Below, in pieces: positions 1 to 64,000 of a stretch of 64,000 nt of DNA. The DNA lies in contig MPCU01000004.1 of the NCBI GenBank assembly GCA_001874305.1, positions 124,001 through 188,000 on the forward strand. Direction: 5' to 3'. This stretch comes from Bacteriovorax sp. MedPE-SWde (GTDB lineage: Bacteria > Bdellovibrionota > Bacteriovoracia > Bacteriovoracales > Bacteriovoracaceae). The translations under genes and the position numbers were made by a program. How positions within the stretch are numbered: the first letter of the stretch is position 1; each line of letters starts with the position of its first letter. The notes under the pieces were generated by a model. It did not search any database. It saw nothing but the letters and a program-made list of their open reading frames with translations, and was not told the origin of the DNA.

Positions 1-1
1 A

Positions 2-727
2 TATAAAGAAAAAGAGACACTTATTAGAGTTCTTTGTCATGACCTCGCCAATATTGTTATGGCCAATAAAGGCGCACTAAGAAGAATTTCAAGAGATGTT
101 GAACAGAAGGTAAACGATAAAGTTGATGACTATCTTCAAAGACTGAGTTTATCCCTTAAAAGTCAGGCATATATTATTAATAATGTTAGAAGTATGGAAC
201 TTGCTAAGAAAGATAATCTCAATCTAACATTTGAGAATATATCTCTCATAGATGCTATTAATGACTCTATTAATACATTTGAAGAGCAGGCACTCGCTAA
301 AGATATCAAATTTGAGATTGATGAAAAAATTAAAAGCGCAATTATCTTCTGCGATAGAGTTAGCTTATCAGTAAATGTTCTTAATAATATTATTAACAAT
401 GCTATAAAATTCTCATATACAGGCGGATCTCTACACTTTAAGTTTATAAAAGAAGATCAGAATATATTCCAATTTTCAATAGTAGATAGAGGAATAGGAA
501 TGCCCAAAGACTTTAGAGATAGCCTCTTTGAAAATTCACACCATGAAACGACAAAGGGAACATCTCAGGAAAGAGGAAGTGGTTTTGGTCTAGGAATTAT
601 CAAATTCTATATAGATAAGTTCGAAGGACTCATGGATATTACAAGTCGTCATGTAGATGAAGATAGTGAAAATCATGGAACGGAAATAAAATTAACTTTA
701 AAGAAAGAAGTCGTAACAAATGAATAA
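2..727 (+). CDS. Sensor histidine kinase, C-terminal part (5' end outside window)
   Basis: The reading frame is open from the first bases of the window, so the gene begins upstream and only its kinase core is visible (241 residues). A phospho-acceptor H-box (CHDLAN, His at visible residue 13) is followed by a HATPase_c domain with N-box (NIINNAIKFS), G1 box (DRGIGMP) and G2 box (GSGFGLGI). It should autophosphorylate on His and pass the phosphate to an unseen response regulator. The sensing domain is not visible, so the stimulus is unknown. The stop overlaps the next start by 8 nt, implying co-translation with the DUF924 gene. The internal ATG at 59 lies after the H-box and is not a sensible start. 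Confidence 0.9.
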   Translation, partial: YKEKETLIRVLCHDLANIVMANKGALRRISRDVEQKVNDKVDDYLQRLSLSLKSQAYIINNVRSMELAKKDNLNLTFENISLIDAINDSINTFEEQALAKDIKFEIDEKIKSAIIFCDRVSLSVNVLNNIINNAIKFSYTGGSLHFKFIKEDQNIFQFSIVDRGIGMPKDFRDSLFENSHHETTKGTSQERGSGFGLGIIKFYIDKFEGLMDITSRHVDEDSENHGTEIKLTLKKEVVTNE

Positions 728-1268
728 AGTAACACAGAAAAGCATACTCGATTTTTGGTTCAAGGAATTAACACCACAACAGTGGTGGGCCAAAGACCCT
801 AAACTAGATACAGATATTAAAAGACAATTTCAAAAGATCCATGAAGATGCTAAGAATTGTAAACTATCTCACTGGCGAGAAAGCCCAAAAGGCTCTCTTG
901 CTGAAATTATTATCCTTGATCAATTCTCGAGAAATATCTTTAGAGATACACCTCAATCTTTCTCATGCGACCCTCTTGCCCTAGGTTTAGCACAGGTTGC
1001 CATAGAAAAAGGTTTTGATAAACAACTCTCTCTCCAGGAAAGGGCCTTCCTCTACCTCCCCTACATGCATAGTGAGTCGTTACAAATTCACAACGAAGCG
1101 ATATCTTTATTTTCAGCAAAAGGACTAGAGTCAAATTTAGAATTTGAGATGAAGCATCATACTATAATAGAAAAATTCGGAAGATATCCTCACCGAAACA
1201 AGATTCTAGGAAGAGAATCTACTCTTGAAGAAGAAGAATTTCTCAAAGGTCCAAATTCTTCATTTTAA
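720..1268 (+). CDS. DUF924 family protein
   Basis: The 182-residue protein matches my memory of the DUF924 family, soluble alpha-helical proteins of unknown biochemical role. Family-like features are the N-terminal DFWF motif with paired Trp (QQWWAKDP), the central LAEIIILDQFSRNIFR stretch and the later RAFLYLPYMHSE segment. No signal peptide or membrane helix is seen, so it is probably cytoplasmic. It overlaps the upstream kinase by 8 nt and is followed 16 nt later by an alpha/beta hydrolase, which suggests one operon. Family membership is recognised by pattern; the function is unknown. Confidence 0.8.
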   Translation: MNKVTQKSILDFWFKELTPQQWWAKDPKLDTDIKRQFQKIHEDAKNCKLSHWRESPKGSLAEIIILDQFSRNIFRDTPQSFSCDPLALGLAQVAIEKGFDKQLSLQERAFLYLPYMHSESLQIHNEAISLFSAKGLESNLEFEMKHHTIIEKFGRYPHRNKILGRESTLEEEEFLKGPNSSF

Positions 1269-1284
1269 CTATAAGGTAAATATT

Positions 1285-2133
1285 ATGGCATTCTTTGAAA
1301 CAAGTCTCGGAAAGACATTCTACATAAAAAAAGGAAGAAAGGGCGACACTCCAATAATAGGTTGCCATGGTGGCCCAGGGGGAACACACAACTCAATAGC
1401 TCCCCTACTTGAATTGGCTACGGACAGACAGGTCGTAGTTTATGATCAAATTGGTTCCGGAAAATCATCCTTAACAAAAGAAAAGCACTGGAATATAGAA
1501 ACTTTTTGTAAGAACCTCGATCAACTAGCAAAACATCTTGGCTTCAAAGAATTTATACTCTATGGAAGTTCATGGGGAGGAACACTTATTCTTGAGTATT
1601 ACAAAAGATACCCAAAGAAAGTAAAAGGCCTAATTTTTCACTCCTCTCTTATATCATCTCCAGTGTGGGTTAAAGACGCAAAGAAGTTAATCTCTAAGCT
1701 ACCTAAGAAACAAATTGAAGTTATCAAGTGTTGTGAAAAGGTAGGAGCAACTGACTCAAAAGTATATAAGGAAGCTATTAAGTCATATTATCAAAAGCAC
1801 GTGTGTCGTGACCCTAAGGCCTATGCTCCAAGTAAAAAGAAGAAGCCACGTTTTAACGAAGAATTATATATGTATATGTGGGGTCCGAGTGAATTCTGTC
1901 CTACAGGTATATTAAAAAAGTATGACGGTACCTCACTATTAAAGAAAATTAATGTTCCGACTCTTTTTACAAGTGGTCAATATGATGAAGCAACACCAGC
2001 GTCAGCGAAGTTCTTCTCTAATAAAGTTAAGACTGCGACCTTTAAAGAAATCAAGGGTTGCTCACATAGCTCTTTTAGAGAAAATAAAGAATTAACAAAG
2101 AAAGTATTGAGAAACTTCTTAGATACGTTTTGA
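1285..2133 (+). CDS. Alpha/beta hydrolase, proline iminopeptidase-like (S33)
   Basis: The 282-residue alpha/beta hydrolase has the HGGPGG oxyanion motif near residue 28, the nucleophile elbow GSSWGG (Ser96), an acidic residue in SGQYDEATP and the catalytic His in GCSHSSF. This architecture fits S33 proline iminopeptidases, which remove N-terminal proline from peptides, though related esterases look alike. I chose the ATG at 1285 because an AAGG Shine-Dalgarno lies 8 nt upstream; an in-frame TTG at 1225 sits inside the previous gene and lacks one. A clearer prolyl aminopeptidase lies at 41474. No signal peptide is seen. The end overlaps the convergent gene by 15 bp. Confidence 0.8.
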   Translation: MAFFETSLGKTFYIKKGRKGDTPIIGCHGGPGGTHNSIAPLLELATDRQVVVYDQIGSGKSSLTKEKHWNIETFCKNLDQLAKHLGFKEFILYGSSWGGTLILEYYKRYPKKVKGLIFHSSLISSPVWVKDAKKLISKLPKKQIEVIKCCEKVGATDSKVYKEAIKSYYQKHVCRDPKAYAPSKKKKPRFNEELYMYMWGPSEFCPTGILKKYDGTSLLKKINVPTLFTSGQYDEATPASAKFFSNKVKTATFKEIKGCSHSSFRENKELTKKVLRNFLDTF

Positions 2134-2511
2134 TATTGGATAGTAATACTGACAAGCATTAGAGCAAGAATCAAGGTTTTGAACACTTGCTCTTCTACTA
2201 ATTCTCAATCCAAGAAAGTTCGCCAACAAGTCTTCGATTTCAGCATTACCAGGTCCAAATACATCATAAATTTCTTTGGCCATACCTAAAATCGCCGTGG
2301 AAGTAAGACCACACTCAATCCCAACGATACATGAAATAGTGCAATGCTTATACTTGTCACGGGCAAATCTCTTCGTTTTAACAACTCCCTTATAATAAGT
2401 AGCTGTCTCATATGCGCAAAAGAGATTGTCAGATGCGTCTTCTTTGTCATTGAATGCACTTGAGCCAAGAGCTAGAGTTGAAAGTAGAAGTATTTTTAAG
2501 AGTAAGTTCAC
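2119..2511 (-). CDS. Small exported protein, function unknown
   Basis: The 130-residue product begins with a signal peptide (MNLLLKILLLSTLALGSSAF) and has several cysteines, so it is probably periplasmic with disulfides. The start codon is GTG and no good Shine-Dalgarno is visible. A central stretch DKYKHC...G...G...GMAKEIYD faintly recalls YfiM/DUF2279-type membrane-associated proteins, which share a D-K-x-x-H then K-E-x-x-D pattern, but that resemblance is too weak to assign. The gene is convergent with the hydrolase, overlapping it by 15 bp. Confidence 0.65.
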   Translation of the reverse strand: MNLLLKILLLSTLALGSSAFNDKEDASDNLFCAYETATYYKGVVKTKRFARDKYKHCTISCIVGIECGLTSTAILGMAKEIYDVFGPGNAEIEDLLANFLGLRISRRASVQNLDSCSNACQYYYPISKRI

Positions 2512-2592
2512 AAAACTTACTTACCATAAGTAACTTTAGAAAGAGAAGCTAGAGGACTTTTTGAATAATCTACAATAGCTAAGTGACTTAAT

Positions 2593-3024
2593 TTACATTA
2601 ATAAGTAGATAACAACACCGTATCTCAAGATTTTCCCCAGACTGAGGTAAATTAGGACCTTTAATGGTGAGACTCGAAAATATCCAAGAGCTAACGCTAA
2701 TGGGTCGCCAATTACAGGCAACCAGCAAAAGAAAGCGAGAACACTTCCAAACCTTTCAATTTTAATACACCATTTATCAATATCTCTTTTAGAAATCTTG
2801 AGATATTTCTGGGCCCAACTGAGCTTACCCAGGTGACCTATATAGTAATTGAACATTCCACCAAGGATATTCCCTAAACTCGCAACCACAAGTAAAGAGA
2901 CAAGACTCTTAGAATCATTAACCATTAGTGCAAGAATGGCTTCCGATGAGAATGGAAGGATCGTGGCGGCTAAAAAGCTTACCAAAAAGAGCCCAATGAG
3001 TCCCAGTTCTTCAAAGAATTGCAT
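2593..3024 (-). CDS. YqaA-like VTT/DedA-related membrane protein
   Basis: The 143-residue integral membrane protein resembles the YqaA branch of the VTT (SNARE-associated/DedA-like) superfamily. Visible features are the acidic residue in ILPFSSEAILALM, the ASLGNILGGMFNYYIGH re-entrant-like segment, and the late FFCWLPVIGDPLALALGYFR segment with Pro-x-x-Gly-Asp. The superfamily contains lipid scramblases and flippases of the inner membrane; the substrate of YqaA proteins is not known to me. A second, more TVP38-like VTT protein lies nearby at 4215. Confidence 0.85.
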   Translation of the reverse strand: MQFFEELGLIGLFLVSFLAATILPFSSEAILALMVNDSKSLVSLLVVASLGNILGGMFNYYIGHLGKLSWAQKYLKISKRDIDKWCIKIERFGSVLAFFCWLPVIGDPLALALGYFRVSPLKVLIYLSLGKILRYGVVIYLLM

Positions 3025-3123
3025 AACGACTTACCTAAATCCTAATAAATGAGATTATTTCAAATATCTTTTTGACCTAAAATAAATAATAAATGAGAAT
3101 ATAAGCATAGAAAAGGAAAGCTT

Positions 3124-3471
3124 ATGAAATACGTACTTCTTATAACAATAATACTATCTCTAACATCTTGCGCTTTTAAAAAGCTCAAAAATAGCCCAGG
3201 AAGCAGCGAGAAAACCGCTAAGGTTCAGACACAGTCAGGCCTTGATGAATTAGAGGAATTAGAAAAAGAAAAGAAGCCCGTAAGCAAAAGAAAGAAAGCA
3301 AGGATGAGTCTAATTGATACTGATAGCGATGGGCAAATCTCATATCGTGAGTATATGATTTCCAAGAAAAATACATTTAAAAGACTAGATGCAAATGGTG
3401 ATGGGTTCTTAACTATTGAAGAACTAAAGGCCAGACGCTTTAAGGCAAAGAGCGATCGTCTCAAACGCTAA
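3124..3471 (+). CDS. EF-hand lipoprotein
   Basis: The 115-residue protein starts with a lipoprotein signal whose lipobox is LTSC (Cys16). A Lys/Glu-rich linker follows, then two EF-hand loops with the D-x-D-x-D-G pattern: DTDSDGQISYREY near residue 65 and DANGDGFLTIEEL near residue 90. It is likely a periplasmic, membrane-anchored calcium-binding protein. An AAAGG Shine-Dalgarno lies just before the ATG. No neighbour suggests a specific partner. Confidence 0.85.
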   Translation: MKYVLLITIILSLTSCAFKKLKNSPGSSEKTAKVQTQSGLDELEELEKEKKPVSKRKKARMSLIDTDSDGQISYREYMISKKNTFKRLDANGDGFLTIEELKARRFKAKSDRLKR

Positions 3472-3513
3472 AGATATTAAACGAATCTACAGTATATTAT
3501 AATTTCAAGAAAC

Positions 3514-3541
3514 TTGATTTCGATACATAGTGATGTATTAT
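3514..3541 (+). promoter_or_regulatory. Promoter giving a candidate leaderless transcript
   Basis: A -35 box TTGATT (3514-3519) and a -10 box TATTAT (3536-3541) are separated by 16 bp. The ATG at 3548 begins 6 nt after the -10 box, where transcription should start, and no Shine-Dalgarno is present. This arrangement supports the ATG at 3548 rather than the upstream in-frame one at 3530. Confidence 0.6.
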
Positions 3542-3547
3542 TACGCA

Positions 3548-3868
3548 ATGAAAAAACTGTCTCTTTTACTATTATGCTTATTTACTTCCAGTATCGCTGC
3601 TCTAGAAATTCAGTGCCAAACAAACCTAGACGATGTTGAAGCAGTCATCAAGAAGTCCGAAGATACTTCGATTACTTACCTCGTTCTAATACAGGGTAAT
3701 CAGGTGTCGCCTCTTCCTCTATTTAACGAAAGCATTACTATAAGTAGTAACTCGTTTAAATATCTGGACGAAACTGTAAATATCAACATGAATAGAGATT
3801 TAGGAAATGGGAGCATCGCTATAACAGGCAATGAGACTCTCCATCTTTCAAATTGTAAAGAGTACTAA
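3548..3868 (+). CDS. Small exported protein, function unknown
   Basis: The 106-residue product has a clear signal peptide (MKKLSLLLLCLFTSSIAAL) and a short mature domain with two cysteines (IQCQTN near the N-terminus and LSNCKEY at the C-terminus) that could form a disulfide. I recognise no family. The start at 3548 is chosen because the signal peptide begins there and a promoter ends 6 nt upstream. Its stop shares the four bases CTAA with the stop of the convergent SUI1-like gene. Confidence 0.65.
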   Translation: MKKLSLLLLCLFTSSIAALEIQCQTNLDDVEAVIKKSEDTSITYLVLIQGNQVSPLPLFNESITISSNSFKYLDETVNINMNRDLGNGSIAITGNETLHLSNCKEY

Positions 3869-4191
3869 CCTTTTACGATGAAACCAAGTTTTTCAAGGTG
3901 AGGTCTTATTTTTTCACGTTGATCCCCTTGAATTTCAATCTGATTATCTTTAAAACTTCCGCCTGTACCACATAGAGACTTTAATGACTTTGACAGTTTC
4001 TTAAAATATTCGGGATTTTCAGGGAGTTCAAAGACAACAGTAACAGACTTACCACCTCGTCCCTTCTTTTCAATTCTAAGCTTTAACGTAGTTTCACTAG
4101 GGACAATATCTGCATAACTAGCTTTCTTCTTTTTCTTGGCAATATTCTTACCACTACCATCACTACTATAAATTATATCGCCTTTAGACAT
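3865..4191 (-). CDS. yciH: SUI1/YciH-type translation factor
   Basis: The 108-residue protein has a SUI1 (eIF1-like) domain: a basic region with KKGRGGKSVTVV, then CGTGGSFKDNQIEIQGDQ and a C-terminal LEKLGFIVKG. Bacterial YciH proteins of this kind influence start-codon selection on the 30S subunit. A Lys-rich segment (AKKKKK) precedes the fold. An AGGG Shine-Dalgarno lies just before the ATG. It is divergent from the VTT gene at 4215 with only 23 bp between start codons. Confidence 0.9.
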   Translation of the reverse strand: MSKGDIIYSSDGSGKNIAKKKKKASYADIVPSETTLKLRIEKKGRGGKSVTVVFELPENPEYFKKLSKSLKSLCGTGGSFKDNQIEIQGDQREKIRPHLEKLGFIVKG

Positions 4192-4214
4192 ATTTCCCTC
4201 TACAATTTAAACCT

Positions 4215-4760
4215 ATGAAAAAGATTATCGCTATTACTTTATTCTTTGTCGCGCTCTTTATTATAGCAGAGCTAACAGGAATCAGGTCTAACTTTACTAT
4301 CAAATATATTCAATCTATTTTTTTAAATAATATTCTCATTAGTTCAGCGATATTTATCACTTTATTTACAATTGCAAACCTTCTACAAATACCGGGATGG
4401 ATTTTCCTCGTTGCCTCAATTTCAGCACTGGGTAAAGTACATGGGGCTACTCTAACCTATCTCGCGGCCAATATTTCATGCTTAATAAGCTTTTTAATAG
4501 TTGGTAAGTTAGGAGATAATGCTCTTAGACAAGTTGATAATAATTATGCAAAAAAACTTTTATCAAACCTTGATCAAGCTCCATTAAAAAGCATGGTTAC
4601 CCTAAGAATTATCTTTCAAACATTCCCTCCTATTAATTATGCCCTGGCACTTTCCGGTGTTTCAGTAAAAAATTATATTCTGGCCTGTATTATAGGATTG
4701 CCAGTTCCAATTATGATTTTGACGGTTTTTTCTGATTATTTCTTTAAGAGGTTCCTATAA
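4215..4760 (+). CDS. TVP38/TMEM64-like VTT membrane protein
   Basis: The 181-residue polytopic membrane protein has a VTT/SNARE-associated core: hydrophobic segments around residues 5-20 and 35-75, the ALGKVHGATLTYLAA segment, and a later TFPPINYALALSGVS segment. It belongs to the DedA/TVP38 superfamily of inner-membrane proteins linked to lipid scrambling. No Shine-Dalgarno precedes the ATG; a TACAAT box at 4201-4206 ends 8 nt before it, so the mRNA may be leaderless. Its stop codon overlaps the unusual start of the next gene, suggesting translational coupling. Confidence 0.8.
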   Translation: MKKIIAITLFFVALFIIAELTGIRSNFTIKYIQSIFLNNILISSAIFITLFTIANLLQIPGWIFLVASISALGKVHGATLTYLAANISCLISFLIVGKLGDNALRQVDNNYAKKLLSNLDQAPLKSMVTLRIIFQTFPPINYALALSGVSVKNYILACIIGLPVPIMILTVFSDYFFKRFL

Positions 4761-5698
4761 AAGTACTAATTTTACTTCTATTTTTTAATTGTACCTTTGC
4801 CCAGGAAACAATATACGAAAGAAACCTCAACAGGGTTGATAATCTACAAAAGGACATCTCTAAAGGCTGGAAGACCTTTGTTGGTGACGTTGATACTTTC
4901 TTTGTAAGTGAAGAGTATGAAGATGATATTAACGACTCCTATATTCGATTTAATTATAGGATTACTCAAGAAGAAGGCAAAAAAGAAGTTGCGGACTATA
5001 ATTTAAAAATAAGGGCTAAATTTCCAAAGATCTCTAAGAAAGCAAATATCATTCTCAAAAAAGAAAGTGATGAAGATGAAGACGAAATTGGAGTAAATTT
5101 ACTTTCCAAAGATGACGAGAATATAAATAAAAGAGGCATTGGTGATGGTATAGGTAATAATACATATTCAGCAGCGCTAAGATACTTTCTTTTAGAACAG
5201 TCCAAGTGGAAACTCTCAACAGACATGGGGATGAGGATTGATGTTCCTCTTGATCCATTTGTTAAACTTCGTCTTAAAAGAGTTTTTAAAATCTTTAAAC
5301 ACGAAATTTCCCTTATTCAAAAGTTTAGCTACTACAGAGTTGACGAGTTCAGTGAAAGCTCTGACGTCATTTGGACAAAAGAAGTTGGTGGTGGTGACAA
5401 AATCAAATTTCAAACCAATCTTGGATGGAGTGAAAAATCTCCAACTTTTTCAGGTAATAATACAATCTCTTATCTTCAAAAACTTTCAAAGAGACGTGCC
5501 ATTTCCTATTCAGTTGGAGCATTCTTCATAATTGATACATCTTATTATTACGATCGCTATCAAGTTGCCAGCAACTACCGACAGTTAGTCTTTAAGGACT
5601 GGATCTTTGGTCAAGCTGCAATAGGAACAATATTCAGAAAAGAAGATGACTTTAACGCTTCTGAATATGTCTCAATTGCAGTTGATATGATTTTTTAA
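4757..5698 (+). CDS. Probable outer-membrane beta-barrel protein with an ATA start
   Basis: This frame is open from after a stop at 4745 to 5698 but has no ATG, GTG or TTG before the Met at about 5225. A signal peptide is nevertheless encoded from 4757: read as M, it gives MKVLILLLFFNCTFAQ, a typical exported start. The codon at 4757 is ATA, it overlaps the upstream stop as ATAA, and an AAGAGG Shine-Dalgarno (4746-4751) is correctly spaced 5 nt before it. The 313-residue product has an acidic DEDEDE stretch, then alternating aromatic/hydrophobic strands, ending in a terminal Phe (VDMIF) typical of outer-membrane barrels. Its stop shares TTAA with the convergent TonB receptor. A sequencing error (ATG read as ATA) is the main alternative. 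Confidence 0.7.
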   Translation: MKVLILLLFFNCTFAQETIYERNLNRVDNLQKDISKGWKTFVGDVDTFFVSEEYEDDINDSYIRFNYRITQEEGKKEVADYNLKIRAKFPKISKKANIILKKESDEDEDEIGVNLLSKDDENINKRGIGDGIGNNTYSAALRYFLLEQSKWKLSTDMGMRIDVPLDPFVKLRLKRVFKIFKHEISLIQKFSYYRVDEFSESSDVIWTKEVGGGDKIKFQTNLGWSEKSPTFSGNNTISYLQKLSKRRAISYSVGAFFIIDTSYYYDRYQVASNYRQLVFKDWIFGQAAIGTIFRKEDDFNASEYVSIAVDMIF

Positions 5699-7725
5699 AA
5701 CTTATACTTAGCACTGATACCATAAGTTCGTGGAGCTGAACGTTGAGTATATCTCTCCTCATTCCAGTTCGGTGGCATATTGCTAAAGTAGAACCCTCTT
5801 TGAGAATAAATTTCATTGAAAATATTCTTAGACCATATAGATATATCAATATTCTTAACCCTATAACCTAACTTCATATCCACAAGCTGATAAGCATGAG
5901 ACCTCTGGTTATGAGAGTTAGAGAAATAATAATCATCAGACATATAGAGATTAGTATTCATATATATCCGATCTGAGAAACTGTAATCTGCTAGTACATT
6001 AAACTGATATTCAGGAGAATGAGGCATTTCTCTATTTCTTAAGTTCTTACTTCCATAGGAGTAATTACCATATTGAGTTTTAAGGATACCCAGTGAACTT
6101 GTAATCTCTAATGCTGAATTGATTATCCAATCGGCCTCAAACTCCGCACCATAACTGAATCCACTTGCTCCATTATCGTTATAGAAAGTATATGAGCTAG
6201 GATCCATTGCATCGTCTTGAAATGAAGTCTTTACTTGAATATCATCTCTATACATTAAAAATACTGATGCCTTAGTCTCAAGCCCTGAGTCATCCCAAAG
6301 TTTCTTATTCCCAAGTTCTAAACTATATAGCTTCTCTTGCTTATATTCCTTTCGATCGCTTGGTACAGCATCCTGGGTATTAAAGCCTCCCGCCTTATAA
6401 CCTTTAGACAGTTTTAAATATGTTAGATTTGACTGATCTTTCTTATAATTAAAGGAGACTTTCCCTCCAAACATAGTTTCACTTGGATCGAAGCGATTTG
6501 ATTTATTATCACTGTAATTCGCTCTTCGATTCTCGAGGCGACCACCAACAGAGAAGTACCAACGGGATGTAAGATCAAATTGATTCTCTATATATCCAGC
6601 AAAGTTTCGAGTTTTAAATTCACCGAAGTTATTCTTTCTTTCCTTACCATCCTTAAAACCAATTTCTTGAAAATCTTCTTTGGACTGTTTTCCATATATT
6701 CCAATGATTAGTTTCTCATCCCTTACAAGTCTTTGATCAAAAGTAAAATCGACTGACTTCTTTGGAAAAGCTATATCGTAATCATAGTCAGCGCTCCATC
6801 CCGAAACACCATTCCACTGGATATTATTTCCCCAGTCTTCATCGTAGCTATAGAGTATTTTAGATTGTGAGTGAGTAGCAATCGTATAACTTCTCCAAGA
6901 GTTGGAAAGATTCTTCTCTAGCCTTAAGGCCTGTGAGATTGTTTGTTGATCATCTCTTCCTGGCTTATCAGAAGTTGTCTTATTAGAGTTATTTTGAGTG
7001 AAAGCATCATAACCATTATTTAATTCAAAGAAGTGAAGCGTTAATTTAGCTTTAACACCTTCATAGAGTCCTAAGATTTTGGCTTTAATTCCAAATTCAT
7101 CCTGTCCATTAGTATCACTTCGATTCAAATACGTATTCGCCATATACCCGTCAGAATCTCGTTTTGAAATACTAATTGCACCTTGGTATCTTTTCCCCAA
7201 AGGTCCAGCAACAGAGATATTCTCTTCTATGGTTTTAAAGTTTCCATAGCTAAAGGAAATATTCCCATCAAGCTCTTTTTGAGGCTCAAGAGATGTCATA
7301 TGCACCATTCCCGCAAGTGCTCCTGGCCCCATCCTAGTGGCCTGTGGACCTTTATAAACCTCAACCTGAGAAATACCATTGAGACTAGATAGACCAGAGA
7401 TACCACTATAATCAATATCATCAATAATCACTCCAACAGAGTGGTTAGGCATCCCTTCATATGAGGCACGTTCACCAATCCCTCTAATTTGAAAGTACTT
7501 ACCTCGCGAGTTTCCCTTGGATAAATTCATATTTGGGATAGCATTAATCAGCTCTTCAACATGAGTGGTATTTAGTTTTTCAAAGTCTTCAGATGTTTTA
7601 ATTGTAATCGAGTTTGACTCATCGTAAATATCTTTAGCGATGAGATTACCATAGACATAGATAGTTTCATCAGCATGAATACTCATACAGATAAGGTACA
7701 GACAAAGTAAAATTAGTTTCTTCAT
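5695..7725 (-). CDS. TonB-dependent outer-membrane receptor under TPP riboswitch control
   Basis: The 676-residue protein has a signal peptide (MKKLILLCLYLICMSIHA), a plug domain (IRGIGERAS, GPQATRMGPGALAG) and a long beta-barrel ending in Phe (SAKYKF), all typical of TonB-dependent receptors that import scarce ligands across the outer membrane. The ATG at 7725 is preceded by GGAG at a 5-nt spacing; an in-frame ATG at 7767 lies in the leader just after the riboswitch and is rejected. The upstream TPP riboswitch predicts that the ligand is thiamine or a precursor, as known for TPP-regulated receptors in other bacteria. No TonB box or thiamine permease was identified nearby. Confidence 0.92.
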   Translation of the reverse strand: MKKLILLCLYLICMSIHADETIYVYGNLIAKDIYDESNSITIKTSEDFEKLNTTHVEELINAIPNMNLSKGNSRGKYFQIRGIGERASYEGMPNHSVGVIIDDIDYSGISGLSSLNGISQVEVYKGPQATRMGPGALAGMVHMTSLEPQKELDGNISFSYGNFKTIEENISVAGPLGKRYQGAISISKRDSDGYMANTYLNRSDTNGQDEFGIKAKILGLYEGVKAKLTLHFFELNNGYDAFTQNNSNKTTSDKPGRDDQQTISQALRLEKNLSNSWRSYTIATHSQSKILYSYDEDWGNNIQWNGVSGWSADYDYDIAFPKKSVDFTFDQRLVRDEKLIIGIYGKQSKEDFQEIGFKDGKERKNNFGEFKTRNFAGYIENQFDLTSRWYFSVGGRLENRRANYSDNKSNRFDPSETMFGGKVSFNYKKDQSNLTYLKLSKGYKAGGFNTQDAVPSDRKEYKQEKLYSLELGNKKLWDDSGLETKASVFLMYRDDIQVKTSFQDDAMDPSSYTFYNDNGASGFSYGAEFEADWIINSALEITSSLGILKTQYGNYSYGSKNLRNREMPHSPEYQFNVLADYSFSDRIYMNTNLYMSDDYYFSNSHNQRSHAYQLVDMKLGYRVKNIDISIWSKNIFNEIYSQRGFYFSNMPPNWNEERYTQRSAPRTYGISAKYKF

Positions 7726-7726
7726 A

Positions 7727-7744
7727 GAATCTCCGTAGAGATTC
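7727..7744 (-). promoter_or_regulatory. Hairpin sequestering the receptor Shine-Dalgarno
   Basis: On the minus strand, GAATCTC, the loop TACG and GAGATTC form a perfect 7-bp stem. The loop is closed by C-G, which makes a stable UNCG-type tetraloop. The Shine-Dalgarno GGAG of the TonB receptor lies in the stem, so folding would block ribosome binding. It is the likely expression platform of the TPP riboswitch, acting on translation. Confidence 0.7.
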
Positions 7745-7772
7745 GGTGCGGACGCAATCGGGTACATTTCGT

Positions 7773-7873
7773 TCCTAATTCCTACGTCGGTGCTAACCGA
7801 ATCAGGTTCAAAGGGTCCTTTACTATACTGGTAAAGTCTCAGCTCTCTAATTTCTTAGAGCTCCCCTTTAGGA
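7773..7873 (-). promoter_or_regulatory. TPP (THI-box) riboswitch
   Basis: The minus strand carries the hallmark TPP aptamer segments in order: GGGGAGC, GCTGAGA, ACCCTTTGAACCTGA and GGTTAGCACCGACGTAGGA. The ends pair as P1 (TCCTAA with TTAGGA), and a CTCTAA-GAAA-TTAGAG hairpin forms P3. It lies upstream of the TonB receptor, with the SD hairpin between the aptamer and the start codon. Thiamine pyrophosphate binding is expected to repress the receptor. Confidence 0.95.
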
Positions 7874-7924
7874 TTTATAATGGCGTCAAGTTATATTTGA
7901 TAATCTTAGATGGCAAGAGCTTTT

Positions 7925-7965
7925 TATAAAATAATAAGGAACCTTAATTCTAAGGTTCCTTATTT
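7925..7965 (-). terminator. Terminator after hpf (possibly bidirectional)
   Basis: AATAAGGAACCTTA (7933-7946) and TAAGGTTCCTTATT (7951-7964) form a perfect 14-bp stem with a 4-nt loop. On the minus strand it follows hpf and is trailed by an A/T-rich ATTTTAT run. It ends the lpt-rpoN-hpf transcript and separates it from the riboswitch-controlled receptor. Confidence 0.8.
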
Positions 7966-8018
7966 ATCTCTCATTCGGGTTTATAAGGGTTTCAGCACGA
8001 TCCTTATATGTAAAAATT

Positions 8019-8396
8019 TTATGCTGCGTCTTTAAAGAAGTTTTCATCGTAATCACCCCAAGCATTTTCAGGGTCAAGAATCTCTAGATCCTTATGGGCC
8101 TTTCTACTTTTCTTAGCAGTCAGCTTTTCTTTCTTCTTTTGAATTTGTTTTTCAATTTTCCCAACAACTAAATCAATTGTCTTATATAAACTATCCGTAT
8201 GTCCTGTGGCATGATAGTTATAATTTGGGCCCTGAAGGTCAACCTCTGCATAATGGTTACCTTCTTTAACATAGCAACTCCACTTAATTTGGGACTTGCC
8301 TCCTAGAAACTTAGACAACTTATTTGATTTCTCATGGATTCTCTCATCAAGTGATGGTGTGTGATCAAGGTGTCTAAATGTGATAGTAACTTTCAT
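8019..8396 (-). CDS. hpf: Ribosome hibernation-promoting factor, short form (HPF/RaiA)
   Basis: The 125-residue protein has the RaiA/HPF beta-alpha fold: MKVTITFRHLDHTPSLDERI, a Lys-rich helix (HEKSNKLSKFL), the AEVDLQGPNYNYHATG strand and the helix DSLYKTIDLVVGKIEKQI. HPF binds the 30S decoding region and inactivates ribosomes in stationary phase. It lacks the long C-terminal dimerisation domain of long HPF, ending in a short acidic tail. It is the last gene of the lptC-lptB-rpoN-hpf order, which is conserved in proteobacteria. Confidence 0.93.
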   Translation of the reverse strand: MKVTITFRHLDHTPSLDERIHEKSNKLSKFLGGKSQIKWSCYVKEGNHYAEVDLQGPNYNYHATGHTDSLYKTIDLVVGKIEKQIQKKKEKLTAKKSRKAHKDLEILDPENAWGDYDENFFKDAA

Positions 8397-8477
8397 AAAC
8401 GTCCAACTCCTAAAATTCTAGTTCTTTGTGTTATTACTCTCTACGGGGTTCAGTCAAAAACCTCCCCCTGCGTGTGC

Positions 8478-9944
8478 TTATTTTATTTTACGTTTTGCTG
8501 ATGACAAAATCCCAAGAAGTTCTCGGTACTTAGCAACAGTTCTTCTTGCAACTTTTACATCTTCTCGACTCAGAATATCGGCAATCTTCTGGTCAGAAAG
8601 TGGCTTCTTTTCATTCTCGGCAGCAATTAGTTCTTTAATTTTTAATTTAAGAACTTCACCGGCAACATCAACTCCACCATTCTTTCCACCAATACCTGTA
8701 TTAAAGAAATACTTTAATTCAAACATCCCAATTGGTGTGTGCATATACTTGTTAGAAGTTACACGAGAAACTGTTGATTCGTGCATTCCTATTTCATTTG
8801 CCACATCTTTTAAGATCATTGGTGTTAAATATTTCGGTCCTTTTTTAAAAAACTTTTGCTGTTTTTTAACAATAGATTTTGCAACTCTTTCTATTGTCTT
8901 TTGCCTATTACCTATCGACTTAATTAGCCATAAAGCTGACTTTAATTTTTCTTGAACAAAATCTTTTGCTTCTTTATTTTCTAAAGAATCGACTGAGTTA
9001 AGCATATCTTGGTAAAGCTTTGAAATTCTTAGACGTGGAACTCCATCGTCATTAACTTGAACAACAAACTCTCCTCCAACTTCTACGACATAAACATCTG
9101 GTGTTACATAATGAGTATCACCCGAGGAAACTAGTCTTCCTGGTTTTGGATGAAAATTGTGTAAAAGCTTAGCTGTTTCTTCGATATTTTCTTGAGAAAC
9201 TCCTGTCGCTGCGACTATTTTTTTGAAGTCTCTATTCTTTAAGTCTGTTAAATGATTTCTAATTATTTTTTCCAAAAGAGGAGATCTCTCTTCAGCAATT
9301 CTTGCTTGTGCCATTAAACATTCAACAAGATTTTCAGACCCACATCCAACAGGATCTAGTCTTTGAACCATCTCTAAAAGGTCTAATGCTTCTTCCCTCT
9401 CAAAGTTTCCTCTTTCGATTATTTCATCAAAAGGAGCAGCCAGATAACCGTCGTCATTTATGTTGTGAATAATATCAATTGCAAAATTAATCTCTTCATC
9501 AGTAAGGTCTTCCATACGAAGCTGCCACTCTAGGTGTTCAGCAAGAGACATACTCTTTGAAACCATATTTTCATAGTTAGGCATCTCATCTGCAGAGACT
9601 GGCCCAGAGGCCATATTTGGCTGTGAAGATGTTGAGTTATAACTATCAACATATTGTTGCCAATCAATACTGTCGTCTTGTTTTGAAACAAGCGTATCTT
9701 CATTAAAGTCTGTTGAATTTGCTTCTTGGCCTTGTTGTTCAAGATTCTCTAATTTGTAGTCTGTTTCACTACCCGAATCACTCGATCGAACTTCTTCAAG
9801 CATTGGGTTCTCAACCATTTCACTTGCTATCATATCCGTCATCTCAAGATGATTTAATGTTAACAATTTGATCGCCTGCTGCAATTGCGGCGTCATCATG
9901 AGATTCTGAGATTGCTTAAGACTCTGTGAGAGTTTTACTGCCAT
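8478..9944 (-). CDS. rpoN: RNA polymerase sigma-54 factor
   Basis: The 488-residue protein has the Gln/Leu-rich N-terminal activator-interaction region (LSQSLKQSQNLMMTPQLQQA), an acidic, Ser-rich region 2, the core-binding domain, an HTH around ANEIGMHESTVSRVTSNK, and the RpoN box ARRTVAKYRELLGI near the C-terminus that reads the -24 element. It directs sigma-54 promoters that need AAA+ activators. It sits between lptB and hpf as in enterobacteria. The length is near the usual 470-490 residues. Confidence 0.97.
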   Translation of the reverse strand: MAVKLSQSLKQSQNLMMTPQLQQAIKLLTLNHLEMTDMIASEMVENPMLEEVRSSDSGSETDYKLENLEQQGQEANSTDFNEDTLVSKQDDSIDWQQYVDSYNSTSSQPNMASGPVSADEMPNYENMVSKSMSLAEHLEWQLRMEDLTDEEINFAIDIIHNINDDGYLAAPFDEIIERGNFEREEALDLLEMVQRLDPVGCGSENLVECLMAQARIAEERSPLLEKIIRNHLTDLKNRDFKKIVAATGVSQENIEETAKLLHNFHPKPGRLVSSGDTHYVTPDVYVVEVGGEFVVQVNDDGVPRLRISKLYQDMLNSVDSLENKEAKDFVQEKLKSALWLIKSIGNRQKTIERVAKSIVKKQQKFFKKGPKYLTPMILKDVANEIGMHESTVSRVTSNKYMHTPIGMFELKYFFNTGIGGKNGGVDVAGEVLKLKIKELIAAENEKKPLSDQKIADILSREDVKVARRTVAKYRELLGILSSAKRKIK

Positions 9945-9994
9945 ATAAAAACACCTAGTTTTCTATTAGGACAGCTAAACTTAACTATCCTAGG

Positions 9995-10729
9995 TTACAT
10001 TTTAAATTCTTCACCTAAATAGAACTTCCGTGCTCTTTCATTATTTACTATTTCATCTGGAGTACCGCTCACTAAGAGCTCACCACTATTCATAATATAT
10101 GCTCGGTCTACAATTCCTAATGTTTCACGAACGTTATGATCAGTAATAAGTACGCCAATATTTCTTCTCTTTAAGCTTGTGATAACCGACTGGATATCAC
10201 TTACTGCAAGAGGATCTACACCAGCGAATGGTTCATCCAATAAAACAAACTTTGGTTCTAGAGCGAGTGTTCTTGCGATCTCTACTCTTCTTCTTTCTCC
10301 ACCAGAGAGGGACGAGCCCAATGATTCTCTAATGTGATCAAGACCAAAGTCTCTAATCAGAGAGTTTAACAAGGTTTTCTTTTTCGCCTTTGGAAGTAAT
10401 CTATTCTCTAATACAGCATAGATATTTGCTTCCACTGTTAAATCTCTAAATACCGAGGCCTCTTGTGGGAGATAACCTACTCCACTTAAAGCTCTCTTAT
10501 GTATTGGGTCTAGCGTGAGATCTTTTCCCGATAAAGTAATTACTCCCTTATCTGCCTTTACTAGTCCTACAATCATATAAAAGGATGTTGTCTTTCCAGC
10601 TCCGTTTGGTCCTAAGAGACCTACAACTTCACCTTGTTCAACATCAAGACTTACGTCCTTAACTACTGTTCGACCGCTATATGTTTTTTGTAGATTCTTT
10701 GCTTCAAGTCTAGCTTTTGCGTTGCTCAT
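9995..10729 (-). CDS. lptB: LPS export ABC transporter ATPase LptB
   Basis: The 244-residue ATPase has Walker A GPNGAGKTTS, the signature LSGGERRRVEIAR, Walker B FVLLDEPFAGVDP and the H-loop ITDHNVRE, all intact. LptB dimerises with LptF/LptG to extract lipopolysaccharide from the inner membrane. It starts one base after the stop of the LptC/LptA-like gene, so the two are co-translated. LptF and LptG are not in this window. Confidence 0.95.
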   Translation of the reverse strand: MSNAKARLEAKNLQKTYSGRTVVKDVSLDVEQGEVVGLLGPNGAGKTTSFYMIVGLVKADKGVITLSGKDLTLDPIHKRALSGVGYLPQEASVFRDLTVEANIYAVLENRLLPKAKKKTLLNSLIRDFGLDHIRESLGSSLSGGERRRVEIARTLALEPKFVLLDEPFAGVDPLAVSDIQSVITSLKRRNIGVLITDHNVRETLGIVDRAYIMNSGELLVSGTPDEIVNNERARKFYLGEEFKM

Positions 10730-10730
10730 A

Positions 10731-11726
10731 TCATCTCAGTTTAAAGTTGGTATTCGCATCATCTACTTCGATCGTTTCGTTGTTCTCCCTAAGAATAATA
10801 ACGTTACCTTTTAAGACATCGTTATTCTGGTACACTTTTGGATATCCAAGAAGTACCACCTTCCCCTCTGAGGTATAGCCTTCAAGTTTTTCACTATAGG
10901 CCTTTCTCTCAAAGCTGGTTTTCCCAACAGGAGTAACAAACTCCTTAACAATCACATCGTCATATAATGCGAAATACTTGAGTTTTTTGTTATAGTTTTG
11001 CATAAATATCTCACCACTACGTGAGAATGCTGTAACCGTTTGTTTTTTAATGGAAACATTCCCTTCCATCAGGGCTTTCTTATCTTCCATATGAAATGTC
11101 ATTTTGTCAGAGTTAAAGAATACTGGCGCCTCGTAAAGCCTAGATCTCTCAATCTTCCCTTTAACATTTCCAAAGTAATCAAGCTTATTAGCAACAGGAT
11201 AGAAGTCCATTGCATCACTTGAAATTCTCACTTCGTAAAACTGATCGTAATTCTGTGTCTTGCTAAAGACTCCACCAGTTGCTTTTGCGACTTTCTTCTT
11301 ATCATTATAAATAAGATCGTCTGTAGTTATCGTGGCTTCTTTAGATCTAATCACGACTTTATTCTTTAAGTGTAAGAGGTTCTTTCCAAAGTCAAAGAAA
11401 CCACTCTGACCAGAATAGTAAATTGGCTCACCTTCTTTAGAGAAGAGAACACCGTTAGGTCCTGTTAAGATAAGTTGCTTTAAAATTTGATTATGGATAA
11501 GTTCGTCAGAGAATAAGTGAAAGTTCTCACGACCCTCTCCTATAAGATAGTAGTCAGCCCTTTTAAAATAACTCTCACTTCCCAAATTCTCTTGAGTAGT
11601 ACTCTTGGCCCTAAACTGCCCGTCATCGATACTCATTGTAGAGCTCAAAAAAATGACGCTAAAGCATATAATAAAGAATGCAGATATAACTACATTTTGT
11701 CGCCAACTTAGCAAATTCCCCTCCAT
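10731..11726 (-). CDS. lptC: LPS export protein, LptC-like with LptA-like C-terminal domain
   Basis: The 331-residue protein starts with a membrane anchor (about residues 12-30), followed by two successive beta-rich domains. The first occupies the LptC position. The second, from about residue 205, has LptA/OstA-like repeats: SDKMTFHMEDKKALMEGNV, then EGYTSEGKVVLLGYP and VLKGNVIILRENNETIEVD. LptC is normally about 190 residues and LptA about 185. The gene occupies the slot where enterobacteria have both lptC and lptA before lptB, which fits a fused LptC-LptA periplasmic bridge for lipopolysaccharide. The domain split is my reading by eye. Confidence 0.8.
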   Translation of the reverse strand: MEGNLLSWRQNVVISAFFIICFSVIFLSSTMSIDDGQFRAKSTTQENLGSESYFKRADYYLIGEGRENFHLFSDELIHNQILKQLILTGPNGVLFSKEGEPIYYSGQSGFFDFGKNLLHLKNKVVIRSKEATITTDDLIYNDKKKVAKATGGVFSKTQNYDQFYEVRISSDAMDFYPVANKLDYFGNVKGKIERSRLYEAPVFFNSDKMTFHMEDKKALMEGNVSIKKQTVTAFSRSGEIFMQNYNKKLKYFALYDDVIVKEFVTPVGKTSFERKAYSEKLEGYTSEGKVVLLGYPKVYQNNDVLKGNVIILRENNETIEVDDANTNFKLR

Positions 11727-11746
11727 TGGGAGTTCTTCAAGATTTA

Positions 11747-11755
11747 ATTATAACA
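11747..11755 (-). promoter_or_regulatory. Extended -10 promoter for the lpt-rpoN-hpf operon
   Basis: The minus strand reads TGTTATAAT, an extended -10 element with a perfect TATAAT hexamer, ending 20 nt before the lptC ATG. No good -35 box is seen, which extended -10 promoters can tolerate. Transcription would begin about 14 nt before the start codon. Confidence 0.5.
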
Positions 11756-11889
11756 TAGCACTCTTTGATTACATAATTTCAAAAGCTTGATGCGGCTCAC
11801 AAAAAAAGCTTCTAGATGCTCCATTGCCCCTATGGTATGTTTGCCGATACACACGACTTATTATTTCAGGGACTTATCAGGGGCCGACA

Positions 11890-14547
11890 ATGTCTAAACT
11901 TCTTATTGAACAAGCTGCAGAAACAGGCGTAAAACTCACGCCAATGATGGAGCAATACCATTCAATAAAACTAAACTATAGAGAACATATTCTATTCTTT
12001 AGAATGGGAGACTTCTACGAAGTATTCTTTGAAGATGCTATGCATACGACAAGACTTTTAAATATTGCCCTTACTCATAGAGGAAAGATTGGCGATACAC
12101 CGATACCAATGGCAGGAATTCCCCATCATGCGGCAGCGACATATATTGATAGAATAACTGCCCATGGAATGAAGGTTGCAATTTGCGAACAAGTTGAAGA
12201 TCCAAAAGAAGCAAAGGGAATTGTAAAAAGAGCTGTTACACAAGTTGTATCGCCAGGGATTCCATTTGATCTTGATAAATCCGACAGTACTCAAAATCAC
12301 TTCATCGTTTCTACTTATAAAGTTCAAAATGAATACGTGGCAATTGCCCTTGATTTTACAACAGGTGTCTTTAAGGGATTCCAATTAAAAACATTTGAAG
12401 ATCTTATTGAGAAAGTCAGAGTACTAGCTCCAAAAGAGTTTATAACATATCTCGGTCAGTGGGATGACCAACCAGAAATGGAAACACTCCTTAACCATAT
12501 GGGAGCTTTAACAACTCACCTTTCAGATGAATACTTTGATAGTAAGTACACAGAAATTTATACTGAAAAACTAATTCCAACTTTTAAAAGAGACCAGGTA
12601 ATCTCGGAGAATGCACATACGCTTTCACCTATTGGTGCTCTTTCCTATTATATTACTTCAACACAGTCTCTAGATGCATTTACTCACATACACCCATTCT
12701 CTCTTATGAGTGAAACTGGTTTTATGAAAGTAACTGTTCCAACACTAACAGGACTGGAAATTCTTCCTAAATCACGTGAGACATACTCTGAATCTCTACT
12801 TGGTTTTATGGATAAATCAAGAACTGCTCTTGGTTCAAGAATGCTAAAGGATATTTTCACAACACCTTTAACTGATCCTAAAGAGATCAAAAAAAGACAA
12901 AGTGTTATTCAATACTTCTTAGATAATGATGATCTTCTTCAAGACACAAGGGAAGAACTCTCAACAATAAGAGACCTTGAAAGGATACTTGCTAAGGTAG
13001 CCACAAATAAGGCAAACGCTGGTGACCTTCTTAATATCTCAACATCTATTCAGGTATATACTGATTTAAATAAAACTCTAGATAAGCTTCCGATTGATAT
13101 CTTCACTCAAATTAAAAAGAAAGATATAAAACTCTTATTAGCTCTGAGAGAAACAATTACTAAAACAATTAACGACGAAATTGGTGCCAATCTTGATAAG
13201 GGAAATCTTATTAAAGATGGTGCCCATGAAGAGCGAGACCGCTTATCTAAGCTTAGCCAAAATGCTTCAGGTGAATTACTTGAACTAGAGCAAAGATATC
13301 GTGATGAAACAGGGATTCAAAAGCTTAAAATAAAATCTAATAATGTTGCAGGTTACTTTATTGAAGTTTCTAAAATACACACTGACAAAGTTCCTGCACA
13401 CTTTGTAAGAAGACAAACTCTAGTAAACTCTGAAAGGTATATGACTGAAGAGCTTTCTGCTTTTGAAAAAGAGATGGTTGTCGCTAAAGAAAGACTAGAA
13501 AAACTAGAAAGAGAAATCTTTAAAGCAATTATAGAAAGTGTTTCTAATCTCAATGCACACATAAGAACACTCGCTTCAACTCTAGCTCACTTAGATATCC
13601 TTCAGTCTTTCTCATGGATAGCAAGAGCTGAAGACTTCATCTGTCCAGAGCTAAGCACGGAAGTAAAAGAAGTAAAACTACAAGGTGCTTGGCACCCTCT
13701 CATAAAGTCTGCAATTAAAGATCAGTTTGTTTGTCATGATCTTAACCTTAACTCAAAAGAATACTTTGGTTTAATCACTGGTCCAAACATGGCCGGTAAG
13801 ACAACAGTAATGAGAGAGGTTGCAATTATCCAACTTCTTACTCAAATAGGATCTTTTGTTCCAGCAACAGCAGTTAAAGTATCTGTTTGTGACTATCTAT
13901 TCAGTAGACTTGGAGCAAGTGATGATATCTTAAAAGGTCAGTCGACATTTATGGTCGAGATGGCAGAAACAGCAGAGATCATCAGACATGCAACAGAGAG
14001 ATCCCTGATCATTCTTGATGAAGTTGGTAGAGGAACATCAACTTATGATGGGCTCTCAATTGCTTGGGCACTTGTTGAGCACTTTATCGAAAAGACCAAA
14101 TCAATCTGCCTATTTGCAACTCACTATCATGAGCTAATTGAGCTTGCGAATTCTTACCCACAGGCAAAGAATTTAACTGTAGAGACAATGAATAAGAATG
14201 GTGATGTTCAGTTCCTATATAGACTGATAGAGCAAGCCGCGTCTCAAAGCTTTGGTATATATGTTGCGAAACTAGCAGGGATCCCTCAGGGTGTTCTTAA
14301 TCGAAGTCAGCAAATTCTTGGGACGATGGAAAAGAATCAAAATACGACAAGTGGCCTCATTGATGAAGTAGCGGCTCCTGAAGATAATGGTCAGCTTGAC
14401 TTCTTTAATATTGAGGTCCAAACAGAAGTTCCTGACTACTTACAAAAAGTAGAAGAAGAGATAACTGGGCTTGATATTAATAACCTAACACCGATGCAAG
14501 CGCTTAGTAAACTTCAAGAGCTTAAGGATCAAGTTAATTACCAATAA
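11890..14547 (+). CDS. mutS: DNA mismatch repair protein MutS
   Basis: The 885-residue protein carries the mismatch-contacting Phe-x-Glu motif (MGDFYEVFF), the lever/clamp region, and the ATPase with Walker A GPNMAGKTTVMR and Walker B LIILDEVGRGTSTYDG, then a C-terminal helix-turn-helix dimer region. It recognises base mismatches and starts methyl-independent or MutL-dependent repair. I chose the ATG at 11890 because a G-rich AGGGG sits upstream and family N-termini start nearby; the frame is open from an ATG at 11824 as well. MutL is not in the window. Confidence 0.96.
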   Translation: MSKLLIEQAAETGVKLTPMMEQYHSIKLNYREHILFFRMGDFYEVFFEDAMHTTRLLNIALTHRGKIGDTPIPMAGIPHHAAATYIDRITAHGMKVAICEQVEDPKEAKGIVKRAVTQVVSPGIPFDLDKSDSTQNHFIVSTYKVQNEYVAIALDFTTGVFKGFQLKTFEDLIEKVRVLAPKEFITYLGQWDDQPEMETLLNHMGALTTHLSDEYFDSKYTEIYTEKLIPTFKRDQVISENAHTLSPIGALSYYITSTQSLDAFTHIHPFSLMSETGFMKVTVPTLTGLEILPKSRETYSESLLGFMDKSRTALGSRMLKDIFTTPLTDPKEIKKRQSVIQYFLDNDDLLQDTREELSTIRDLERILAKVATNKANAGDLLNISTSIQVYTDLNKTLDKLPIDIFTQIKKKDIKLLLALRETITKTINDEIGANLDKGNLIKDGAHEERDRLSKLSQNASGELLELEQRYRDETGIQKLKIKSNNVAGYFIEVSKIHTDKVPAHFVRRQTLVNSERYMTEELSAFEKEMVVAKERLEKLEREIFKAIIESVSNLNAHIRTLASTLAHLDILQSFSWIARAEDFICPELSTEVKEVKLQGAWHPLIKSAIKDQFVCHDLNLNSKEYFGLITGPNMAGKTTVMREVAIIQLLTQIGSFVPATAVKVSVCDYLFSRLGASDDILKGQSTFMVEMAETAEIIRHATERSLIILDEVGRGTSTYDGLSIAWALVEHFIEKTKSICLFATHYHELIELANSYPQAKNLTVETMNKNGDVQFLYRLIEQAASQSFGIYVAKLAGIPQGVLNRSQQILGTMEKNQNTTSGLIDEVAAPEDNGQLDFFNIEVQTEVPDYLQKVEEEITGLDINNLTPMQALSKLQELKDQVNYQ

Positions 14548-14651
14548 GTAAATCAAGGCCTTGAACACCGTTTAAGGCCATATTTTCCCCTCTTATTATC
14601 TTGTCGAGTCTCCTTAAATACTTATCTTCAAGTATCCGATACGAAGAGAGT

Positions 14652-15251
14652 ATGGAAAATCTAAAACTTGTTTCCCACATTGAGCACCTTACACAGAAAC
14701 TCCCTAAGAATAAGGAAGTACGTAAGAGTCGAACGTATGCATTTATAACTGACTTATACTGTATAGTTTTCCTCAATAAATTTGTAAGCTTTGCTTGGAT
14801 GACCTTTGTTAATAAATATATTTCTAATATTGCTCTTGGGAATAAAGGTGCAGCTAAGACTTTATTTACTGGTACATCTAATCTTTCACTAGCAATAATT
14901 TATACAAGCTATTTCTTTTTCTTCTACTATCTTGCAGAAGGTAGAACTATTGGAAAGATGCTATTCAAACTTAAGGTTTATGCAAATCATGAAAGATCAC
15001 GCTCCCTTTCAGCAAAAGAGTCATTTACAAGATCTATAGGATACCTATTTTGTAATTTTCTTTTCTTTATACCATTTGCAACAATCTATTTTAGAAAAGA
15101 TTCAAAGAGTATCGCAGACTATATCTCAGGAACATATGTGCTAAGAGATGATGAATTAATTATTCTTGATAGTTTAGAAGAAAGACCAGTATCTCAAATT
15201 GAGCTTTTCCCAGAAGACCCTGTTTCAAATAGAATCTCAAAGGTCCTTTAA
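14652..15251 (+). CDS. RDD family membrane protein
   Basis: The 199-residue membrane protein has the RDD-domain pattern: an Arg then Asp in the first helix (RTYAFITDLYCIVF), a second helix with LAEGRTIGKMLFKLKVY, and the third conserved region KSIADYISGTYVLRDDE. RDD proteins are small polytopic inner-membrane proteins, some linked to transport or ion exchange; the substrate here is unknown. The frame is also open from a TTG at 14601, but that start has no Shine-Dalgarno. The 3' end overlaps the convergent gene by 15 bp. Confidence 0.82.
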   Translation: MENLKLVSHIEHLTQKLPKNKEVRKSRTYAFITDLYCIVFLNKFVSFAWMTFVNKYISNIALGNKGAAKTLFTGTSNLSLAIIYTSYFFFFYYLAEGRTIGKMLFKLKVYANHERSRSLSAKESFTRSIGYLFCNFLFFIPFATIYFRKDSKSIADYISGTYVLRDDELIILDSLEERPVSQIELFPEDPVSNRISKVL

Positions 15252-15545
15252 ATTTAAATTAGAAAAGAGAGTTTTAGCTCTAACTGTAATCTTGTGAAGA
15301 AGTTTTTCCTCTTCCGAGAGCTCAACAACACCGCCTTTTTGATAAGGCTTCATAATTGATTTTCTTTGATGACCTCTTTGTTCAATGCTTTCAGCACTAC
15401 TTTCCCAAGGTCTTTGTAAACGAGATTTTGCCAGCCCTTTTTGACGTAACTTAGCCTTGCGCTCTTTTCTCTTTAAAATGATATCGAGAAGTGAGTCACT
15501 GCCTTGTGTATTCTTATCTTTTACGTCCTTCAGTGTTATGGCCAT
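15237..15545 (-). CDS. Small basic protein, function unknown
   Basis: The 102-residue, Lys/Arg-rich, hydrophilic protein has no signal peptide, membrane helix or recognised motif. Its middle (KRKERKAKLRQKGLAK) is strongly basic, and a helical acidic segment (VELSEEEKLLHKI) follows. It could be nucleic-acid or ribosome associated, but that is only a guess from charge. The end overlaps the convergent RDD gene by 15 bp. Confidence 0.5.
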   Translation of the reverse strand: MAITLKDVKDKNTQGSDSLLDIILKRKERKAKLRQKGLAKSRLQRPWESSAESIEQRGHQRKSIMKPYQKGGVVELSEEEKLLHKITVRAKTLFSNLNLKDL

Positions 15546-15581
15546 ATACCTATCATACTTTAAGTTACTAATAATTCAAGC

Positions 15582-17099
15582 CTACTTCAGGATATGCCTA
15601 TCAATCACCTGACTCAGCCTCGCCAAATTAAATGGCTTTCGCATAATATAATCGTAGTTATTTAACTCTTCACTGTTTTTAAAGTAACCCGAAAGAAGAA
15701 CCACAGGTAAGTCTACTCTGCTCTCTTTAAGCTTCATACAAATCTCGTCACCATTGAGCTGATTCTCTAAGAGATAGTAATCTGTAATAACAAGATCACT
15801 ATGTTCAATAGACTCTAGATCATTAAAGAGCTCTTCACCACTTGCATAATCTTTTACTCTATAGCCAAGGTCTTCAAGCTGAAGTTTAGTCGTCGCTCGT
15901 AGGTTGAAATCATCATCTACTAAAATTATATTTCCAGATCCCTCAATCATCTCTTTTGTAAAAACAAAACTACCTTTTTTAGCTTCAGCTATATTTGATA
16001 TCTCGGGAATATAAATTGAAAAAGTTGTCCCGGCACCTAAGACCGAAGAGACCTCTATTCCACCACCATGCTTTTTCATAATTGCTAAGCAACTAGCAAG
16101 TCCAAGCCCATTACCTGTTTGCTTCGTTGTAAACGATGACTTAAAGATATTAGCTAAGTTTTCTTCTGATATTCCATGTCCATGATCAGTGATATCTACT
16201 CTAATATAATTACCATCATTTATATTAGGATTTCCTTCTATCTCCTGCCTAGTTACACTAACTCTCACCTTCCCCAGGTCGTCCATTGCCTGCTTGGCAT
16301 TGAGAATAAGATTATTAATAACCTGTGACAGCTGAGATTCGTCGAAGAGAATATATGGTAAACCACTTTCACTTTCATAATCAATCATCATTGAGAATCC
16401 TGATCTTAGCAGAGATAAAGTATCGTCAAAGAAGTTATTGAGATCGATTTTTTCTTGTATCTCAGCGGACTGCTCTTTAGAGAAGTTCATAAACCTCTTC
16501 GCAAGGAGTGTTGATTTTTGAATTCCTTCTCTCATTTTCTTAAGGTAGGCCGGAAAGTGACTAAGGTCTCTCTCCTCTTCATTTTCGTCAAGGTCCCTTT
16601 GACAAATCTGTACTAGTCCACTCACTATACAGAGTGAATTATTGAGGTCGTGAGAAATCCCCCCAGCAAGTGCTGTAACTGTATCAATTTTTTCTTTCTC
16701 AATTCTTTCTTCCTGTAATTTTACTTTATCCGTAATATCATGAAATGATCCAAGAACACCGATGACTTCACCTTTCTTATTTTTAATTGGAATCTTGTTG
16801 GTTTCTACCCAATGCATTCCATCCGGCTGCTCTTGTTCTTCGACTATATTTAACTTTGCTCTATCATTATCCATGACGAAGCGGTCATCTCCTTGAAAAT
16901 GATCTGCTTGATCTGCCCAGATTAACTCTCGGTCACTTTGGCCAATAATATCTTCAGGTCCATTTAAACCGGCAGCATCGGCAAATGCCTGGTTACAACC
17001 AAGGTAAATACAATTCCTATCCTTCCAAAAGATAAAAAGTGGGAGGCTGTCTAAAACAGTTTGAAACATTACGTCGATATCAATATTTTGCATGAACAT
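15582..17099 (-). CDS. Hybrid PAS-histidine kinase-receiver protein
   Basis: The 505-residue cytoplasmic protein has a PAS domain (about residues 8-125), a HisKA H-box GGISHDLNNSLC, a HATPase_c domain (NNLILNAKQAM, DHGHGISEE, TGNGLGLASC) and a C-terminal receiver domain with acidic VDDDF, phospho-acceptor Asp in SDLVITDYY and conserved Lys in MRKPF. No membrane segments are seen, so it probably senses a cytoplasmic signal, often redox or a small ligand for PAS proteins. No output-domain regulator is adjacent. It is divergent from the gene at 17207. Confidence 0.93.
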   Translation of the reverse strand: MFMQNIDIDVMFQTVLDSLPLFIFWKDRNCIYLGCNQAFADAAGLNGPEDIIGQSDRELIWADQADHFQGDDRFVMDNDRAKLNIVEEQEQPDGMHWVETNKIPIKNKKGEVIGVLGSFHDITDKVKLQEERIEKEKIDTVTALAGGISHDLNNSLCIVSGLVQICQRDLDENEEERDLSHFPAYLKKMREGIQKSTLLAKRFMNFSKEQSAEIQEKIDLNNFFDDTLSLLRSGFSMMIDYESESGLPYILFDESQLSQVINNLILNAKQAMDDLGKVRVSVTRQEIEGNPNINDGNYIRVDITDHGHGISEENLANIFKSSFTTKQTGNGLGLASCLAIMKKHGGGIEVSSVLGAGTTFSIYIPEISNIAEAKKGSFVFTKEMIEGSGNIILVDDDFNLRATTKLQLEDLGYRVKDYASGEELFNDLESIEHSDLVITDYYLLENQLNGDEICMKLKESRVDLPVVLLSGYFKNSEELNNYDYIMRKPFNLARLSQVIDRHILK

Positions 17100-17189
17100 T
17101 ACCCATAAGAACTAGTAATAAAATCTATTGTCATTATAGAGAATTTCTAGAAAAAATAAATAAGTGAAATTTATGCTTAGAAGAATAAA

Positions 17190-17198
17190 TGATATACT
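17190..17198 (+). promoter_or_regulatory. Extended -10 promoter, candidate leaderless start
   Basis: TGATATACT is an extended -10 element (TG-n-TATACT). It ends 8 nt before the ATG at 17207 and no Shine-Dalgarno is seen, so the transcript may begin at or within a couple of bases of the start codon. Confidence 0.5.
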
Positions 17199-17206
17199 CT
17201 ACTACT

Positions 17207-17872
17207 ATGAACAATGCGAAACGAATCTTTTTAATACTACCAATTTTATTCTCTGTAGCGATCAAGGCCGACTTTAATACTATACCTTTTACTCCCCAAG
17301 AATGGGAGGTTATCAAATATCGAAAAATTAAGGCCAACTCTACTCGCTTACAAAGTGATCATGTTGAAATAGATGTTAATCAATCTGCTGGCTCAATCAT
17401 ACACACTCTAAAAACTCCACTCCACCTAGAAGAGATTCATTTGAACTTTGCCCATAGTGGTTCATTGAACTTAACTAAGGTTAAACAAGGGGAAGATGGA
17501 GGAGATGACTTTCTACTTAGAGTTGGTCTCATCTATGAGGGAGAGGAAACACTAGGTTTTTTTACTCGGAAGCTAGCGGCAAATTGGTTAATCAAAATAT
17601 TTGATAAGGCACCTAAGGGATCAGGGATTTCACAAATAATTTTTCATAATGTCGTATCAGATAAGTCTCTATTAGGAAAAGAAGGCAAGAGTTCAGCTTC
17701 AAAATATATGTATAATAAGAACTCTTTTTTAGCTAAACGTAATCTCAACTTGAAAATTAAGCCAGCGAGAAAAAAGAAAATTATCGCGATATGGCTGTGT
17801 ACAGATGGTGATGAGACAAAGTCATCATTTAAAATAAAGCTTAGTAATTTTAGATATAAGATTAAAAACTAA
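17207..17872 (+). CDS. Exported protein, possibly DUF3047-related
   Basis: The 221-residue product has a signal peptide (MNNAKRIFLILPILFSVAIKA). The mature part has a GGDDFLLRVGLIYEG segment and a later Trp-containing IIAIWLCTDG strand. This weakly recalls DUF3047 proteins, which have a K-x-G-D-D-F-x-x-R-V motif and a beta-sandwich-like fold, but I am not sure. The ATG at 17207 is preferred over an in-frame ATG at 17189 because the signal peptide starts there and the -10 element lies between the two. Confidence 0.6.
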   Translation: MNNAKRIFLILPILFSVAIKADFNTIPFTPQEWEVIKYRKIKANSTRLQSDHVEIDVNQSAGSIIHTLKTPLHLEEIHLNFAHSGSLNLTKVKQGEDGGDDFLLRVGLIYEGEETLGFFTRKLAANWLIKIFDKAPKGSGISQIIFHNVVSDKSLLGKEGKSSASKYMYNKNSFLAKRNLNLKIKPARKKKIIAIWLCTDGDETKSSFKIKLSNFRYKIKN

Positions 17873-17882
17873 ACTCATATTA

Positions 17883-18332
17883 CTATTCATGAATATAGTT
17901 CCAATAAATTATTCTATACGCGAGAGTTTTTAATCCAAAGAATATATAGATTAACTGTAGCATCCAAAAGTTTGGATAAGCATCGAAGTAGTTTCCGGCC
18001 CAAGAGATGTAAAATGAATATAGGATTGCAGGATGAAGTACATAGAGCAGAGAATGTATTAACCTCTCTCTAACACAAATATCTTTGTAGAATAGCTCAT
18101 TCTTAGCAATTGAAATACATGAAAGAAAAGCACACCCTAGGAATATATTCTTCATTAGTGGCTTAAAGCTAAAGAAGATACAGATTACAAGTGGAATGAG
18201 AAATAGTGCTCCATCAATAAGAGAGTTATAGATTTCATTCTTTGATAGTCCCCTCTTCTTATGAAAGAGGTATTCATCAACTGTAAAAAGAGTTCCGTGG
18301 AGAATGGTAAGGCTTATCATTAGAGTAATCAT
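17883..18332 (-). CDS. Small polytopic membrane protein, function unknown
   Basis: The 149-residue protein has four or so hydrophobic helices and conserved-looking polar residues within or next to them: DEYLFHKKRGL near residue 19, KNELFYKD near residue 78, and ERLIHSLLYVLHP near residue 88. The His/Glu placement could bind a metal or cofactor, but I know no matching family. It lies just downstream of aspS, beyond a terminator. Confidence 0.6.
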   Translation of the reverse strand: MITLMISLTILHGTLFTVDEYLFHKKRGLSKNEIYNSLIDGALFLIPLVICIFFSFKPLMKNIFLGCAFLSCISIAKNELFYKDICVRERLIHSLLYVLHPAILYSFYISWAGNYFDAYPNFWMLQLIYIFFGLKTLAYRIIYWNYIHE

Positions 18333-18344
18333 AAACCTATTATA

Positions 18345-18370
18345 GCAAAGGCGCCCTAGGGACGCCTAAG
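18345..18370 (-). terminator. Terminator after aspS
   Basis: AGGCG (18349-18353) pairs with CGCCT (18363-18367) around an inner CCCTAGGG palindrome. On the minus strand the hairpin follows the aspS stop and is trailed by CTTTGCTATAAT, a weak U-tract. It is likely the end of the aspS transcript. Confidence 0.55.
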
Positions 18371-18380
18371 TATTTTTAAT

Positions 18381-20165
18381 TTATTTCTTTAAAAAAGAGA
18401 AGTGTAGCTCATCTGTTTGCTCTTTAGCAGGTACCGATGGGGCAGAAGACATCATATCAGATGCTGTTGTTGTCTTTGGAAAGGCAATAACGTCTCTAAT
18501 ATTCTCTGTTTTAGCTAGCATCATAACAAGCCTATCTAAACCAAATGCAAGACCTGCGTGTGGAGGTGTTCCATACTTAAGGGCCTCAACGAAGAATCCA
18601 AATTGCTTCTTAACTTCTTCTTCACTTAGACCAAGAACTTCAAACATTCTCTCTTGAACTTCTTGATTGTGAATTCTAACTGATCCACCACCTATTTCGT
18701 AACCATTACAAACAAGGTCATATGCTGGAGCACAAAGATCTTTAAGTGGTCCATTTGGATCTGTCATATCAGCCGTCATAAAAGTTTCTAGCTGATCTTC
18801 TTTAACCATTGTGAACGGGTGGTGCATGGCATAGAAACGACCATCATCATATTCAAATAATGGGAAGTCATTTACCCAAAGAAATTTATATTCATCACCA
18901 CAAAGCTCTAGAGTTTTACCTAGATGTCTTCTTAAAGCATCAGCTGAAGCATGTACTATTGATGTCTCATCTGCAAAGAATAACCATGTTCCGGCCTCAG
19001 TTCCCTCTTCAAGTCCTGATAGTTTTGAAAGAACATCATCAGTAATAAACTTAGAAATTCCTCCGCTTGCTTTTCCACCTTCAACTTTAAAAAAGGCAAC
19101 ACCTTTTCCACCGTGAGGCTTAACAACATCAACAAAACCATCAAGAATCTTTCTTGAAAAAGTTCCCATTGAAGCTGGTACGAACATCGTCTTAACCATT
19201 CCGCCTGATTTAATAGCATTAGCAAAAACACCAAAGTCAGTACCTTCAAAGATATCACTTACAATATATTGCTTTAGTCCAAATCTAATATCTGGCTTAT
19301 CACAACCATAGTCTCTCATTGCATCAGCAAAGCTCATAACAGGAATATCAAAACCTTCTTTCATAGAGAAAAGGTTCTTAACTAATTTTGTTACAAGATT
19401 CTTAATATATGTTTCTGTTGCATAAGAAACTTCAATATCAATTTGAGTAAACTCAGGCTGTCTATCAGCTCTAAGGTCTTCATCTCTAAAACACTTACAG
19501 ATTTGGAAGTACTTATCCGTCCCACCAATCATAAGAAGCTGCTTTAAAGTTTGTGGAGATTGTGGAAGCGCATAAACATGTCCAGGGTGAACACGAGATG
19601 GAACAACATAATCTCTCGCACCTTCTGGCGTAGACTTGTAAAGAACTGGTGTCTCTACTTCTATAAAACCTTCAGATGCCATTGTGTTTCTAACTTCTAA
19701 TGTTACTTCAGATCTCTTCTTTAACATGTCTTGAAGCTTATTTGTTCTTAGGTCTAAGTAACGATACTTAAGCTTATTGTCTTCAGTTGCTTCAACTGAG
19801 CCATGTGGAAGAAATGGTATATTATTAATATCTGACATTGAAAGTAGCTCAAGCTCGCTAACGGCCAGCTCAACTTCACCTGTAGGCATTTTCTTATTCA
19901 ATGCCGCTTCAGGTCTCATTCTTACAGTACCAGTTACTTTAATTACTGATTCAAGGTGACATTTCTTCAATACTTCAAGATCACCTTTAAATTCAGTGAA
20001 CCCAAGTTGAGTCAGACCATATTTATCTCTTAAGTCGATAAAGTTTAATCCACCAAGGTCACGGTTCTTATTAACCCAACCACAAAGTGTAACTTGTTGA
20101 TCTATGTGTTCAGCTCTTAGCTCCCCACAATTATGAGATCTCATTAATCCTTCAATTTTTGACAT
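18381..20165 (-). CDS. aspS: Aspartate--tRNA ligase
   Basis: The 594-residue class II synthetase has an N-terminal OB-fold anticodon domain (VTLCGWVNKNRDLGGLNFID), the class II core with motif 2 (CFRDEDLRADRQPEFTQID), an inserted bacterial GAD domain in the middle, and motif 3 (GLAFGLDRLVMMLA). It charges tRNA-Asp and possibly tRNA-Asn. The ATG at 20165 is preceded by GGGAGA; an ATG 18 nt earlier has no such site. It is monocistronic, followed by a terminator. Confidence 0.97.
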   Translation of the reverse strand: MSKIEGLMRSHNCGELRAEHIDQQVTLCGWVNKNRDLGGLNFIDLRDKYGLTQLGFTEFKGDLEVLKKCHLESVIKVTGTVRMRPEAALNKKMPTGEVELAVSELELLSMSDINNIPFLPHGSVEATEDNKLKYRYLDLRTNKLQDMLKKRSEVTLEVRNTMASEGFIEVETPVLYKSTPEGARDYVVPSRVHPGHVYALPQSPQTLKQLLMIGGTDKYFQICKCFRDEDLRADRQPEFTQIDIEVSYATETYIKNLVTKLVKNLFSMKEGFDIPVMSFADAMRDYGCDKPDIRFGLKQYIVSDIFEGTDFGVFANAIKSGGMVKTMFVPASMGTFSRKILDGFVDVVKPHGGKGVAFFKVEGGKASGGISKFITDDVLSKLSGLEEGTEAGTWLFFADETSIVHASADALRRHLGKTLELCGDEYKFLWVNDFPLFEYDDGRFYAMHHPFTMVKEDQLETFMTADMTDPNGPLKDLCAPAYDLVCNGYEIGGGSVRIHNQEVQERMFEVLGLSEEEVKKQFGFFVEALKYGTPPHAGLAFGLDRLVMMLAKTENIRDVIAFPKTTTASDMMSSAPSVPAKEQTDELHFSFLKK

Positions 20166-20209
20166 GAAGCGTCTCCCTATCATTACGTATTCAAAGTATT
20201 CTTATATGT

Positions 20210-20734
20210 ATGACAAAGTTTATAACACCTAGACTACAAATACTCAGTAAAATTCTTATTTTATGCTCTATTTGCATGATGTCATTTGGTCAGTTTATAA
20301 ACAAGAAATGGCCAGAGGCCCAACTCATTACTCCCAATGGTCCTCCAATCAAAGTTTCATGGGCAATTTCAATCACTGAAAAGGTAAATGGCCTCTCTAA
20401 TTTAGAGTCCAAGAAGATGAATAAGGACCAGGGCCTAGTATTCTTCTACACCAAGGATCAAGATCGAGTATTTTGGATGCCCGAAACATTCTTCAATCTC
20501 GATATTATCTTCTTAGATAAGAACTTTAAGATTGTAGGGCTAGAAGAAAATATAAAGCACTTTAAAAAGAGAGTACCAGATAACGATATCCCAAGAACTA
20601 AGGCGCACTATTCAAGACATGTCCTTGAGCTACATGCTGGTCAAGCGAAGAAGCTAGGCCTTAAAAAAGGGATTACTTTAAAGTGGAAGAATCCAAATAA
20701 GGTAAAATCGCTTCTTAAAAGCTTCGCAAGATAA
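20210..20734 (+). CDS. DUF192 family exported protein
   Basis: The 174-residue product has an N-terminal hydrophobic segment, probably a signal anchor. The mature part matches DUF192 (COG1430): EKVNGLSNLESKKMNKDQGLVF...MPETFFNLDIIFLD...GLEENIKHF...HVLELHAGQAKKLGL. The family is periplasmic and small; its biochemical role is unclear. It is divergent from aspS (44 bp between starts) and has no visible Shine-Dalgarno. Confidence 0.85.
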   Translation: MTKFITPRLQILSKILILCSICMMSFGQFINKKWPEAQLITPNGPPIKVSWAISITEKVNGLSNLESKKMNKDQGLVFFYTKDQDRVFWMPETFFNLDIIFLDKNFKIVGLEENIKHFKKRVPDNDIPRTKAHYSRHVLELHAGQAKKLGLKKGITLKWKNPNKVKSLLKSFAR

Positions 20735-20827
20735 AAGCCTGAGAGCTCTTAAGTTATTGAAAATAAAGATATCAGTTCCCCTATTTCAAGTAAATCTTAC
20801 AGCGGCCCTTTCATCAAATTCAGCCTC

Positions 20828-21883
20828 ATGCGAATATCGGCCTCTATGATGAATATATTAAGATTACTGTTATTTATTGGCCTATGTACTCAGGCGTTTA
20901 GCTCCCGAGCTTCATTAGGAAAACTTCTCAATATAGAAGAGATTCCACAAGCTGCATGTCTTGCAGAATTTAAAAGTGGCAGTGAAACCTACCACTGTTC
21001 AGGAGCTTTAGTTGACTCACAAACTTTTAAGACAGCTGCTCATTGTTTAAAAGAAGATACAGACATTACTATTCGTTGTGTTTCGGGTGAAGAGTTTCAA
21101 GTTATAGAAGTAATTGGTCATAAGAAATTTAATCATAAGAAAATAAAGCGTAACCTCTATGAAAGAAGATATGATCATGCATTCTTATCTTTAGACAAGC
21201 CTTCTAAGAGTTCTATTCCGAAAACATTCGTTAATAAAGAAGAGATTCACGAGCTACTGGCGCAAAAAAGAGAGTGTGCTTTTTTTGGAGTAGGCCTTAA
21301 TCCTTGGTATCAAGGAACAGGTCGTATGCATGGAGTAAAGACCAGCTCTTCAAAAATATCAATTGAGAATGGACTTCTTATTATTAACGATCCTTTTTCA
21401 GCTGTAACTATGATCGGCGACTCCGGAGCGTCGTTTTTTTGTAAAGACGAAAGAGAATGGATTAATATTGGAACTGTTTCGGCCCATAGCTGGGAGAACG
21501 AAACCATTGTTGCGAGTAATGATATAACTAAAGAAGATCATGCTCTAAGATTCAATTCACTAGGAATACGCTCAAAGCTAAATGAATTAGAAAGTGATAA
21601 TCTTCAAGAAATTGAAGTTGCTAAAACCTATAGGGTCCTTCCATTCTCTGAGTACCATGACGGGGACATCGTTTTAAACACTGGTGATAGACAGAGAGCA
21701 AGAATCGAAATTACAAGTATCGATGGGAACTATGTCACAGGGAAATTAGATCATTATGGACCAGCTGATTACTACCTTTGTGGAGATGGCATCTCATGCG
21801 AAGAAACTCTAATTAATATTCGTATTCATAAGAGCAACTTAACAAGTAATTATCAAAGACCGGAATTTATAGACTTAAGGTAG
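20828..21883 (+). CDS. Exported trypsin-like serine protease (S1)
   Basis: The 351-residue protein has a signal peptide and an S1 protease domain with catalytic His72 (KTAAHCLKE), Asp116 (RRYDHAFLSLD) and Ser199 (MIGDSGASF), plus paired cysteines around CLAEFK and YHCSGA. A C-terminal region of about 90 residues (VLPFSEYHDGDIVLNTGD onward) follows, of unknown function. It would cleave proteins in the periplasm or outside the cell. Starts at 20828 or 20846/20849 are all possible; none has a clear Shine-Dalgarno. Confidence 0.88.
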   Translation: MRISASMMNILRLLLFIGLCTQAFSSRASLGKLLNIEEIPQAACLAEFKSGSETYHCSGALVDSQTFKTAAHCLKEDTDITIRCVSGEEFQVIEVIGHKKFNHKKIKRNLYERRYDHAFLSLDKPSKSSIPKTFVNKEEIHELLAQKRECAFFGVGLNPWYQGTGRMHGVKTSSSKISIENGLLIINDPFSAVTMIGDSGASFFCKDEREWINIGTVSAHSWENETIVASNDITKEDHALRFNSLGIRSKLNELESDNLQEIEVAKTYRVLPFSEYHDGDIVLNTGDRQRARIEITSIDGNYVTGKLDHYGPADYYLCGDGISCEETLINIRIHKSNLTSNYQRPEFIDLR

Positions 21884-21905
21884 CTCTACTTCATAAAGCT
21901 ACCTT
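21877..21905. terminator. Bidirectional hairpin between protease gene and metG
   Basis: AAGGTAGCT (21877-21885) pairs with AGCTACCTT (21897-21905) across an 11-nt loop. The stem includes the stop codon of the protease gene and lies 5 nt from the metG stop on the other strand. It lacks a long U-tract on either side, so its strength is uncertain. Confidence 0.5.
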
Positions 21906-21910
21906 ATCAA

Positions 21911-23860
21911 TTAGTTTGAACTATCTTCTTTTACTGCTGGGAAGTACTCCACTTGCTCACCAATCGTATGGTCAGCAGGAAACTCTTTTCCAAGCTCATC
22001 TATACTATATACTGACTCATCTAAATTAAGAGATTTTCTTAGTTTCTCCATCGTCTCTGGAGCAAATGGAGAGAGCATAATTACAAGATTTCTTAGGATA
22101 TAGAAACTTGAGTATAGAGCATCAACTCGTTGCTCTTCTTCAAATCTATCATCGTGTGGCTTAAATTGATTGAATAAACCATTAACGATTCTAGCGTAGT
22201 TCTCTACCGCTCCAAGTGCCTTTGGATACTCTCCACGATCCATGAATCGTGTATATGACTGAATTATTTTTAATGTTTCTTTCTCAGTCTTTCCAATCAG
22301 CTTACCTTTTTTAACGATAGAGCCAAATTTAGAATGACATGCAGAAATTGGCTTTTCAAATGAAGCATTTAAAGGGCCAGCAAGAAAGTTATTCTTATTA
22401 TTAAAGATCTCAAAATCAAAGTTAGATGCTTTTTCTGAAAGACTTAGAGTAGATAAGAAATACCTTACCTGATCAGGTGCATAACCCATCTCATCAACTA
22501 GTTGATCTCCAGTATAGAAATTACCTTTAGACTTACTCATCTTTTCACCATTAATTTGTAGGTGAAAATTACTAAAGATATCAGTTTGCTGAAGTTCTCC
22601 AGCAACAGGTTGCCTTAAAGGATCTTCTTGAGTTCCAAACCACATCGCTCCTTGCATGAGTACATAGAAGAAAACATTATCTGTTCCTAAGAACTGACAG
22701 ATCTTTGCATCAGGGTCTGTCCAAAACTCTTTGTACTTTTCAGGATCAAGTCCTTTTTTCTTTAGAGCTACTTTTGAAAAAGATATTGGAGCAATTAGAG
22801 ACTCCGGCCAAACATAGAGGGACTTTGACTCCATCCCTTCTACAATGTCAGTTGGAACAGGAACACCCCACGCAACGTCTCTTGTAATTGAACGATGTGC
22901 CCAACCATCACTTAACTCACATTCAATTCCATTTTTAACAAGTAATTCTCTTCCAGCTTTTAATCCTTCTAGAGATTCGAACTGAATTAAAACCTTCTTT
23001 CCAGGAGCATACTTACATTTATGATCTGGCATTTCAGACTTTATTTCTTTATATGTATCTTCTAACTTATTAGTAAAAGTAACTGATGGAAATACTGTTC
23101 CATAAACTTCTTGAATAATAGATTTACGCCAAGTCTTTTGCTTAGTAGCAAGCCACTCAATTAATTGATCAGTAACCTTCCACATATCTAAATATAAATG
23201 ATCTGTTTCTTTTAGAACTGGTGTTGCACTACTTAATGTACTTACAGGGTTTACAAGTTCACTTGGGTCATACTCAGCACCACAAACGTCACAGTCGTCA
23301 CTATAGGCCTTAGTATTACTACAGTTTTCATTTGGACACGTTCCCTGAACAAAGCGATCAGGAAGAAACATATTTAATTCAGGGTCAAACCACTGATTGC
23401 TACTTTTCTTATTAAGCATTCCATTTTTATGAAGCTTTCTTAAAAACTCTTGGCATAGGTTTTTATGCTCTTCAAAGTTTTCTTCTCGAGATGTTCCCGT
23501 ATAAGTATCAAGTCCTATTGAGAACTTATTCATCGTCGTTAATTGCTTAGCATGAACTTCAGAGATAAAGTCTTGAGTTGTTTTTCCTAGCTTCTTTGCC
23601 GCCACTTCACTATTAGATCCATGATCATCCGTACCACAAACGAAGAGAACATTTTCTTCTCCTATGAGTAGTTTTAACCAACGTGAATAAATATCTGCAG
23701 GAACATGAGCTCCGGCTAAATGTCCAATATGGACAGGTCCATTTGCATAGGGCATACCAGCTGTAACAACGGCCTTAGATGGGCGATTAACTCGACCTAG
23801 TATTGAAGGAATATCCTGTGCAGGACGGTTATTGTTCTTCTTATTATTTTCTTTTGTCAT
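21911..23860 (-). CDS. metG: Methionine--tRNA ligase
   Basis: The 649-residue class I synthetase has the HIGH motif as HIGH in GPVHIGHLAGAH, a zinc-binding knuckle (CPNENC...CDVCG), and KMSKS in GEKMSKSKGNF, followed by the helical anticodon-binding domain. It charges tRNA-Met and is essential. It ends without a C-terminal EMAP/tRNA-binding domain, unlike some bacterial MetRS. An 18-residue N-terminal Asn/Lys-rich extension precedes the core. Confidence 0.96.
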   Translation of the reverse strand: MTKENNKKNNNRPAQDIPSILGRVNRPSKAVVTAGMPYANGPVHIGHLAGAHVPADIYSRWLKLLIGEENVLFVCGTDDHGSNSEVAAKKLGKTTQDFISEVHAKQLTTMNKFSIGLDTYTGTSREENFEEHKNLCQEFLRKLHKNGMLNKKSSNQWFDPELNMFLPDRFVQGTCPNENCSNTKAYSDDCDVCGAEYDPSELVNPVSTLSSATPVLKETDHLYLDMWKVTDQLIEWLATKQKTWRKSIIQEVYGTVFPSVTFTNKLEDTYKEIKSEMPDHKCKYAPGKKVLIQFESLEGLKAGRELLVKNGIECELSDGWAHRSITRDVAWGVPVPTDIVEGMESKSLYVWPESLIAPISFSKVALKKKGLDPEKYKEFWTDPDAKICQFLGTDNVFFYVLMQGAMWFGTQEDPLRQPVAGELQQTDIFSNFHLQINGEKMSKSKGNFYTGDQLVDEMGYAPDQVRYFLSTLSLSEKASNFDFEIFNNKNNFLAGPLNASFEKPISACHSKFGSIVKKGKLIGKTEKETLKIIQSYTRFMDRGEYPKALGAVENYARIVNGLFNQFKPHDDRFEEEQRVDALYSSFYILRNLVIMLSPFAPETMEKLRKSLNLDESVYSIDELGKEFPADHTIGEQVEYFPAVKEDSSN

Positions 23861-23989
23861 GCTATGAATTTAGCAGAAAGCGTCAGAATCGTCTACATAG
23901 TTACTGCTTATGTCCTACAAACATCTTCATTTACTAGATTCTTTATAGTTTTTGGGATACCTTCCAACACACCACGCACAAGGACTCCA

Positions 23990-24538
23990 ATGGCAAAGTA
24001 TACTAGTTTAATTCTCTTTATCTCTGTTTATTCACAGCTCACGCAGGCGTTTAATCTTAAATTTAGGGCTAGAGAGCACTTTGAATCGAATACAGTCAAA
24101 GGGATTCAATCTCAAGATAATAAGTACAAGGGCTTAACAAATACTCTCAATATCTGGCATGAGATACCTCTAGACTATTCTATTGGTCTCGCGATCTCAC
24201 CTATTCTTAAAGGACCAGACTACAAAGGTGGAGAAGGGACAGAACTTGGAAAGAGAATGCATCTCTTTCACTACAATATTGAGTTTAAACACTACTTAAA
24301 TAGTAAAACACCATATTACTTTTATCGCTTAGGTGCAGGCCGATCTATTCTAAAATCAGAGGGAGCAATAAAGAGAGTTTGGGGAAATAATATCTATGCT
24401 GGTCTTGGTATTGAGTTCAAGTTCTCTGTTTTTGGATTAGCACTCGAATACGCGGTAAGGAAGTCCTACTTTGCTGATGATATCTCTGTAACAACACAGA
24501 CACCATCAATAGGTTTTCACTTCTATGAATTAATCTAA
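23990..24538 (+). CDS. Exported, probable outer-membrane barrel protein
   Basis: The 182-residue protein has a signal peptide (MAKYTSLILFISVYSQLTQA) and alternating-strand segments (LNIWHEIPLDYSIGLAISP, FSVFGLALEYAVR) that suggest a small outer-membrane beta-barrel. The ATG at 23990 is used because an AAGGA Shine-Dalgarno sits 5 nt upstream. In-frame codons from 23864 would add 42 residues without a signal peptide. Its stop shares CTAA with the convergent VOC-like gene. Confidence 0.65.
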   Translation: MAKYTSLILFISVYSQLTQAFNLKFRAREHFESNTVKGIQSQDNKYKGLTNTLNIWHEIPLDYSIGLAISPILKGPDYKGGEGTELGKRMHLFHYNIEFKHYLNSKTPYYFYRLGAGRSILKSEGAIKRVWGNNIYAGLGIEFKFSVFGLALEYAVRKSYFADDISVTTQTPSIGFHFYELI

Positions 24539-25044
24539 TTTACGCTCGTAATTCCTAACTCTTCCTCTTTTTTAATAACATCGAGAATATGAAGAGGGTG
24601 GAACTTTACTTGGTAGAGATCATTTATTTTTAGGCCTAGCTCAGGGTTAATAGATCTTCCCATTGCCTTTGTATTAAAGTTAAGTTCTTGGTTGTTAGAA
24701 ATGAAAGCATCTAAATCTTTAATTACAAACTCAGCATGCTCCCAGCCCTCAGTATATGAAGATCCACTCTTTGGAGCAGGTAATTCGATACATGCAATGC
24801 TTAAGTTCTTGTAGATTATTGGACTATTGAGTTTAAATATTGATATTGGACGGCCACTTACCATTGCCTCAGCAACAAGTTCAGAGATATCAAGAAGCTC
24901 TCTTTTAAGCTCTGAGTAGCGCTCTGTTGTTTCTACTCTGTAACAGATATGGTCACAGAGTAGAGTTTCTTCATTATTAAGAGATTCCATTCTCGTTAGA
25001 ATGATATCTAGCATTTGCGTATAGTCACCTAAAAGATCTTTCAC
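24535..25044 (-). CDS. YecM/VOC-superfamily protein
   Basis: The 169-residue protein resembles E. coli YecM of the VOC (glyoxalase-like) superfamily: DHICYRVETTERY near the N-terminus, SIACIELPAPKSGSSYTEGW, then EHAEFVI. The pattern suggests a metal-binding site (His of DHICYR, Glu of CIELP, His of EHAEF) but no enzyme activity is established for it. I chose the GTG at 25044 because a strong AAGGAG lies 6 nt upstream; an ATG at 25065 is upstream of that signal. Confidence 0.75.
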   Translation of the reverse strand: MKDLLGDYTQMLDIILTRMESLNNEETLLCDHICYRVETTERYSELKRELLDISELVAEAMVSGRPISIFKLNSPIIYKNLSIACIELPAPKSGSSYTEGWEHAEFVIKDLDAFISNNQELNFNTKAMGRSINPELGLKINDLYQVKFHPLHILDVIKKEEELGITSVN

Positions 25045-25118
25045 AATTATCTCCTTAAGATTCATATATACTTTATTAATCCTAGATATCAAATAAAAAG
25101 GTGGGAGAAACTCTCCCC

Positions 25119-26255
25119 CTACCCTTCATAGCTCGCTTCTAAGTAGTGTCTAGTACATAGTCTTTGTGGATCTTCCATTGTTGGATTTTCCTTATAGAAC
25201 TGCTTACACTTTTTGAAGAATATATCAGCTGAGTTTCTCTTCTTTCTCTTCCCTCTAAATTGTAGTTGAACTCCAACATAGTCTTCACCAAAAACTGGGT
25301 AAATAGACATGTCATACTTATTTCTTCTCTTAGCTTTAAAAGAGTTATTCATCATCTTCTTTGCCGTTAAGTGCCCAATTAGAGCTCCAACTAGAACATC
25401 ACTTGCCCAGTGTGCATTATCATGCATTCTTGACCAACCTCCAATCGCTGCAGCACCATATGCTAGAACAGGAATTAGCTTTGATTTATCTTTATATGTT
25501 TCGGCAATAACTGTTGCAAAAGAAAATGCAGTAGTTGTGTGTCCAGATGGAAATGATACATTGTCATTACTTGCTTCAAAACCTGCAAATTCATATGCCC
25601 CATCACCTCTACTTGGTCTCTTTCTAGAAAAGCTCATTTTCATTACTCTCGTAATTAGTCCTGAAACAATCCCAGTTTTTACAATCATTGCAGATGTCTT
25701 TTTTACTTTTCCATCCTTAATAACAACACCAAGAATATATCCTCCAGCTCCAAGCGGAAGTGACCAACTACCGGCCCTCTCTCCCCAAACAGATACAGTT
25801 TCCGTAACCTCACTCTTATTATCTTGAACAAATTGAAGAAGTTCTTCATCATTTTTAAATGCAATAATTGCAGAGGCCGCAACACCAGCAGTAAGTAAAG
25901 CTTCACCGCCAGTCAAACCAACAGAGACTGTCTCATAGGTAGGTGCCCAGTTTAGTCTTCCGTTTCTATCTATAAGTCCATCATCAGGGTATTCATATGG
26001 AGAATTTATATTATTAGAAATGATTGAAGACTCATGAGTAGATTCACTAAGTAAAAAGTCTTCCAAAGAGTCCTTTACCTCAAAGTTCAGGGCCTCATTA
26101 GCTTGTCGTCTCTCTTCTTTAAGTCGCTCTTGTTTTGCGCAAAAACCAGGTTCAATCTCATCAAAAAGCTCAAGACATTCAGCATAGGATGTTACATTTA
26201 ATAAAACTGTTAAACCAATAACAGCACTCTTAAATGATTTAAGTGTCATCTTCAT
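25119..26255 (-). CDS. Exported PAP2-family phosphatase
   Basis: The 378-residue protein has a signal peptide and the three PAP2 motifs: KMSFSRKRPS (K-x6-RP), PSGHTT and SRMHDNAHWASD (S-R-x5-H-x3-D). The middle is hydrophobic (GEALLTAGVAASAIIAF and nearby helices), so it may be a membrane protein acting on lipid phosphates or a periplasmic acid phosphatase. A Lys/Arg-rich C-terminus follows the domain. The upstream region has a TTGCGT-N17-TATATT promoter and an inverted repeat. Confidence 0.88.
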   Translation of the reverse strand: MKMTLKSFKSAVIGLTVLLNVTSYAECLELFDEIEPGFCAKQERLKEERRQANEALNFEVKDSLEDFLLSESTHESSIISNNINSPYEYPDDGLIDRNGRLNWAPTYETVSVGLTGGEALLTAGVAASAIIAFKNDEELLQFVQDNKSEVTETVSVWGERAGSWSLPLGAGGYILGVVIKDGKVKKTSAMIVKTGIVSGLITRVMKMSFSRKRPSRGDGAYEFAGFEASNDNVSFPSGHTTTAFSFATVIAETYKDKSKLIPVLAYGAAAIGGWSRMHDNAHWASDVLVGALIGHLTAKKMMNNSFKAKRRNKYDMSIYPVFGEDYVGVQLQFRGKRKKRNSADIFFKKCKQFYKENPTMEDPQRLCTRHYLEASYEG

Positions 26256-26284
26256 AAGTTCCTCTCCATAAATAATTTTTTATG

Positions 26285-26330
26285 AATATAAATAGAAAAC
26301 ACTTTTGACGCAACGAAACATGAACATGTT
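26285..26330 (-). promoter_or_regulatory. Promoter with inverted repeat for the PAP2 gene
   Basis: On the minus strand, -35 TTGCGT (26308-26313) and -10 TATATT (26285-26290) are separated by 17 bp. Four bases upstream of the -35 box lies AACATG-TT-CATGTT (26317-26330), a 6-bp inverted repeat that could bind a dimeric regulator. Both are read by eye from sequence only. Confidence 0.45.
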
Positions 26331-26403
26331 ACAATCAAGAAAAATTTGTTGAATATTTTACAAAACTTAAGGATTATTTATTGACCGTGTTCAATAAGAA
26401 AGT

Positions 26404-26426
26404 AAAAAACGCCTTATTTCAGGCGC
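26404..26426 (-). terminator. Terminator after the FtsB-like gene
   Basis: On the minus strand CGCCT, GAAATA and AGGCG form a short stem followed by TTTTTTAC, which fits an intrinsic terminator for the FtsB-like gene ending at 26443. The stem is only 5 bp. Confidence 0.55.
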
Positions 26427-26442
26427 TTATTGATGATTTTTA

Positions 26443-27345
26443 TTAAATTGATGAGAAGCCACGTCGAGCTGATCTCTTTGAGTTTTCAGGAAACAGGATT
26501 AAATACTCGTCCCTAGCAATATAACCAAGGTGGTCTCTAACTAGTTTTTTTTGATAGCGAGAGTTGGATCTCGTTAGTTCAAGCTCTTCCATTAACGCAA
26601 TATTTTCAGTTTTTAATATTTGTAGCTCGTAAGACTTTTGATCTAGTGCTGACTTCTTATCATAGTATTCAACAACTCCACCTTCAGAGAAGATAAGTCT
26701 TACAAGAAGAAATGCACAGAAGGCCCAAGTTCCCTTTACGGCCCAAGCTGTTAAACCAGCACCTTTTTGACTCTTAGTCTTTACTGTTCTCTTGGCCTTC
26801 ATTGCCGCACGAGCTGGTGCCTTAACAGGAGAAGTTTCAGAGTACGAAACATTAGCAGGTGCCGTTGTTCTCTTTCTAATTGGTTCATTTAACTCAATTT
26901 TATCTGGATCTGTAACTTGTCTTCTTCTTGGAGCTGTTGGAGCTGCAGTACCTGGTGTTGGTACTCTTGGTGGAACCTCTTTAGCTCCCCCCGATCTTCT
27001 TGCTCGCATTTTATTTATTAGTGATTGTTGTGCTTCTTGATCTGCAGCACTCAGTCCCTGTGAAGATTGTGCTCTTCGAGTTGGACGTGGAGGAGCAACT
27101 GATTCAGGAGCTGATCGACCAGGCATACCTGAACTTCTTAACTTATCTGCTAAAGATTTCTTAGGTTGGACTTGTTGACGAGGTTGTCTTTGAGGGGCCG
27201 ATGCTCCCGCTTGCCTCTTCGCCATTTTTGCACGATTTCTTTCAATCGCTTTCTTTAACTTTTCATCTTCGCTAGCTGCGCCAGCTGATGCAGATTGAGC
27301 TCTACCGCTTCCACGGGCCGCTTTTCTGTCAAAAGAGAATTGCAA
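26443..27345 (-). CDS. FtsB/DivIC-like septum protein with long basic N-terminal tail
   Basis: The 300-residue protein has a C-terminal FtsB/DivIC architecture: one membrane helix (about 198-218), a coiled coil (about 226-260) and the VRDHLGYIARDEYLILFPE tail. FtsB links divisome proteins in the inner membrane. Uniquely, about 190 residues rich in Ala, Arg, Pro, Gln and Ser precede the helix, probably disordered and cytoplasmic; typical FtsB is about 100 residues. The start codon is TTG, with AGGA 7 nt upstream. Base composition in the tail is richer in G+C than its neighbours. Divisome role is inference. Confidence 0.75.
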   Translation of the reverse strand: MQFSFDRKAARGSGRAQSASAGAASEDEKLKKAIERNRAKMAKRQAGASAPQRQPRQQVQPKKSLADKLRSSGMPGRSAPESVAPPRPTRRAQSSQGLSAADQEAQQSLINKMRARRSGGAKEVPPRVPTPGTAAPTAPRRRQVTDPDKIELNEPIRKRTTAPANVSYSETSPVKAPARAAMKAKRTVKTKSQKGAGLTAWAVKGTWAFCAFLLVRLIFSEGGVVEYYDKKSALDQKSYELQILKTENIALMEELELTRSNSRYQKKLVRDHLGYIARDEYLILFPENSKRSARRGFSSI

Positions 27346-27425
27346 TGTAACATCCTGTTGTTAAAAATTTGTAAAAACATCCTGTTTTTAACTATTTTAT
27401 CTTATTTTGAATTTTCTTCAACTAA

Positions 27426-28277
27426 CTAATTCAACATCTTAGTATTTTGTGCCAACTTTCTTTCAATCAAAAGCCAAAACTTTCTAACTGCTGCCAACTC
27501 TTTTAAGAATAATACCTCTGTTAAACTGAGCTCACAAAGAAGAATACTATCATCTGAGATTTCTCCTTCTTCAAAAAGTCTCATTAACTCAGTAAGAATT
27601 GGATGAGAAGTATCCGAACTTTTTAAGACAAATTGCTTCTCACTAATAACGATTTCACTAATCGGAATATACTGCTTAAAGTGATCTTTAAGGCGATTAA
27701 AACGAAGACATGAAACGACCACATCCCCTATTGGACCTAGCTTTAGACGTTCACCTGCACCACTTAATTTATGACTTTTGAAGTTGATTCTAAATCCATC
27801 TTCTGTCTTTCCATACCACCAACTAAACCCTGGATCACTGATATTACAAAGGAGATCTTCCTCTATTGGATACCTCTTATTAAAGAGCTGATCATAAACG
27901 ATTTCGGCCTGGTCAATCGACTGGAACTCTTGAAATAGGATTGAATCAAGATCACTCTCATCTACTTTTAAATGACGAAGAGAGCTCTGGTCACCCATTG
28001 TAATTGTGTCAAAAGTATCTTCAATAGAGTCCGTAACTATTCCTCTAAGTGAGAAAGTTGTTCCACTTTTACAAATATTGTAAACAATGCCTGGGGCATT
28101 AGGATAATCAAGGGCTTCTTCATTGAGGTCAGAATCTAGCAAGTCATCTACTTGCTCAGCATCTATATTATCTTCAGGAGCTAGAAAAAACTCCCTCTCG
28201 AATTCACTGTCAGAAAGCGTATCTACTAGACGCGCCGTTTCTTGAGCTAAAAAATCAAATTCTCCACTCGTATGCAT
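27426..28277 (-). CDS. Acidic cytoplasmic protein, function unknown
   Basis: The 283-residue acidic protein has no recognised motif. Its C-terminal half has strand-like segments (DGFRINFKSHKL, GPIGDVVVSCLRF, EIVISEKQFVL), loosely like a PilZ-type barrel, but the RxxxR signature is absent, so I do not assign it. The ATG at 28277 has a strong GGAGGGG upstream; an in-frame upstream extension lacks one. It is divergent from DoxX. Confidence 0.6.
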   Translation of the reverse strand: MHTSGEFDFLAQETARLVDTLSDSEFEREFFLAPEDNIDAEQVDDLLDSDLNEEALDYPNAPGIVYNICKSGTTFSLRGIVTDSIEDTFDTITMGDQSSLRHLKVDESDLDSILFQEFQSIDQAEIVYDQLFNKRYPIEEDLLCNISDPGFSWWYGKTEDGFRINFKSHKLSGAGERLKLGPIGDVVVSCLRFNRLKDHFKQYIPISEIVISEKQFVLKSSDTSHPILTELMRLFEEGEISDDSILLCELSLTEVLFLKELAAVRKFWLLIERKLAQNTKMLN

Positions 28278-28399
28278 AATTACCCCTCCATAGGTAAAAA
28301 ACAAACATATTAAAATTGTAGGTCTTTTAGACACAGGTTGGCAAGTCTTCAGAATTTATAATAGAATCTTTAAAAGTATAATCAACCTAAGGAGAAACC

Positions 28400-28774
28400 A
28401 TGGCAGGTTTAACAGTAGATCTCGGAGTTTTAGTTTTAAGAATTGGTGTCGGATTAATGATGATTTTTCCACACGGCTGGGGAAAGCTTGTTGGCTTTGG
28501 CTCAAGAATGTCGACATTTCCAGATCCACTAGGGATTGGTTCAACTGCATCATTAACAGGAACAGTATTCACTGAAGTATTTTGCCAAGTTCTCATTATT
28601 CTTGGAATTAAAACAAGACTTGCAAGTATTCCAGTTATATTCACAATGATTGTTGCGGCCTTTATGGTACACGGACAAGATCCATGGAAAGTAAAAGAGA
28701 AAGCTGTTCTATACGGACTTGTCTACGTAGTCCTCTTTATCACTAATGGTGGTAAGTTTTCTGTAAAGAATTAA
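28400..28774 (+). CDS. DoxX family membrane protein
   Basis: The 124-residue protein has four hydrophobic helices and the DoxX pattern: VLRIGVGLMMIFPHGWGKL, then TEVFCQVLIILGIKTRLAS and a last helix LYGLVYVVLFITNGG. DoxX-type proteins are inner-membrane, some linked to quinone or thiosulfate redox, but this branch is unassigned. An AAGGAG lies before the ATG. The E2-like gene starts one base after its stop, so the two form an operon. Confidence 0.88.
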   Translation: MAGLTVDLGVLVLRIGVGLMMIFPHGWGKLVGFGSRMSTFPDPLGIGSTASLTGTVFTEVFCQVLIILGIKTRLASIPVIFTMIVAAFMVHGQDPWKVKEKAVLYGLVYVVLFITNGGKFSVKN

Positions 28775-28775
28775 T

Positions 28776-29603
28776 ATGATCCTTGAAAAGCATCTCAATT
28801 TAAAAAAAGTTAAGAAGCTTTCTACTTGGAGAAGGGTTGCGATTTCTTCTTGGAAGAGACCTCGTGACCCTCAAACATATGGCATTCTAAAGTTCCCTTC
28901 AGGGCCTATGAATGATGCCATAAAAGAATTTCGAGACAAGACAGGTAAGAAGTTAACAACGACCCACTTTGTCGCTAAAGCACTTGCGACAGCAATTGAG
29001 AGAAACCCAGAAATAAATTGCCTTGTACGAGGATCAACTCTCTACCAAAGAGAGAGTGTTGATATCTTTATGCAAGTCTCTCTTGATGAAGCGGGAAGAG
29101 ATTTATCAGGGCTAGTTATTAGAGATGCTCCTAAGAAGTCTCTTGAAGAAATTATTGAACAAGTCTCTAAGGATGCTAAGAACTTAAGGGATGGTAAGGA
29201 TAAAACCTTTAAGAAAGTAAAAAAGAGTATCATGACAACACCTCTCTTCGCGATGAGGTTTATCATTGGTGCATTAGATACTCTCTTATATCGCTTTAAT
29301 ATTTGGAGCCCACTTATGGGCGTTCAAAAAGATCCATTTGCAAGTGCTATGATTAGTAACGTTAGCCAATTTGGTATTGAGCACGGTTTTGTTCCCATTC
29401 CAGCAATTTCCCACGTTCCAATAATCTTTGCAATCTTTCAAGCAAAGGACGAGGCGGTTGTTATCAATGGTGAAGTTAAAGTTCAAAATACTCTTTCTAT
29501 TGGCGTTACTCTTGATCATAGGGTTATTGATGGCGTCTATGCTGGAAAGATAACTAAGGTTCTTAGAGAGATCTTTGAAAATCCCAATATAATCTTAAAC
29601 TAA
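28776..29603 (+). CDS. 2-oxoacid dehydrogenase E2-type acyltransferase domain protein
   Basis: The 275-residue protein has the E2 catalytic (CAT-like) domain with the DHRVIDGVYAG motif (usual active-site H-x3-D-G) near the C-terminus. It lacks the N-terminal lipoyl and E1/E3-binding domains of standard E2 enzymes. It would therefore be an isolated acyltransferase or trimeric CAT-like enzyme; the acyl donor and acceptor are not indicated. It follows the DoxX gene by one base, and a terminator lies 5 nt after its stop. Confidence 0.82.
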   Translation: MILEKHLNLKKVKKLSTWRRVAISSWKRPRDPQTYGILKFPSGPMNDAIKEFRDKTGKKLTTTHFVAKALATAIERNPEINCLVRGSTLYQRESVDIFMQVSLDEAGRDLSGLVIRDAPKKSLEEIIEQVSKDAKNLRDGKDKTFKKVKKSIMTTPLFAMRFIIGALDTLLYRFNIWSPLMGVQKDPFASAMISNVSQFGIEHGFVPIPAISHVPIIFAIFQAKDEAVVINGEVKVQNTLSIGVTLDHRVIDGVYAGKITKVLREIFENPNIILN

Positions 29604-29607
29604 AGAG

Positions 29608-29640
29608 ACAGGGCCAACTTCGTTAGCCCTGCTATTTTTA
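29608..29640 (+). terminator. Terminator after the E2-type gene
   Basis: CAGGGCCAAC and GTTAGCCCTG form a stem with one mismatch and a TTC loop, followed by CTATTTTTA. On the plus strand it ends the DoxX/E2 transcript; on the minus strand it overlaps the end of the metal-operon gene. Confidence 0.65.
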
Positions 29641-29988
29641 ATTACCTGTAAAGTTTGCTGCTATAAATTTTCCAGATAGCTTTAAAAAGATATAAAGCTT
29701 CTTTCCTTTTACACCTTTCTCATTAGTGAAAGTAACAACCCATTCCGTTTTTCCAGAAAATTTCTTCTTCACTGAATCTACGTGAACCGCACTACTCCAA
29801 GAAGAGTCTAGCTTTTTTAGTTTTATCAGCCTTTTAATTTCCTTCTTTCCAATTTCAATAGTTTTAACTTTTGAAATCTTCTTTTCTCCATGAGAGTGAC
29901 TATGACCACCATGAGAGTGACTATGCCCCTTTCCTGCAAAAGCAGAAACAGACAGTAATGTTATAGCAATTAATAATATTTTCTTCAT
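29638..29988 (-). CDS. His-rich periplasmic protein (DUF6488-like)
   Basis: The 116-residue exported protein has a signal peptide (MKKILLIAITLLSVSAFA) followed immediately by a His/Gly cluster with two SHSHG-type repeats, a likely metal-binding tail. A mixed strand domain follows with WVVTFTNEKGVKGKKLYIF, recalling the DUF6488 family. It starts 9 nt after HupE with a GGAGAT Shine-Dalgarno. The His cluster and HupE suggest nickel, cobalt or zinc handling. Confidence 0.75.
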   Translation of the reverse strand: MKKILLIAITLLSVSAFAGKGHSHSHGGHSHSHGEKKISKVKTIEIGKKEIKRLIKLKKLDSSWSSAVHVDSVKKKFSGKTEWVVTFTNEKGVKGKKLYIFLKLSGKFIAANFTGN

Positions 29989-29997
29989 TTTATCTCC

Positions 29998-30777
29998 TTA
30001 TAAACTATCGTGTTTGTGAGTTCTATCCCTTTTAGCTTTCTCGATTTTCATGTGATGATGAATATGATTATCTTCACTAAAACCAAATTCGTCAGGGTCT
30101 GAACTATGTAAATAACCATGTAACTGCATCAAGAGTAATAGAAAACCAGCAAGAACAAGTCCATCATTTAATACTTTAGAAAGATTCTTAAATAGCTTTA
30201 GCTTTCTTAATTCCTTCATAACGAATAACATCACAACGAGAGCAGCAATTTGACCTAGTTCAACACCAACATTAAAAGAAATAATTCTCATTAACATTTC
30301 TTGGCCCTTTTCTCCTAGAGGCAACTGTTGAAGTCTAGTAGAAAGTCCAAAACCATGTATAAGTCCAAAAATAAGAACCATTAACAAGAGGTTTGGTGAT
30401 TTCTCTAAACCTAAGTAGCTCTTGAACCTGTTGTTATTATCGAAACCTTTATAACAAACACTTAAAGCGATCACTGCGTCCACTAGCCAGTAGTTTGCAG
30501 TTATCCCCATAAAAGTCGCAAATATCAATGTAATACTATGACCAAGAGTAAAGACACTGATGAATTTAACAATATCTTTAAATGTCGTTAAAAAGAAGAT
30601 CACACCAAATAGGAATAGCAAGTGATCGTAACCTGTTATCATATGCTCAGCACCTAGCCAGATATACTTTAAATATCCACCTTCAATCATTGCACGCTTT
30701 GCATCTTCACTGATTCCATGTGCCAGTGTAGGCACAGAAAAAACCAATGGTAATATACTTAGAATAATTTTATTCAT
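29998..30777 (-). CDS. HupE/UreJ family metal transporter
   Basis: The 259-residue membrane protein has a signal-like N-terminus beginning with HGISEDAKR after cleavage, the GAEHMITGYDHLLFLFGVIFF motif, TLGHSITLIFATF and GLIHGFGLST, all characteristic of HupE/UreJ. The family is associated with nickel and cobalt permeases. The C-terminal tail is His-rich (DNHIHHHMKIEKAKR). It lies in an operon with two His-rich proteins. Confidence 0.9.
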   Translation of the reverse strand: MNKIILSILPLVFSVPTLAHGISEDAKRAMIEGGYLKYIWLGAEHMITGYDHLLFLFGVIFFLTTFKDIVKFISVFTLGHSITLIFATFMGITANYWLVDAVIALSVCYKGFDNNNRFKSYLGLEKSPNLLLMVLIFGLIHGFGLSTRLQQLPLGEKGQEMLMRIISFNVGVELGQIAALVVMLFVMKELRKLKLFKNLSKVLNDGLVLAGFLLLLMQLHGYLHSSDPDEFGFSEDNHIHHHMKIEKAKRDRTHKHDSL

Positions 30778-30825
30778 AAATTCTCCATTTTTCTTTTGAA
30801 TTAATTTTTGTTCTCAATAAATCAG

Positions 30826-31203
30826 TTAAGAAATCGGAGGGCGAAAGATCCCCATAGGGTGAGGATTAGAAACAAAGCTTCTATCAAACATAATTTGAAG
30901 AGAACCTTGAGAGAAAATTTTAGTATAGAAATCTAAAGGACGTTGAGCTAATTTAACATCACTCTGTATTGAAGAAGTATGCTCATGTTCATGCTCGTGC
31001 TCTTCTTCGTCTTCTCCATGCTTATGAGTATGGGCATGGTCAGTAGAAGAATCATCAATATTATCGTGGATAGAAGTATTAAACTCTGCAAATTCTCCTA
31101 AATGAATATCAAGACCATCCGTTAATTCACTCATCACTGATGGGTTCCCCAAAAGGCCTATAGCAATAAATGAATATATGAGACTAGTAATAAGTTGCTT
31201 CAT
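30826..31203 (-). CDS. Small His/Glu-rich exported protein
   Basis: The 125-residue protein begins with a hydrophobic signal-like segment and has a central His/Glu/Asp cluster (DHAHTHKHGEDEEE, then a repeated E-H pattern) that should bind divalent metal. A short C-terminal region (LKLAQRPL-like, then MFDRSFVSNPHPMG) follows. No family is recognised. It is the first gene of the three-gene metal operon; its upstream region has a 7-bp inverted repeat. Confidence 0.7.
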   Translation of the reverse strand: MKQLITSLIYSFIAIGLLGNPSVMSELTDGLDIHLGEFAEFNTSIHDNIDDSSTDHAHTHKHGEDEEEHEHEHEHTSSIQSDVKLAQRPLDFYTKIFSQGSLQIMFDRSFVSNPHPMGIFRPPIS

Positions 31204-31239
31204 TAAGGTTAAGCATACTTCTTATTTTTAAGGTACGCG

Positions 31240-31264
31240 AGTCCTTTTCGAGAATTCAAGGACT
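31240..31264. repeat. Inverted repeat in front of the metal operon
   Basis: AGTCCTT (31240-31246) and AAGGACT (31258-31264) are perfect inverted repeats with an 11-nt spacer. They lie 37-61 bp upstream of the His-rich gene, where its promoter should be. This spacing fits a dimeric metalloregulator operator, but a transcribed hairpin is also possible. Confidence 0.45.
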
Positions 31265-31269
31265 TAGAT

Positions 31270-31294
31270 ATAAAAAAGCCCCTAGAAGGGGCCT
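31270..31294 (-). terminator. Terminator after the small anchor protein gene
   Basis: On the minus strand GCCCCT, TCT and AGGGGC pair over 6 bp and are followed by TTTTTTA. The hairpin lies 11 nt beyond the stop at 31305, ending the envelope cluster before the metal operon promoter. Confidence 0.75.
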
Positions 31295-31304
31295 CTCTAT
31301 TGAT

Positions 31305-31526
31305 TTATTGTAATTTTTTAGCGCCTTCTTGGATGGCGTCTTTACCATCCTTGAAAGCTTTCTTCACTTTAGAACCCATATCCTGCCCCACAGCACTCTT
31401 CACTTTTTGAGTGAATGACTTAGGAGCAAATGGAGAAACTTCACGAACTAAATCTCTACCGCCATCCCAATGAGATGCTGCGACAAAACCAACTAGAAAA
31501 AATACTACATAAAGAATTTTACTCAT
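31305..31526 (-). CDS. Small membrane-anchored protein, function unknown
   Basis: The 73-residue protein has an N-terminal hydrophobic segment (SKILYVVFFLVGFVAASHW) and a basic, amphipathic C-terminal half (KVKSAVGQDMGSKVKKAFKDGK). It is last in the LpoB/LPP20 envelope gene run, 9 nt after the COG3014 gene, and is followed by a terminator. No family is recognised. Confidence 0.6.
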   Translation of the reverse strand: MSKILYVVFFLVGFVAASHWDGGRDLVREVSPFAPKSFTQKVKSAVGQDMGSKVKKAFKDGKDAIQEGAKKLQ

Positions 31527-31535
31527 ATCAATACC

Positions 31536-33110
31536 CTAGTAAGTTCTAAACTTCACAAGAGATGTTTTCTTAGCATCTACATTTAAAGTTCCAAGCTGCT
31601 TTTCACTATCTTTCTTCCCATTATTTTCAACAAGGAATACATCATACTGACCAGCCGGTAGTTTTAAAGAAGTAAGTCTAAAATTATGTGGAAGTGTTGA
31701 CCATACTCTAAGGTCAGCTTTTTCACTCATCTCAATCCCTTTATTAGCAGCTGCATATGAAGCAGATGCTAGAGTCATTGCAATGAAATCACCCTTACTC
31801 TTGTTACTTTCATAGATCATATACGATGTAGCTAAAGCAGCAACATGCTTAACAGCAACTCTTGCTCCAACTTTTGCATATAGACCTAGAACGTCTTCAC
31901 TAAGAGTCATTGTAGCAAGATTAGAAAGTGGGTTCACAACCGCAAATCCTTTCTCTGCAACAACTTTACCTTTACTCTTTACAAGGATCTTATGTTCACC
32001 TGTTACTGGCTCATAAGGAATCTCAGGCATTTCAAAGTAAATTTTTGGAATTGAATCCTTTCCAGCTTTTAACACCTTTCCAGCGAATCCCATGAATCCA
32101 CTTGCATTAGTAACACTTGCTGGAATTGAATCAGTAGGAATTGGAAATTCAAACTTTTTAACCTTCTTAGGAGTTACAAAACCATTTTCAATAAGAACGA
32201 ATACATTCGATTTCTTACCTTTTTTAAGTGCCTTAACTTTATCTGCAAGATACGTATCTAGACTCTTATAGAATCTCGTCTTTGCAACATAGTTAAGTTC
32301 AACTTTCTTCTTACTCATATTTGGAAGCTTCTTGAAGTCTGACTTAAACTTCTTACTCTTCTTATTATAAGTTTCAAGGATATTGAAGTTTCTAAAAAGA
32401 ACCTTTCTCGCTTCTCTATAAAGGTTTAATGCAACCTTATCATCGTGACGAGTTCCCATCTGCTCATGAATAAATGCTCCAAAAACTTTTGCAAGAAGAT
32501 CATCTTTATAAGTAACTTGGCCACCACTTGTTGACTTGTAGTTATCAAGAAGAGAGTTCCACTCAATAAGAACATTCTTAGAACCACTTAAGTGAAAACG
32601 TCTTTGCTTTGCAGTAAGTTTTTTAGCAGGAATAGTTTTCTTATTAACTTTCTCACCCTTCTCATTCTTAGTAACGATGTCATATTGCTCATAGTTACCT
32701 GTATAATAAAGAGCATAGTGATTAAGTACTTGGTAAAATCTAATCATAGATCTTTCGTACTTTTCACCATAGTAGTTATCAAGGTTACTATTTCCAACAG
32801 CTGACTTTAATTTCTTAGAGATACTTACTGTGAATAACTTGTCGCTTAACTCTTTTGCTTTATCAAAAGTCTTTAGTGACTGATAGTAGTTCCCATTGAG
32901 ATGTTGAATCATCCCAGTTTCGAGATACTTTAAAAGTCGAGATTCTTTCTCTGGAAAGAACTTATCACTTTTAACAAATTGTTCAGCATCAGAAAGCTTT
33001 TGAGACTTAACAAGACCTCTTAGTTTCTCATGCGACTTACGGCTATTAGTAGCACAACTAAATAGAAGAGTTGATGCTAGTAATAAACCTACTATGTTAA
33101 ATTTCTTCAT
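31536..33110 (-). CDS. COG3014-type lipoprotein
   Basis: The 524-residue lipoprotein has a lipobox (LLFSC), an N-terminal helical, TPR-like region (HLNGNYYQSLKTFDKAKEL) and a long mixed region. The layout resembles the COG3014 family of uncharacterised lipoproteins, which commonly sit beside LpoB- and LPP20-type genes. The ATG at 33110 is used; an in-frame TTG at 33119 lies within the upstream gene's end. It starts 2 nt after the LpoB-like gene, implying co-translation. Confidence 0.82.
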   Translation of the reverse strand: MKKFNIVGLLLASTLLFSCATNSRKSHEKLRGLVKSQKLSDAEQFVKSDKFFPEKESRLLKYLETGMIQHLNGNYYQSLKTFDKAKELSDKLFTVSISKKLKSAVGNSNLDNYYGEKYERSMIRFYQVLNHYALYYTGNYEQYDIVTKNEKGEKVNKKTIPAKKLTAKQRRFHLSGSKNVLIEWNSLLDNYKSTSGGQVTYKDDLLAKVFGAFIHEQMGTRHDDKVALNLYREARKVLFRNFNILETYNKKSKKFKSDFKKLPNMSKKKVELNYVAKTRFYKSLDTYLADKVKALKKGKKSNVFVLIENGFVTPKKVKKFEFPIPTDSIPASVTNASGFMGFAGKVLKAGKDSIPKIYFEMPEIPYEPVTGEHKILVKSKGKVVAEKGFAVVNPLSNLATMTLSEDVLGLYAKVGARVAVKHVAALATSYMIYESNKSKGDFIAMTLASASYAAANKGIEMSEKADLRVWSTLPHNFRLTSLKLPAGQYDVFLVENNGKKDSEKQLGTLNVDAKKTSLVKFRTY

Positions 33111-33112
33111 TT

Positions 33113-33727
33113 TTACCAACCTGATCCACTTTGCTCAGAGTACTTTTGTACCTTTGCTCTAGTTCTTAATACTTCAATCGCTGTTTCAAGATTAGTCATT
33201 CTAATATTTACAGAGTATTGCTTAATTGTTTTTCCACCACGTGATCTTGGTTGCATTCTAACTGAACCAAAAACAAGTAAGTCAGCACCTGCTTGTTTTC
33301 CAATCATTTTTGCTTGGCGAGGATCTACCATACCGTCATTTTGGTATTGAATTTCCTTTAACAGTTTGTCTCTAGCTTCCTGATCGATAAGAATGAACTC
33401 ACCTGAAGATGAGAATTCATTTAGAAGCTCATCATTAATATCTCTAATTGGAAAATATGGCTCAGAAGTTTCATTCTGTACTTCTGCAATAAAAATCTTA
33501 GGTCTCTTTCCAGACTTTGCCAGGTATCTTTGAAACCCTTTGTGTCCTTCAATTTTCTTTAAAATTTGCCCTACTACTGTCTCAGTATCTCTATCGATCC
33601 ACTTATCAGTAATCTCCATTGCTAACTCATCGCCTTCGTTAGCTCCTACTCTTTTAGCTTTAAAACTTGAACAGCTTGTTAGTCCAAGTGCAAACAACAT
33701 TGTCATTACAAGAGAAATTCTCTTCAT
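33113..33727 (-). CDS. LpoB-like lipoprotein (CsgG-related fold)
   Basis: The 204-residue lipoprotein has a lipobox (LTSC) and an LpoB/CsgG-like domain: KIFIAEVQNETSEPY, an IDQEARDKLLKE helix, and GADLLVFGSVRMQPRS. LpoB activates penicillin-binding protein PBP1B from the outer membrane; here such a role is inferred from the fold and cluster. Two ATGs are adjacent (33730, 33727); the second has the better spacing to AAGGAG. Followed directly by the COG3014-type gene. Confidence 0.85.
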   Translation of the reverse strand: MKRISLVMTMLFALGLTSCSSFKAKRVGANEGDELAMEITDKWIDRDTETVVGQILKKIEGHKGFQRYLAKSGKRPKIFIAEVQNETSEPYFPIRDINDELLNEFSSSGEFILIDQEARDKLLKEIQYQNDGMVDPRQAKMIGKQAGADLLVFGSVRMQPRSRGGKTIKQYSVNIRMTNLETAIEVLRTRAKVQKYSEQSGSGW

Positions 33728-33744
33728 CATTAACTCCTTTTAAG

Positions 33745-34671
33745 TTATTCGATATTAAGTTTATCAATATTCGTTTTAATATATTCTTTTACTTTTGGTA
33801 GCGCCTTGGCCATTGCTTGAGAATAGTTCCTTCCCATTTCAATAACACTAAAGCTCATAGCTCCACTCTCCACTCTTTTCGCAGTAGAGGCCTTAATCTT
33901 TAGTAGAAATTTATACTTTTCAAAACCTTGTACTTTTAAGTATTGCTTCTCGGCCACATACTCACCTGTAACAATATGAGTTGATTTCTTATTTCTCACT
34001 CTACCACTAGAGGTCTTATAACCTTTTCGACTAAGTGCTTTTGATAGTGCTGCTTCTATATCCTTTGGCTCTTGTTCATCAAGATAGATATGTACAACCA
34101 TATTTGCTGAAGCTTCTTTCTTACCCTTGAAAACATCTTCATATGAAACAACAGATGGGACTTCCATACCTGTTAGAAACTCAACTCTCTTATTCAACTC
34201 TTCTCTCTTTATATAAAGAGGTTCAACTTTCATTTTTGATGAACTTGATGAGTCGGCCATAAGAACTTTCATCTTCTCATCTAGCTTCGAGATTTCTCTT
34301 CTAAATGATTTCGCTGCTTTTCTTTTATTCATTGCAGCTAAGGCATAATATCCAATCTTAGTCTCATGTGTTTTTTTGATTTCAACACCTTCTAGTGCTG
34401 CACTTGTAATCTCTTCAATCTCATCAGATGTCTTTTCATCCATTACAGAGTTATTTGAAGAAATAGATTCTTTAAATTTTGAGTTAATTTGAGTACTGAA
34501 AATTTTAGCGATGGCCAAACGAGCTGCTCTCTTTGCACGACTCAAGCTCTCGCCCTCACCTACGGCACATAGTTCACTCTTTCTACATCCTTTTGATGTG
34601 TTCTTTACCCACTTTGGATCTTTTGCATTGGCGACACTCGTAAGCATCAATAAAACTAAGAGATATTTCAT
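33745..34671 (-). CDS. LPP20-superfamily exported protein
   Basis: The 308-residue protein has a signal peptide (MKYLLVLLMLTSVANA, no lipobox) and an LPP20-like start: the segment GEGESLSRAKRAARLAIAKI recalls the G-x-G-x-S-x-x-x-A-x-x-A-A pattern of LPP20 proteins. A central coiled region (REISKLDEKMKVL) and a second domain follow. It is between the LpoB-like gene and a small exported gene, in one run. The role is unknown; LPP20 proteins are surface or flagellum-associated in several bacteria. Confidence 0.75.
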   Translation of the reverse strand: MKYLLVLLMLTSVANAKDPKWVKNTSKGCRKSELCAVGEGESLSRAKRAARLAIAKIFSTQINSKFKESISSNNSVMDEKTSDEIEEITSAALEGVEIKKTHETKIGYYALAAMNKRKAAKSFRREISKLDEKMKVLMADSSSSSKMKVEPLYIKREELNKRVEFLTGMEVPSVVSYEDVFKGKKEASANMVVHIYLDEQEPKDIEAALSKALSRKGYKTSSGRVRNKKSTHIVTGEYVAEKQYLKVQGFEKYKFLLKIKASTAKRVESGAMSFSVIEMGRNYSQAMAKALPKVKEYIKTNIDKLNIE

Positions 34672-34683
34672 TATTCTTCCTTC

Positions 34684-35148
34684 TTACATTAATGCGTCTA
34701 CGTCACACATAGGTTTTTGTTTCTTTACCGCTTTTTTAGCGTGTTTGTACTTAGCTAAATCATACTCGATATAAGGGCAATCTTCATCTTCAAGGTCATA
34801 CTTATTTCTTAATCTTTTTACTAATTTTGAAACAGTTTTTTGTTCATTTCTAAATTTATTGTAATCGCTATAATCGAAAGAGATACTTTCCTGCTCTCTT
34901 CCTTCACTATAATACTTCTTATATTTTTTCTTCATAAGAACAGATAACTTTTCACAGTTACAAACCCTTTGAAGTTTCTTACTTAATTTAGGTGTATTTG
35001 ACGCCGCTACGGCCGCGACTTGTTGAACAGGGACTTCACCTTCTTCAAGTAGTCCTTTCTTCTGTCTTTTATTTGGATCAACATACGTTGCTTGAGATAG
35101 TGCATTGAATGAGAAAATCAATGTCATAAATAATATGCAGCTTTTCAT
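34684..35148 (-). CDS. Small exported protein, function unknown
   Basis: The 154-residue product has a signal peptide (MKSCILFMTLIFSFNALSQA) and a Lys/Tyr-rich mature region with several cysteines (VCNCEKL, DEDCPY, PMCDVD). No family is recognised. It lies within the envelope run, between an LPP20-like protein and a terminator, and starts close to the next gene. Confidence 0.6.
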   Translation of the reverse strand: MKSCILFMTLIFSFNALSQATYVDPNKRQKKGLLEEGEVPVQQVAAVAASNTPKLSKKLQRVCNCEKLSVLMKKKYKKYYSEGREQESISFDYSDYNKFRNEQKTVSKLVKRLRNKYDLEDEDCPYIEYDLAKYKHAKKAVKKQKPMCDVDALM

Positions 35149-35167
35149 TAGTATTCCTTTACTAAGA

Positions 35168-35193
35168 AAGGCACCCTGTTTCGAGGGTGCCTA
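35168..35193 (-). terminator. Terminator inside the envelope gene run
   Basis: GGCACCCT (35170-35177) pairs with AGGGTGCC (35184-35191). On the minus strand the stem is followed by TTTCTT. It lies between the LPP20 lipoprotein stop (35205) and the next gene start (35148), so it separates or attenuates the two parts of the cluster. Confidence 0.8.
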
Positions 35194-35204
35194 AATATAC
35201 AATT

Positions 35205-35879
35205 TTACTCTTCTTCTTTTTGTACTTTTACTGGAGCATCAAGTGCTGCAAACTTCTTTCCTACATCAGAAAGAATCTTGTCAGTTTTTTGCTTAACTTC
35301 AGGATCTTCAATTTCACCTAGAAGCTTAGATCTTGATCTCTTTACAGCTTTTTCTAAAGCTTTCTTGCTCATTTTAACAAGTGCATAACAGTTAAATGCA
35401 GTTTTATCTTCCTCAGCTCCTAGAGACTCTAGGTATCTTCTCTTTTCCCAGTATGTCTTTAGTACTTTAGCACCTACGATAAAAGTCTGTGCTTCTTGAG
35501 CAAGTTGCTCTTGCATGTATTCAGAAACATCTTCACCTTCTCCACCTTGAGTAGATTCAGCAAAAGTATTCTTCATAAACTGAGCAATTTCTTGTGCAAT
35601 TCTTGCTGTAGCTCTCGCTTCTGCAGATCTCACACATAGTCTCTTACTTGCATGAGAAGACTCATTTACAAAGTATCTATTCTTCTTTCTAGCTTTAGAC
35701 TTATCACCTTTAGACGGCTTTAGAATCCACTTTGGCATTTCCTTTAAGCTTGCTTCAACTAGGTTGAAATCTTTCTTGAATTCTCTTCCTACTTTCTTTG
35801 GTGCTTCTTCTTTCTTTGAAGATGCGCAACCTACGAAAAAGAATGAACCAAGAGTTACTAGCATTAATAATTTTTTCAT
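35205..35879 (-). CDS. LPP20-like lipoprotein
   Basis: The 224-residue lipoprotein has a lipobox (FVGC) and an LPP20-like domain: SAEARATARIAQEIAQFMK with the Ala-rich helix, followed by EAQTFIVGAKVLKTYWEKRRYLE and CYALVKMSKKALEKA. The ATG at 35879 has GGGAG 5 nt upstream and avoids overlap with the FecR-like gene. A terminator lies 12 nt after its stop. Confidence 0.8.
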   Translation of the reverse strand: MKKLLMLVTLGSFFFVGCASSKKEEAPKKVGREFKKDFNLVEASLKEMPKWILKPSKGDKSKARKKNRYFVNESSHASKRLCVRSAEARATARIAQEIAQFMKNTFAESTQGGEGEDVSEYMQEQLAQEAQTFIVGAKVLKTYWEKRRYLESLGAEEDKTAFNCYALVKMSKKALEKAVKRSRSKLLGEIEDPEVKQKTDKILSDVGKKFAALDAPVKVQKEEE

Positions 35880-35893
35880 ACTTACTCCCTTTA

Positions 35894-36658
35894 TCAATTG
35901 TTAAGACCTTTAAAGCCCTGTTGTTTATCTGACCACTTCTTCCATTTCTTATCTTGGGTATCCTTATAATCTGACCACTTTATTTCTTGAGCATTTTTGT
36001 AGTTCTTCCAAACTTTATCTAAGTGAGAAAATAGTTTATTAGATTGAAAAAGATCTTTGCTCATATCGTCCATTTCCCAATTAACTTTATTCACAATTCC
36101 ATAATCTTTCTGAGTAATTGTTTGACTGTTTTTATTAGTCATAGTCGATAGATTCTTCGCAACTTCAAGTCCCTTTTGAGAGGCATTTCCCTGAAATTTT
36201 ACGAGACCCTTCTTAACACTAAGGATACTATTCTCATCCTTTCCGACGAAGGCCATGAATGTCGTCCCTCTGACCCCCATAGATGCTGTTCGAGTTCTAA
36301 CAGTTACTTGCTCTGCTGGTCTTTTTTCTCTATTTGAAGTCTTAAGTTTTCTAATAAATTTTACAACGGCACCACCCTTATCGATGGTTGCATCTAGTTC
36401 TTTGTTCTTTGGAAAGTCGAGAAGGATACGAGATTTTTGCATAACCTTAATTGTTGCAAACTTACTTTTTACAATCGCCATAGATCTCTTGCCTGAAGTA
36501 ATAATATCCCCTGACTTAAGTTTCATTTTCTTTTTCACTTTAAGAGATTCACCAGATCGATGAATTTGGATTTTTCCCTTAAAGAAAACTAGAGTTCCCT
36601 TTGAAGCTTGAGCTGAAAATGTAACGAATAAAAACACAGAAAGAATGAAAAACTTCAT
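35894..36658 (-). CDS. FecR-domain exported protein
   Basis: The 254-residue protein has a signal peptide (MKFFILSVFLFVTFSAQA) and a FecR domain: GTLVFFKGKIQIHRSG, then LKSGDIITSGKRSMAIVKS and the TRTASMGVRGTTFMAF motif. Here FecR is not an anti-sigma factor with a membrane helix but a secreted form, as in many surface proteins. The C-terminus has short Lys/Trp-rich repeats (KWSDYKDTQDKKWKKWSD). It heads the cluster leading down to 31.3 kb. Confidence 0.82.
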   Translation of the reverse strand: MKFFILSVFLFVTFSAQASKGTLVFFKGKIQIHRSGESLKVKKKMKLKSGDIITSGKRSMAIVKSKFATIKVMQKSRILLDFPKNKELDATIDKGGAVVKFIRKLKTSNREKRPAEQVTVRTRTASMGVRGTTFMAFVGKDENSILSVKKGLVKFQGNASQKGLEVAKNLSTMTNKNSQTITQKDYGIVNKVNWEMDDMSKDLFQSNKLFSHLDKVWKNYKNAQEIKWSDYKDTQDKKWKKWSDKQQGFKGLNN

Positions 36659-36691
36659 ATCTACAATTAACCTTTTTTAATTTATGAAGTT

Positions 36692-36720
36692 ATATTATTA
36701 ACAATCGATATTATTTGCAA
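36692..36720 (-). promoter_or_regulatory. Possible promoter of the envelope cluster
   Basis: On the minus strand TTGCAA (36715-36720) and TAATAT (36692-36697) are 17 bp apart, each matching four of six consensus bases. The rest of the 232-bp gap (36659-36890) shows only AT-rich sequence and a weak hairpin near 36810. Confidence 0.35.
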
Positions 36721-36890
36721 TCATCTATTCAACAGCACTTATTTACTGCTTTACAGCTCACAAGTCAGGGTAAAAGACTATGCTATTTGCATCGCCTTTA
36801 TAGATCGAGTCTCTTACTTTCTTTTGTGAGAGTTTATGAGACGCACATTGTCTATAATCAAGAAATCTTGTTTCAAAAAAGTAAGAAATA

Positions 36891-37640
36891 CTAAGATAGT
36901 AAATTTGGGTAGGAGAATTTAAACCCTGTTAAGGAAACTTTTGAACTTAATACTAGCTTATCAGGTGTTTTTCCGACCAACCAGGTTGGACATAAAAGCC
37001 CTAGCCTATTTATCTCACTCGTATAGAAGTCTTTCTTACTAGAGTGAATGGTACTTACAAGATTATACTCTTCACTCCATAAGTCGTTTTCAATTACAAA
37101 GAGAATAAATCTCGCAACATCCCGTGTATGAACTAAGTTTACAGGCATCTGAGAATCTTTAACTTCTGTTCTACGAGCTAAAGTCTTAGCAGGGCTTCTT
37201 ACTTCATCAATAAGACCTGCAGGCCTTATGAGCGTAACCTGTCTTCCCTTAAGAGACTTAAAGTGATCTTCTAATTCTATTAGAGCTTTCGCATTCCTAG
37301 CTATTCCAGTTCTAATAGAACTTTCATCACTTGTCCCTCTTCCATAAACAGAGGTTGAACTAATAAATATAAATGAAGTTTCAGGTTTAAAGTGATCGCT
37401 TAAGTTCTTAATGAACTCAATTGATAAAGACGAAGGTGGAAAGTTAATTAGTACATAATCAAAGTCATTGCTAATACTTTCAAGTCCCTCTTTGCTATCA
37501 AGGTCAAAGAAAACTTTCTCGCAGTTATGATCCCTCTTCTTTTCCAGGTTCCGTATCGTACCAGTAATTTTAAGATTCGAGTTTTCCTCACAAACAAAGT
37601 TTGCAAGATGACCAAGACCAAAAATTAGCATTTTCTTCAT
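36891..37640 (-). CDS. NAD(P)-binding epimerase/reductase-like protein
   Basis: The 249-residue protein has a Rossmann start (MKKMLIFGLGHLANFV, a G-x-G-x-x-A variant), a middle FIFISSTSVYGRG segment with Ser and Tyr of an extended SDR, and LIRPAGLI followed by LVHTRDVARFI. It belongs to the extended SDR/YeeZ-like group. The substrate is unknown. Its ATG overlaps the YggT stop by one base (TAATG), so it is translationally coupled. Confidence 0.8.
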   Translation of the reverse strand: MKKMLIFGLGHLANFVCEENSNLKITGTIRNLEKKRDHNCEKVFFDLDSKEGLESISNDFDYVLINFPPSSLSIEFIKNLSDHFKPETSFIFISSTSVYGRGTSDESSIRTGIARNAKALIELEDHFKSLKGRQVTLIRPAGLIDEVRSPAKTLARRTEVKDSQMPVNLVHTRDVARFILFVIENDLWSEEYNLVSTIHSSKKDFYTSEINRLGLLCPTWLVGKTPDKLVLSSKVSLTGFKFSYPNLLS

Positions 37641-37864
37641 TAGAATATTGCTACAAAGATTTTGAGTGCGAAAATGACAATCATAGGAGATATGTCAAAA
37701 GGGATTTCCATCGGTGGTAGTAAACGTCTTACTGGTCCACATGAAAAGTCAGAAACCTGCTTGATTCGAACAGAAAAAGGATGGTTCTTATACTGAGGTA
37801 AATAGCTCATAATTACATCAACGATGAGTATAAGAATATAAATATCAATAAGTGTTCTAATCAT
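37640..37864 (-). CDS. YggT family membrane protein
   Basis: The 74-residue protein has a YggT-like form: one N-terminal membrane helix (LIDIYILILIVDVIMSYLP), the PVRRLLPP motif and a second helix at the C-terminus. YggT proteins are small, with two or four helices, and relate to osmotic tolerance or cell division in some bacteria. Here only a single YggT repeat is present. Coupled to the epimerase-like gene. Confidence 0.85.
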   Translation of the reverse strand: MIRTLIDIYILILIVDVIMSYLPQYKNHPFSVRIKQVSDFSCGPVRRLLPPMEIPFDISPMIVIFALKIFVAIF

Positions 37865-37909
37865 AAAAACTCGTTTGAAAGTTAGTACATGAAATATATG
37901 TCAATGACC

Positions 37910-38827
37910 TTAAAAACTCAAGGGCCGAGTCTCTCTCTTTCCTCTTGATTCAAATAATACTAGAGAGAATATGACAGAGAAGTAAAAAATAATCATTGAG
38001 ATAAAGATCCATATGAACATCAGGACAAAGCTATATGACGCACCATAATTCTGCACCAACCCATTCTTTGTCAGCGCCACGTAGAAGAAGAATGACGACT
38101 TTATACCGACCATACTAAAGCCAAAGAAAGCCGCTCCAGCAAGAGCGCTTTTGAAGTCAACTCGAGGGTGAAGAATATATTTAAATAAAATAGCAAAGAA
38201 GATGATAATTAAAGCATAAGAGAATAAATCAACCCCAAAGAAAGCATTAACCCCAAGGTCAAGTAAGTGCTCAAGATGTAAGAATCTCACAAAATTAGCG
38301 ACATATTTTAGCGATAGAATAAAATCGACTCCCCTTATAAGAATGGGAAGCCAAAAAATGATAAGGAAGAAAGTAAAAGAGATACCAAGTGCTCCAATAC
38401 CTTTTACCAGTCTCGTAAAAGATTTCATGGCCTTTTGCTCTGTAATGATCGCCATTGCTCTCCAAACAGAATTAATAAATCCAAAAGATGAAATTAGTAA
38501 GAATATAAAGTTAAGCGTAGTAAATTCTGTCTTTGCAAAGAGTGCATTCTTTAAAAGATTTTCTATTATGACCAATGCTCCATTTAAGTTTGGTGGAGTT
38601 AATTGAGTCAGGTAGTCCATGATTAACTGAAACTTCTCACCTTCAGGTCCGAAGAAAAGTCCAAGAGCTCTTGTTAATAAAAGAGCAAAGGGAACAAAAG
38701 TTAGAATTAAAAAGAAGCTTGAACTCGAAGCGAGCATAACAATATGTTTTAGCTCACACTGTCTCTTTAGTTCTTTTAGAAACTCTAGAGCGAATTTTAT
38801 TTTTACTCTAACTTTATCTTGATTCAT
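37910..38827 (-). CDS. YihY/BrkB family membrane protein
   Basis: The 305-residue polytopic protein has the YihY/BrkB pattern: an N-terminal helix with SSSFFLILTFVPFALLL, a central segment around FINSVWRAM, and the late GASYSFVLMFIWIFISMIIFYFS region. The family was once linked to tRNA processing (RNase BN) but that was revised; the role is unclear. It overlaps the small upstream gene by 14 bp. Confidence 0.88.
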   Translation of the reverse strand: MNQDKVRVKIKFALEFLKELKRQCELKHIVMLASSSSFFLILTFVPFALLLTRALGLFFGPEGEKFQLIMDYLTQLTPPNLNGALVIIENLLKNALFAKTEFTTLNFIFLLISSFGFINSVWRAMAIITEQKAMKSFTRLVKGIGALGISFTFFLIIFWLPILIRGVDFILSLKYVANFVRFLHLEHLLDLGVNAFFGVDLFSYALIIIFFAILFKYILHPRVDFKSALAGAAFFGFSMVGIKSSFFFYVALTKNGLVQNYGASYSFVLMFIWIFISMIIFYFSVIFSLVLFESRGKRETRPLSF

Positions 38828-39077
38828 CTACGCGACTCTTCTCTAACTCATTACAAGCTAGTTCATACTCCTTTTCACAAGAGACCTTTAAATAGCGCTT
38901 GGCCGGCAGAGACATTTCTCTTTCAGAATATTCTTTATAAAGAACGAAGCAAGCTGGTGCATTACTCTCTTCTTCACATAAGTAAGTATAAAGCTCTAGT
39001 TCATAGCGAAAGTATAAAGCGGTAGAGAAGATGAGAAAGATTATAATTGTTATCCAATTCTTATGAATTTTAGACAT
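38814..39077 (-). CDS. Small membrane-anchored protein, function unknown
   Basis: The 87-residue protein has an N-terminal membrane helix (WITIIIFLIFSTALYF) and a Cys/Glu-rich C-terminal region (LCEEESNAPACF, SCEKEYELACNELEKS) whose spacing resembles a Sel1-like helical repeat. It starts with AGGAGAAG and lies between polB and the YihY gene, 11 nt after polB. No confident family. Confidence 0.6.
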   Translation of the reverse strand: MSKIHKNWITIIIFLIFSTALYFRYELELYTYLCEEESNAPACFVLYKEYSEREMSLPAKRYLKVSCEKEYELACNELEKSRVDESR

Positions 39078-39088
39078 GAGTTCTTCTC

Positions 39089-41389
39089 CTAAAATAAGGT
39101 CATCTGACTACCAGCAACGATGTCGTCAAAGCTTCTTCCTAAAAATTTTAAAACATCTTGCGCCAAAGGAGCAATCTGTTTATCAATATAATGTTGATAA
39201 TCAAGATCAGTAGGCTCAAACTCACTCGGAATAGGACCTCTACGAGTCCACAGATAATGAATATCTTTTAAAAATGCATCAGGCTTCTTTTCAAGGATCA
39301 TTCTTGCGGCCCTTACATGGGGAGGATTTGACTTTATATACTCATCAACTCCTTTACTGAGTCGCTTTTTGTAAATCAAGAGATCATCAAAGTGACCATC
39401 TTTAAGCTCTTGAACATAATCCTTTATGAAGCCTTCTATATTCTCATCAGCAAAAAACTTTTCAAATAGTTTATACTGAAAGTTCTTTGCAACCTTAGTC
39501 CAATCACTTCTAACAAATTCCATACCTGAAAAATATAATTCCGTTGAATTACCATGATCGATGATTCCAACATATCTTTTCTTGGCACCTTTATCACTAC
39601 TTCGTGACTCAGGAATAAATAATTTAGAAAAGTACTTCTCGAACTCCATCTCAAGATGTGATGTTACTCCGAAATCTCTTTCTATTAATGTACTTAAGTG
39701 TGAAGTAACCTTCTCTGCCAGATCAATGGAAACTTTGTCCTTTGAACCTATCTCTAAGAAATTTAATTTTATAAATAATGAATCCGTATCACCATAAACA
39801 ACTTCGTGCCCATTTTCTTCTATGTATCGAATAGATTCTTTTAAGAGCCACTGTCCTGTCTGTGTAATACTTTGAGGAAGGTCTGCATGATAGAAGCGAC
39901 AACCTCCGGATCCCATTACACCATAGAAACTATTCATTAAAATTTTAACGGCCTGAGAAAGGTTCCCATCATTTTGAGACTTTGCAATCTTTCTTTGATC
40001 AAGAAGGTTTTCAATAATCCCAGGAAGAATATGCTCAGTCTTTGAAAAGTTAACACCATTTACAGTTGTTAATGGATTTACATCACCCTTTAGTCGAGAA
40101 ATTGGATCTATTTTAAATGTTTGTATTATCGTTGGATATAGACTTTTAAAGTCTAAAACTATTACGTGCTCATGAAGACCTTTTTGGCCTTCCATGACGT
40201 ACCCACCAAGACTTGTTGTGTCTTTTTGAATATCTAATATATTTCCGGCAACATGGCCTTTTCTATGAACAAGAGGAAGATAGACATGATCAAATGCCTT
40301 AGATGACATTCCCAATCGATCTAGAAGTTGTCCACTATAGAGGACTCTCTTGCAAAGATGATCAACGAGTTGAAGCTTCTCATATATGTCTAAAACTAAA
40401 GTACAATCGAGAAGGTTATACTTTGCGAGGCCAAGCTTATCTTCATGAAAACGTCTTTGAATTTCCTCTACTTTATCCGATCCAGTTGATTCAATATCTT
40501 TTCCGCCACCAAGGACTTCCTTAGCAACAGTGTCTAATTTAAAGTTTTCAAAGCTATAGAAAGCTAATTTCAATGCCCATGGTCCATCAATAATGGCACG
40601 TCCATTAATATTAGCAAAATTTCCAGCGCCCTTTCTGTCAGATATTCGTACCTTACTTCCATCTCTTCCAAGACTTAACTTTAATCCATATTGTGTGCAT
40701 TTACGTTCTAAGAATTTTAAATCAAACCCTATAACATGCCATCCAACGAAGAGGTCTGGATCAAATGAAGGAAAATCTTTTAAGAACTTAATAAGGAGAG
40801 ATTTTTCATCAGGAAAGAACTCAATACCATCTTGGTCTTCAAGTTCTCCTATCATATAAACTTTCTTATATTCAGGGCCTCCACCTTTTTGGTGAATAGC
40901 AATAGAGTAAAGATCATTACCAAGACTCGTCTCAATATCTAATGACATGATCGAAAACTCAGGAACAAAATCGATCCTCTTAATTTGAGGGTTAACAATT
41001 GTTCGCACTCCATTAATTTCTTTAATAGGGCCTGCGAACTCTAAGCTTCCATTAATAAATCTCTCCATAAGAAATCTATCGTTTGGTCTTATATCTGATT
41101 CGTATGTTCTAACACCTAAGTTCTGTAACTTATCTCGTCCCTGCATTAGGGATTTATAATCGCGAAAGTAAACTCCATCAACGGATGACCCGTTAAAAGC
41201 TTTGAGCTTTAAATTTCGTCTTTCACTATTTTGGAGGGATTGAAATTCTGATCTATTTTCAACAAAGAACACAGGCTTTTCACCTGTAAATACAAGTTTG
41301 ATAGCGCCATCTTCACTTTTAACCCAAAAGTGTAGCTCGGTTCCTTGTGGACCATCAAAAACATTATCTGATAAGATAAAGCCCTTCAT
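39089..41389 (-). CDS. polB: DNA polymerase II (family B)
   Basis: The 766-residue family B polymerase has the exonuclease motif I (SLDIETS), Exo II (FVGWHVIGFDLKFLE), Exo III (YNLLDCTLVLDIYE), polymerase motif A (DFKSLYPTIIQ), motif B (ILMNSFYGVMGS) and motif C (YGDTDSLF), all intact. It should have both polymerase and proofreading activity. E. coli Pol II is 783 residues and acts in repair restart. It heads an operon with a small membrane protein, YihY, YggT and an epimerase-like gene. Confidence 0.95.
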   Translation of the reverse strand: MKGFILSDNVFDGPQGTELHFWVKSEDGAIKLVFTGEKPVFFVENRSEFQSLQNSERRNLKLKAFNGSSVDGVYFRDYKSLMQGRDKLQNLGVRTYESDIRPNDRFLMERFINGSLEFAGPIKEINGVRTIVNPQIKRIDFVPEFSIMSLDIETSLGNDLYSIAIHQKGGGPEYKKVYMIGELEDQDGIEFFPDEKSLLIKFLKDFPSFDPDLFVGWHVIGFDLKFLERKCTQYGLKLSLGRDGSKVRISDRKGAGNFANINGRAIIDGPWALKLAFYSFENFKLDTVAKEVLGGGKDIESTGSDKVEEIQRRFHEDKLGLAKYNLLDCTLVLDIYEKLQLVDHLCKRVLYSGQLLDRLGMSSKAFDHVYLPLVHRKGHVAGNILDIQKDTTSLGGYVMEGQKGLHEHVIVLDFKSLYPTIIQTFKIDPISRLKGDVNPLTTVNGVNFSKTEHILPGIIENLLDQRKIAKSQNDGNLSQAVKILMNSFYGVMGSGGCRFYHADLPQSITQTGQWLLKESIRYIEENGHEVVYGDTDSLFIKLNFLEIGSKDKVSIDLAEKVTSHLSTLIERDFGVTSHLEMEFEKYFSKLFIPESRSSDKGAKKRYVGIIDHGNSTELYFSGMEFVRSDWTKVAKNFQYKLFEKFFADENIEGFIKDYVQELKDGHFDDLLIYKKRLSKGVDEYIKSNPPHVRAARMILEKKPDAFLKDIHYLWTRRGPIPSEFEPTDLDYQHYIDKQIAPLAQDVLKFLGRSFDDIVAGSQMTLF

Positions 41390-41473
41390 ATTTCCTCTCT
41401 CAGTTGTTAGTAAGTGAACATACCAACTGGGCCTATAAATGAAAAGTTTTGTGACTAAAAAAGGACTAATTTA

Positions 41474-42430
41474 ATGAAATATCTCTATCCTGAAATATCG
41501 CCTTATAACTCTAATTTTTTGAAAGTTGATGAGCTGCATGAAATTTACTTTGAGGAATGTGGAAATCCTAATGGAGAGCCTGTCGTATTCCTACATGGAG
41601 GACCAGGTGGAGGCCTACAAGATAATTACAGACGATATTTTAATCCCGATAAATACCGCATTATATTATTTGATCAAAGAGGCTGTGGTAAATCACGTCC
41701 ATTTGCAGAACTTAAGAATAATACGACGTGGCACCTAGTTGCAGACATTGAAATGTTGAAAAACCATCTCGATATAGAAAAGTGGTCTGTATTTGGAGGA
41801 AGCTGGGGATCAACTCTTGCCCTCTCCTATTCTCAAACTCACCCAGATTCTGTAGCAGCACTATTTCTACGTGGAATATTCATGCTTAGACAGAAGGAAC
41901 TGAAGTGGTTCTATCAAGAAGGTGCATCATTTATCTATCCAGATGCATGGGAGCATTATAAGAATGCGATTCCTAAAGAAGAGAGATCTGATTATATTTC
42001 CGCATTCTATAAAAGACTAACTAGTGATGATAAAGAAGTCAGATCGAAAGCATCAAAGGCATGGTCAGTATGGGAAGCTTCGACAAGTAAGCTCATTCAA
42101 AACAAAGATCTCATGAGTACTTTCTCTGGAGATGACTTTGCAGATGCTTTTGCAAGAATCGAATGTCATTTCTTCACTAATAAGGGCTTCTTTAAATCGG
42201 AAAACCAACTACTAGAGGGTGTCGAAAAAATCAGACATATACCAACAATAATTGTTCAAGGAAGATATGATGTAGTTTGTCCCGTTGAAAGTGCCTGGGA
42301 TCTTCACAAGGAATGGCCCGAAGCTAAGTTTATGCTCATCGAGGATGCCGGCCACTCACTAAGTGAAGAAGGTATTACAAAGGCACTAGTCCAAGCGACT
42401 GATAGCTTTGCCAATAATAAGACTATGTAA
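41474..42430 (+). CDS. pip: Prolyl aminopeptidase (S33)
   Basis: The 318-residue alpha/beta hydrolase has the S33 signature: HGGPGGGLQD near residue 41, FDQRGCGKSRP, nucleophile GGSWGST (Ser110), Asp in VQGRYDVVCP and His in DAGHSLS. It releases N-terminal proline from peptides. Start has AAGGA 7 nt upstream. No signal peptide is seen, so it is cytoplasmic. It is the closer match to classic Pip than the protein at 1285. Confidence 0.93.
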   Translation: MKYLYPEISPYNSNFLKVDELHEIYFEECGNPNGEPVVFLHGGPGGGLQDNYRRYFNPDKYRIILFDQRGCGKSRPFAELKNNTTWHLVADIEMLKNHLDIEKWSVFGGSWGSTLALSYSQTHPDSVAALFLRGIFMLRQKELKWFYQEGASFIYPDAWEHYKNAIPKEERSDYISAFYKRLTSDDKEVRSKASKAWSVWEASTSKLIQNKDLMSTFSGDDFADAFARIECHFFTNKGFFKSENQLLEGVEKIRHIPTIIVQGRYDVVCPVESAWDLHKEWPEAKFMLIEDAGHSLSEEGITKALVQATDSFANNKTM

Positions 42431-42445
42431 CTGACAAAGCTCATC

Positions 42446-42474
42446 TTGAGCTTTATCTCAAATTGATCTATTAT
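42446..42474 (+). promoter_or_regulatory. Promoter giving a candidate leaderless transcript
   Basis: -35 TTGAGC (42446-42451) and -10 TATTAT (42469-42474) are 17 bp apart. The ATG at 42481 is 6 nt after the -10 box and has no Shine-Dalgarno. The in-frame start at 42463 is within the promoter and is rejected. Confidence 0.6.
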
Positions 42475-42480
42475 GGCTTT

Positions 42481-42918
42481 ATGAGCAAATTTAAATCTAC
42501 TAAAAGTTTTTACGGATTCCCATGTACACATCGCCAATGGAAAGCAGAAAGTCACTGCCGCTTCGTTCATGGCTATAGCAGATCATTCCACTTTGAGTTT
42601 GAAGCAAAAGACTTAACTCAAGAAATGTGGGTAATGGACTTTGGAGGCCTCAAAGATGTCAAAGCATGGCTTGATGAAATGTTTGACCATACCTTCCTTG
42701 TCTCACAAGATGATCCTTATATGGAAACTTTTAAGAAATTAGACACTGAAGGTGTTATACAAATGCGTATTCTTCCTAATGCAGGAATGGAAGGAACAGC
42801 TGAGTATGTTTACCAAAAAGTGAATAAGATGGTTGGCGATAAGACTGACGGTCGAGTTTGGGTAACAAGAGTTGAAGTCAGAGAGAATGAAAAAAATTCT
42901 GCTATCTTTATCGCCTAA
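42481..42918 (+). CDS. 6-carboxytetrahydropterin synthase (QueD/PTPS)-like protein
   Basis: The 145-residue protein matches the PTPS/QueD fold: SFYGFPCTHRQWKAESHCRFVHGY, then MDFGGLKDVKAWLDEMFDHTFL and VTRVEVREN. QueD makes the queuosine/deazapurine precursor; PTPS relatives act in pterin synthesis. In the Zn site the usual HGH is HGY, so one ligand is changed. The Cys of SHCRF and Asp-His of FDHTF are present. No other queuosine gene is in the window. Confidence 0.8.
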   Translation: MSKFKSTKSFYGFPCTHRQWKAESHCRFVHGYSRSFHFEFEAKDLTQEMWVMDFGGLKDVKAWLDEMFDHTFLVSQDDPYMETFKKLDTEGVIQMRILPNAGMEGTAEYVYQKVNKMVGDKTDGRVWVTRVEVRENEKNSAIFIA

Positions 42919-42934
42919 TACTTAAGAGAAAGAT

Positions 42935-43354
42935 TTACCAATCACCAGTATTTTCCATTGATACCCATGGCTCACATGGGTTTAGTGCCTCGCCCTCTTG
43001 AAGAAGCTCTACAGAAATTCCATCAGGTGATTTTATAAATGCCATCCATCCATCGCGAGGTGGTCTATTAATAGTAACTCCACTATCAATTAGCTTCTGA
43101 CAAGTTTCGTAAATATTTTCAACAGAGAATGCGAGATGACCAAAATTTCTTCCATTATCATAGCCTTCTTTTTGATCCCAGTTGTAAGTCAACTCAACCT
43201 CTGGCTCACCCTTGGCAGTCGCAAGATAAATTAAAGAAAAACGACCTTGCTCGTAATCACTTCTTCGAGTTTCAATAAGCCCTAGGTCTTCACAGTAGAA
43301 TTTTAGAGAGGCCTCTAAGTCGAGAACTCTTACCATTGAATGTAGAAACTTCAA
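42935..43354 (-). CDS. gloA: Lactoylglutathione lyase (glyoxalase I)
   Basis: The 139-residue VOC protein has the four expected metal ligands: His5 (MKFLH), Glu54 (VELTYN), His73 (FGHLAF) and Glu116 (SVELLQ). The sequence KFYCEDLGL and [17 protein letters not shown] match glyoxalase I, which isomerises the methylglyoxal-glutathione hemithioacetal. A GGAGAT lies before the ATG. It is convergent with the QueD-like gene. Confidence 0.92.
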
Positions 43355-43430
43355 AATATCTCCTTTTATAATTCAAATTTAGTGCATTCTATATCATTTA
43401 TCTCAAAAAGACATTTATACTCGCAAATCA

Positions 43431-44234
43431 CTATCCAGGAATCTCACCTCTACTTAATTGAATTTGTAGATGTAAAACATCATTATTGTGCTTTTGATCC
43501 GCTTCATCTGATAACCTGACAAAATCAGAAATCGTATCAATTTGTTTCTTTATCGCGTTTAAGTAGCGAGGAGAAATTCTTCTAATCATCATCTTATTAA
43601 TAAGACTTTCAAAATCAAATTGATTGGAAAATTCAATATCCCACTCATCAAATAAGCAATACGCACGATTTATGAAAGTATCTTTTGTAATTGGGAATCT
43701 AAATTCTGAAGTAGTACTTGAGACATACTCACCGTCTCTAATAGCAACTCCACAATCAATAAGATCGTCTAAGCTCTCTTTTAAGCCATGGTAAGAACTT
43801 ATGTCCTTAATATGAACAGAGCCTCGGGAAAGTGTTAGTAACAAAAATAAAAAATAGTTCTCTTGTTTATCGGCCAAGACTGAAATTTCTCTCTTATTTA
43901 ATTCTCTTTGTCCCTGAGCAATAGTTACTTCACTTGAAGTCTGATCAATAGAGTTATCAATTGATACGACAGACTCCTTAAATAAATACTCATAAGACTG
44001 AAATTGATTACTACAATAGTTCATGATGAGGTTTTGGCTAAGCTCTGAACCAATGGCCTTCGCTATTTGATTTACTACAACAGAAGATGGAAAAGCCTGA
44101 TCCTTTTCAATTTTCATATAGTACTGATAATTACATTCAAGTCCTCTTTCAGAAAGGTAATTATAGAAGCTCTTAGCACTCTTATGCCCACATTTTATTC
44201 GAACTGATCCCAATGTCTTACCAAAACTACTCAA
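43431..44234 (-). CDS. Putative HTH regulator with TIGR02147-like body
   Basis: The 267-residue protein has a weak XRE-type helix-turn-helix at the N-terminus (KSAKSFYNYLSERG, YQYYMKIEKDQAFPS, VNQIAKAIG) and a C-terminal helical region reminiscent of TIGR02147/DUF4423 regulators. I see no close family. The start is TTG, 5 nt after GGAGG. It is divergent from the secreted paralog pair at 44329, so it may regulate it; this is inference. Confidence 0.6.
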   Translation of the reverse strand: MSSFGKTLGSVRIKCGHKSAKSFYNYLSERGLECNYQYYMKIEKDQAFPSSVVVNQIAKAIGSELSQNLIMNYCSNQFQSYEYLFKESVVSIDNSIDQTSSEVTIAQGQRELNKREISVLADKQENYFLFLLLTLSRGSVHIKDISSYHGLKESLDDLIDCGVAIRDGEYVSSTTSEFRFPITKDTFINRAYCLFDEWDIEFSNQFDFESLINKMMIRRISPRYLNAIKKQIDTISDFVRLSDEADQKHNNDVLHLQIQLSRGEIPG

Positions 44235-44328
44235 AGTATCCTCCTAGGAGATTATCGCCTTACAAAAGACTATTCACTTCTCCTATCGGCAAGGTAGAAG
44301 TAGTTCATTAATTACAAGGAGTAACAGT

Positions 44329-44724
44329 TTGAAACTATTAGCAGTTCTGGCAATTCTTATATCAATGACGAGTCTTTCGAGCATGGCCGGAAATGGCGTA
44401 GAACGAGGACGTTTAATCGTAGGAGAACAACACTTCCTAGGAACTGAAATAAAGAACTTCATTAGCAAGAAAATGGTTCACTGCCTTGAAAATACAAAGA
44501 AGGACTACCTTCAGGTAAAAGGTATCTCAATCGAAGAAGATGAAGTTGATCAAGGAATTGTCGACCTCTACTACACAGTTGATATGCTTCATAAGAATGA
44601 GAAGGGCAATATTCTTAATGAAGTCTCGGTAGAGATTGAAGATGCTGACTACAGCAACTGGAAGAAATACGAAGAAAAGCTATCTATAAAGGTATTAAAA
44701 GATACTAATCAACTTTGTCGTTAG
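44329..44724 (+). CDS. Exported protein, paralog A
   Basis: The 131-residue product has a signal peptide (MKLLAVLAILISMTSLSSMA) from a TTG start preceded by AAGGAG 7 nt upstream. The mature part contains EEDEVDQGIVDLYYTV, closely repeated in the next gene as EEDNIDQGITDYKYTS, so the two are paralogs from a duplication. A single Cys near the middle (MVHCLE) and one at the end (LCR) could bond. Function unknown. Confidence 0.7.
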   Translation: MKLLAVLAILISMTSLSSMAGNGVERGRLIVGEQHFLGTEIKNFISKKMVHCLENTKKDYLQVKGISIEEDEVDQGIVDLYYTVDMLHKNEKGNILNEVSVEIEDADYSNWKKYEEKLSIKVLKDTNQLCR

Positions 44725-44752
44725 ACAAATAACTTAAAAATTGGAGCAAAAA

Positions 44753-45109
44753 ATGGGAAAAACACTAGTTATGGCACTAGTAATGGTTAACTGTGCCTTT
44801 GGACAAATTATCAACTCAGATTATGAATCTAGACTTAATACTGCAATCACTGAGGCAGTAACAAGTGAATGTAACCAAATGATCGACCTTACTCTTCTAT
44901 CTAGTAAAGTAGAAGAAGATAATATTGACCAAGGGATTACTGACTACAAGTACACATCAGTACTTTCTGGAAAGCAGATCTACGATCAAAATATATATGA
45001 CGAATATAGAATTGTAGTAGAGTCCGAATATTATGATGGATATGATCACGCAACAGGTGAATATGGTGCTTACTACGTTAAAAACGTTAAGTGCGATATT
45101 TTATTCTAA
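44753..45109 (+). CDS. Exported protein, paralog B
   Basis: The 118-residue product has a signal peptide (MGKTLVMALVMVNCAFG) at the ATG 44753, after GGAG. The in-frame TTG at 44741 is upstream of the Shine-Dalgarno and rejected. It shares EEDN-IDQGITDY-YT with the preceding gene and has Cys near the middle (SECNQM) and end (VKCDIL). It differs in a Tyr/Asp-rich C-terminal half (YYDGYDHATGEYGAYY). Function unknown. Confidence 0.7.
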   Translation: MGKTLVMALVMVNCAFGQIINSDYESRLNTAITEAVTSECNQMIDLTLLSSKVEEDNIDQGITDYKYTSVLSGKQIYDQNIYDEYRIVVESEYYDGYDHATGEYGAYYVKNVKCDILF

Positions 45110-45123
45110 TAAATATTTTTAGT

Positions 45124-45152
45124 AGTAAGGTCTCGATTTAAGAGGCCTTACT
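45124..45152 (+). terminator. Hairpin after the paralog pair
   Basis: AGTAAGGTCTC and GAGGCCTTACT form an 11-bp stem with one wobble pair and a 7-nt loop, 15 nt after the paralog B stop. No U-tract follows on the plus strand, so it is a weak or factor-assisted terminator, or an mRNA-stabilising hairpin. Confidence 0.5.
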
Positions 45153-45322
45153 AACCCCTCCAAGTTTCTCCAGCGATCCATCATTTCATCAAACATAAAA
45201 CAACTATAAGATTAGCAATATTTTGACATTGCTTATTAATTTGACACTTTCAGCTAACATATCAAGACGTTAAGAGCCTACTTATGGCATTAATATTGCT
45301 ATTAAATAGAGATATACATATA

Positions 45323-45348
45323 TATAATAATGGGTCTCAACCTGAGAC
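45323..45348 (+). promoter_or_regulatory. Promoter and overlapping palindrome for the aromatic operon
   Basis: TATAAT (45323-45328) is a perfect -10. At the expected transcription start lies GTCTCA-ACC-TGAGAC (45334-45348), a 6-bp inverted repeat that could be a repressor site or a 5' hairpin. SD GGAG follows at 45355, before the ATG 45364. No convincing -35 was found. The rest of the 254-bp gap contains AT-rich sequence. Confidence 0.5.
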
Positions 45349-45363
45349 GATATTGGAGAATGC

Positions 45364-46476
45364 ATGAAAATCGATAAACTTAGTAACTGGATTAGTATTA
45401 AAGACAGACCACTAGTAATTGCTGGACCTTGCTCTGCAGAGAGTGAAGAACAAGTTATTGCTATTGCAAAAGAATTAAAAGAATCCGGAAAAGTCGATGC
45501 ATTCAGAGCAGGTATCTGGAAACCAAGAACAAGACCTAATACATTTGAAGGTGTTGGACTAGTTGGACTTCCTTGGATGAAAAGGGTTAAAGAAGAAGTA
45601 GGACTTCCTATAACAACAGAGGTTGCAAACGCATCACATGTCGAGCTTGCTCTTAAACATGATGTTGATATTCTCTGGATTGGAGCAAGAACGACAGTTT
45701 CTCCATTTGCAGTTCAAGAAATTGCTGAAGCTCTTAGAGGTGTTGATATACCAGTTATGGTAAAGAATCCGATAAACGCAGACCTTGCTCTGTGGATGGG
45801 AGCAATCGAGAGGTTCTCTCACTTAGGAATGACAAAACTTGCAGCAATTCACAGAGGGTTCTCTACTGCAGAAAAATCGAAATATAGAAATCTACCAATA
45901 TGGTCGATTCCAATTGAATTAAAAAGACTTATGCCGGACTTACCTATTATCTGTGACCCTAGTCACATTGCGGGAGATCGCGAACTCATTAGCGAAGTTT
46001 GCCAAAAGGCCATGGATGCAAGTATGGATGGCCTCATGGTTGAAACACATATCACACCAGACAAGGCACTAAGTGATGCAAAACAACAAGTAACACCAAT
46101 GACACTTAGAAATATTATAGGCTCCCTTTCTCTAAGAAATGAGCAAGGTGGAAATAAGACATTCGACGAAGCTCTTCAAAAACTTAGAGCAAAGATTGAT
46201 GATGCAGATAGAGAAATACTTGAGCTTCTTCATATGAGAATGAATATTGTTAACGAAATTGGCCTTTCTAAGAAAGAAAATAATATAACTCCTCTTCAGA
46301 TTTCGAGAATGGATGCGGTTATGAAAAACCGTGCTGAACTTGGCTCAAAACTAGGCCTAGACGAGAAATACGTTGAAGATATCTTCCATGTCATTCATAC
46401 TGAATCAGTACGACAACAAACTAAAATCATGAATGATTTTGATGCTGGAGTATCGGACAAAAAAGATAAAGAATAA
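45364..46476 (+). CDS. Bifunctional DAHP synthase / chorismate mutase
   Basis: The 370-residue protein has a DAHP synthase domain (VIAGPCSAESEEQ, FRAGIWKPRTRPNTFEG, MVKNPINADLALWMGA, CDPSHIAG) and a C-terminal chorismate mutase type II domain from about 270 (KLRAKIDDADREILELLHMRM). It catalyses the first shikimate step and chorismate to prephenate, so metabolite flux and feedback may be joined in one chain. It is the first gene of a four-gene phenylalanine/tyrosine operon. Confidence 0.93.
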   Translation: MKIDKLSNWISIKDRPLVIAGPCSAESEEQVIAIAKELKESGKVDAFRAGIWKPRTRPNTFEGVGLVGLPWMKRVKEEVGLPITTEVANASHVELALKHDVDILWIGARTTVSPFAVQEIAEALRGVDIPVMVKNPINADLALWMGAIERFSHLGMTKLAAIHRGFSTAEKSKYRNLPIWSIPIELKRLMPDLPIICDPSHIAGDRELISEVCQKAMDASMDGLMVETHITPDKALSDAKQQVTPMTLRNIIGSLSLRNEQGGNKTFDEALQKLRAKIDDADREILELLHMRMNIVNEIGLSKKENNITPLQISRMDAVMKNRAELGSKLGLDEKYVEDIFHVIHTESVRQQTKIMNDFDAGVSDKKDKE

Positions 46477-46509
46477 TTTAATACATTTGTAAATTTCAAA
46501 GAGTAGAAC

Positions 46510-47670
46510 ATGGATGTTTCAAATAGAATGAGTGCGATAGCACCCTCAGGTAGTATTGCTATCGCCGCAAAAATCTCAAAGCTTCGTAAAAGCGGAGAAA
46601 ATATCATCGGCCTCAATGTCGGAGAGCCAGATTTTCCCGCTCCAGATCAAGTCATCAAAGCGACAACTAAAGCACTAAAAGAAGGCAAGACAAGATATTC
46701 ACTTGTTCGTGGAGAAGACGGACTTCGTGAAGAGATTGCCAACTACTACAATAGAAAATATCCTCGAACTATTACAGAGGCCAATGTTCTAGTTGGAAAT
46801 GGTTCAAAGCAAATTATATATAATGCTTTTCAAGCGATTCTTAATGAAGGTGATGAAGTTATTATTCCTATTCCTTATTGGGTAACAATTCCTGAATCAG
46901 TTAAGCTTGCAGGTGGGGTTAATGTCTTAGTCGACAGTAAAGAAAACTTTCACCTAGATTTAAAAAAAATAAAGGCCAAAATAACTCCAAGAACAAAAGC
47001 AATTTACATAAATACTCCTAATAACCCTACTGGAATTGTCTATACCAAGGAAGAGTTAATAGAGCTTGGAGAAATTGCAAAAGAAAATAATCTCTTTATA
47101 GTTTCAGATGAGGCCTATGAAGCACTAGTTTATGACGGTACGTTTGTTACCCCATCAACTTTGAGTCAAGATCTCTTTGATAGAACAATCTGTATTCAAA
47201 GCTTTTCTAAAACTTTCTGTATGACAGGTTTTAGAATAGGTTACATGATTGCCAGTGAAAATATCATTGCTCATGTGGACAGATTCCAAGGTCACCTCTG
47301 TGGTAATATTGCTCCATTTTCTCAATACGGAGCAATTGAGGCGCTTAAGACCGACAAGCAAATTGTTTCACCACTTATCGAAGAAATGAGAAAGAGAAGA
47401 GATTTAAGTTATGAACTATTCTCAAAGCTCTTTCCATGCCATAGGCCAGAAGGCGCCTTCTATCTCTTCTTAGATATAAAACCATATATTGAATCAGGCT
47501 TAGTTAGAGACAGTGCTCACATGGTTGATTATCTCATCGATAATGCCAAGGTGGCACTCGTTCCAGGATCTTCATTTGGTCAAGAGGGCTACATAAGATT
47601 GGCATACACTGCCAATCAAAAAGAAATTAAAGAAGCATTTACTAGAATCAGTGAGGTTCTTAAAGCATGA
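46510..47670 (+). CDS. Class I aminotransferase (aspartate/aromatic type)
   Basis: The 386-residue PLP enzyme has the fold type I features: NTPNNPTGIVYTKEEL, VSDEAYEALVYDG and the Schiff-base Lys in FSKTFCMTGFRIGY, then a C-terminal Arg in YIRLAYT. In this operon it probably aminates phenylpyruvate and hydroxyphenylpyruvate, or prephenate to arogenate. It overlaps tyrA by 4 bp (ATGA). Confidence 0.9.
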   Translation: MDVSNRMSAIAPSGSIAIAAKISKLRKSGENIIGLNVGEPDFPAPDQVIKATTKALKEGKTRYSLVRGEDGLREEIANYYNRKYPRTITEANVLVGNGSKQIIYNAFQAILNEGDEVIIPIPYWVTIPESVKLAGGVNVLVDSKENFHLDLKKIKAKITPRTKAIYINTPNNPTGIVYTKEELIELGEIAKENNLFIVSDEAYEALVYDGTFVTPSTLSQDLFDRTICIQSFSKTFCMTGFRIGYMIASENIIAHVDRFQGHLCGNIAPFSQYGAIEALKTDKQIVSPLIEEMRKRRDLSYELFSKLFPCHRPEGAFYLFLDIKPYIESGLVRDSAHMVDYLIDNAKVALVPGSSFGQEGYIRLAYTANQKEIKEAFTRISEVLKA

Positions 47671-48395
47671 AAGTTGGAATTATAGGATTTGGACGACTAG
47701 GACGTTTAATAAGTAAATATATGTCGCAAGACTTCACTCTCTTTGTTCACGATCTTCATGATTACAAAAAAGAGATAGAAGAGATTGGTGCTACACCAGC
47801 ATCATTTGAAGAAGTATGTCAGTGTCCAATAGTTATTCCATTTGTACCAATGAGTACATTTGAAAATACTATTAAACAAATGGCACCTCTTTTAAAAAAA
47901 GACACTCTTGTAGTAGACGTTTGTTCTGTCAAAGAAATGCCTGTTAATATTATGAAAGAGCATCTCTCAAAAGATATTCAAATAATGGCGACACATCCAA
48001 TGTTTGGTCCAGACTCTGCTAGAGATACATTATTTGGTACTAAGATTGCCGTATATCCAGTAAGAATGGAGCAAGAACTCTACATTAAAATAAGTGCCTA
48101 TCTTAGGTCTCACGGAATCAAGACAATTGAAGCATCCCCTGAAGATCATGATAAACAAATTGCAAACTCTCTTATCCTCACCCACTTAATTGGTCGTTCT
48201 CTTATTGACTTTGATGCTCATAAACTAGAGATCGATACAAAAGGATATAGACGTCTTCTCAAAATCCTAGGAACTGTTGAAAATGATTCTTGGCAGTTAT
48301 TTGAAGATATGAATAAGTATAATCGTTTTGCAAAAGAGACGAGAGACACCTTCCTTCACTCCCTTCAAGGCGTACTATCGAGGTTAGAAAGTTGA
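47667..48395 (+). CDS. tyrA: Prephenate dehydrogenase
   Basis: The 242-residue enzyme has a Rossmann start (MKVGIIGFGRLGRLIS), VDVCSVKEMPV and the ATHPMFGPDSAR motif typical of TyrA. It oxidatively decarboxylates prephenate (or arogenate) to the tyrosine precursor. It is short, with no ACT domain, as in several bacteria. Start overlaps the aminotransferase by 4 bp and its stop overlaps pheA by 4 bp. Confidence 0.9.
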   Translation: MKVGIIGFGRLGRLISKYMSQDFTLFVHDLHDYKKEIEEIGATPASFEEVCQCPIVIPFVPMSTFENTIKQMAPLLKKDTLVVDVCSVKEMPVNIMKEHLSKDIQIMATHPMFGPDSARDTLFGTKIAVYPVRMEQELYIKISAYLRSHGIKTIEASPEDHDKQIANSLILTHLIGRSLIDFDAHKLEIDTKGYRRLLKILGTVENDSWQLFEDMNKYNRFAKETRDTFLHSLQGVLSRLES

Positions 48396-49234
48396 AAGTA
48401 GCATTTCAAGGAACTAAAGGCTCCTATTCAGAAGAGGCCCTTTATAGATATTTTGGTAAAGAGAAAGTTGAACCAATAGGAATTGATCTAAGTGAAGATG
48501 TTTGTACTGCTTTAGAAAATAAAGATGTAGCGGCAGCAATACTTCCAATAGAAAATAGTATTGTTGGAAATGTTGACGTAAATATGGATTTAATTTTTCG
48601 TCATAACTTCTTTGCAATAGGAGAAGTTTACTTACCCATCAATCACTGTCTCATGGTTAACCCTGGAACGAGATTCCAAGATATTGAAATAGTCCACTCT
48701 CACCCGATTGCTCTGGCACAATGTCATGATTTTTTTAAGGAGAATGGTTTAAAGCCAGTTCCAGAATATGACACTGCAGGTTCTGCTCGACTTCTAAGTG
48801 AAAGAGGAGCAAAGAATGAAGCAACAATAGGCTCACGTCTTTGTAGTGAATACTATGGACTACAGGTCCTTAACGACAAAGTTCAAAAAGTTGAAAATAA
48901 TATTACCAGATTTCTCGTATTTGTTAGAGAGAATGATATACCAACAGGTATTGGCCAAGAGAAAACAAGTATCGCCTTCTCTACCAAACACCACCCAGGT
49001 GCTCTACTTGGCTGCCTTCAGGAGTTCTCAAAAAATGGTATTAACTTAACTAAACTTGAGTCTAGACCTATTCCAGAGAATCCATTTATGTATATTTTCT
49101 ATGTAGATTTTCTTGGGGCAATTTATGAACCTCATATAAAGCAATGTCTACAGGATCTAAAAAAAGATGCTTCCAATATAAAAATTCTTGGAAGTTATCC
49201 CGTTGGAATGAGACCTGATCTAATGAAGGAGTAA
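48392..49234 (+). CDS. pheA: Prephenate dehydratase
   Basis: The 280-residue protein has the PDT domain (VAFQGTKGSYSEEA, ILPIENSIVGNVD, ENNITRFLVF) and a C-terminal ACT regulatory domain with the LESRPIPENP Phe-binding motif. It makes phenylpyruvate and should be inhibited by Phe. The start codon is TTG at 48392, with GAGG upstream. Unlike E. coli PheA there is no chorismate mutase domain, since mutase is fused to DAHP synthase. Confidence 0.93.
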   Translation: MKVAFQGTKGSYSEEALYRYFGKEKVEPIGIDLSEDVCTALENKDVAAAILPIENSIVGNVDVNMDLIFRHNFFAIGEVYLPINHCLMVNPGTRFQDIEIVHSHPIALAQCHDFFKENGLKPVPEYDTAGSARLLSERGAKNEATIGSRLCSEYYGLQVLNDKVQKVENNITRFLVFVRENDIPTGIGQEKTSIAFSTKHHPGALLGCLQEFSKNGINLTKLESRPIPENPFMYIFYVDFLGAIYEPHIKQCLQDLKKDASNIKILGSYPVGMRPDLMKE

Positions 49235-49813
49235 TTACTTATTGAGTTCCATTAAATACTGACGCTCAAAGTAAGTTTTCATAGATCGTCTTAGAATAAA
49301 CATTTCAACTAGCATAAATACCCCAAATACGATGTAGAACCCAATTGTCTTAAAGAATGCCCAGACAGATGTTGTCTCAAACTTTGCGAGATATGCCATA
49401 AAAAAAGAAAATGCTAATAAGAAGTAGGCCAGATGCTTTTCTAGTTGAAGAAGTATTTCTTGAGGCATTTTATTTTTCATATCTAATTCATTCGTCATTT
49501 TCCATAGTAGACTCTCCCCTTTTCTCAAATTAAACATAAGGTAGGCAAAGAGAAATACTCCAGTGAAGAATGGTTGTAATTTAAACCAGATTCCATCTTT
49601 ACCAATAAGAGATATCGGCCCTAAAATGAGAAGTAATACGAGGTTCATTTTACTTAGAGAGTGAACATGTTTAGCTATAAGCTTTTCGAAAGTAACTTCT
49701 AAAAGAGCAAGGGAAAGCCCCCCAATAACAGCGACTTCAATAGTCTGAGTTTCCTCTAGGTACCAGTACGCAAGTGCTGGAATAAATGAAAGTAGAAATA
49801 TATTTTTCTTCAT
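49235..49813 (-). CDS. YciB/IspZ-like septation membrane protein
   Basis: The 192-residue polytopic protein resembles intracellular septation protein A (IspZ/YciB): N-terminal FIPALAYWYLEET, GKDGIWFKLQPFFTGV and a late LILRRSMKTYFE-like C-terminus. It has about five membrane helices. YciB links to cell envelope synthesis and division in E. coli. Its stop abuts the pheA stop base for base. Confidence 0.72.
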   Translation of the reverse strand: MKKNIFLLSFIPALAYWYLEETQTIEVAVIGGLSLALLEVTFEKLIAKHVHSLSKMNLVLLLILGPISLIGKDGIWFKLQPFFTGVFLFAYLMFNLRKGESLLWKMTNELDMKNKMPQEILLQLEKHLAYFLLAFSFFMAYLAKFETTSVWAFFKTIGFYIVFGVFMLVEMFILRRSMKTYFERQYLMELNK

Positions 49814-49855
49814 TACAATTACAATACCTAATAGCTTCCTATTAGAGAACTTCTA

Positions 49856-49883
49856 TTTACTTATTTTTCTTCCCCTCTATAAT
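49856..49883 (+). promoter_or_regulatory. Promoter giving a candidate leaderless transcript
   Basis: -35 TTTACT (49856-49861) and a perfect -10 TATAAT (49878-49883) are 16 bp apart. The ATG at 49890 is 6 nt after the -10 with no Shine-Dalgarno. Confidence 0.6.
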
Positions 49884-49889
49884 AGCTAT

Positions 49890-50576
49890 ATGAATAAAGT
49901 ATTCTTAATGGCCATATTCTCTACCCTATCTATACAAGCAAGCAGTATAAATATTGGTTATATTCAATTTAGCCCATACATCTATAAGGATTCCAAAGGT
50001 GCTTTAAAGGGTAAAATTGTCACATACGCGAATAAGCTATTTAATGAAAAGAATATCATCTGGAAGCCGACTCCCTTAAAGCGAGTTTCAAGAAGTTTAG
50101 ATGAAAATAGAATTGATATTTTTGTTAGTTTTTTTAAGTCTCCACAGCGAGAAAAAGAGGTAGAGTTTCCTAAGGCTCCTTATCTCACAATGAGGCCAAC
50201 ATTATGTGGAAAAGCTCAGGATATGCCAGAGAATCTTGATTCATTTGACTTCATTAAAGATAAAACTATTTCTTTTGTGTCCGGTACAATTATAAAAGAT
50301 AAGTTTTTTGGTGGAAAGAATATCAACTTTGTTGAAATAAAAATTGCAAAATATAGAGAGAGAACAATTTCAATGCTACTTGATAACAAGCTTCAATATT
50401 CATATTACGGAGATAATACAAGTATTGTTGAATATATATCAAAAGATCATAGCACTCTTGTTAAATGTCTAGCTCTTCCCATTCCTCCATTTCCTGTTTT
50501 CATGGTTACAAAAAAGAAGAGTCCTTTAATTAAAGTAATCGAAGAGAAAATTCAAAAATACGGGCCTCTTCATTAA
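49890..50576 (+). CDS. Periplasmic substrate-binding protein (SBP_bac_3-like)
   Basis: The 228-residue exported protein has a signal peptide (MNKVFLMAIFSTLSIQASS) and the SBP family 3 layout: INIGYIQFSPYIYKDSKG, DENRIDIFVSFFKSPQREK and later KDKTISFVSGTIIKDKF. The family binds amino acids or similar ligands in the periplasm for an ABC transporter or as a sensor domain. No transporter genes are adjacent, so it may be an orphan binding protein. The stop shares TTAA with the convergent WYL gene. Confidence 0.78.
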   Translation: MNKVFLMAIFSTLSIQASSINIGYIQFSPYIYKDSKGALKGKIVTYANKLFNEKNIIWKPTPLKRVSRSLDENRIDIFVSFFKSPQREKEVEFPKAPYLTMRPTLCGKAQDMPENLDSFDFIKDKTISFVSGTIIKDKFFGGKNINFVEIKIAKYRERTISMLLDNKLQYSYYGDNTSIVEYISKDHSTLVKCLALPIPPFPVFMVTKKKSPLIKVIEEKIQKYGPLH

Positions 50577-51355
50577 GCAGCTTTTCGGCCCATACAAAAC
50601 TCTTCAAACTCACCCTTTAATGATGATGGATCAAGAATCGTAATCTTATCTTTTATCGAATAAAGCCACTCAAAAAGGTATAAGGACGTTTCTACTGATG
50701 CCGCCCAAATAATATCACCATATTGATTGGTGGTGGTATAGGGGTTGCCAAGAAAAATAAGTTGGCTAGGCATATCAATATCTTTACCGCATTGAATTTT
50801 AAGAACAAGTCTTTCATCACTACCAGCAACAGCTCGCATAGCATTGATAAAGTCTTCTACTTCAAGTCGAGAAAAGAGTGATTTATAGTCACAACCCTGA
50901 ACTTCTATGTCGTCGATTTGATCGATCTCAATTGTTAAAAGCTCTTTTGTTCTAATATCTTCACCAACTAGGGATAGTTGGTTTTCGAAAAAAAGAACTC
51001 TCCAAGGAAATACTTCCCTCTCAGAGTTATCTAAAAACTTCATATTACATGAGCGCCCAGATTCAATACAATTTTGTAACTCACTGGCCATTTCTTTGTG
51101 TTCACTTTTCTCAATGAAAGCATCCCCAAATTCCTTATGCCAGGACAGAGGAAAGAGAATATGTTCCTCTTCATCATTTTTCATATTAAGAACTAGTCCG
51201 TAGAAATGAGACTGCTCAATAAATATGAAGAAATCATCTTTTTTAAGATCTTTCTCTGATAGAAACTCACTTAGCTTCATTGGTTTTTTTAGCTCTTCTA
51301 GATGAAATAAGATGTTCCAGAAGATATCACGCTCTATAGTCGTGTTATTAGTCAT
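50573..51355 (-). CDS. WYL-domain protein
   Basis: The 260-residue protein has a WYL-type domain in the middle: SEREVFPWRVLFFENQLSLVGED, then EIDQIDDIEVQ and a WCX-like C-terminal segment (WLYSIKDKITILDPSSLKGEFEEF). WYL proteins bind ligands and regulate transcription. A short N-terminal region (residues 1-70) may form a winged helix but no clear HTH is seen. Divergent from the gene at 51447. Confidence 0.75.
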   Translation of the reverse strand: MTNNTTIERDIFWNILFHLEELKKPMKLSEFLSEKDLKKDDFFIFIEQSHFYGLVLNMKNDEEEHILFPLSWHKEFGDAFIEKSEHKEMASELQNCIESGRSCNMKFLDNSEREVFPWRVLFFENQLSLVGEDIRTKELLTIEIDQIDDIEVQGCDYKSLFSRLEVEDFINAMRAVAGSDERLVLKIQCGKDIDMPSQLIFLGNPYTTTNQYGDIIWAASVETSLYLFEWLYSIKDKITILDPSSLKGEFEEFCMGRKAA

Positions 51356-51431
51356 GTAAGCTCCATTAATTAACCTACCTATCTCATCGGGTATTGTCTT
51401 TTTTTCCTTTAGTGATTTTTACAGAGAAAAA

Positions 51432-51440
51432 TGAGATAAT
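51432..51440 (+). promoter_or_regulatory. Extended -10 promoter, candidate leaderless start
   Basis: TGAGATAAT is an extended -10 with GATAAT at 51435-51440, 6 nt before the ATG at 51447. No Shine-Dalgarno is visible. Confidence 0.45.
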
Positions 51441-51446
51441 GACTTT

Positions 51447-51950
51447 ATGGTATTGAAATCATTAATGAAGAACCCTATTTTAATGGTCGGATTTCTCTTT
51501 CTGGCAATCTTCCTCTTTGGATTAAGAGATAAGGGCTTCTTTGCCAAACGCGCTAACAAGCTGGTTCCGACATCATGTAAGGCGGTAATGGTAAGACTTG
51601 ATAAGTACCTACACAAGAGTTGGGACGTAGAGTGTGATGGTAACAACCTAGTTATTAATGCACCTGTAGATAAAAAAATTGTAGACCCAAACCTTAAAGA
51701 TCCTAAGCTGCTAAAGCCTTTAATGTATAAAGCACTCGCGAACTCATATATATCGATATCGAGATATTCTCCACCAGATAGTCTTGAAAGAACAATGATA
51801 ATTAGTGTTCGATTGATCCATCCTCATATGACTCTAAATTCAATTAGTGAAGGAAAGCATGTGTCGAATTTAAAAGGGATTAAGAACTTTAAAAATATAT
51901 CAAAGCATATTCGAGAGACTATCCAGGTTCAAGAAGTTACAAAAAAGTAA
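51447..51950 (+). CDS. Single-pass membrane protein, function unknown
   Basis: The 167-residue protein has one N-terminal membrane helix (PILMVGFLFLAIFLFGL) and a soluble domain with two Cys (PTSCKAVMV, DVECDGNN). No family is recognised. An ATG at 51465 is also possible. Its end overlaps the pseudouridine synthase gene on the other strand by 51 bp, the largest convergent overlap here. Confidence 0.6.
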   Translation: MVLKSLMKNPILMVGFLFLAIFLFGLRDKGFFAKRANKLVPTSCKAVMVRLDKYLHKSWDVECDGNNLVINAPVDKKIVDPNLKDPKLLKPLMYKALANSYISISRYSPPDSLERTMIISVRLIHPHMTLNSISEGKHVSNLKGIKNFKNISKHIRETIQVQEVTKK

Positions 51951-52772
51951 GTTCTTATCAGCTCGCCAGCACTGTCCTTCTAAACAATACTCAAATGCAT
52001 GAAGATACATTCTATCAGATGACTTTCCTCCATAGAGAGTATCTCCATGGATTGGATTCCCTAGATGAGAAAGCTGAACTCTAATCTGATGTCTAAACCC
52101 TGTCATTAAGGCCACTTGAACAACTGTTGTATCACTTTCATCATTATACTTTAGTGACTTTATATGTGAGATACAGCGAACACCAGAGTCATCGACTATA
52201 ACCTGTGAGCCCTTCTCTCCAGAACCTTTAAGGTAGTTCTTTACTTCACTATCAATCTCTAACTTTCCGTCAACAATAGCAAGGTATGACTTAGTCTTCA
52301 TCACTTCACTAAAGTCCTCGCGTAGCTTTTCATGTAATGAAGGATTCTTAACATATATGAGAACTCCACTAGTCAGCTCGTCCAATCGATAGAGTAGTCC
52401 TCTCTCTTTTTCAATCGAAGAAAGACCTAGATCTTCTAATACAAATTTTGATCTTACAAAATTTAATACTGTTCCGTTTTCGCTATAGTCGAGAGGGTGC
52501 CCATGAACTCCCTCAGGCTTATTTAAAACTATAAAGTCATCCGTTTCTTCAATTACTTCAATCTCAATTCCATCATAATCAGGATTAACTTGATTACTAT
52601 TAAGTAGCTCCATAGGGATCGTTATCTCTTCCCTCTTAGCTACAGATTTTTGTAGGAACTTCTTATTAGTAATAGTTTTCTTGATGAGATTTGATGAAAA
52701 AAGGAGCTCCTTATTAAGGAACTCCTTTAGTGTTTTATGACTTTTTAAAATACATAGATTATTGTGCTTCAA
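51900..52772 (-). CDS. RluA-family pseudouridine synthase
   Basis: The 290-residue protein has the RluA core: VLNKPEGVHGHP, the catalytic motif RLDELTSGVL (Asp131) and TGFRHQIRVQLSHLGNPIHGD. It isomerises uridine to pseudouridine in rRNA or tRNA; the target cannot be told. An N-terminal S4-like segment precedes. The start is TTG inside the motB 3' end (14-bp overlap); no strong Shine-Dalgarno is seen, so translation may be coupled to motB. Confidence 0.88.
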   Translation of the reverse strand: MKHNNLCILKSHKTLKEFLNKELLFSSNLIKKTITNKKFLQKSVAKREEITIPMELLNSNQVNPDYDGIEIEVIEETDDFIVLNKPEGVHGHPLDYSENGTVLNFVRSKFVLEDLGLSSIEKERGLLYRLDELTSGVLIYVKNPSLHEKLREDFSEVMKTKSYLAIVDGKLEIDSEVKNYLKGSGEKGSQVIVDDSGVRCISHIKSLKYNDESDTTVVQVALMTGFRHQIRVQLSHLGNPIHGDTLYGGKSSDRMYLHAFEYCLEGQCWRADKNLLFCNFLNLDSLSNML

Positions 52773-53637
52773 CTTTGTGTCCGTTGCTCTCTAAGTCAGT
52801 TTTTCTAATAATAAACTCGACTCTCCTACTCTCCGCCTCAACTTCTGTCTGACTACGCCCGGCCAATTTAACAGGACGAGTATCACCATAAAAGGCAGTA
52901 GTTATTTTCTCAGGCGAAACCCCTCTTTTTACAAGAGATCTTGTTACAGCAATAGCACGAGCAGAAGATAATTCAAATGCATCTTTACTACCATCAAGAG
53001 AAACTTCTCCCCTTGCCGCATGACCAATAACAAATACTGTCCACTTTCCACCTTTTAATAAATTTATTAATCGAGTGTATACAGGAATCGCAACTCTATT
53101 TTCATCTATTTCAATACTTCCAAGTTTAAAGAAAATCTTATCTTTTACACGAACCTTAATTCCTTCAGGCTGTTCATAAACATTAACAGATTCAGCAAGA
53201 CCCTCTTCTTTAAGATCAAACTTCATCTTTTTAAGATCCTCGTCTGACTCTCTATTAATCTCATGCTTATCTAAGATACCTTCCATCGTTAAAAATTCGA
53301 TAGGAAAAGGCTTAATAGGTGTCTGAGATTCCATCATTGTTGGAAAGTTATCAGGAGACTTACCTCTTTGGATAACTTCACCCTGCTTTAGAACGTTACC
53401 ACCAAAAGCATTACGAATTGATCCAAGAGCAGCCTCATATTTTGCCGTCTCTGTCTTTGCAAATGAAAGTAAGAGAACGAAGAATGTAAGTAAGAGTGTT
53501 ACCAGGTCGGAGAATGTCGCCATCCAACCGGGCAGACCTTCAGGACACTCAGGACATTTTACTGGGGCTTCATCCATGACGTCGCCGCCACCGCCACCAC
53601 CGCCTTCACCTGCTGTGTTTTCACCTTCTTCTGCCAT
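52759..53637 (-). CDS. motB: Flagellar stator protein MotB/PomB
   Basis: The 292-residue protein has a Gly-rich acidic N-terminus (GEGGGGGGGDVMDE), the PomB-like CPECPEGLPGWMATFSD start, the channel helix with the essential Asp (FSDLVTLLLTFFVLLL), a plug/linker, and a C-terminal OmpA-like domain (VFVIGHAARGE, SSARAIAVTRSLVKRGV) that binds peptidoglycan. The N-terminal resemblance to PomB suggests sodium coupling. A strong AAGGAGG precedes the ATG. It follows motA by 66 nt. Confidence 0.93.
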   Translation of the reverse strand: MAEEGENTAGEGGGGGGGDVMDEAPVKCPECPEGLPGWMATFSDLVTLLLTFFVLLLSFAKTETAKYEAALGSIRNAFGGNVLKQGEVIQRGKSPDNFPTMMESQTPIKPFPIEFLTMEGILDKHEINRESDEDLKKMKFDLKEEGLAESVNVYEQPEGIKVRVKDKIFFKLGSIEIDENRVAIPVYTRLINLLKGGKWTVFVIGHAARGEVSLDGSKDAFELSSARAIAVTRSLVKRGVSPEKITTAFYGDTRPVKLAGRSQTEVEAESRRVEFIIRKTDLESNGHKVEAQ

Positions 53638-53703
53638 AACTTCCTCCTTGAAGCCGACTGCTGCCTTAAACTACGAGGCACCAGTCTAGATTAATCTTGA
53701 GAA

Positions 53704-54483
53704 TTAGCCTTCTCCGCCGCCACCACTATCTTCACCAAGATCACGCTCAGCTGGTGGAAGGAATGAACTTAACTTCTCTATAATCATACGCGGGTTCTCA
53801 CCTGCAACGATCCCCAGTGTTCCAGCAATAACAATACTCATTGCCGTTAACTCTAATGAAGATCTATATCCAATTTTATTTTTAATAGGGTTACAAAGTA
53901 CGTTGGCAATAATGGCACCGTAGAATGTTGTTAGTAGGGCAACGGCCATGGCAGGACCAATGGCAGAAGGATCGGAAAGGTTCTGGAGCATCTGTACCAG
54001 ACCAATTAGGGTCCCAATCATTCCCATGGCAGGACCATCATCGGCCATACCACCAAAAACTTCTACTCCGGTCTTATGCCTAGCTTCCATTGAATCAATA
54101 TCCATTTGAAGAATTGCACTAATTACTTCCGGCGGTCTGTTATCCGCAGCTAAAGTCATCGCCTTCTTCATGAATGGGTCATCTATCTGAGCCTTCTCTA
54201 GAGCGAATACCGATTCACGTCTTGCGAGTTCTGCTAGTTCTTTAATTTGAAGAATAGTTGCTTTAGGGTCGGCCGGAGTAAAGAAAACAGACTTCATACC
54301 TACTTGTACAATTGTCTTAATAACTTCCATTGGCCACTTATACATTGTTACCCCGATTAGTCCGAGCCCAACAACTAAAGTTGAAGGTACATCGATGAAG
54401 ATCGTAATCGACCCCCCAACCAGAATGGAACCTAATATGGCCCCAACAGCTACAACAATTCCAATGACTGATGCAATATCCAT
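53704..54483 (-). CDS. motA: Flagellar stator protein MotA/PomA
   Basis: The 259-residue protein has the MotA/PomA pattern: helix 1-2 with GGSITIFIDVPSTLVVGLG, a long cytoplasmic loop with RRESVFALEKA and MKKAMTLAADN, and the channel helices MADDGPAMGMIGTLIGLVQML and GPAMAVALLTTFYGAIIANV. With MotB it forms the ion channel that powers rotation; the IDVPSTLVV motif is PomA-like, suggesting sodium. The ATG at 54483 is chosen since AAGGA sits 5 nt upstream. The C-terminus ends in a Gly-rich tail. Confidence 0.93.
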   Translation of the reverse strand: MDIASVIGIVVAVGAILGSILVGGSITIFIDVPSTLVVGLGLIGVTMYKWPMEVIKTIVQVGMKSVFFTPADPKATILQIKELAELARRESVFALEKAQIDDPFMKKAMTLAADNRPPEVISAILQMDIDSMEARHKTGVEVFGGMADDGPAMGMIGTLIGLVQMLQNLSDPSAIGPAMAVALLTTFYGAIIANVLCNPIKNKIGYRSSLELTAMSIVIAGTLGIVAGENPRMIIEKLSSFLPPAERDLGEDSGGGGEG

Positions 54484-54634
54484 AAACATCCTTGTGTGTA
54501 TTTACGTTTCAACATAAATATCGGAAATTTAAAGGAGGACCTTAGAAAAAAATCACCCAACTATCTTGAATCATATAAAAGGAAGCTTTTGCCGGATCAA
54601 GAAATCTTGGCTCTCCTATAAGTCCAAAATAAGC

Positions 54635-54640
54635 TATTAT
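54635..54640 (+). promoter_or_regulatory. Possible -10 box before the response regulator
   Basis: TATTAT lies 6 nt before the ATG at 54647 and there is no Shine-Dalgarno, as in the other candidate leaderless genes. No -35 is seen. Confidence 0.35.
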
Positions 54641-54646
54641 TTTAAG

Positions 54647-55030
54647 ATGGCTGAAACTAGAGATTATGTACTCATTGTAGAAGATGAACCAGATATCGCA
54701 GAATATCTCGCTGATGAATTTAATGATAAAGGCTACCTCGTAATTCAATCAGAGGAGTTCTCAGATGCTGCTCTAAAGGCCGATACTCAAAAGTTTAAAC
54801 TCGTCCTTTCAGACCTTCGTTTAAAAACGGGAACAGGTGCTCAATTAGTAAAGCACATCAAAGCTAATAATCGACATATCAACTATGATACCCCTATTGT
54901 CATGATCAGTTCATGGCTCACTTCAGAAGTAATTCATGATCTTGAAAGTCAAATTGATCATGCCTTTGTGAAACCAATATGCTTTGAAGCTGTAGCGAAT
55001 AAATGTATTGAGATAATGAACTCTCTTTAA
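54647..55030 (+). CDS. Single-domain response regulator
   Basis: The 127-residue protein is a lone receiver domain: acidic VEDEP near the start, phospho-acceptor Asp56 (LVLSDLRLK), Ser in MISSW and Lys109 (FVKPI). No output domain is present, so it acts by protein contact like CheY. It lies beside motAB, divergent, so a motility role is possible but unproven. Upstream in-frame codons add no clear domain. Confidence 0.85.
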   Translation: MAETRDYVLIVEDEPDIAEYLADEFNDKGYLVIQSEEFSDAALKADTQKFKLVLSDLRLKTGTGAQLVKHIKANNRHINYDTPIVMISSWLTSEVIHDLESQIDHAFVKPICFEAVANKCIEIMNSL

Positions 55031-55137
55031 GAAGAGATTGGTCATAGAAACAAATAGGCCCAACATAAATGCCGGGCCTACGGAGATTATATAGAAACAA
55101 GTCCTATGTTTCTGAATTCTAAAAAATGAAATTTAAT

Positions 55138-55338
55138 TTATGATCTAGCGAAGCTATCATCAAGGTGCTTAAGCATCGACGCCCTTAAAGAGTCCATTGA
55201 TACTTCTTCACCATCAAGAAGAAGTTCATTCTTGATATACTCTAAAGGTACTCCTGAAACCTCTGCAAGGTTTTCTAGGTTAACTCTTTCTTCCTGAGCA
55301 ATATGCCCTTCTGACTTCTTTGTCATTTGGGTTGACAT
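55138..55338 (-). CDS. Small acidic protein, function unknown
   Basis: The 66-residue hydrophilic protein has a predicted helical middle (VNLENLAEVSGVPLEYIKNE) that could form a small HTH-like or helical bundle. The ATG at 55338 has GGGAG 7 nt upstream; an in-frame start at 55365 precedes the Shine-Dalgarno. A -35/-10 promoter lies about 100 bp upstream, giving a leader of roughly 90 nt. Confidence 0.65.
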   Translation of the reverse strand: MSTQMTKKSEGHIAQEERVNLENLAEVSGVPLEYIKNELLLDGEEVSMDSLRASMLKHLDDSFARS

Positions 55339-55434
55339 ATAAACACTCCCTTGTGTATTATCCACATCCCAAGATAAATCTTATTTCTTGTGGTCAGTGG
55401 TTAGCATTCCGTTGCTTCGTGTTGTCGTAAAAAA

Positions 55435-55464
55435 ATGATATCTATCGTTAAATACCTATGTCAA
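55435..55464 (-). promoter_or_regulatory. Promoter of the small acidic protein gene
   Basis: On the minus strand a perfect -35 TTGACA (55459-55464) and -10 TATCAT (55435-55440) are 18 bp apart. The resulting mRNA would have a leader of about 90 nt before the ATG at 55338. Confidence 0.6.
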
Positions 55465-55536
55465 AACATTCACACAAATGTAAGAATTTATTAGATTCTG
55501 ACTAAACAATTTTTGATCTACTATTATTTCAATAAC

Positions 55537-56688
55537 TTAACTAAAAATGTTGAGAAAACTACTCTTCTTTAGGGCCATTTCTTTGAATTCCCCGAGCAAA
55601 TTACTTTGTAATGTAATTCCTCCGCCCGACCCATAGCTCAATTCATTCGTTTGAGTATTAATATCTGCTGTTCTAATATTAATAGATGACTTTATCTTGT
55701 CCTGAAAAAGTAAAGTTGTAGAGCCTGTGTAAACTCCTCTATCATCTTTTTCAATTTCTTTTATAAGTTCAATAACTTTCTTCTTTGGTGCACCAGTAAT
55801 ACTTCCACCAGGAAATAGAGACCAAAGAATATTTTTCATATTAGTATTCTTATCTAGCTCAACTTCTATTTCCGAATACTGATGTAACAACCCAGGAACT
55901 TCTAAAAAAGACTTCTTAGAGTTCACTTTTGAGAAGTTCTCTCCAATTCTAGAGAGATCATTTCTTAAAAGGTCAGTAATAATATTTAACTCAACTTCAT
56001 CTTTTTCACTTTTATCTAACTCTTCCCTACCAAGCTCTTTAGCTATAGTTCCCTTTATAGGCCTAGAGACGAGACGCTTACCCGTTTCAACTTCAAATAG
56101 ACACTCCGGTGAGTTACTTAATATCAAGCGCTTTAAAAATGGAATATGAATGGTGTGAGCATATTGTGAGAGCTGTCCATAACCTAGGAACTTGTTATAG
56201 ACAGATGAAATATCATTTTCAAATTTATAGTGAGATCTTGTCGTTAAGTTAATCTGATAACAATTTCCATATTCAAGATTGTCCATCACCTGATTAAACA
56301 TCTTAGAATACTCTTCTAACTCGATTAGCTTTGTCTCTTGAAATTTAACTGAAGTAGAGCTACTTGCCTCAGGTTTAAAGTTATCTACATTTTCAAATTC
56401 TAATATTATACAAAGAGGTTTATCAGAAGGAGTACTCAAGCCTAGCTCAATTACATCACCAAGCTCGTAGAAACTTAGAATAACAATTGGATTTTCATAG
56501 TACTCGGAAACTTTTAGCTTCTCTAAGTCACCTTCTAAAATAGAAATATCACTATTACTATAATTCCCAGAAGTAAGATCTAGTTTTTTATCTATAAAGT
56601 ATAGCGAGGCCTTTTTAACATCGTTAAATATTTTAAGGCCGTCATCAAACTTAAAAATAGCGTGAATATTATTGAGGATTTGCTCCAT
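55537..56688 (-). CDS. pabB: Aminodeoxychorismate synthase component I
   Basis: The 383-residue chorismate-binding enzyme has SRPIKGTIAKE, ITDLLRNDLSRIG, PGGSITGAPKKKV and DRGVYTGS, all catalytic motifs of the PabB/TrpE family. PIKGT (Lys motif) supports PabB over TrpE. It makes 4-amino-4-deoxychorismate for folate. The N-terminus is shorter than in TrpE. The ATG at 56688 lies within dnaB's last codons (20-bp overlap). No glutamine amidotransferase is adjacent. Confidence 0.88.
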   Translation of the reverse strand: MEQILNNIHAIFKFDDGLKIFNDVKKASLYFIDKKLDLTSGNYSNSDISILEGDLEKLKVSEYYENPIVILSFYELGDVIELGLSTPSDKPLCIILEFENVDNFKPEASSSTSVKFQETKLIELEEYSKMFNQVMDNLEYGNCYQINLTTRSHYKFENDISSVYNKFLGYGQLSQYAHTIHIPFLKRLILSNSPECLFEVETGKRLVSRPIKGTIAKELGREELDKSEKDEVELNIITDLLRNDLSRIGENFSKVNSKKSFLEVPGLLHQYSEIEVELDKNTNMKNILWSLFPGGSITGAPKKKVIELIKEIEKDDRGVYTGSTTLLFQDKIKSSINIRTADINTQTNELSYGSGGGITLQSNLLGEFKEMALKKSSFLNIFS

Positions 56689-58033
56689 TACCATTCTCGT
56701 AGGCCACATTCTCAAAACTTGTATGAGCACCAACGAAAGCAAGCTTCGCAGTTCCAACTTCACCACCACGGTTCTTACCAACAATGATCTCAGCTAAACC
56801 TTGATCTTTAGAATCAGGGTTATAGTATTCATCACGGTAAACAAACATGATTATATCCGCATCCTGCTCAATGGCACCAGACTCACGTAAATCGGATGCT
56901 AGAGGACGTTTATTTGGACGGGCCTCAACACCACGGTTAAGCTGTGAAAGAGTGATTACTGGACAACCAAGTTCCTTAGCCATTTCCTTCATTCCCCTCG
57001 AAATTTCAGAAATCTGCTGTTCTCTTGGTAGCATTTTATTATGTGAACTCATCAGCTGAAGGTAATCGACAACGATTAAACCAAGACCTGCTTCTGCTTT
57101 AATCTTACGACAAGCAGATTGTATATCAAGAAGGTTTGCACCCCCATTATCATTAATATAAATTGGTAACTCTGAAAGTTGTTGAATCCCTACCCCAATC
57201 TTTCTCAGATCGGTATCTAGTAGATCCTTTTGTCTAATTCTCTTAGAGTCAACCTTCGCTCTTTGCGTAAGTAAACGCATAGAAAGTTCTTTTGCCATCA
57301 TCTCCAGAGAGAAAATAGCAACAGGAAGCTTCGTAAAGTCACAAGCATTTTGAGCTATATTTAGTGCGAGAGCTGTTTTCCCCATCGCTGGACGTGCCGC
57401 TAAAACAATTAGCTGTCCAGGCTGCATTCCTAAAAGAAGCTTATCTAAAGCAGGATAACCAGATGGAACACCATTGATTTCTCCAGCTCTTCTTGATGTG
57501 TCTTCTAACTCTTTTAAGTTTTCTTTAAGACAGTCATTAAGCTTCGACATTTTATTTGATTTCGCTTCATTGGTAATACCAAAGAAACCTTTTTCAACTT
57601 CTTGAAGATAGTCTGAAACATCACCATTCCAGTTCTTTCCCATATCAGAAACACGAGAAGCAGTTCTGATAATCTCACGAAGAGAGGCCTTATCTTTTAC
57701 CATCTTTCCGTATTGACCAATATTTACTGAAGATACTTGATCCTCAGAAATTCCTAGAACGAATGATTGCCCACCAATTTCTTCTAGTTTTCCTCTATCT
57801 GATAGATAAGAGCAAAGAGTTACATAATCAACTGGTCTTCTCGAGTTGACCAGGTCCTTAATTGCGTCAAACACAATCCCATGTTTAGGATGATAGAAAT
57901 GTGCACCTTCAAGCTTAAGGTCACTAATTTCATCAAATGCATTACTATCTATAATGAGACAACTCAGTAGAGACACTTCTGCTAATAGGTCATGTGGTAA
58001 TTCGGAACTAGGTCCTTGTTGCTGTTGATTCAT
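56669..58033 (-). CDS. dnaB: Replicative DNA helicase
   Basis: The 454-residue helicase has the N-terminal helical domain (LPHDLLAEVSLLSCLI) and a RecA-like core: Walker A AARPAMGKTALALN, the catalytic region around PVAIFSLEMMAKELSMRL, LIVVDYLQLM and a DNA-binding loop with RGVEARPNKRPLASDLRESG. It is the hexameric fork helicase. A terminator lies between rplI and dnaB. Confidence 0.97.
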   Translation of the reverse strand: MNQQQQGPSSELPHDLLAEVSLLSCLIIDSNAFDEISDLKLEGAHFYHPKHGIVFDAIKDLVNSRRPVDYVTLCSYLSDRGKLEEIGGQSFVLGISEDQVSSVNIGQYGKMVKDKASLREIIRTASRVSDMGKNWNGDVSDYLQEVEKGFFGITNEAKSNKMSKLNDCLKENLKELEDTSRRAGEINGVPSGYPALDKLLLGMQPGQLIVLAARPAMGKTALALNIAQNACDFTKLPVAIFSLEMMAKELSMRLLTQRAKVDSKRIRQKDLLDTDLRKIGVGIQQLSELPIYINDNGGANLLDIQSACRKIKAEAGLGLIVVDYLQLMSSHNKMLPREQQISEISRGMKEMAKELGCPVITLSQLNRGVEARPNKRPLASDLRESGAIEQDADIIMFVYRDEYYNPDSKDQGLAEIIVGKNRGGEVGTAKLAFVGAHTSFENVAYENGNGANPQ

Positions 58034-58051
58034 GAAACACTCTCTACGACA

Positions 58052-58089
58052 AAAGGAAAAAAAGAAAGGTCCCTAAAACTAGGGACCTT
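58052..58089 (-). terminator. Terminator after rplI
   Basis: AAGGTCCCT (58066-58074) and AGGGACCTT (58081-58089) form a perfect 9-bp stem. On the minus strand it is followed by TCTTTTTTTCC. It ends the S6-S18/DUF2232/rplI transcript before dnaB. Confidence 0.88.
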
Positions 58090-58108
58090 AATTATCTTTG
58101 GAAACTAA

Positions 58109-58717
58109 TTAGCTTCTTAGGATTCTGTTTGCTTCTTGCTTAAGTTTTTCTTCTTCAGAAAGCTCAGCATTCTCTTCACCAGCATTTTCAGCGTTAAGAG
58201 CGTCAAGTTCAGCTTTAACTTTTTTAGCTTCAGCGATCTCTTCAGATCTCTTTTTGTTTTCTTCGATTTGAGCTGGATCCATAGCAATAGTTACTTGGAA
58301 TGAAGCTTCAACTCCAGAGAAAACTTTAACTTTAACATCAAAAGTTCCAATTTCTCTAATTGGCTTTTCAACGCTTAAGTGTCTTCTTTCTACATCGTGA
58401 CCTAGCTTAGCTAGTTCTTCAGAAAGCTCTTGAGTAGTAACAGAACCAAATAGTTTACCGTTTCCACCAACTCTTTTAATTAGCTCCATTGAAAGACCGT
58501 TAAGACCTTTTGCAGTAGCTTCTGCTTCACCTTTTTGCTCAGCTACTTTCTTAGCTAGCATTTTAGTGTAGTGCTCAACCTGAGCTGTGTTTGACTCGTC
58601 TGCTAATACAGCAAATCCACTTGGGATAAGAAAGTTTCTTGCGTGACCTGCAGAAACATTTACGATCTCACCAATATTTCCTAGAGATTTAACTCTCTCT
58701 TTAAGGATAACTTTCAT
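58109..58717 (-). CDS. rplI: 50S ribosomal protein bL9, with acidic extension
   Basis: The 202-residue protein has the N-terminal L9 domain (MKVILKERVKSLGNIGEIVNV, GHARNFLIPSGFAV), a helix linker and the C-terminal domain ending near FQVTIAMDP. L9 is normally about 150 residues; here about 45 extra residues, acidic and Ala/Glu-rich (ENAGEENAELSEEEK), follow. It is cotranscribed with S6-S18 and the DUF2232 gene. Confidence 0.95.
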   Translation of the reverse strand: MKVILKERVKSLGNIGEIVNVSAGHARNFLIPSGFAVLADESNTAQVEHYTKMLAKKVAEQKGEAEATAKGLNGLSMELIKRVGGNGKLFGSVTTQELSEELAKLGHDVERRHLSVEKPIREIGTFDVKVKVFSGVEASFQVTIAMDPAQIEENKKRSEEIAEAKKVKAELDALNAENAGEENAELSEEEKLKQEANRILRS

Positions 58718-58726
58718 GATATTCTC

Positions 58727-59755
58727 CTAATTCTCTTTTCTTTTTAAATACTTTCTAAAATTAACCCATAAATCAAATAGGCCAATTATAGCGACAAATC
58801 TGTAAGCCATAAAGATTGTCATTATTGTTAAGATACTTCTTAAGATGCCTTTAATTTTTAAGAACTTTAAAAGATCAAGGTAGATTCCCATTCCCTGAAA
58901 GAAGTAAAAAACTCCTAAACACCAAAGAATATTTCCACCTACGACTTCTAAGCTTTTACCACCTAAATACTCACCACCAATGAATAGACCGAAACCTATT
59001 ACAACAAAGTAGATCATAAAATCAGGGGCCTTAAATCTTACGAGGTCCTTTAATCCATATTTATATTCATGCACTTCTTTCCAAATCGCACTATTTCTTA
59101 AAAGCATAAATAGAGTCATCCATAGAACAAAGTAGATACCTACAAAAATTCCAGCGAATGCCCAGCTATATACAGTTTTAAGTATCTCCTTCGGGTTACT
59201 TAGTAGCTCTTCAAGTGCTCTCGCTTGCTCCCCTCCGGCCTTAATAACTTCTTGAAAGTTTGGCTGTTCCTTCATCTGAGTAATCCCAGTTGAAAGAAGA
59301 GTCTCTATCTGAACAGTTAATGGCTCTGATGAAATAATTTCAGCAAATCCAATAAGAACTGCGATAGCTCCAAGAATATAAAGCCCTCTAGTGATCAATC
59401 CCTTAACAGGATGTTCACCCTTAAGAATAATTGATGAGATGGCAAATGATAGAATCACTGACATCACCAACATTACTCCATAGTGAGAGAGTTGAGATAA
59501 TCCAGGTGAAGACATTGAGGCAACAAAAGTTGCTGCAATAAGAACACCAGATACTGTAAGAGTTTTAGCAATACCGTAAAGAAGAAATGCAACTGCGAGT
59601 GGCAGTGGTGCAAAAATAGACAGCGGTCCAACAACACTTAAAGCAAGTGCAATCACACACAAGAAAACTAGCTTTCCGTAACTCAAACGACCTAAGATCG
59701 CTTCCTTCGAAGGGCTTGTTGAACTTGAATATGAATCGTTTTCACGTGTCATCAT
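58727..59755 (-). CDS. DUF2232/YybS-like membrane protein
   Basis: The 342-residue polytopic protein has about eight hydrophobic helices and matches the DUF2232 (YybS-like) position, which lies between rpsR and rplI in many bacteria. N-terminal FLLYGIAKTLTVSGVLIAATF and C-terminal FYFFQGMGIYLDLLKFLK segments are family-like. AAGG lies 6 nt before the ATG. The function of the family is unknown. Confidence 0.82.
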   Translation of the reverse strand: MMTRENDSYSSSTSPSKEAILGRLSYGKLVFLCVIALALSVVGPLSIFAPLPLAVAFLLYGIAKTLTVSGVLIAATFVASMSSPGLSQLSHYGVMLVMSVILSFAISSIILKGEHPVKGLITRGLYILGAIAVLIGFAEIISSEPLTVQIETLLSTGITQMKEQPNFQEVIKAGGEQARALEELLSNPKEILKTVYSWAFAGIFVGIYFVLWMTLFMLLRNSAIWKEVHEYKYGLKDLVRFKAPDFMIYFVVIGFGLFIGGEYLGGKSLEVVGGNILWCLGVFYFFQGMGIYLDLLKFLKIKGILRSILTIMTIFMAYRFVAIIGLFDLWVNFRKYLKRKEN

Positions 59756-59780
59756 TCTTAACCTTAACTAACAGTCCTAA

Positions 59781-60398
59781 TTACTCTGCAAATCTTCCAG
59801 CTAAGTGTGAAACTAGACCAATATTTCTAGCTCTCTTAATAGCTGTTTCAGCAAATCTATGGTGCTTTCTAGAAATTCCAGAAACACGTGCTGGTGAAAT
59901 CTTACCAAACTCATTGATTAGCCAGTTGAAAGTCTTTGGATCTTTCCAATCTGCACTAACTTGGTTTGCTTTGAACCAACAAGATTTTCTCTTTGCAAAC
60001 TTTCTCTTATCTTTGTCAGCACCTCTGTCTAGATCATCAGTTTGTGATCCAGTGTGAGCTTTAGAATAAGGAGTTCTGTAACCTTTTAGGATAGTTTCAG
60101 CTTCTGCATCAACATCCGTAAGCTTAATCGTAAGACTCTTGTGGACCATTTCATTAATTTTGAAAAGTCTCGCAAGCTCTGTGTTAGCTTCGTTGTTTGC
60201 TCTGTAAATAAAGTAGATGTAATGACCTGTTCTAGAACCATTTTTCGCAATCTGCGCAAATGTTTTCTTTCCCCAGTCATCAGTGAGAAGAACTTCTCCG
60301 TCAAAATCTTTAGAAACCTTGGCAACCATATCTTTTAAAGATGTAAGTTGCTCTTCAGTAGCTTCCGGTCTGGCTACAAGTGCCAATTCGTAAATCAT
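59781..60398 (-). CDS. Fused ribosomal proteins bS6 and bS18
   Basis: One 205-residue frame encodes both proteins. Residues 1-95 are bS6 (MIYELALVARPEATEEQL, TGHYIYFIYRANNE), residues 96-131 a hydrophilic linker, and 132-205 bS18 (KRKSCWFKANQ, then EFGKISPARVSGISRKHH and AIKRARNIGLVSHLAG). No ATG, GTG or TTG in frame lies near the S18 start, so separate translation is unlikely. S6 and S18 are neighbours in the 30S platform and bind as a heterodimer, which makes the fusion plausible. AGGAGG precedes the ATG. Usually these are rpsF and rpsR. Confidence 0.92.
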   Translation of the reverse strand: MIYELALVARPEATEEQLTSLKDMVAKVSKDFDGEVLLTDDWGKKTFAQIAKNGSRTGHYIYFIYRANNEANTELARLFKINEMVHKSLTIKLTDVDAEAETILKGYRTPYSKAHTGSQTDDLDRGADKDKRKFAKRKSCWFKANQVSADWKDPKTFNWLINEFGKISPARVSGISRKHHRFAETAIKRARNIGLVSHLAGRFAE

Positions 60399-60428
60399 AC
60401 AAACCTCCTGAACAATTTATATTAATTG

Positions 60429-60453
60429 GCCCCAAATCTCTGTAATTTAGGGC
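60429..60453 (-). promoter_or_regulatory. Leader hairpin upstream of S6-S18
   Basis: On the minus strand GCCCTAAAT and ATTTGGGGC form a 9-bp stem with one wobble and a 7-nt loop, 31 nt upstream of the S6-S18 start. Known S6:S18 leaders lie in this position and mediate autoregulation, but I could not confirm the characteristic bulge. The rest of the 172-bp gap has no clear promoter. Confidence 0.4.
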
Positions 60454-60571
60454 GAGTCATCTGTGTTTAAATGTGTGCAGAATTTAACAAGAAGAAGCCC
60501 TTAAGTAAAGGACATTTGAGCATTTTTCACGTAAATATTTAATGTATTCCAAGGCTTGTAAGTAGTTGAAA

Positions 60572-61189
60572 TTATGCGACAACCCACTCGGATAAAATCT
60601 TAACTTTGTCGTTGATATCATCAAGCTCCAAAATTGCCTGCTTGAGCCCAGGATTATCAACTACAAATTCACAAATAGCGGCCACCAACAAAACAGGGTC
60701 GGCCAAAGACCCAATAACTTCCTCAAACTGATTATGATCAGTGAAGTAGGTTTTTCCCCAGTTTCTAAACTCTAGTTCCAATTGTCGTAAAGTTATAAGA
60801 TTTTCAGGAAGAACTGTTTCAAACTCAATAATCTCTTGGCCCACAGCTATATTATAATTTGTAGCAGATTGGGCCAAATGGACAATACTGATTTTAAACA
60901 TAGGCTCTAGTACAATGAGCATCTCAGGGCCGCTTGGGTTTTGCTGTAATAACGATGGTACACCACAACCAGCAATACGCTTAACAAATGGAAGAGTCTC
61001 GTGCTCAACACGAATTGTCCCCTCTTCCTCTTCACCTAGTGCGTGGCAGAGTGCTACAGGAATTTGCTCCTCAATTGCTCGATGAATCATATCAACATAG
61101 CGAGGTTCAAAAATATTTAAAGGTTTTCTTAGGACTGGATGATAGACCATGCGTGGGAGCGGGAATAGGAATACTTTAGTAAGATTCAT
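60572..61189 (-). CDS. Lon N-terminal (substrate-binding) domain protein
   Basis: The 205-residue protein matches the LON substrate-binding domain: KVFLFPLPRMVYHPVLRKPLNIFEPRY and EPMFKISIV. It lacks the AAA+ and protease parts of Lon. Stand-alone LON-N proteins are common and may be chaperones or adaptor-like; the substrate is unknown. It lies between S6-S18 and a small secreted gene, on the same strand. Confidence 0.9.
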   Translation of the reverse strand: MNLTKVFLFPLPRMVYHPVLRKPLNIFEPRYVDMIHRAIEEQIPVALCHALGEEEEGTIRVEHETLPFVKRIAGCGVPSLLQQNPSGPEMLIVLEPMFKISIVHLAQSATNYNIAVGQEIIEFETVLPENLITLRQLELEFRNWGKTYFTDHNQFEEVIGSLADPVLLVAAICEFVVDNPGLKQAILELDDINDKVKILSEWVVA

Positions 61190-61224
61190 ATTTCCATTCT
61201 CAGCGAGAAGGACGAATTGTCCTA

Positions 61225-61276
61225 GAAAAAAAAAAGCTACTTAAGGTCTTCAAATTGAAGATTTCTTAAGTAGCTT
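61225..61276 (-). terminator. Strong terminator after the small exported gene
   Basis: AAGCTACTTAAG (61234-61245) pairs with CTTAAGTAGCTT (61265-61276), with an inner TCTTCAA/TTGAAGA hairpin. On the minus strand it is followed by a run of ten T. It ends the transcript of the gene at 61283. Confidence 0.92.
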
Positions 61277-61282
61277 AATTTA

Positions 61283-61702
61283 TTAAAATAAAGCGTTATC
61301 TGCGTATGGAAAAAGTGGTGTTGCACAGGCCTGAACTCTTCTATTAAAAGAGATGTATTTCTGCCCATTCTCATACCATCTCACCTCTACAACTTCTTTC
61401 GTGAAGTGATCTGAGATGATCAGAACGTCTCCAAACATCTCCATTTGTGAAGTTTGAAGATGGTCAAAAGACTCTACGAAAACATATTGCCCATATGGTG
61501 CAGACCATACAGGAGATGACATATCATCAACAAAGTTAGTCTTATCGATTTCTAACCAAGTCTTCATGTCCTTTGCATCTTTTAGGAATTTACTCGCTTT
61601 TCTAAACTCAAAACCAACTGACTTTAATTCTCTATCAATGCATGGTGATTTTGCCATTATATTGAAGCTGAAAATAGCCGCAAGAATAGTGATAAATTTC
61701 AT
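61283..61702 (-). CDS. Small exported protein, function unknown
   Basis: The 139-residue product has a signal peptide (MKFITILAAIFSFNIMA) and two Cys (SPCIDREL, VQACATPL). The mature part is mixed alpha/beta, with EVVEVRWYENGQKYISF. No family is recognised. It is followed by a strong terminator. Confidence 0.65.
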   Translation of the reverse strand: MKFITILAAIFSFNIMAKSPCIDRELKSVGFEFRKASKFLKDAKDMKTWLEIDKTNFVDDMSSPVWSAPYGQYVFVESFDHLQTSQMEMFGDVLIISDHFTKEVVEVRWYENGQKYISFNRRVQACATPLFPYADNALF

Positions 61703-61779
61703 AATTAACCCCTCATTGTGTTGTGTGAGGGAGTATTCAACCAGTTCACGTTCAGAAGTTCAAGAAAATAAAACTCAGC

Positions 61780-63231
61780 CTATTTAACCTTCCAAACTAC
61801 CATTTGAGCGCCCTCAGAAGAGCTAACACTAAAGCCTGAAGTGATAATACTTCCTTTACTGTCTAATGATAGAGAACGGCACTGATCTGTTTGATCATGT
61901 CCCCCGGCATTATGATGAAGAAAGAAACCATCCGGACTTCCATCTGCAGGATTTTTATCATGGCCAAAAGAAGTATCGATAACACCGTTTTTTGTATATC
62001 TCCAAATTGTCATATCTGGATCATGACTAACGGAGCTCTCACTATGTCCACAAATGATAATGTTATCGTGGTCATCTAGAATAACAGCGTTAGCAAAGTC
62101 TTCTCCATTAGAGGTTCCACCTGCACTATGATGATGGATATATCCATCTTTTATATTATTTCCATCATGATCTTCGCCAAAAGTTGTATCGATATCTCCA
62201 GAGGCTTTGTATTTCCACAAGGCCATATCATATCTAACAGATTGACTCTCAAGGATATGCCCCGCTGCCAAGATATCCCCTTCGCTATTCATTATGACAG
62301 ATTTTATATCACCACTTTTAGAGGAAAAGGATTCAACTCCACCAAAGCTAAAGTTATTATCTAATGAACCAGTCGAGTTAAGTTTCCAAAGAGTCGGCTT
62401 ACCATTTGCTATTCCACCAACAATGACATTTGAGCTTGCGTCTAAAGTTAGAGCATAGGCTTTCTCCGATTGAGCATTACTATCATAGAGAAAGTATCCA
62501 ACTCCATTATAGCTTTGATCAATTCGCCCATCAGAAGTTAACTTCATTATCATCATGTCATCTGAGCCAGAAGAGTTTGAATGACCAGCAAGATAAATAC
62601 TTCCTTCAGAGGAAACCTTTATCGCTGTAACATCTTCAGTTGAAGTTGATGAAAATGAATAAATAATAAATCCATCCTGCTTTCCATCTACAGGATACTT
62701 ATCCTCTCCAAAACTTTGATCAAGTACTCCGTCTGTTGAGTACTTAACGACAATCAAATCGTAATTCAATCCATTATGTGCCTGACCAGTAACAAGAATT
62801 CCACCATCGGATGCAAAAGCAAGTGCCCTACCAAAGTCGTGTTGGTTCCCATTGGCCTTTCCTGTTGGATCGTCTAATACGACGTAACCTTTACCTCCAG
62901 CAAAACTAGTATCTAGTCCTCCATTTTTATCAAGCTTCCAAAGAACGATGTCATACTCAGGGTTTCGTGCATAGCCTGCAATATAAACTTCATCACTAGG
63001 GCCAACAAGAAGGCCTAATCCATCATCATGACTTCCGCTTATATCAAAAGCATTAAATCCTTTCTTCTCAGGACCAAATGTCTCATCAAGGGCCCCAAGA
63101 GCGAGATCTCTTTTAACCTTTCCAGAAATTGGATTCGCAGAAGAAGTGGTCGCACTCTCAGAAGCATTGTCAGAGTTACATGAGTAAAAAATTATTAGAG
63201 GTATAAAGAAGAAAGTTAGGATTTTTGTCAT
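61780..63231 (-). CDS. Delta-60 repeat beta-propeller lipoprotein
   Basis: The 483-residue protein has a lipoprotein signal (IIFYSC) and about seven delta-60-like repeats with LDTSFAGGKGYVV, IDTSFGHDKN and similar D-x-S-F-G starts, each followed by GxxxIYLAGxS-type strands. Such repeats form beta-propellers, often in surface or secreted proteins. It is anchored to a membrane facing the periplasm or exterior. The ligand is unknown. Confidence 0.88.
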   Translation of the reverse strand: MTKILTFFFIPLIIFYSCNSDNASESATTSSANPISGKVKRDLALGALDETFGPEKKGFNAFDISGSHDDGLGLLVGPSDEVYIAGYARNPEYDIVLWKLDKNGGLDTSFAGGKGYVVLDDPTGKANGNQHDFGRALAFASDGGILVTGQAHNGLNYDLIVVKYSTDGVLDQSFGEDKYPVDGKQDGFIIYSFSSTSTEDVTAIKVSSEGSIYLAGHSNSSGSDDMMIMKLTSDGRIDQSYNGVGYFLYDSNAQSEKAYALTLDASSNVIVGGIANGKPTLWKLNSTGSLDNNFSFGGVESFSSKSGDIKSVIMNSEGDILAAGHILESQSVRYDMALWKYKASGDIDTTFGEDHDGNNIKDGYIHHHSAGGTSNGEDFANAVILDDHDNIIICGHSESSVSHDPDMTIWRYTKNGVIDTSFGHDKNPADGSPDGFFLHHNAGGHDQTDQCRSLSLDSKGSIITSGFSVSSSEGAQMVVWKVK

Positions 63232-63261
63232 TACTTCTTATCGTACATTACGATAAAAAAG

Positions 63262-63290
63262 CTTAAAAAAAAGGGAGCTAAAAGCTCCCC
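63262..63290 (-). terminator. Terminator after the truncated gene
   Basis: GGGAGCT (63273-63279) pairs with AGCTCCC (63283-63289). On the minus strand it follows the stop at 63296 and ends with eight T. Confidence 0.92.
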
Positions 63291-63295
63291 TTCAT

Positions 63296-64000
63296 TTATT
63301 TACCACAAGCTTGTGATTTTTCTGTTTTAACTTGTTTTTCAAGTCTCATGATCTTCTCTCCAGTAACTATGTAGTTTAGAGAAACACCACATTTTTTAGA
63401 CTCATCAAATACTCTCTTAAAGAGGTACTTATTCTTGTACGCATACTTTCCAAAATCAGCATATGCTTTAACAAATTCTTTATTATTTGTTCCATAATAC
63501 TTTTTCATTTTCTTAACTTGTTTAAAAACTTTCTTTAAGTTGTAAACAGCATCTTGTTTTTCTCTTTTAATACAGCTTGAGTTTTTCTTACAGTCGTATT
63601 TAATTTGAGCAACAAGGTCATTTCTAAAATCGATCTCTTTAACAGAACTCATTAAGTGTTCTGTATATGCCTTAGAAAAGTCTATCTTCATTTCAACTTT
63701 CGTATAGTTTAGCTTTCCAGATTTCTTAGGAACAACTGTAGAAAGTTCACTGAATAAGTATGTCTTATTCACAAGTCTTCTAACTGCTCTTTTTAGTTTT
63801 TTCGCAGTTCCATTATTCGTTTCATAGCTCCAAACAAAAGACCCTTTAGCATCAAAGTACTCTTTATCATCAAGCTTCGTCTCTGTTACACCAGCATAGA
63901 ATGCCTTTACAGCATTTCTTTCTTTAGTTCCTAAGTTAGAGCTTGTTCCACTTGAATATATACCGTACTGGCTCTTAACCTTTGCACCTGTTTCATGAAC
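63296..64000 (-). CDS. Protein of unknown function, 5' end outside window
   Basis: The frame is open without a stop from the window edge (64000) down to 63296, giving 234 visible residues; the start is outside. The apparent start at 63772 is an internal GTG in a continuing frame. It is Lys-rich, with an EYFDAKGSFVWSYETN segment, RAVRRLVNKTYLF, and a Cys pair (YDCKKNSSC) and a late CGVSLNY. It is probably exported, but I see no signal because the N-terminus is missing. No family recognised. Confidence 0.7.
   Translation of the reverse strand, partial: VHETGAKVKSQYGIYSSGTSSNLGTKERNAVKAFYAGVTETKLDDKEYFDAKGSFVWSYETNNGTAKKLKRAVRRLVNKTYLFSELSTVVPKKSGKLNYTKVEMKIDFSKAYTEHLMSSVKEIDFRNDLVAQIKYDCKKNSSCIKREKQDAVYNLKKVFKQVKKMKKYYGTNNKEFVKAYADFGKYAYKNKYLFKRVFDESKKCGVSLNYIVTGEKIMRLEKQVKTEKSQACGK

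Follow-up and report, generated by a model that had tools for sequence, protein, structure and literature searches.

The ribosomal proteins S6 and S18 are encoded in E. coli by the operon rpsF-priB-rpsR-rplI, as two cistrons with their own starts and stops, and the two proteins associate as a heterodimer first and bind rRNA afterwards (PMC4647458). It is the S6:S18 complex, and neither protein alone, that acts as the active repressor of rpsF via the RpsF leader, and the S18 residues K60 and R63 contact C719/C720 of the rRNA as well as this leader, with S6 Tyr48 and S18 Tyr23 named as positions of the S6:S18 interface (PMC4647458). The locus described here, which lies in the window (the whole stretch of 64,000 nucleotides that was analysed), has S6 and S18 in the E. 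coli order, with rplI after them, but joins them into one polypeptide.

Fused genes as such are common. A bacterial ribosomal protein joined to another protein is also found in the signalling protein/L9 fusion of NCBIfam NF011110 (PRK14538), although the partner there is non-ribosomal, whereas S6 and S18 are neighbours in the 30S subunit. What sets the present case apart is that two partners within one ribosomal subunit are fused across a clade, the fusion being the sole source of both. The first-pass annotation pointed to no earlier description of this fusion, and our searches agree with it in that no described S6-S18 fusion was found in the open-access papers searched, which are not the whole literature. 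It is unusual for two core proteins of one subunit to be permanently fused, with no other source of either; the fusion amounts to a covalent form, made by nature, of an assembly intermediate that has otherwise been studied only as a binding equilibrium. Whether the order of assembly needs separate S6 and S18 can be asked with it directly, and likewise whether zinc-dependent ribosome remodelling and S6:S18 autoregulation need them. The reading that we favour, and regard as probable, is that the fused protein sits in the 30S platform as a tethered S6:S18 heterodimer and uses a leader RNA to repress its own translation, with the fusion probably having a single origin that went together with the loss of the S18 zinc site.

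The fused gene and its surroundings

The fused bS6-bS18 coding sequence occupies positions 59781..60398 on the minus strand as one open frame of 205 codons (205 aa), with an ATG start and a perfect AGGAGG upstream. These are exactly the coordinates at which S6, a linker and S18 had been placed in a single frame from the letters alone, and both domains are detected by profiles. The S6 domain (aa 3-92, 60123..60392, minus strand) matches Pfam PF01250 with an E-value of 3.6e-17 and 62.8 bits against a gathering threshold of 27, and scores 40.2 bits with NCBIfam TIGR00166 (E 3e-10 over the full model), just below the cut-off of 42.9, as expected for a diverged S6 member. It is followed by a hydrophilic linker of about 40 residues (aa 93-132, 60003..60122, minus strand) and by the S18 domain (aa 133-205, 59784..60002, minus strand), which matches Pfam PF01084 over aa 148-195 (E 1.1e-14, 54.7 bits against a gathering threshold of 21) and passes the cut-off of NCBIfam TIGR00165 over aa 134-197 (49.9 bits against 38.75); this domain has lost its zinc ligands and kept the rRNA-contacting Lys and Arg. 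Sequence matches of the fused protein in the PDB are bacterial bS6 and bS18 chains. The AF2 model has a pLDDT above 80 for aa 1-120, and its S6 part fits the S6 chains of 30S structures with Z of 13-16 and an rmsd of 1.5-2 over about 100 residues, which identifies the S6 fold. Confidence is low in the S18 part, where blocks of residues score 50-80, and the model therefore lends no support to docking of S6 and S18 in cis; since the fold search list is filled by the S6 domain, the S18 fold is assigned from the profile matches.

A search of the whole genome (3.76 Mb, 99.7% complete) gives one S6 match and one S18 match, both of which are the fused frame, so that neither a second S6 nor a separate rpsR, the latter named in the first-pass annotation as a finding that would speak against the fusion, was found elsewhere in it. 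The next gene in the probable operon encodes a DUF2232 membrane protein (58727..59755, minus strand, Pfam PF09991), followed by rplI for ribosomal protein L9 (58109..58717, minus strand, Pfam and NCBIfam), a terminator-like hairpin with a T run (58066..58089, minus strand) and dnaB. Upstream of the fused gene (60572-61189, minus strand) lies a gene for a stand-alone LON substrate-binding domain protein (PF02190).

Spread of the fusion and supply of S18

The order consists of one family here, the Bacteriovoracaceae, with 129 genomes in 48 genera, 119 of them with a match. Both domains are in one frame in 111 of these 119 (in one of them, G120, the locus runs into a contig end), and two further loci that are cut by contig ends (G014 and G110) agree with the fusion. 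The remaining 6 genomes are unfused. In five of them (G020, G058, G059, G060 and G064) S6 ends at a stop, and S18 follows as a separate gene that starts at an ATG preceded by AAGGA or GGAG. The sixth, G071 (L124; also L231, Bacteriovoracales bacterium APA_bin_12), has an in-frame TAA in the linker with no ATG, GTG or TTG before the S18 core, while its S18 sequence is of the fused type and the leader is present; the TAA could be a sequencing error, a readthrough site or a very recent split. No fusion was seen in 240 other Bdellovibrionota genomes, which mostly give two separate matches, and of 20 outgroup loci 19 have an S6 stop and then an independently started S18, while no S18 was found in the remaining one. 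Scanning GTDB contigs with the conserved S18 motifs of the family, a design that would miss independent fusions elsewhere with a different S18, yields 80 loci, whose titles nearly all name this clade or, more loosely, Proteobacteria or Bdellovibrionales; they include Bacteriovorax sp. DB6_IX (88% identity), Bacteriovorax sp. BSW11_IV, Halobacteriovorax marinus 36_234_T64 and many Bacteriovoracaceae MAGs. The fusion marks a clade of predatory bacteria. In one genome a second, divergent S6 (37% identity) stands beside the fusion with a weak leader match of 16.5 bits (G074:C102:466-744, L134), which may be bin contamination or a paralogue.

The coding length of the fused gene is a multiple of 3 in all 111 fused genomes, and the gap between the S6 and S18 domains is mostly 32-48 residues across the family. 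Over 20 close genome pairs, pN/pS is 0.18 for S6, 0.15 for the linker and 0.07 for S18, and the linker is thus under purifying selection at the protein level. An artefact of assembly or sequencing, by which a stop or start was lost at the junction, is exceedingly improbable, and nothing was found in its favour: the same fusion is present in 111 independently assembled genomes, isolates included, and selection acts on the linker. The stop or frameshift at the junction that could have overturned the first-pass annotation is not there, and the junction recurs in 110 other genomes, cultured isolates among them. At its two ends the linker consists of the S6 tail (K.Y..P) and the S18 N-terminal segment (DKDRR..), both of which unfused relatives have too, and the fusion therefore resembles two neighbouring genes joined in frame.

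The same features of the linker bear on the possibility that the fusion is a polyprotein precursor from which a protease, cutting in the flexible linker, releases separate S6 and S18 for the ribosome. The hydrophilic character of the linker and its variability in the middle part and in length would suit such a precursor, and ubiquitin-ribosomal protein fusions of eukaryotes undergo cleavage of this kind. We nevertheless consider processing unlikely, as the middle of the linker has no invariant motif, the conserved ends are those already found in unfused relatives, and pN/pS is no higher in the linker than in the S6 domain.

The linker in the window contains no in-frame ATG, GTG or TTG, which bears out the earlier observation that the junction has no start codon, and the same is true of 39 of the 111 fused genomes when the window's is included. 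S18 must in the window's genome come from the fusion, either intact or cleaved. The first-pass statement that S18 cannot easily be made alone is in this way upheld for internal initiation in the window's genome and in 38 others; proteolytic cleavage of the fusion could still release it. Additional production of S18 alone by initiation inside the linker has in its favour that the other 72 fused genomes do have an in-frame ATG, GTG or TTG near the junction, and that the Shine-Dalgarno sequences of the linker starts are slightly stronger than those of S6-internal starts (p 0.01). As a general explanation it seems highly improbable, given the 39 genomes that lack a linker start, the lack of conservation of start positions over the family, and Shine-Dalgarno energies far below those of true starts: the median anti-Shine-Dalgarno energy is −2.2 kcal/mol for linker starts and −9.8 kcal/mol for true rpsF starts, three quarters of which reach −9.3 kcal/mol, a strength that no linker start attains. 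Genus g4 (L066-L077) has a recurrent in-frame ATG with GAAGG upstream, about 7 codons before the S18 core. It is the one genus with such a candidate internal start, so that internal initiation may occur in some genomes.

We infer that the fused product stays intact in ribosomes. It would fold as a pre-tethered S6:S18 heterodimer, which would then bind the 30S platform as one 1:1 unit.

Zinc site, interface residues and origin of the fusion

The zinc ligands CxxC...CxxH are found in no fused S18, which places these proteins outside the zinc-ribbon (C+) S18 group, and are kept in 16 of 19 outgroups and in each of the five unfused family members whose S18 has a start codon of its own. The S18 of E. 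coli also lacks the ligands, which means that zinc loss does not need fusion. At the S18 positions that correspond to K60 and R63 of E. coli, the residues are invariant (112/112), consistent with roles both in the 30S platform and in leader binding. At the S6:S18 interface, Tyr48 of S6 is replaced by Gln in 113 of 114 fused proteins and Tyr23 of S18 by Trp in 112 of 112, with both replacements present in 5/5 unfused family members and in 0/19 outgroups. The unfused Bacteriovoracaceae (genera g6, g21, g22 and g26) therefore share these two changes with the fused proteins, and differ from them in having separate genes, an S18 with its own AGGA or GGAG and ATG, and retained zinc ligands. Judged from this pattern, Tyr48 to Gln and Tyr23 to Trp mark the whole family and preceded the fusion.

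The tree built from S6 and S18 joins all fused members, together with G071, in one clade with an SH-aLRT of 83 and leaves the unfused lineages at the base, a signal that partly reflects the zinc residues themselves. The RpoB tree draws the unfused members inside the family, although forcing all fused members together costs only 1.13 lnL and is not rejected (p-AU 0.466). A secondary splitting of the fused gene in the unfused members, which the RpoB tree alone had suggested, was set aside in view of this p-AU value, their basal position in the S6 and S18 tree and their ancestral zinc ligands; that they are early-branching lineages is favoured, not proven. The fused clade in the one tree and the lack of rejection in the other make a single fusion event the simplest reading, and the fusion probably arose once, inside the Bacteriovoracaceae. 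Adjacent rpsF and rpsR genes would then have been joined in frame within this family, along with the loss of the S18 zinc site.

Leader RNA upstream of the fused gene

Upstream of the fused genes we recognised by eye a common pattern of ACUCGCUC-stem-loop-stem-GGGC, followed by an A/U-rich stretch, UCC and AGGAGG. In the window the conserved leader (model R1) covers 60396..60460 on the minus strand and ends in the start codon, with the hairpin GCCCUAAA..UUUGGGGC at 60429..60453 (minus strand) and the Shine-Dalgarno AGGAGG at 60404..60409 (minus strand), whose GAG can pair with a CUC just 5' of the hairpin. The stem varies freely with its pairing kept: pairs 3-8 are standard in 96.5% of cells, against 55.8% (maximum 62.9%) in a control with swapped 3' arms, and stems as good occur in 0.1% of shuffles, figures to be read with the caveat that the stems were picked by score and that the swap and shuffle controls offset this only partly. 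In an alignment of 22 leaders, pairing holds in 92.6% of cells, with a covariation score of 0.443 compared with 0.163 for shuffled alignments and at most 0.145 for slid partners. On the window's genome R1 gives 42.8 bits at the leader, itself one of the 22 training sequences, and 17.6 bits at the next match. Matches lie at or next to the start codon in all 60 other fused loci searched, some of them weak, and are below E 0.001 in 56 of the 60, a few being training sequences or their near relatives. R1 also scores 27 bits in G071 and 21.7 bits in the unfused G064, and has no match at E <0.01 in G058-G060 and the outgroups, and none in E. coli.

This leader resembles RpsF_leader (RF02893) in having a hairpin directly before rpsF, a 3' single-stranded stretch whose CC lies beside the Shine-Dalgarno, and an outer pairing that could mask the Shine-Dalgarno, and differs from it in that the family leader has no Rfam match and R1 no match in E. 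coli. RF02893 itself, as a candidate regulator, was rejected, since it does not match the window even with the limit set at E<=10 (cut-off 37 bits); it is absent from 20 family loci, 20 outgroup loci and 369 genomes of the phylum, and the E. coli leader was found at 110 bits as a control. The leader RNA that accompanies the fusion is thus absent from Rfam, and we infer by analogy that it corresponds in function to the RpsF leader and has diverged from it; without an RF02893 match, binding of the leader by the fused protein is likewise proposed by analogy. Free fused protein would bind the hairpin leader and block initiation, thereby regulating its own synthesis, and the outer CUC:GAG pairing would mask the Shine-Dalgarno. 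A changed stoichiometry or autoregulation, as guessed in the first-pass annotation, is plausible, and the conserved leader would fit the autoregulation. We are more tentative about a bolder proposal, namely that the permanent tether replaces the stabilising role of the lost zinc site while the protein represses itself through a new class of rpsF leader, which is possible and somewhat doubtful as a whole.

Autoregulation of bS21 in Bacteroidia involves an unusually strong Shine-Dalgarno sequence (PMC9976891). The Shine-Dalgarno of the fused gene is strong (−9.8 kcal/mol), and a parallel with bS21 was dropped because two other genes in the window have stronger ones. Several outgroup Bdellovibrionota (L135-L154), also without an Rfam match, carry a CCUUGCUC...GGGCUU hairpin before rpsF, which is perhaps the ancestral form of the leader.
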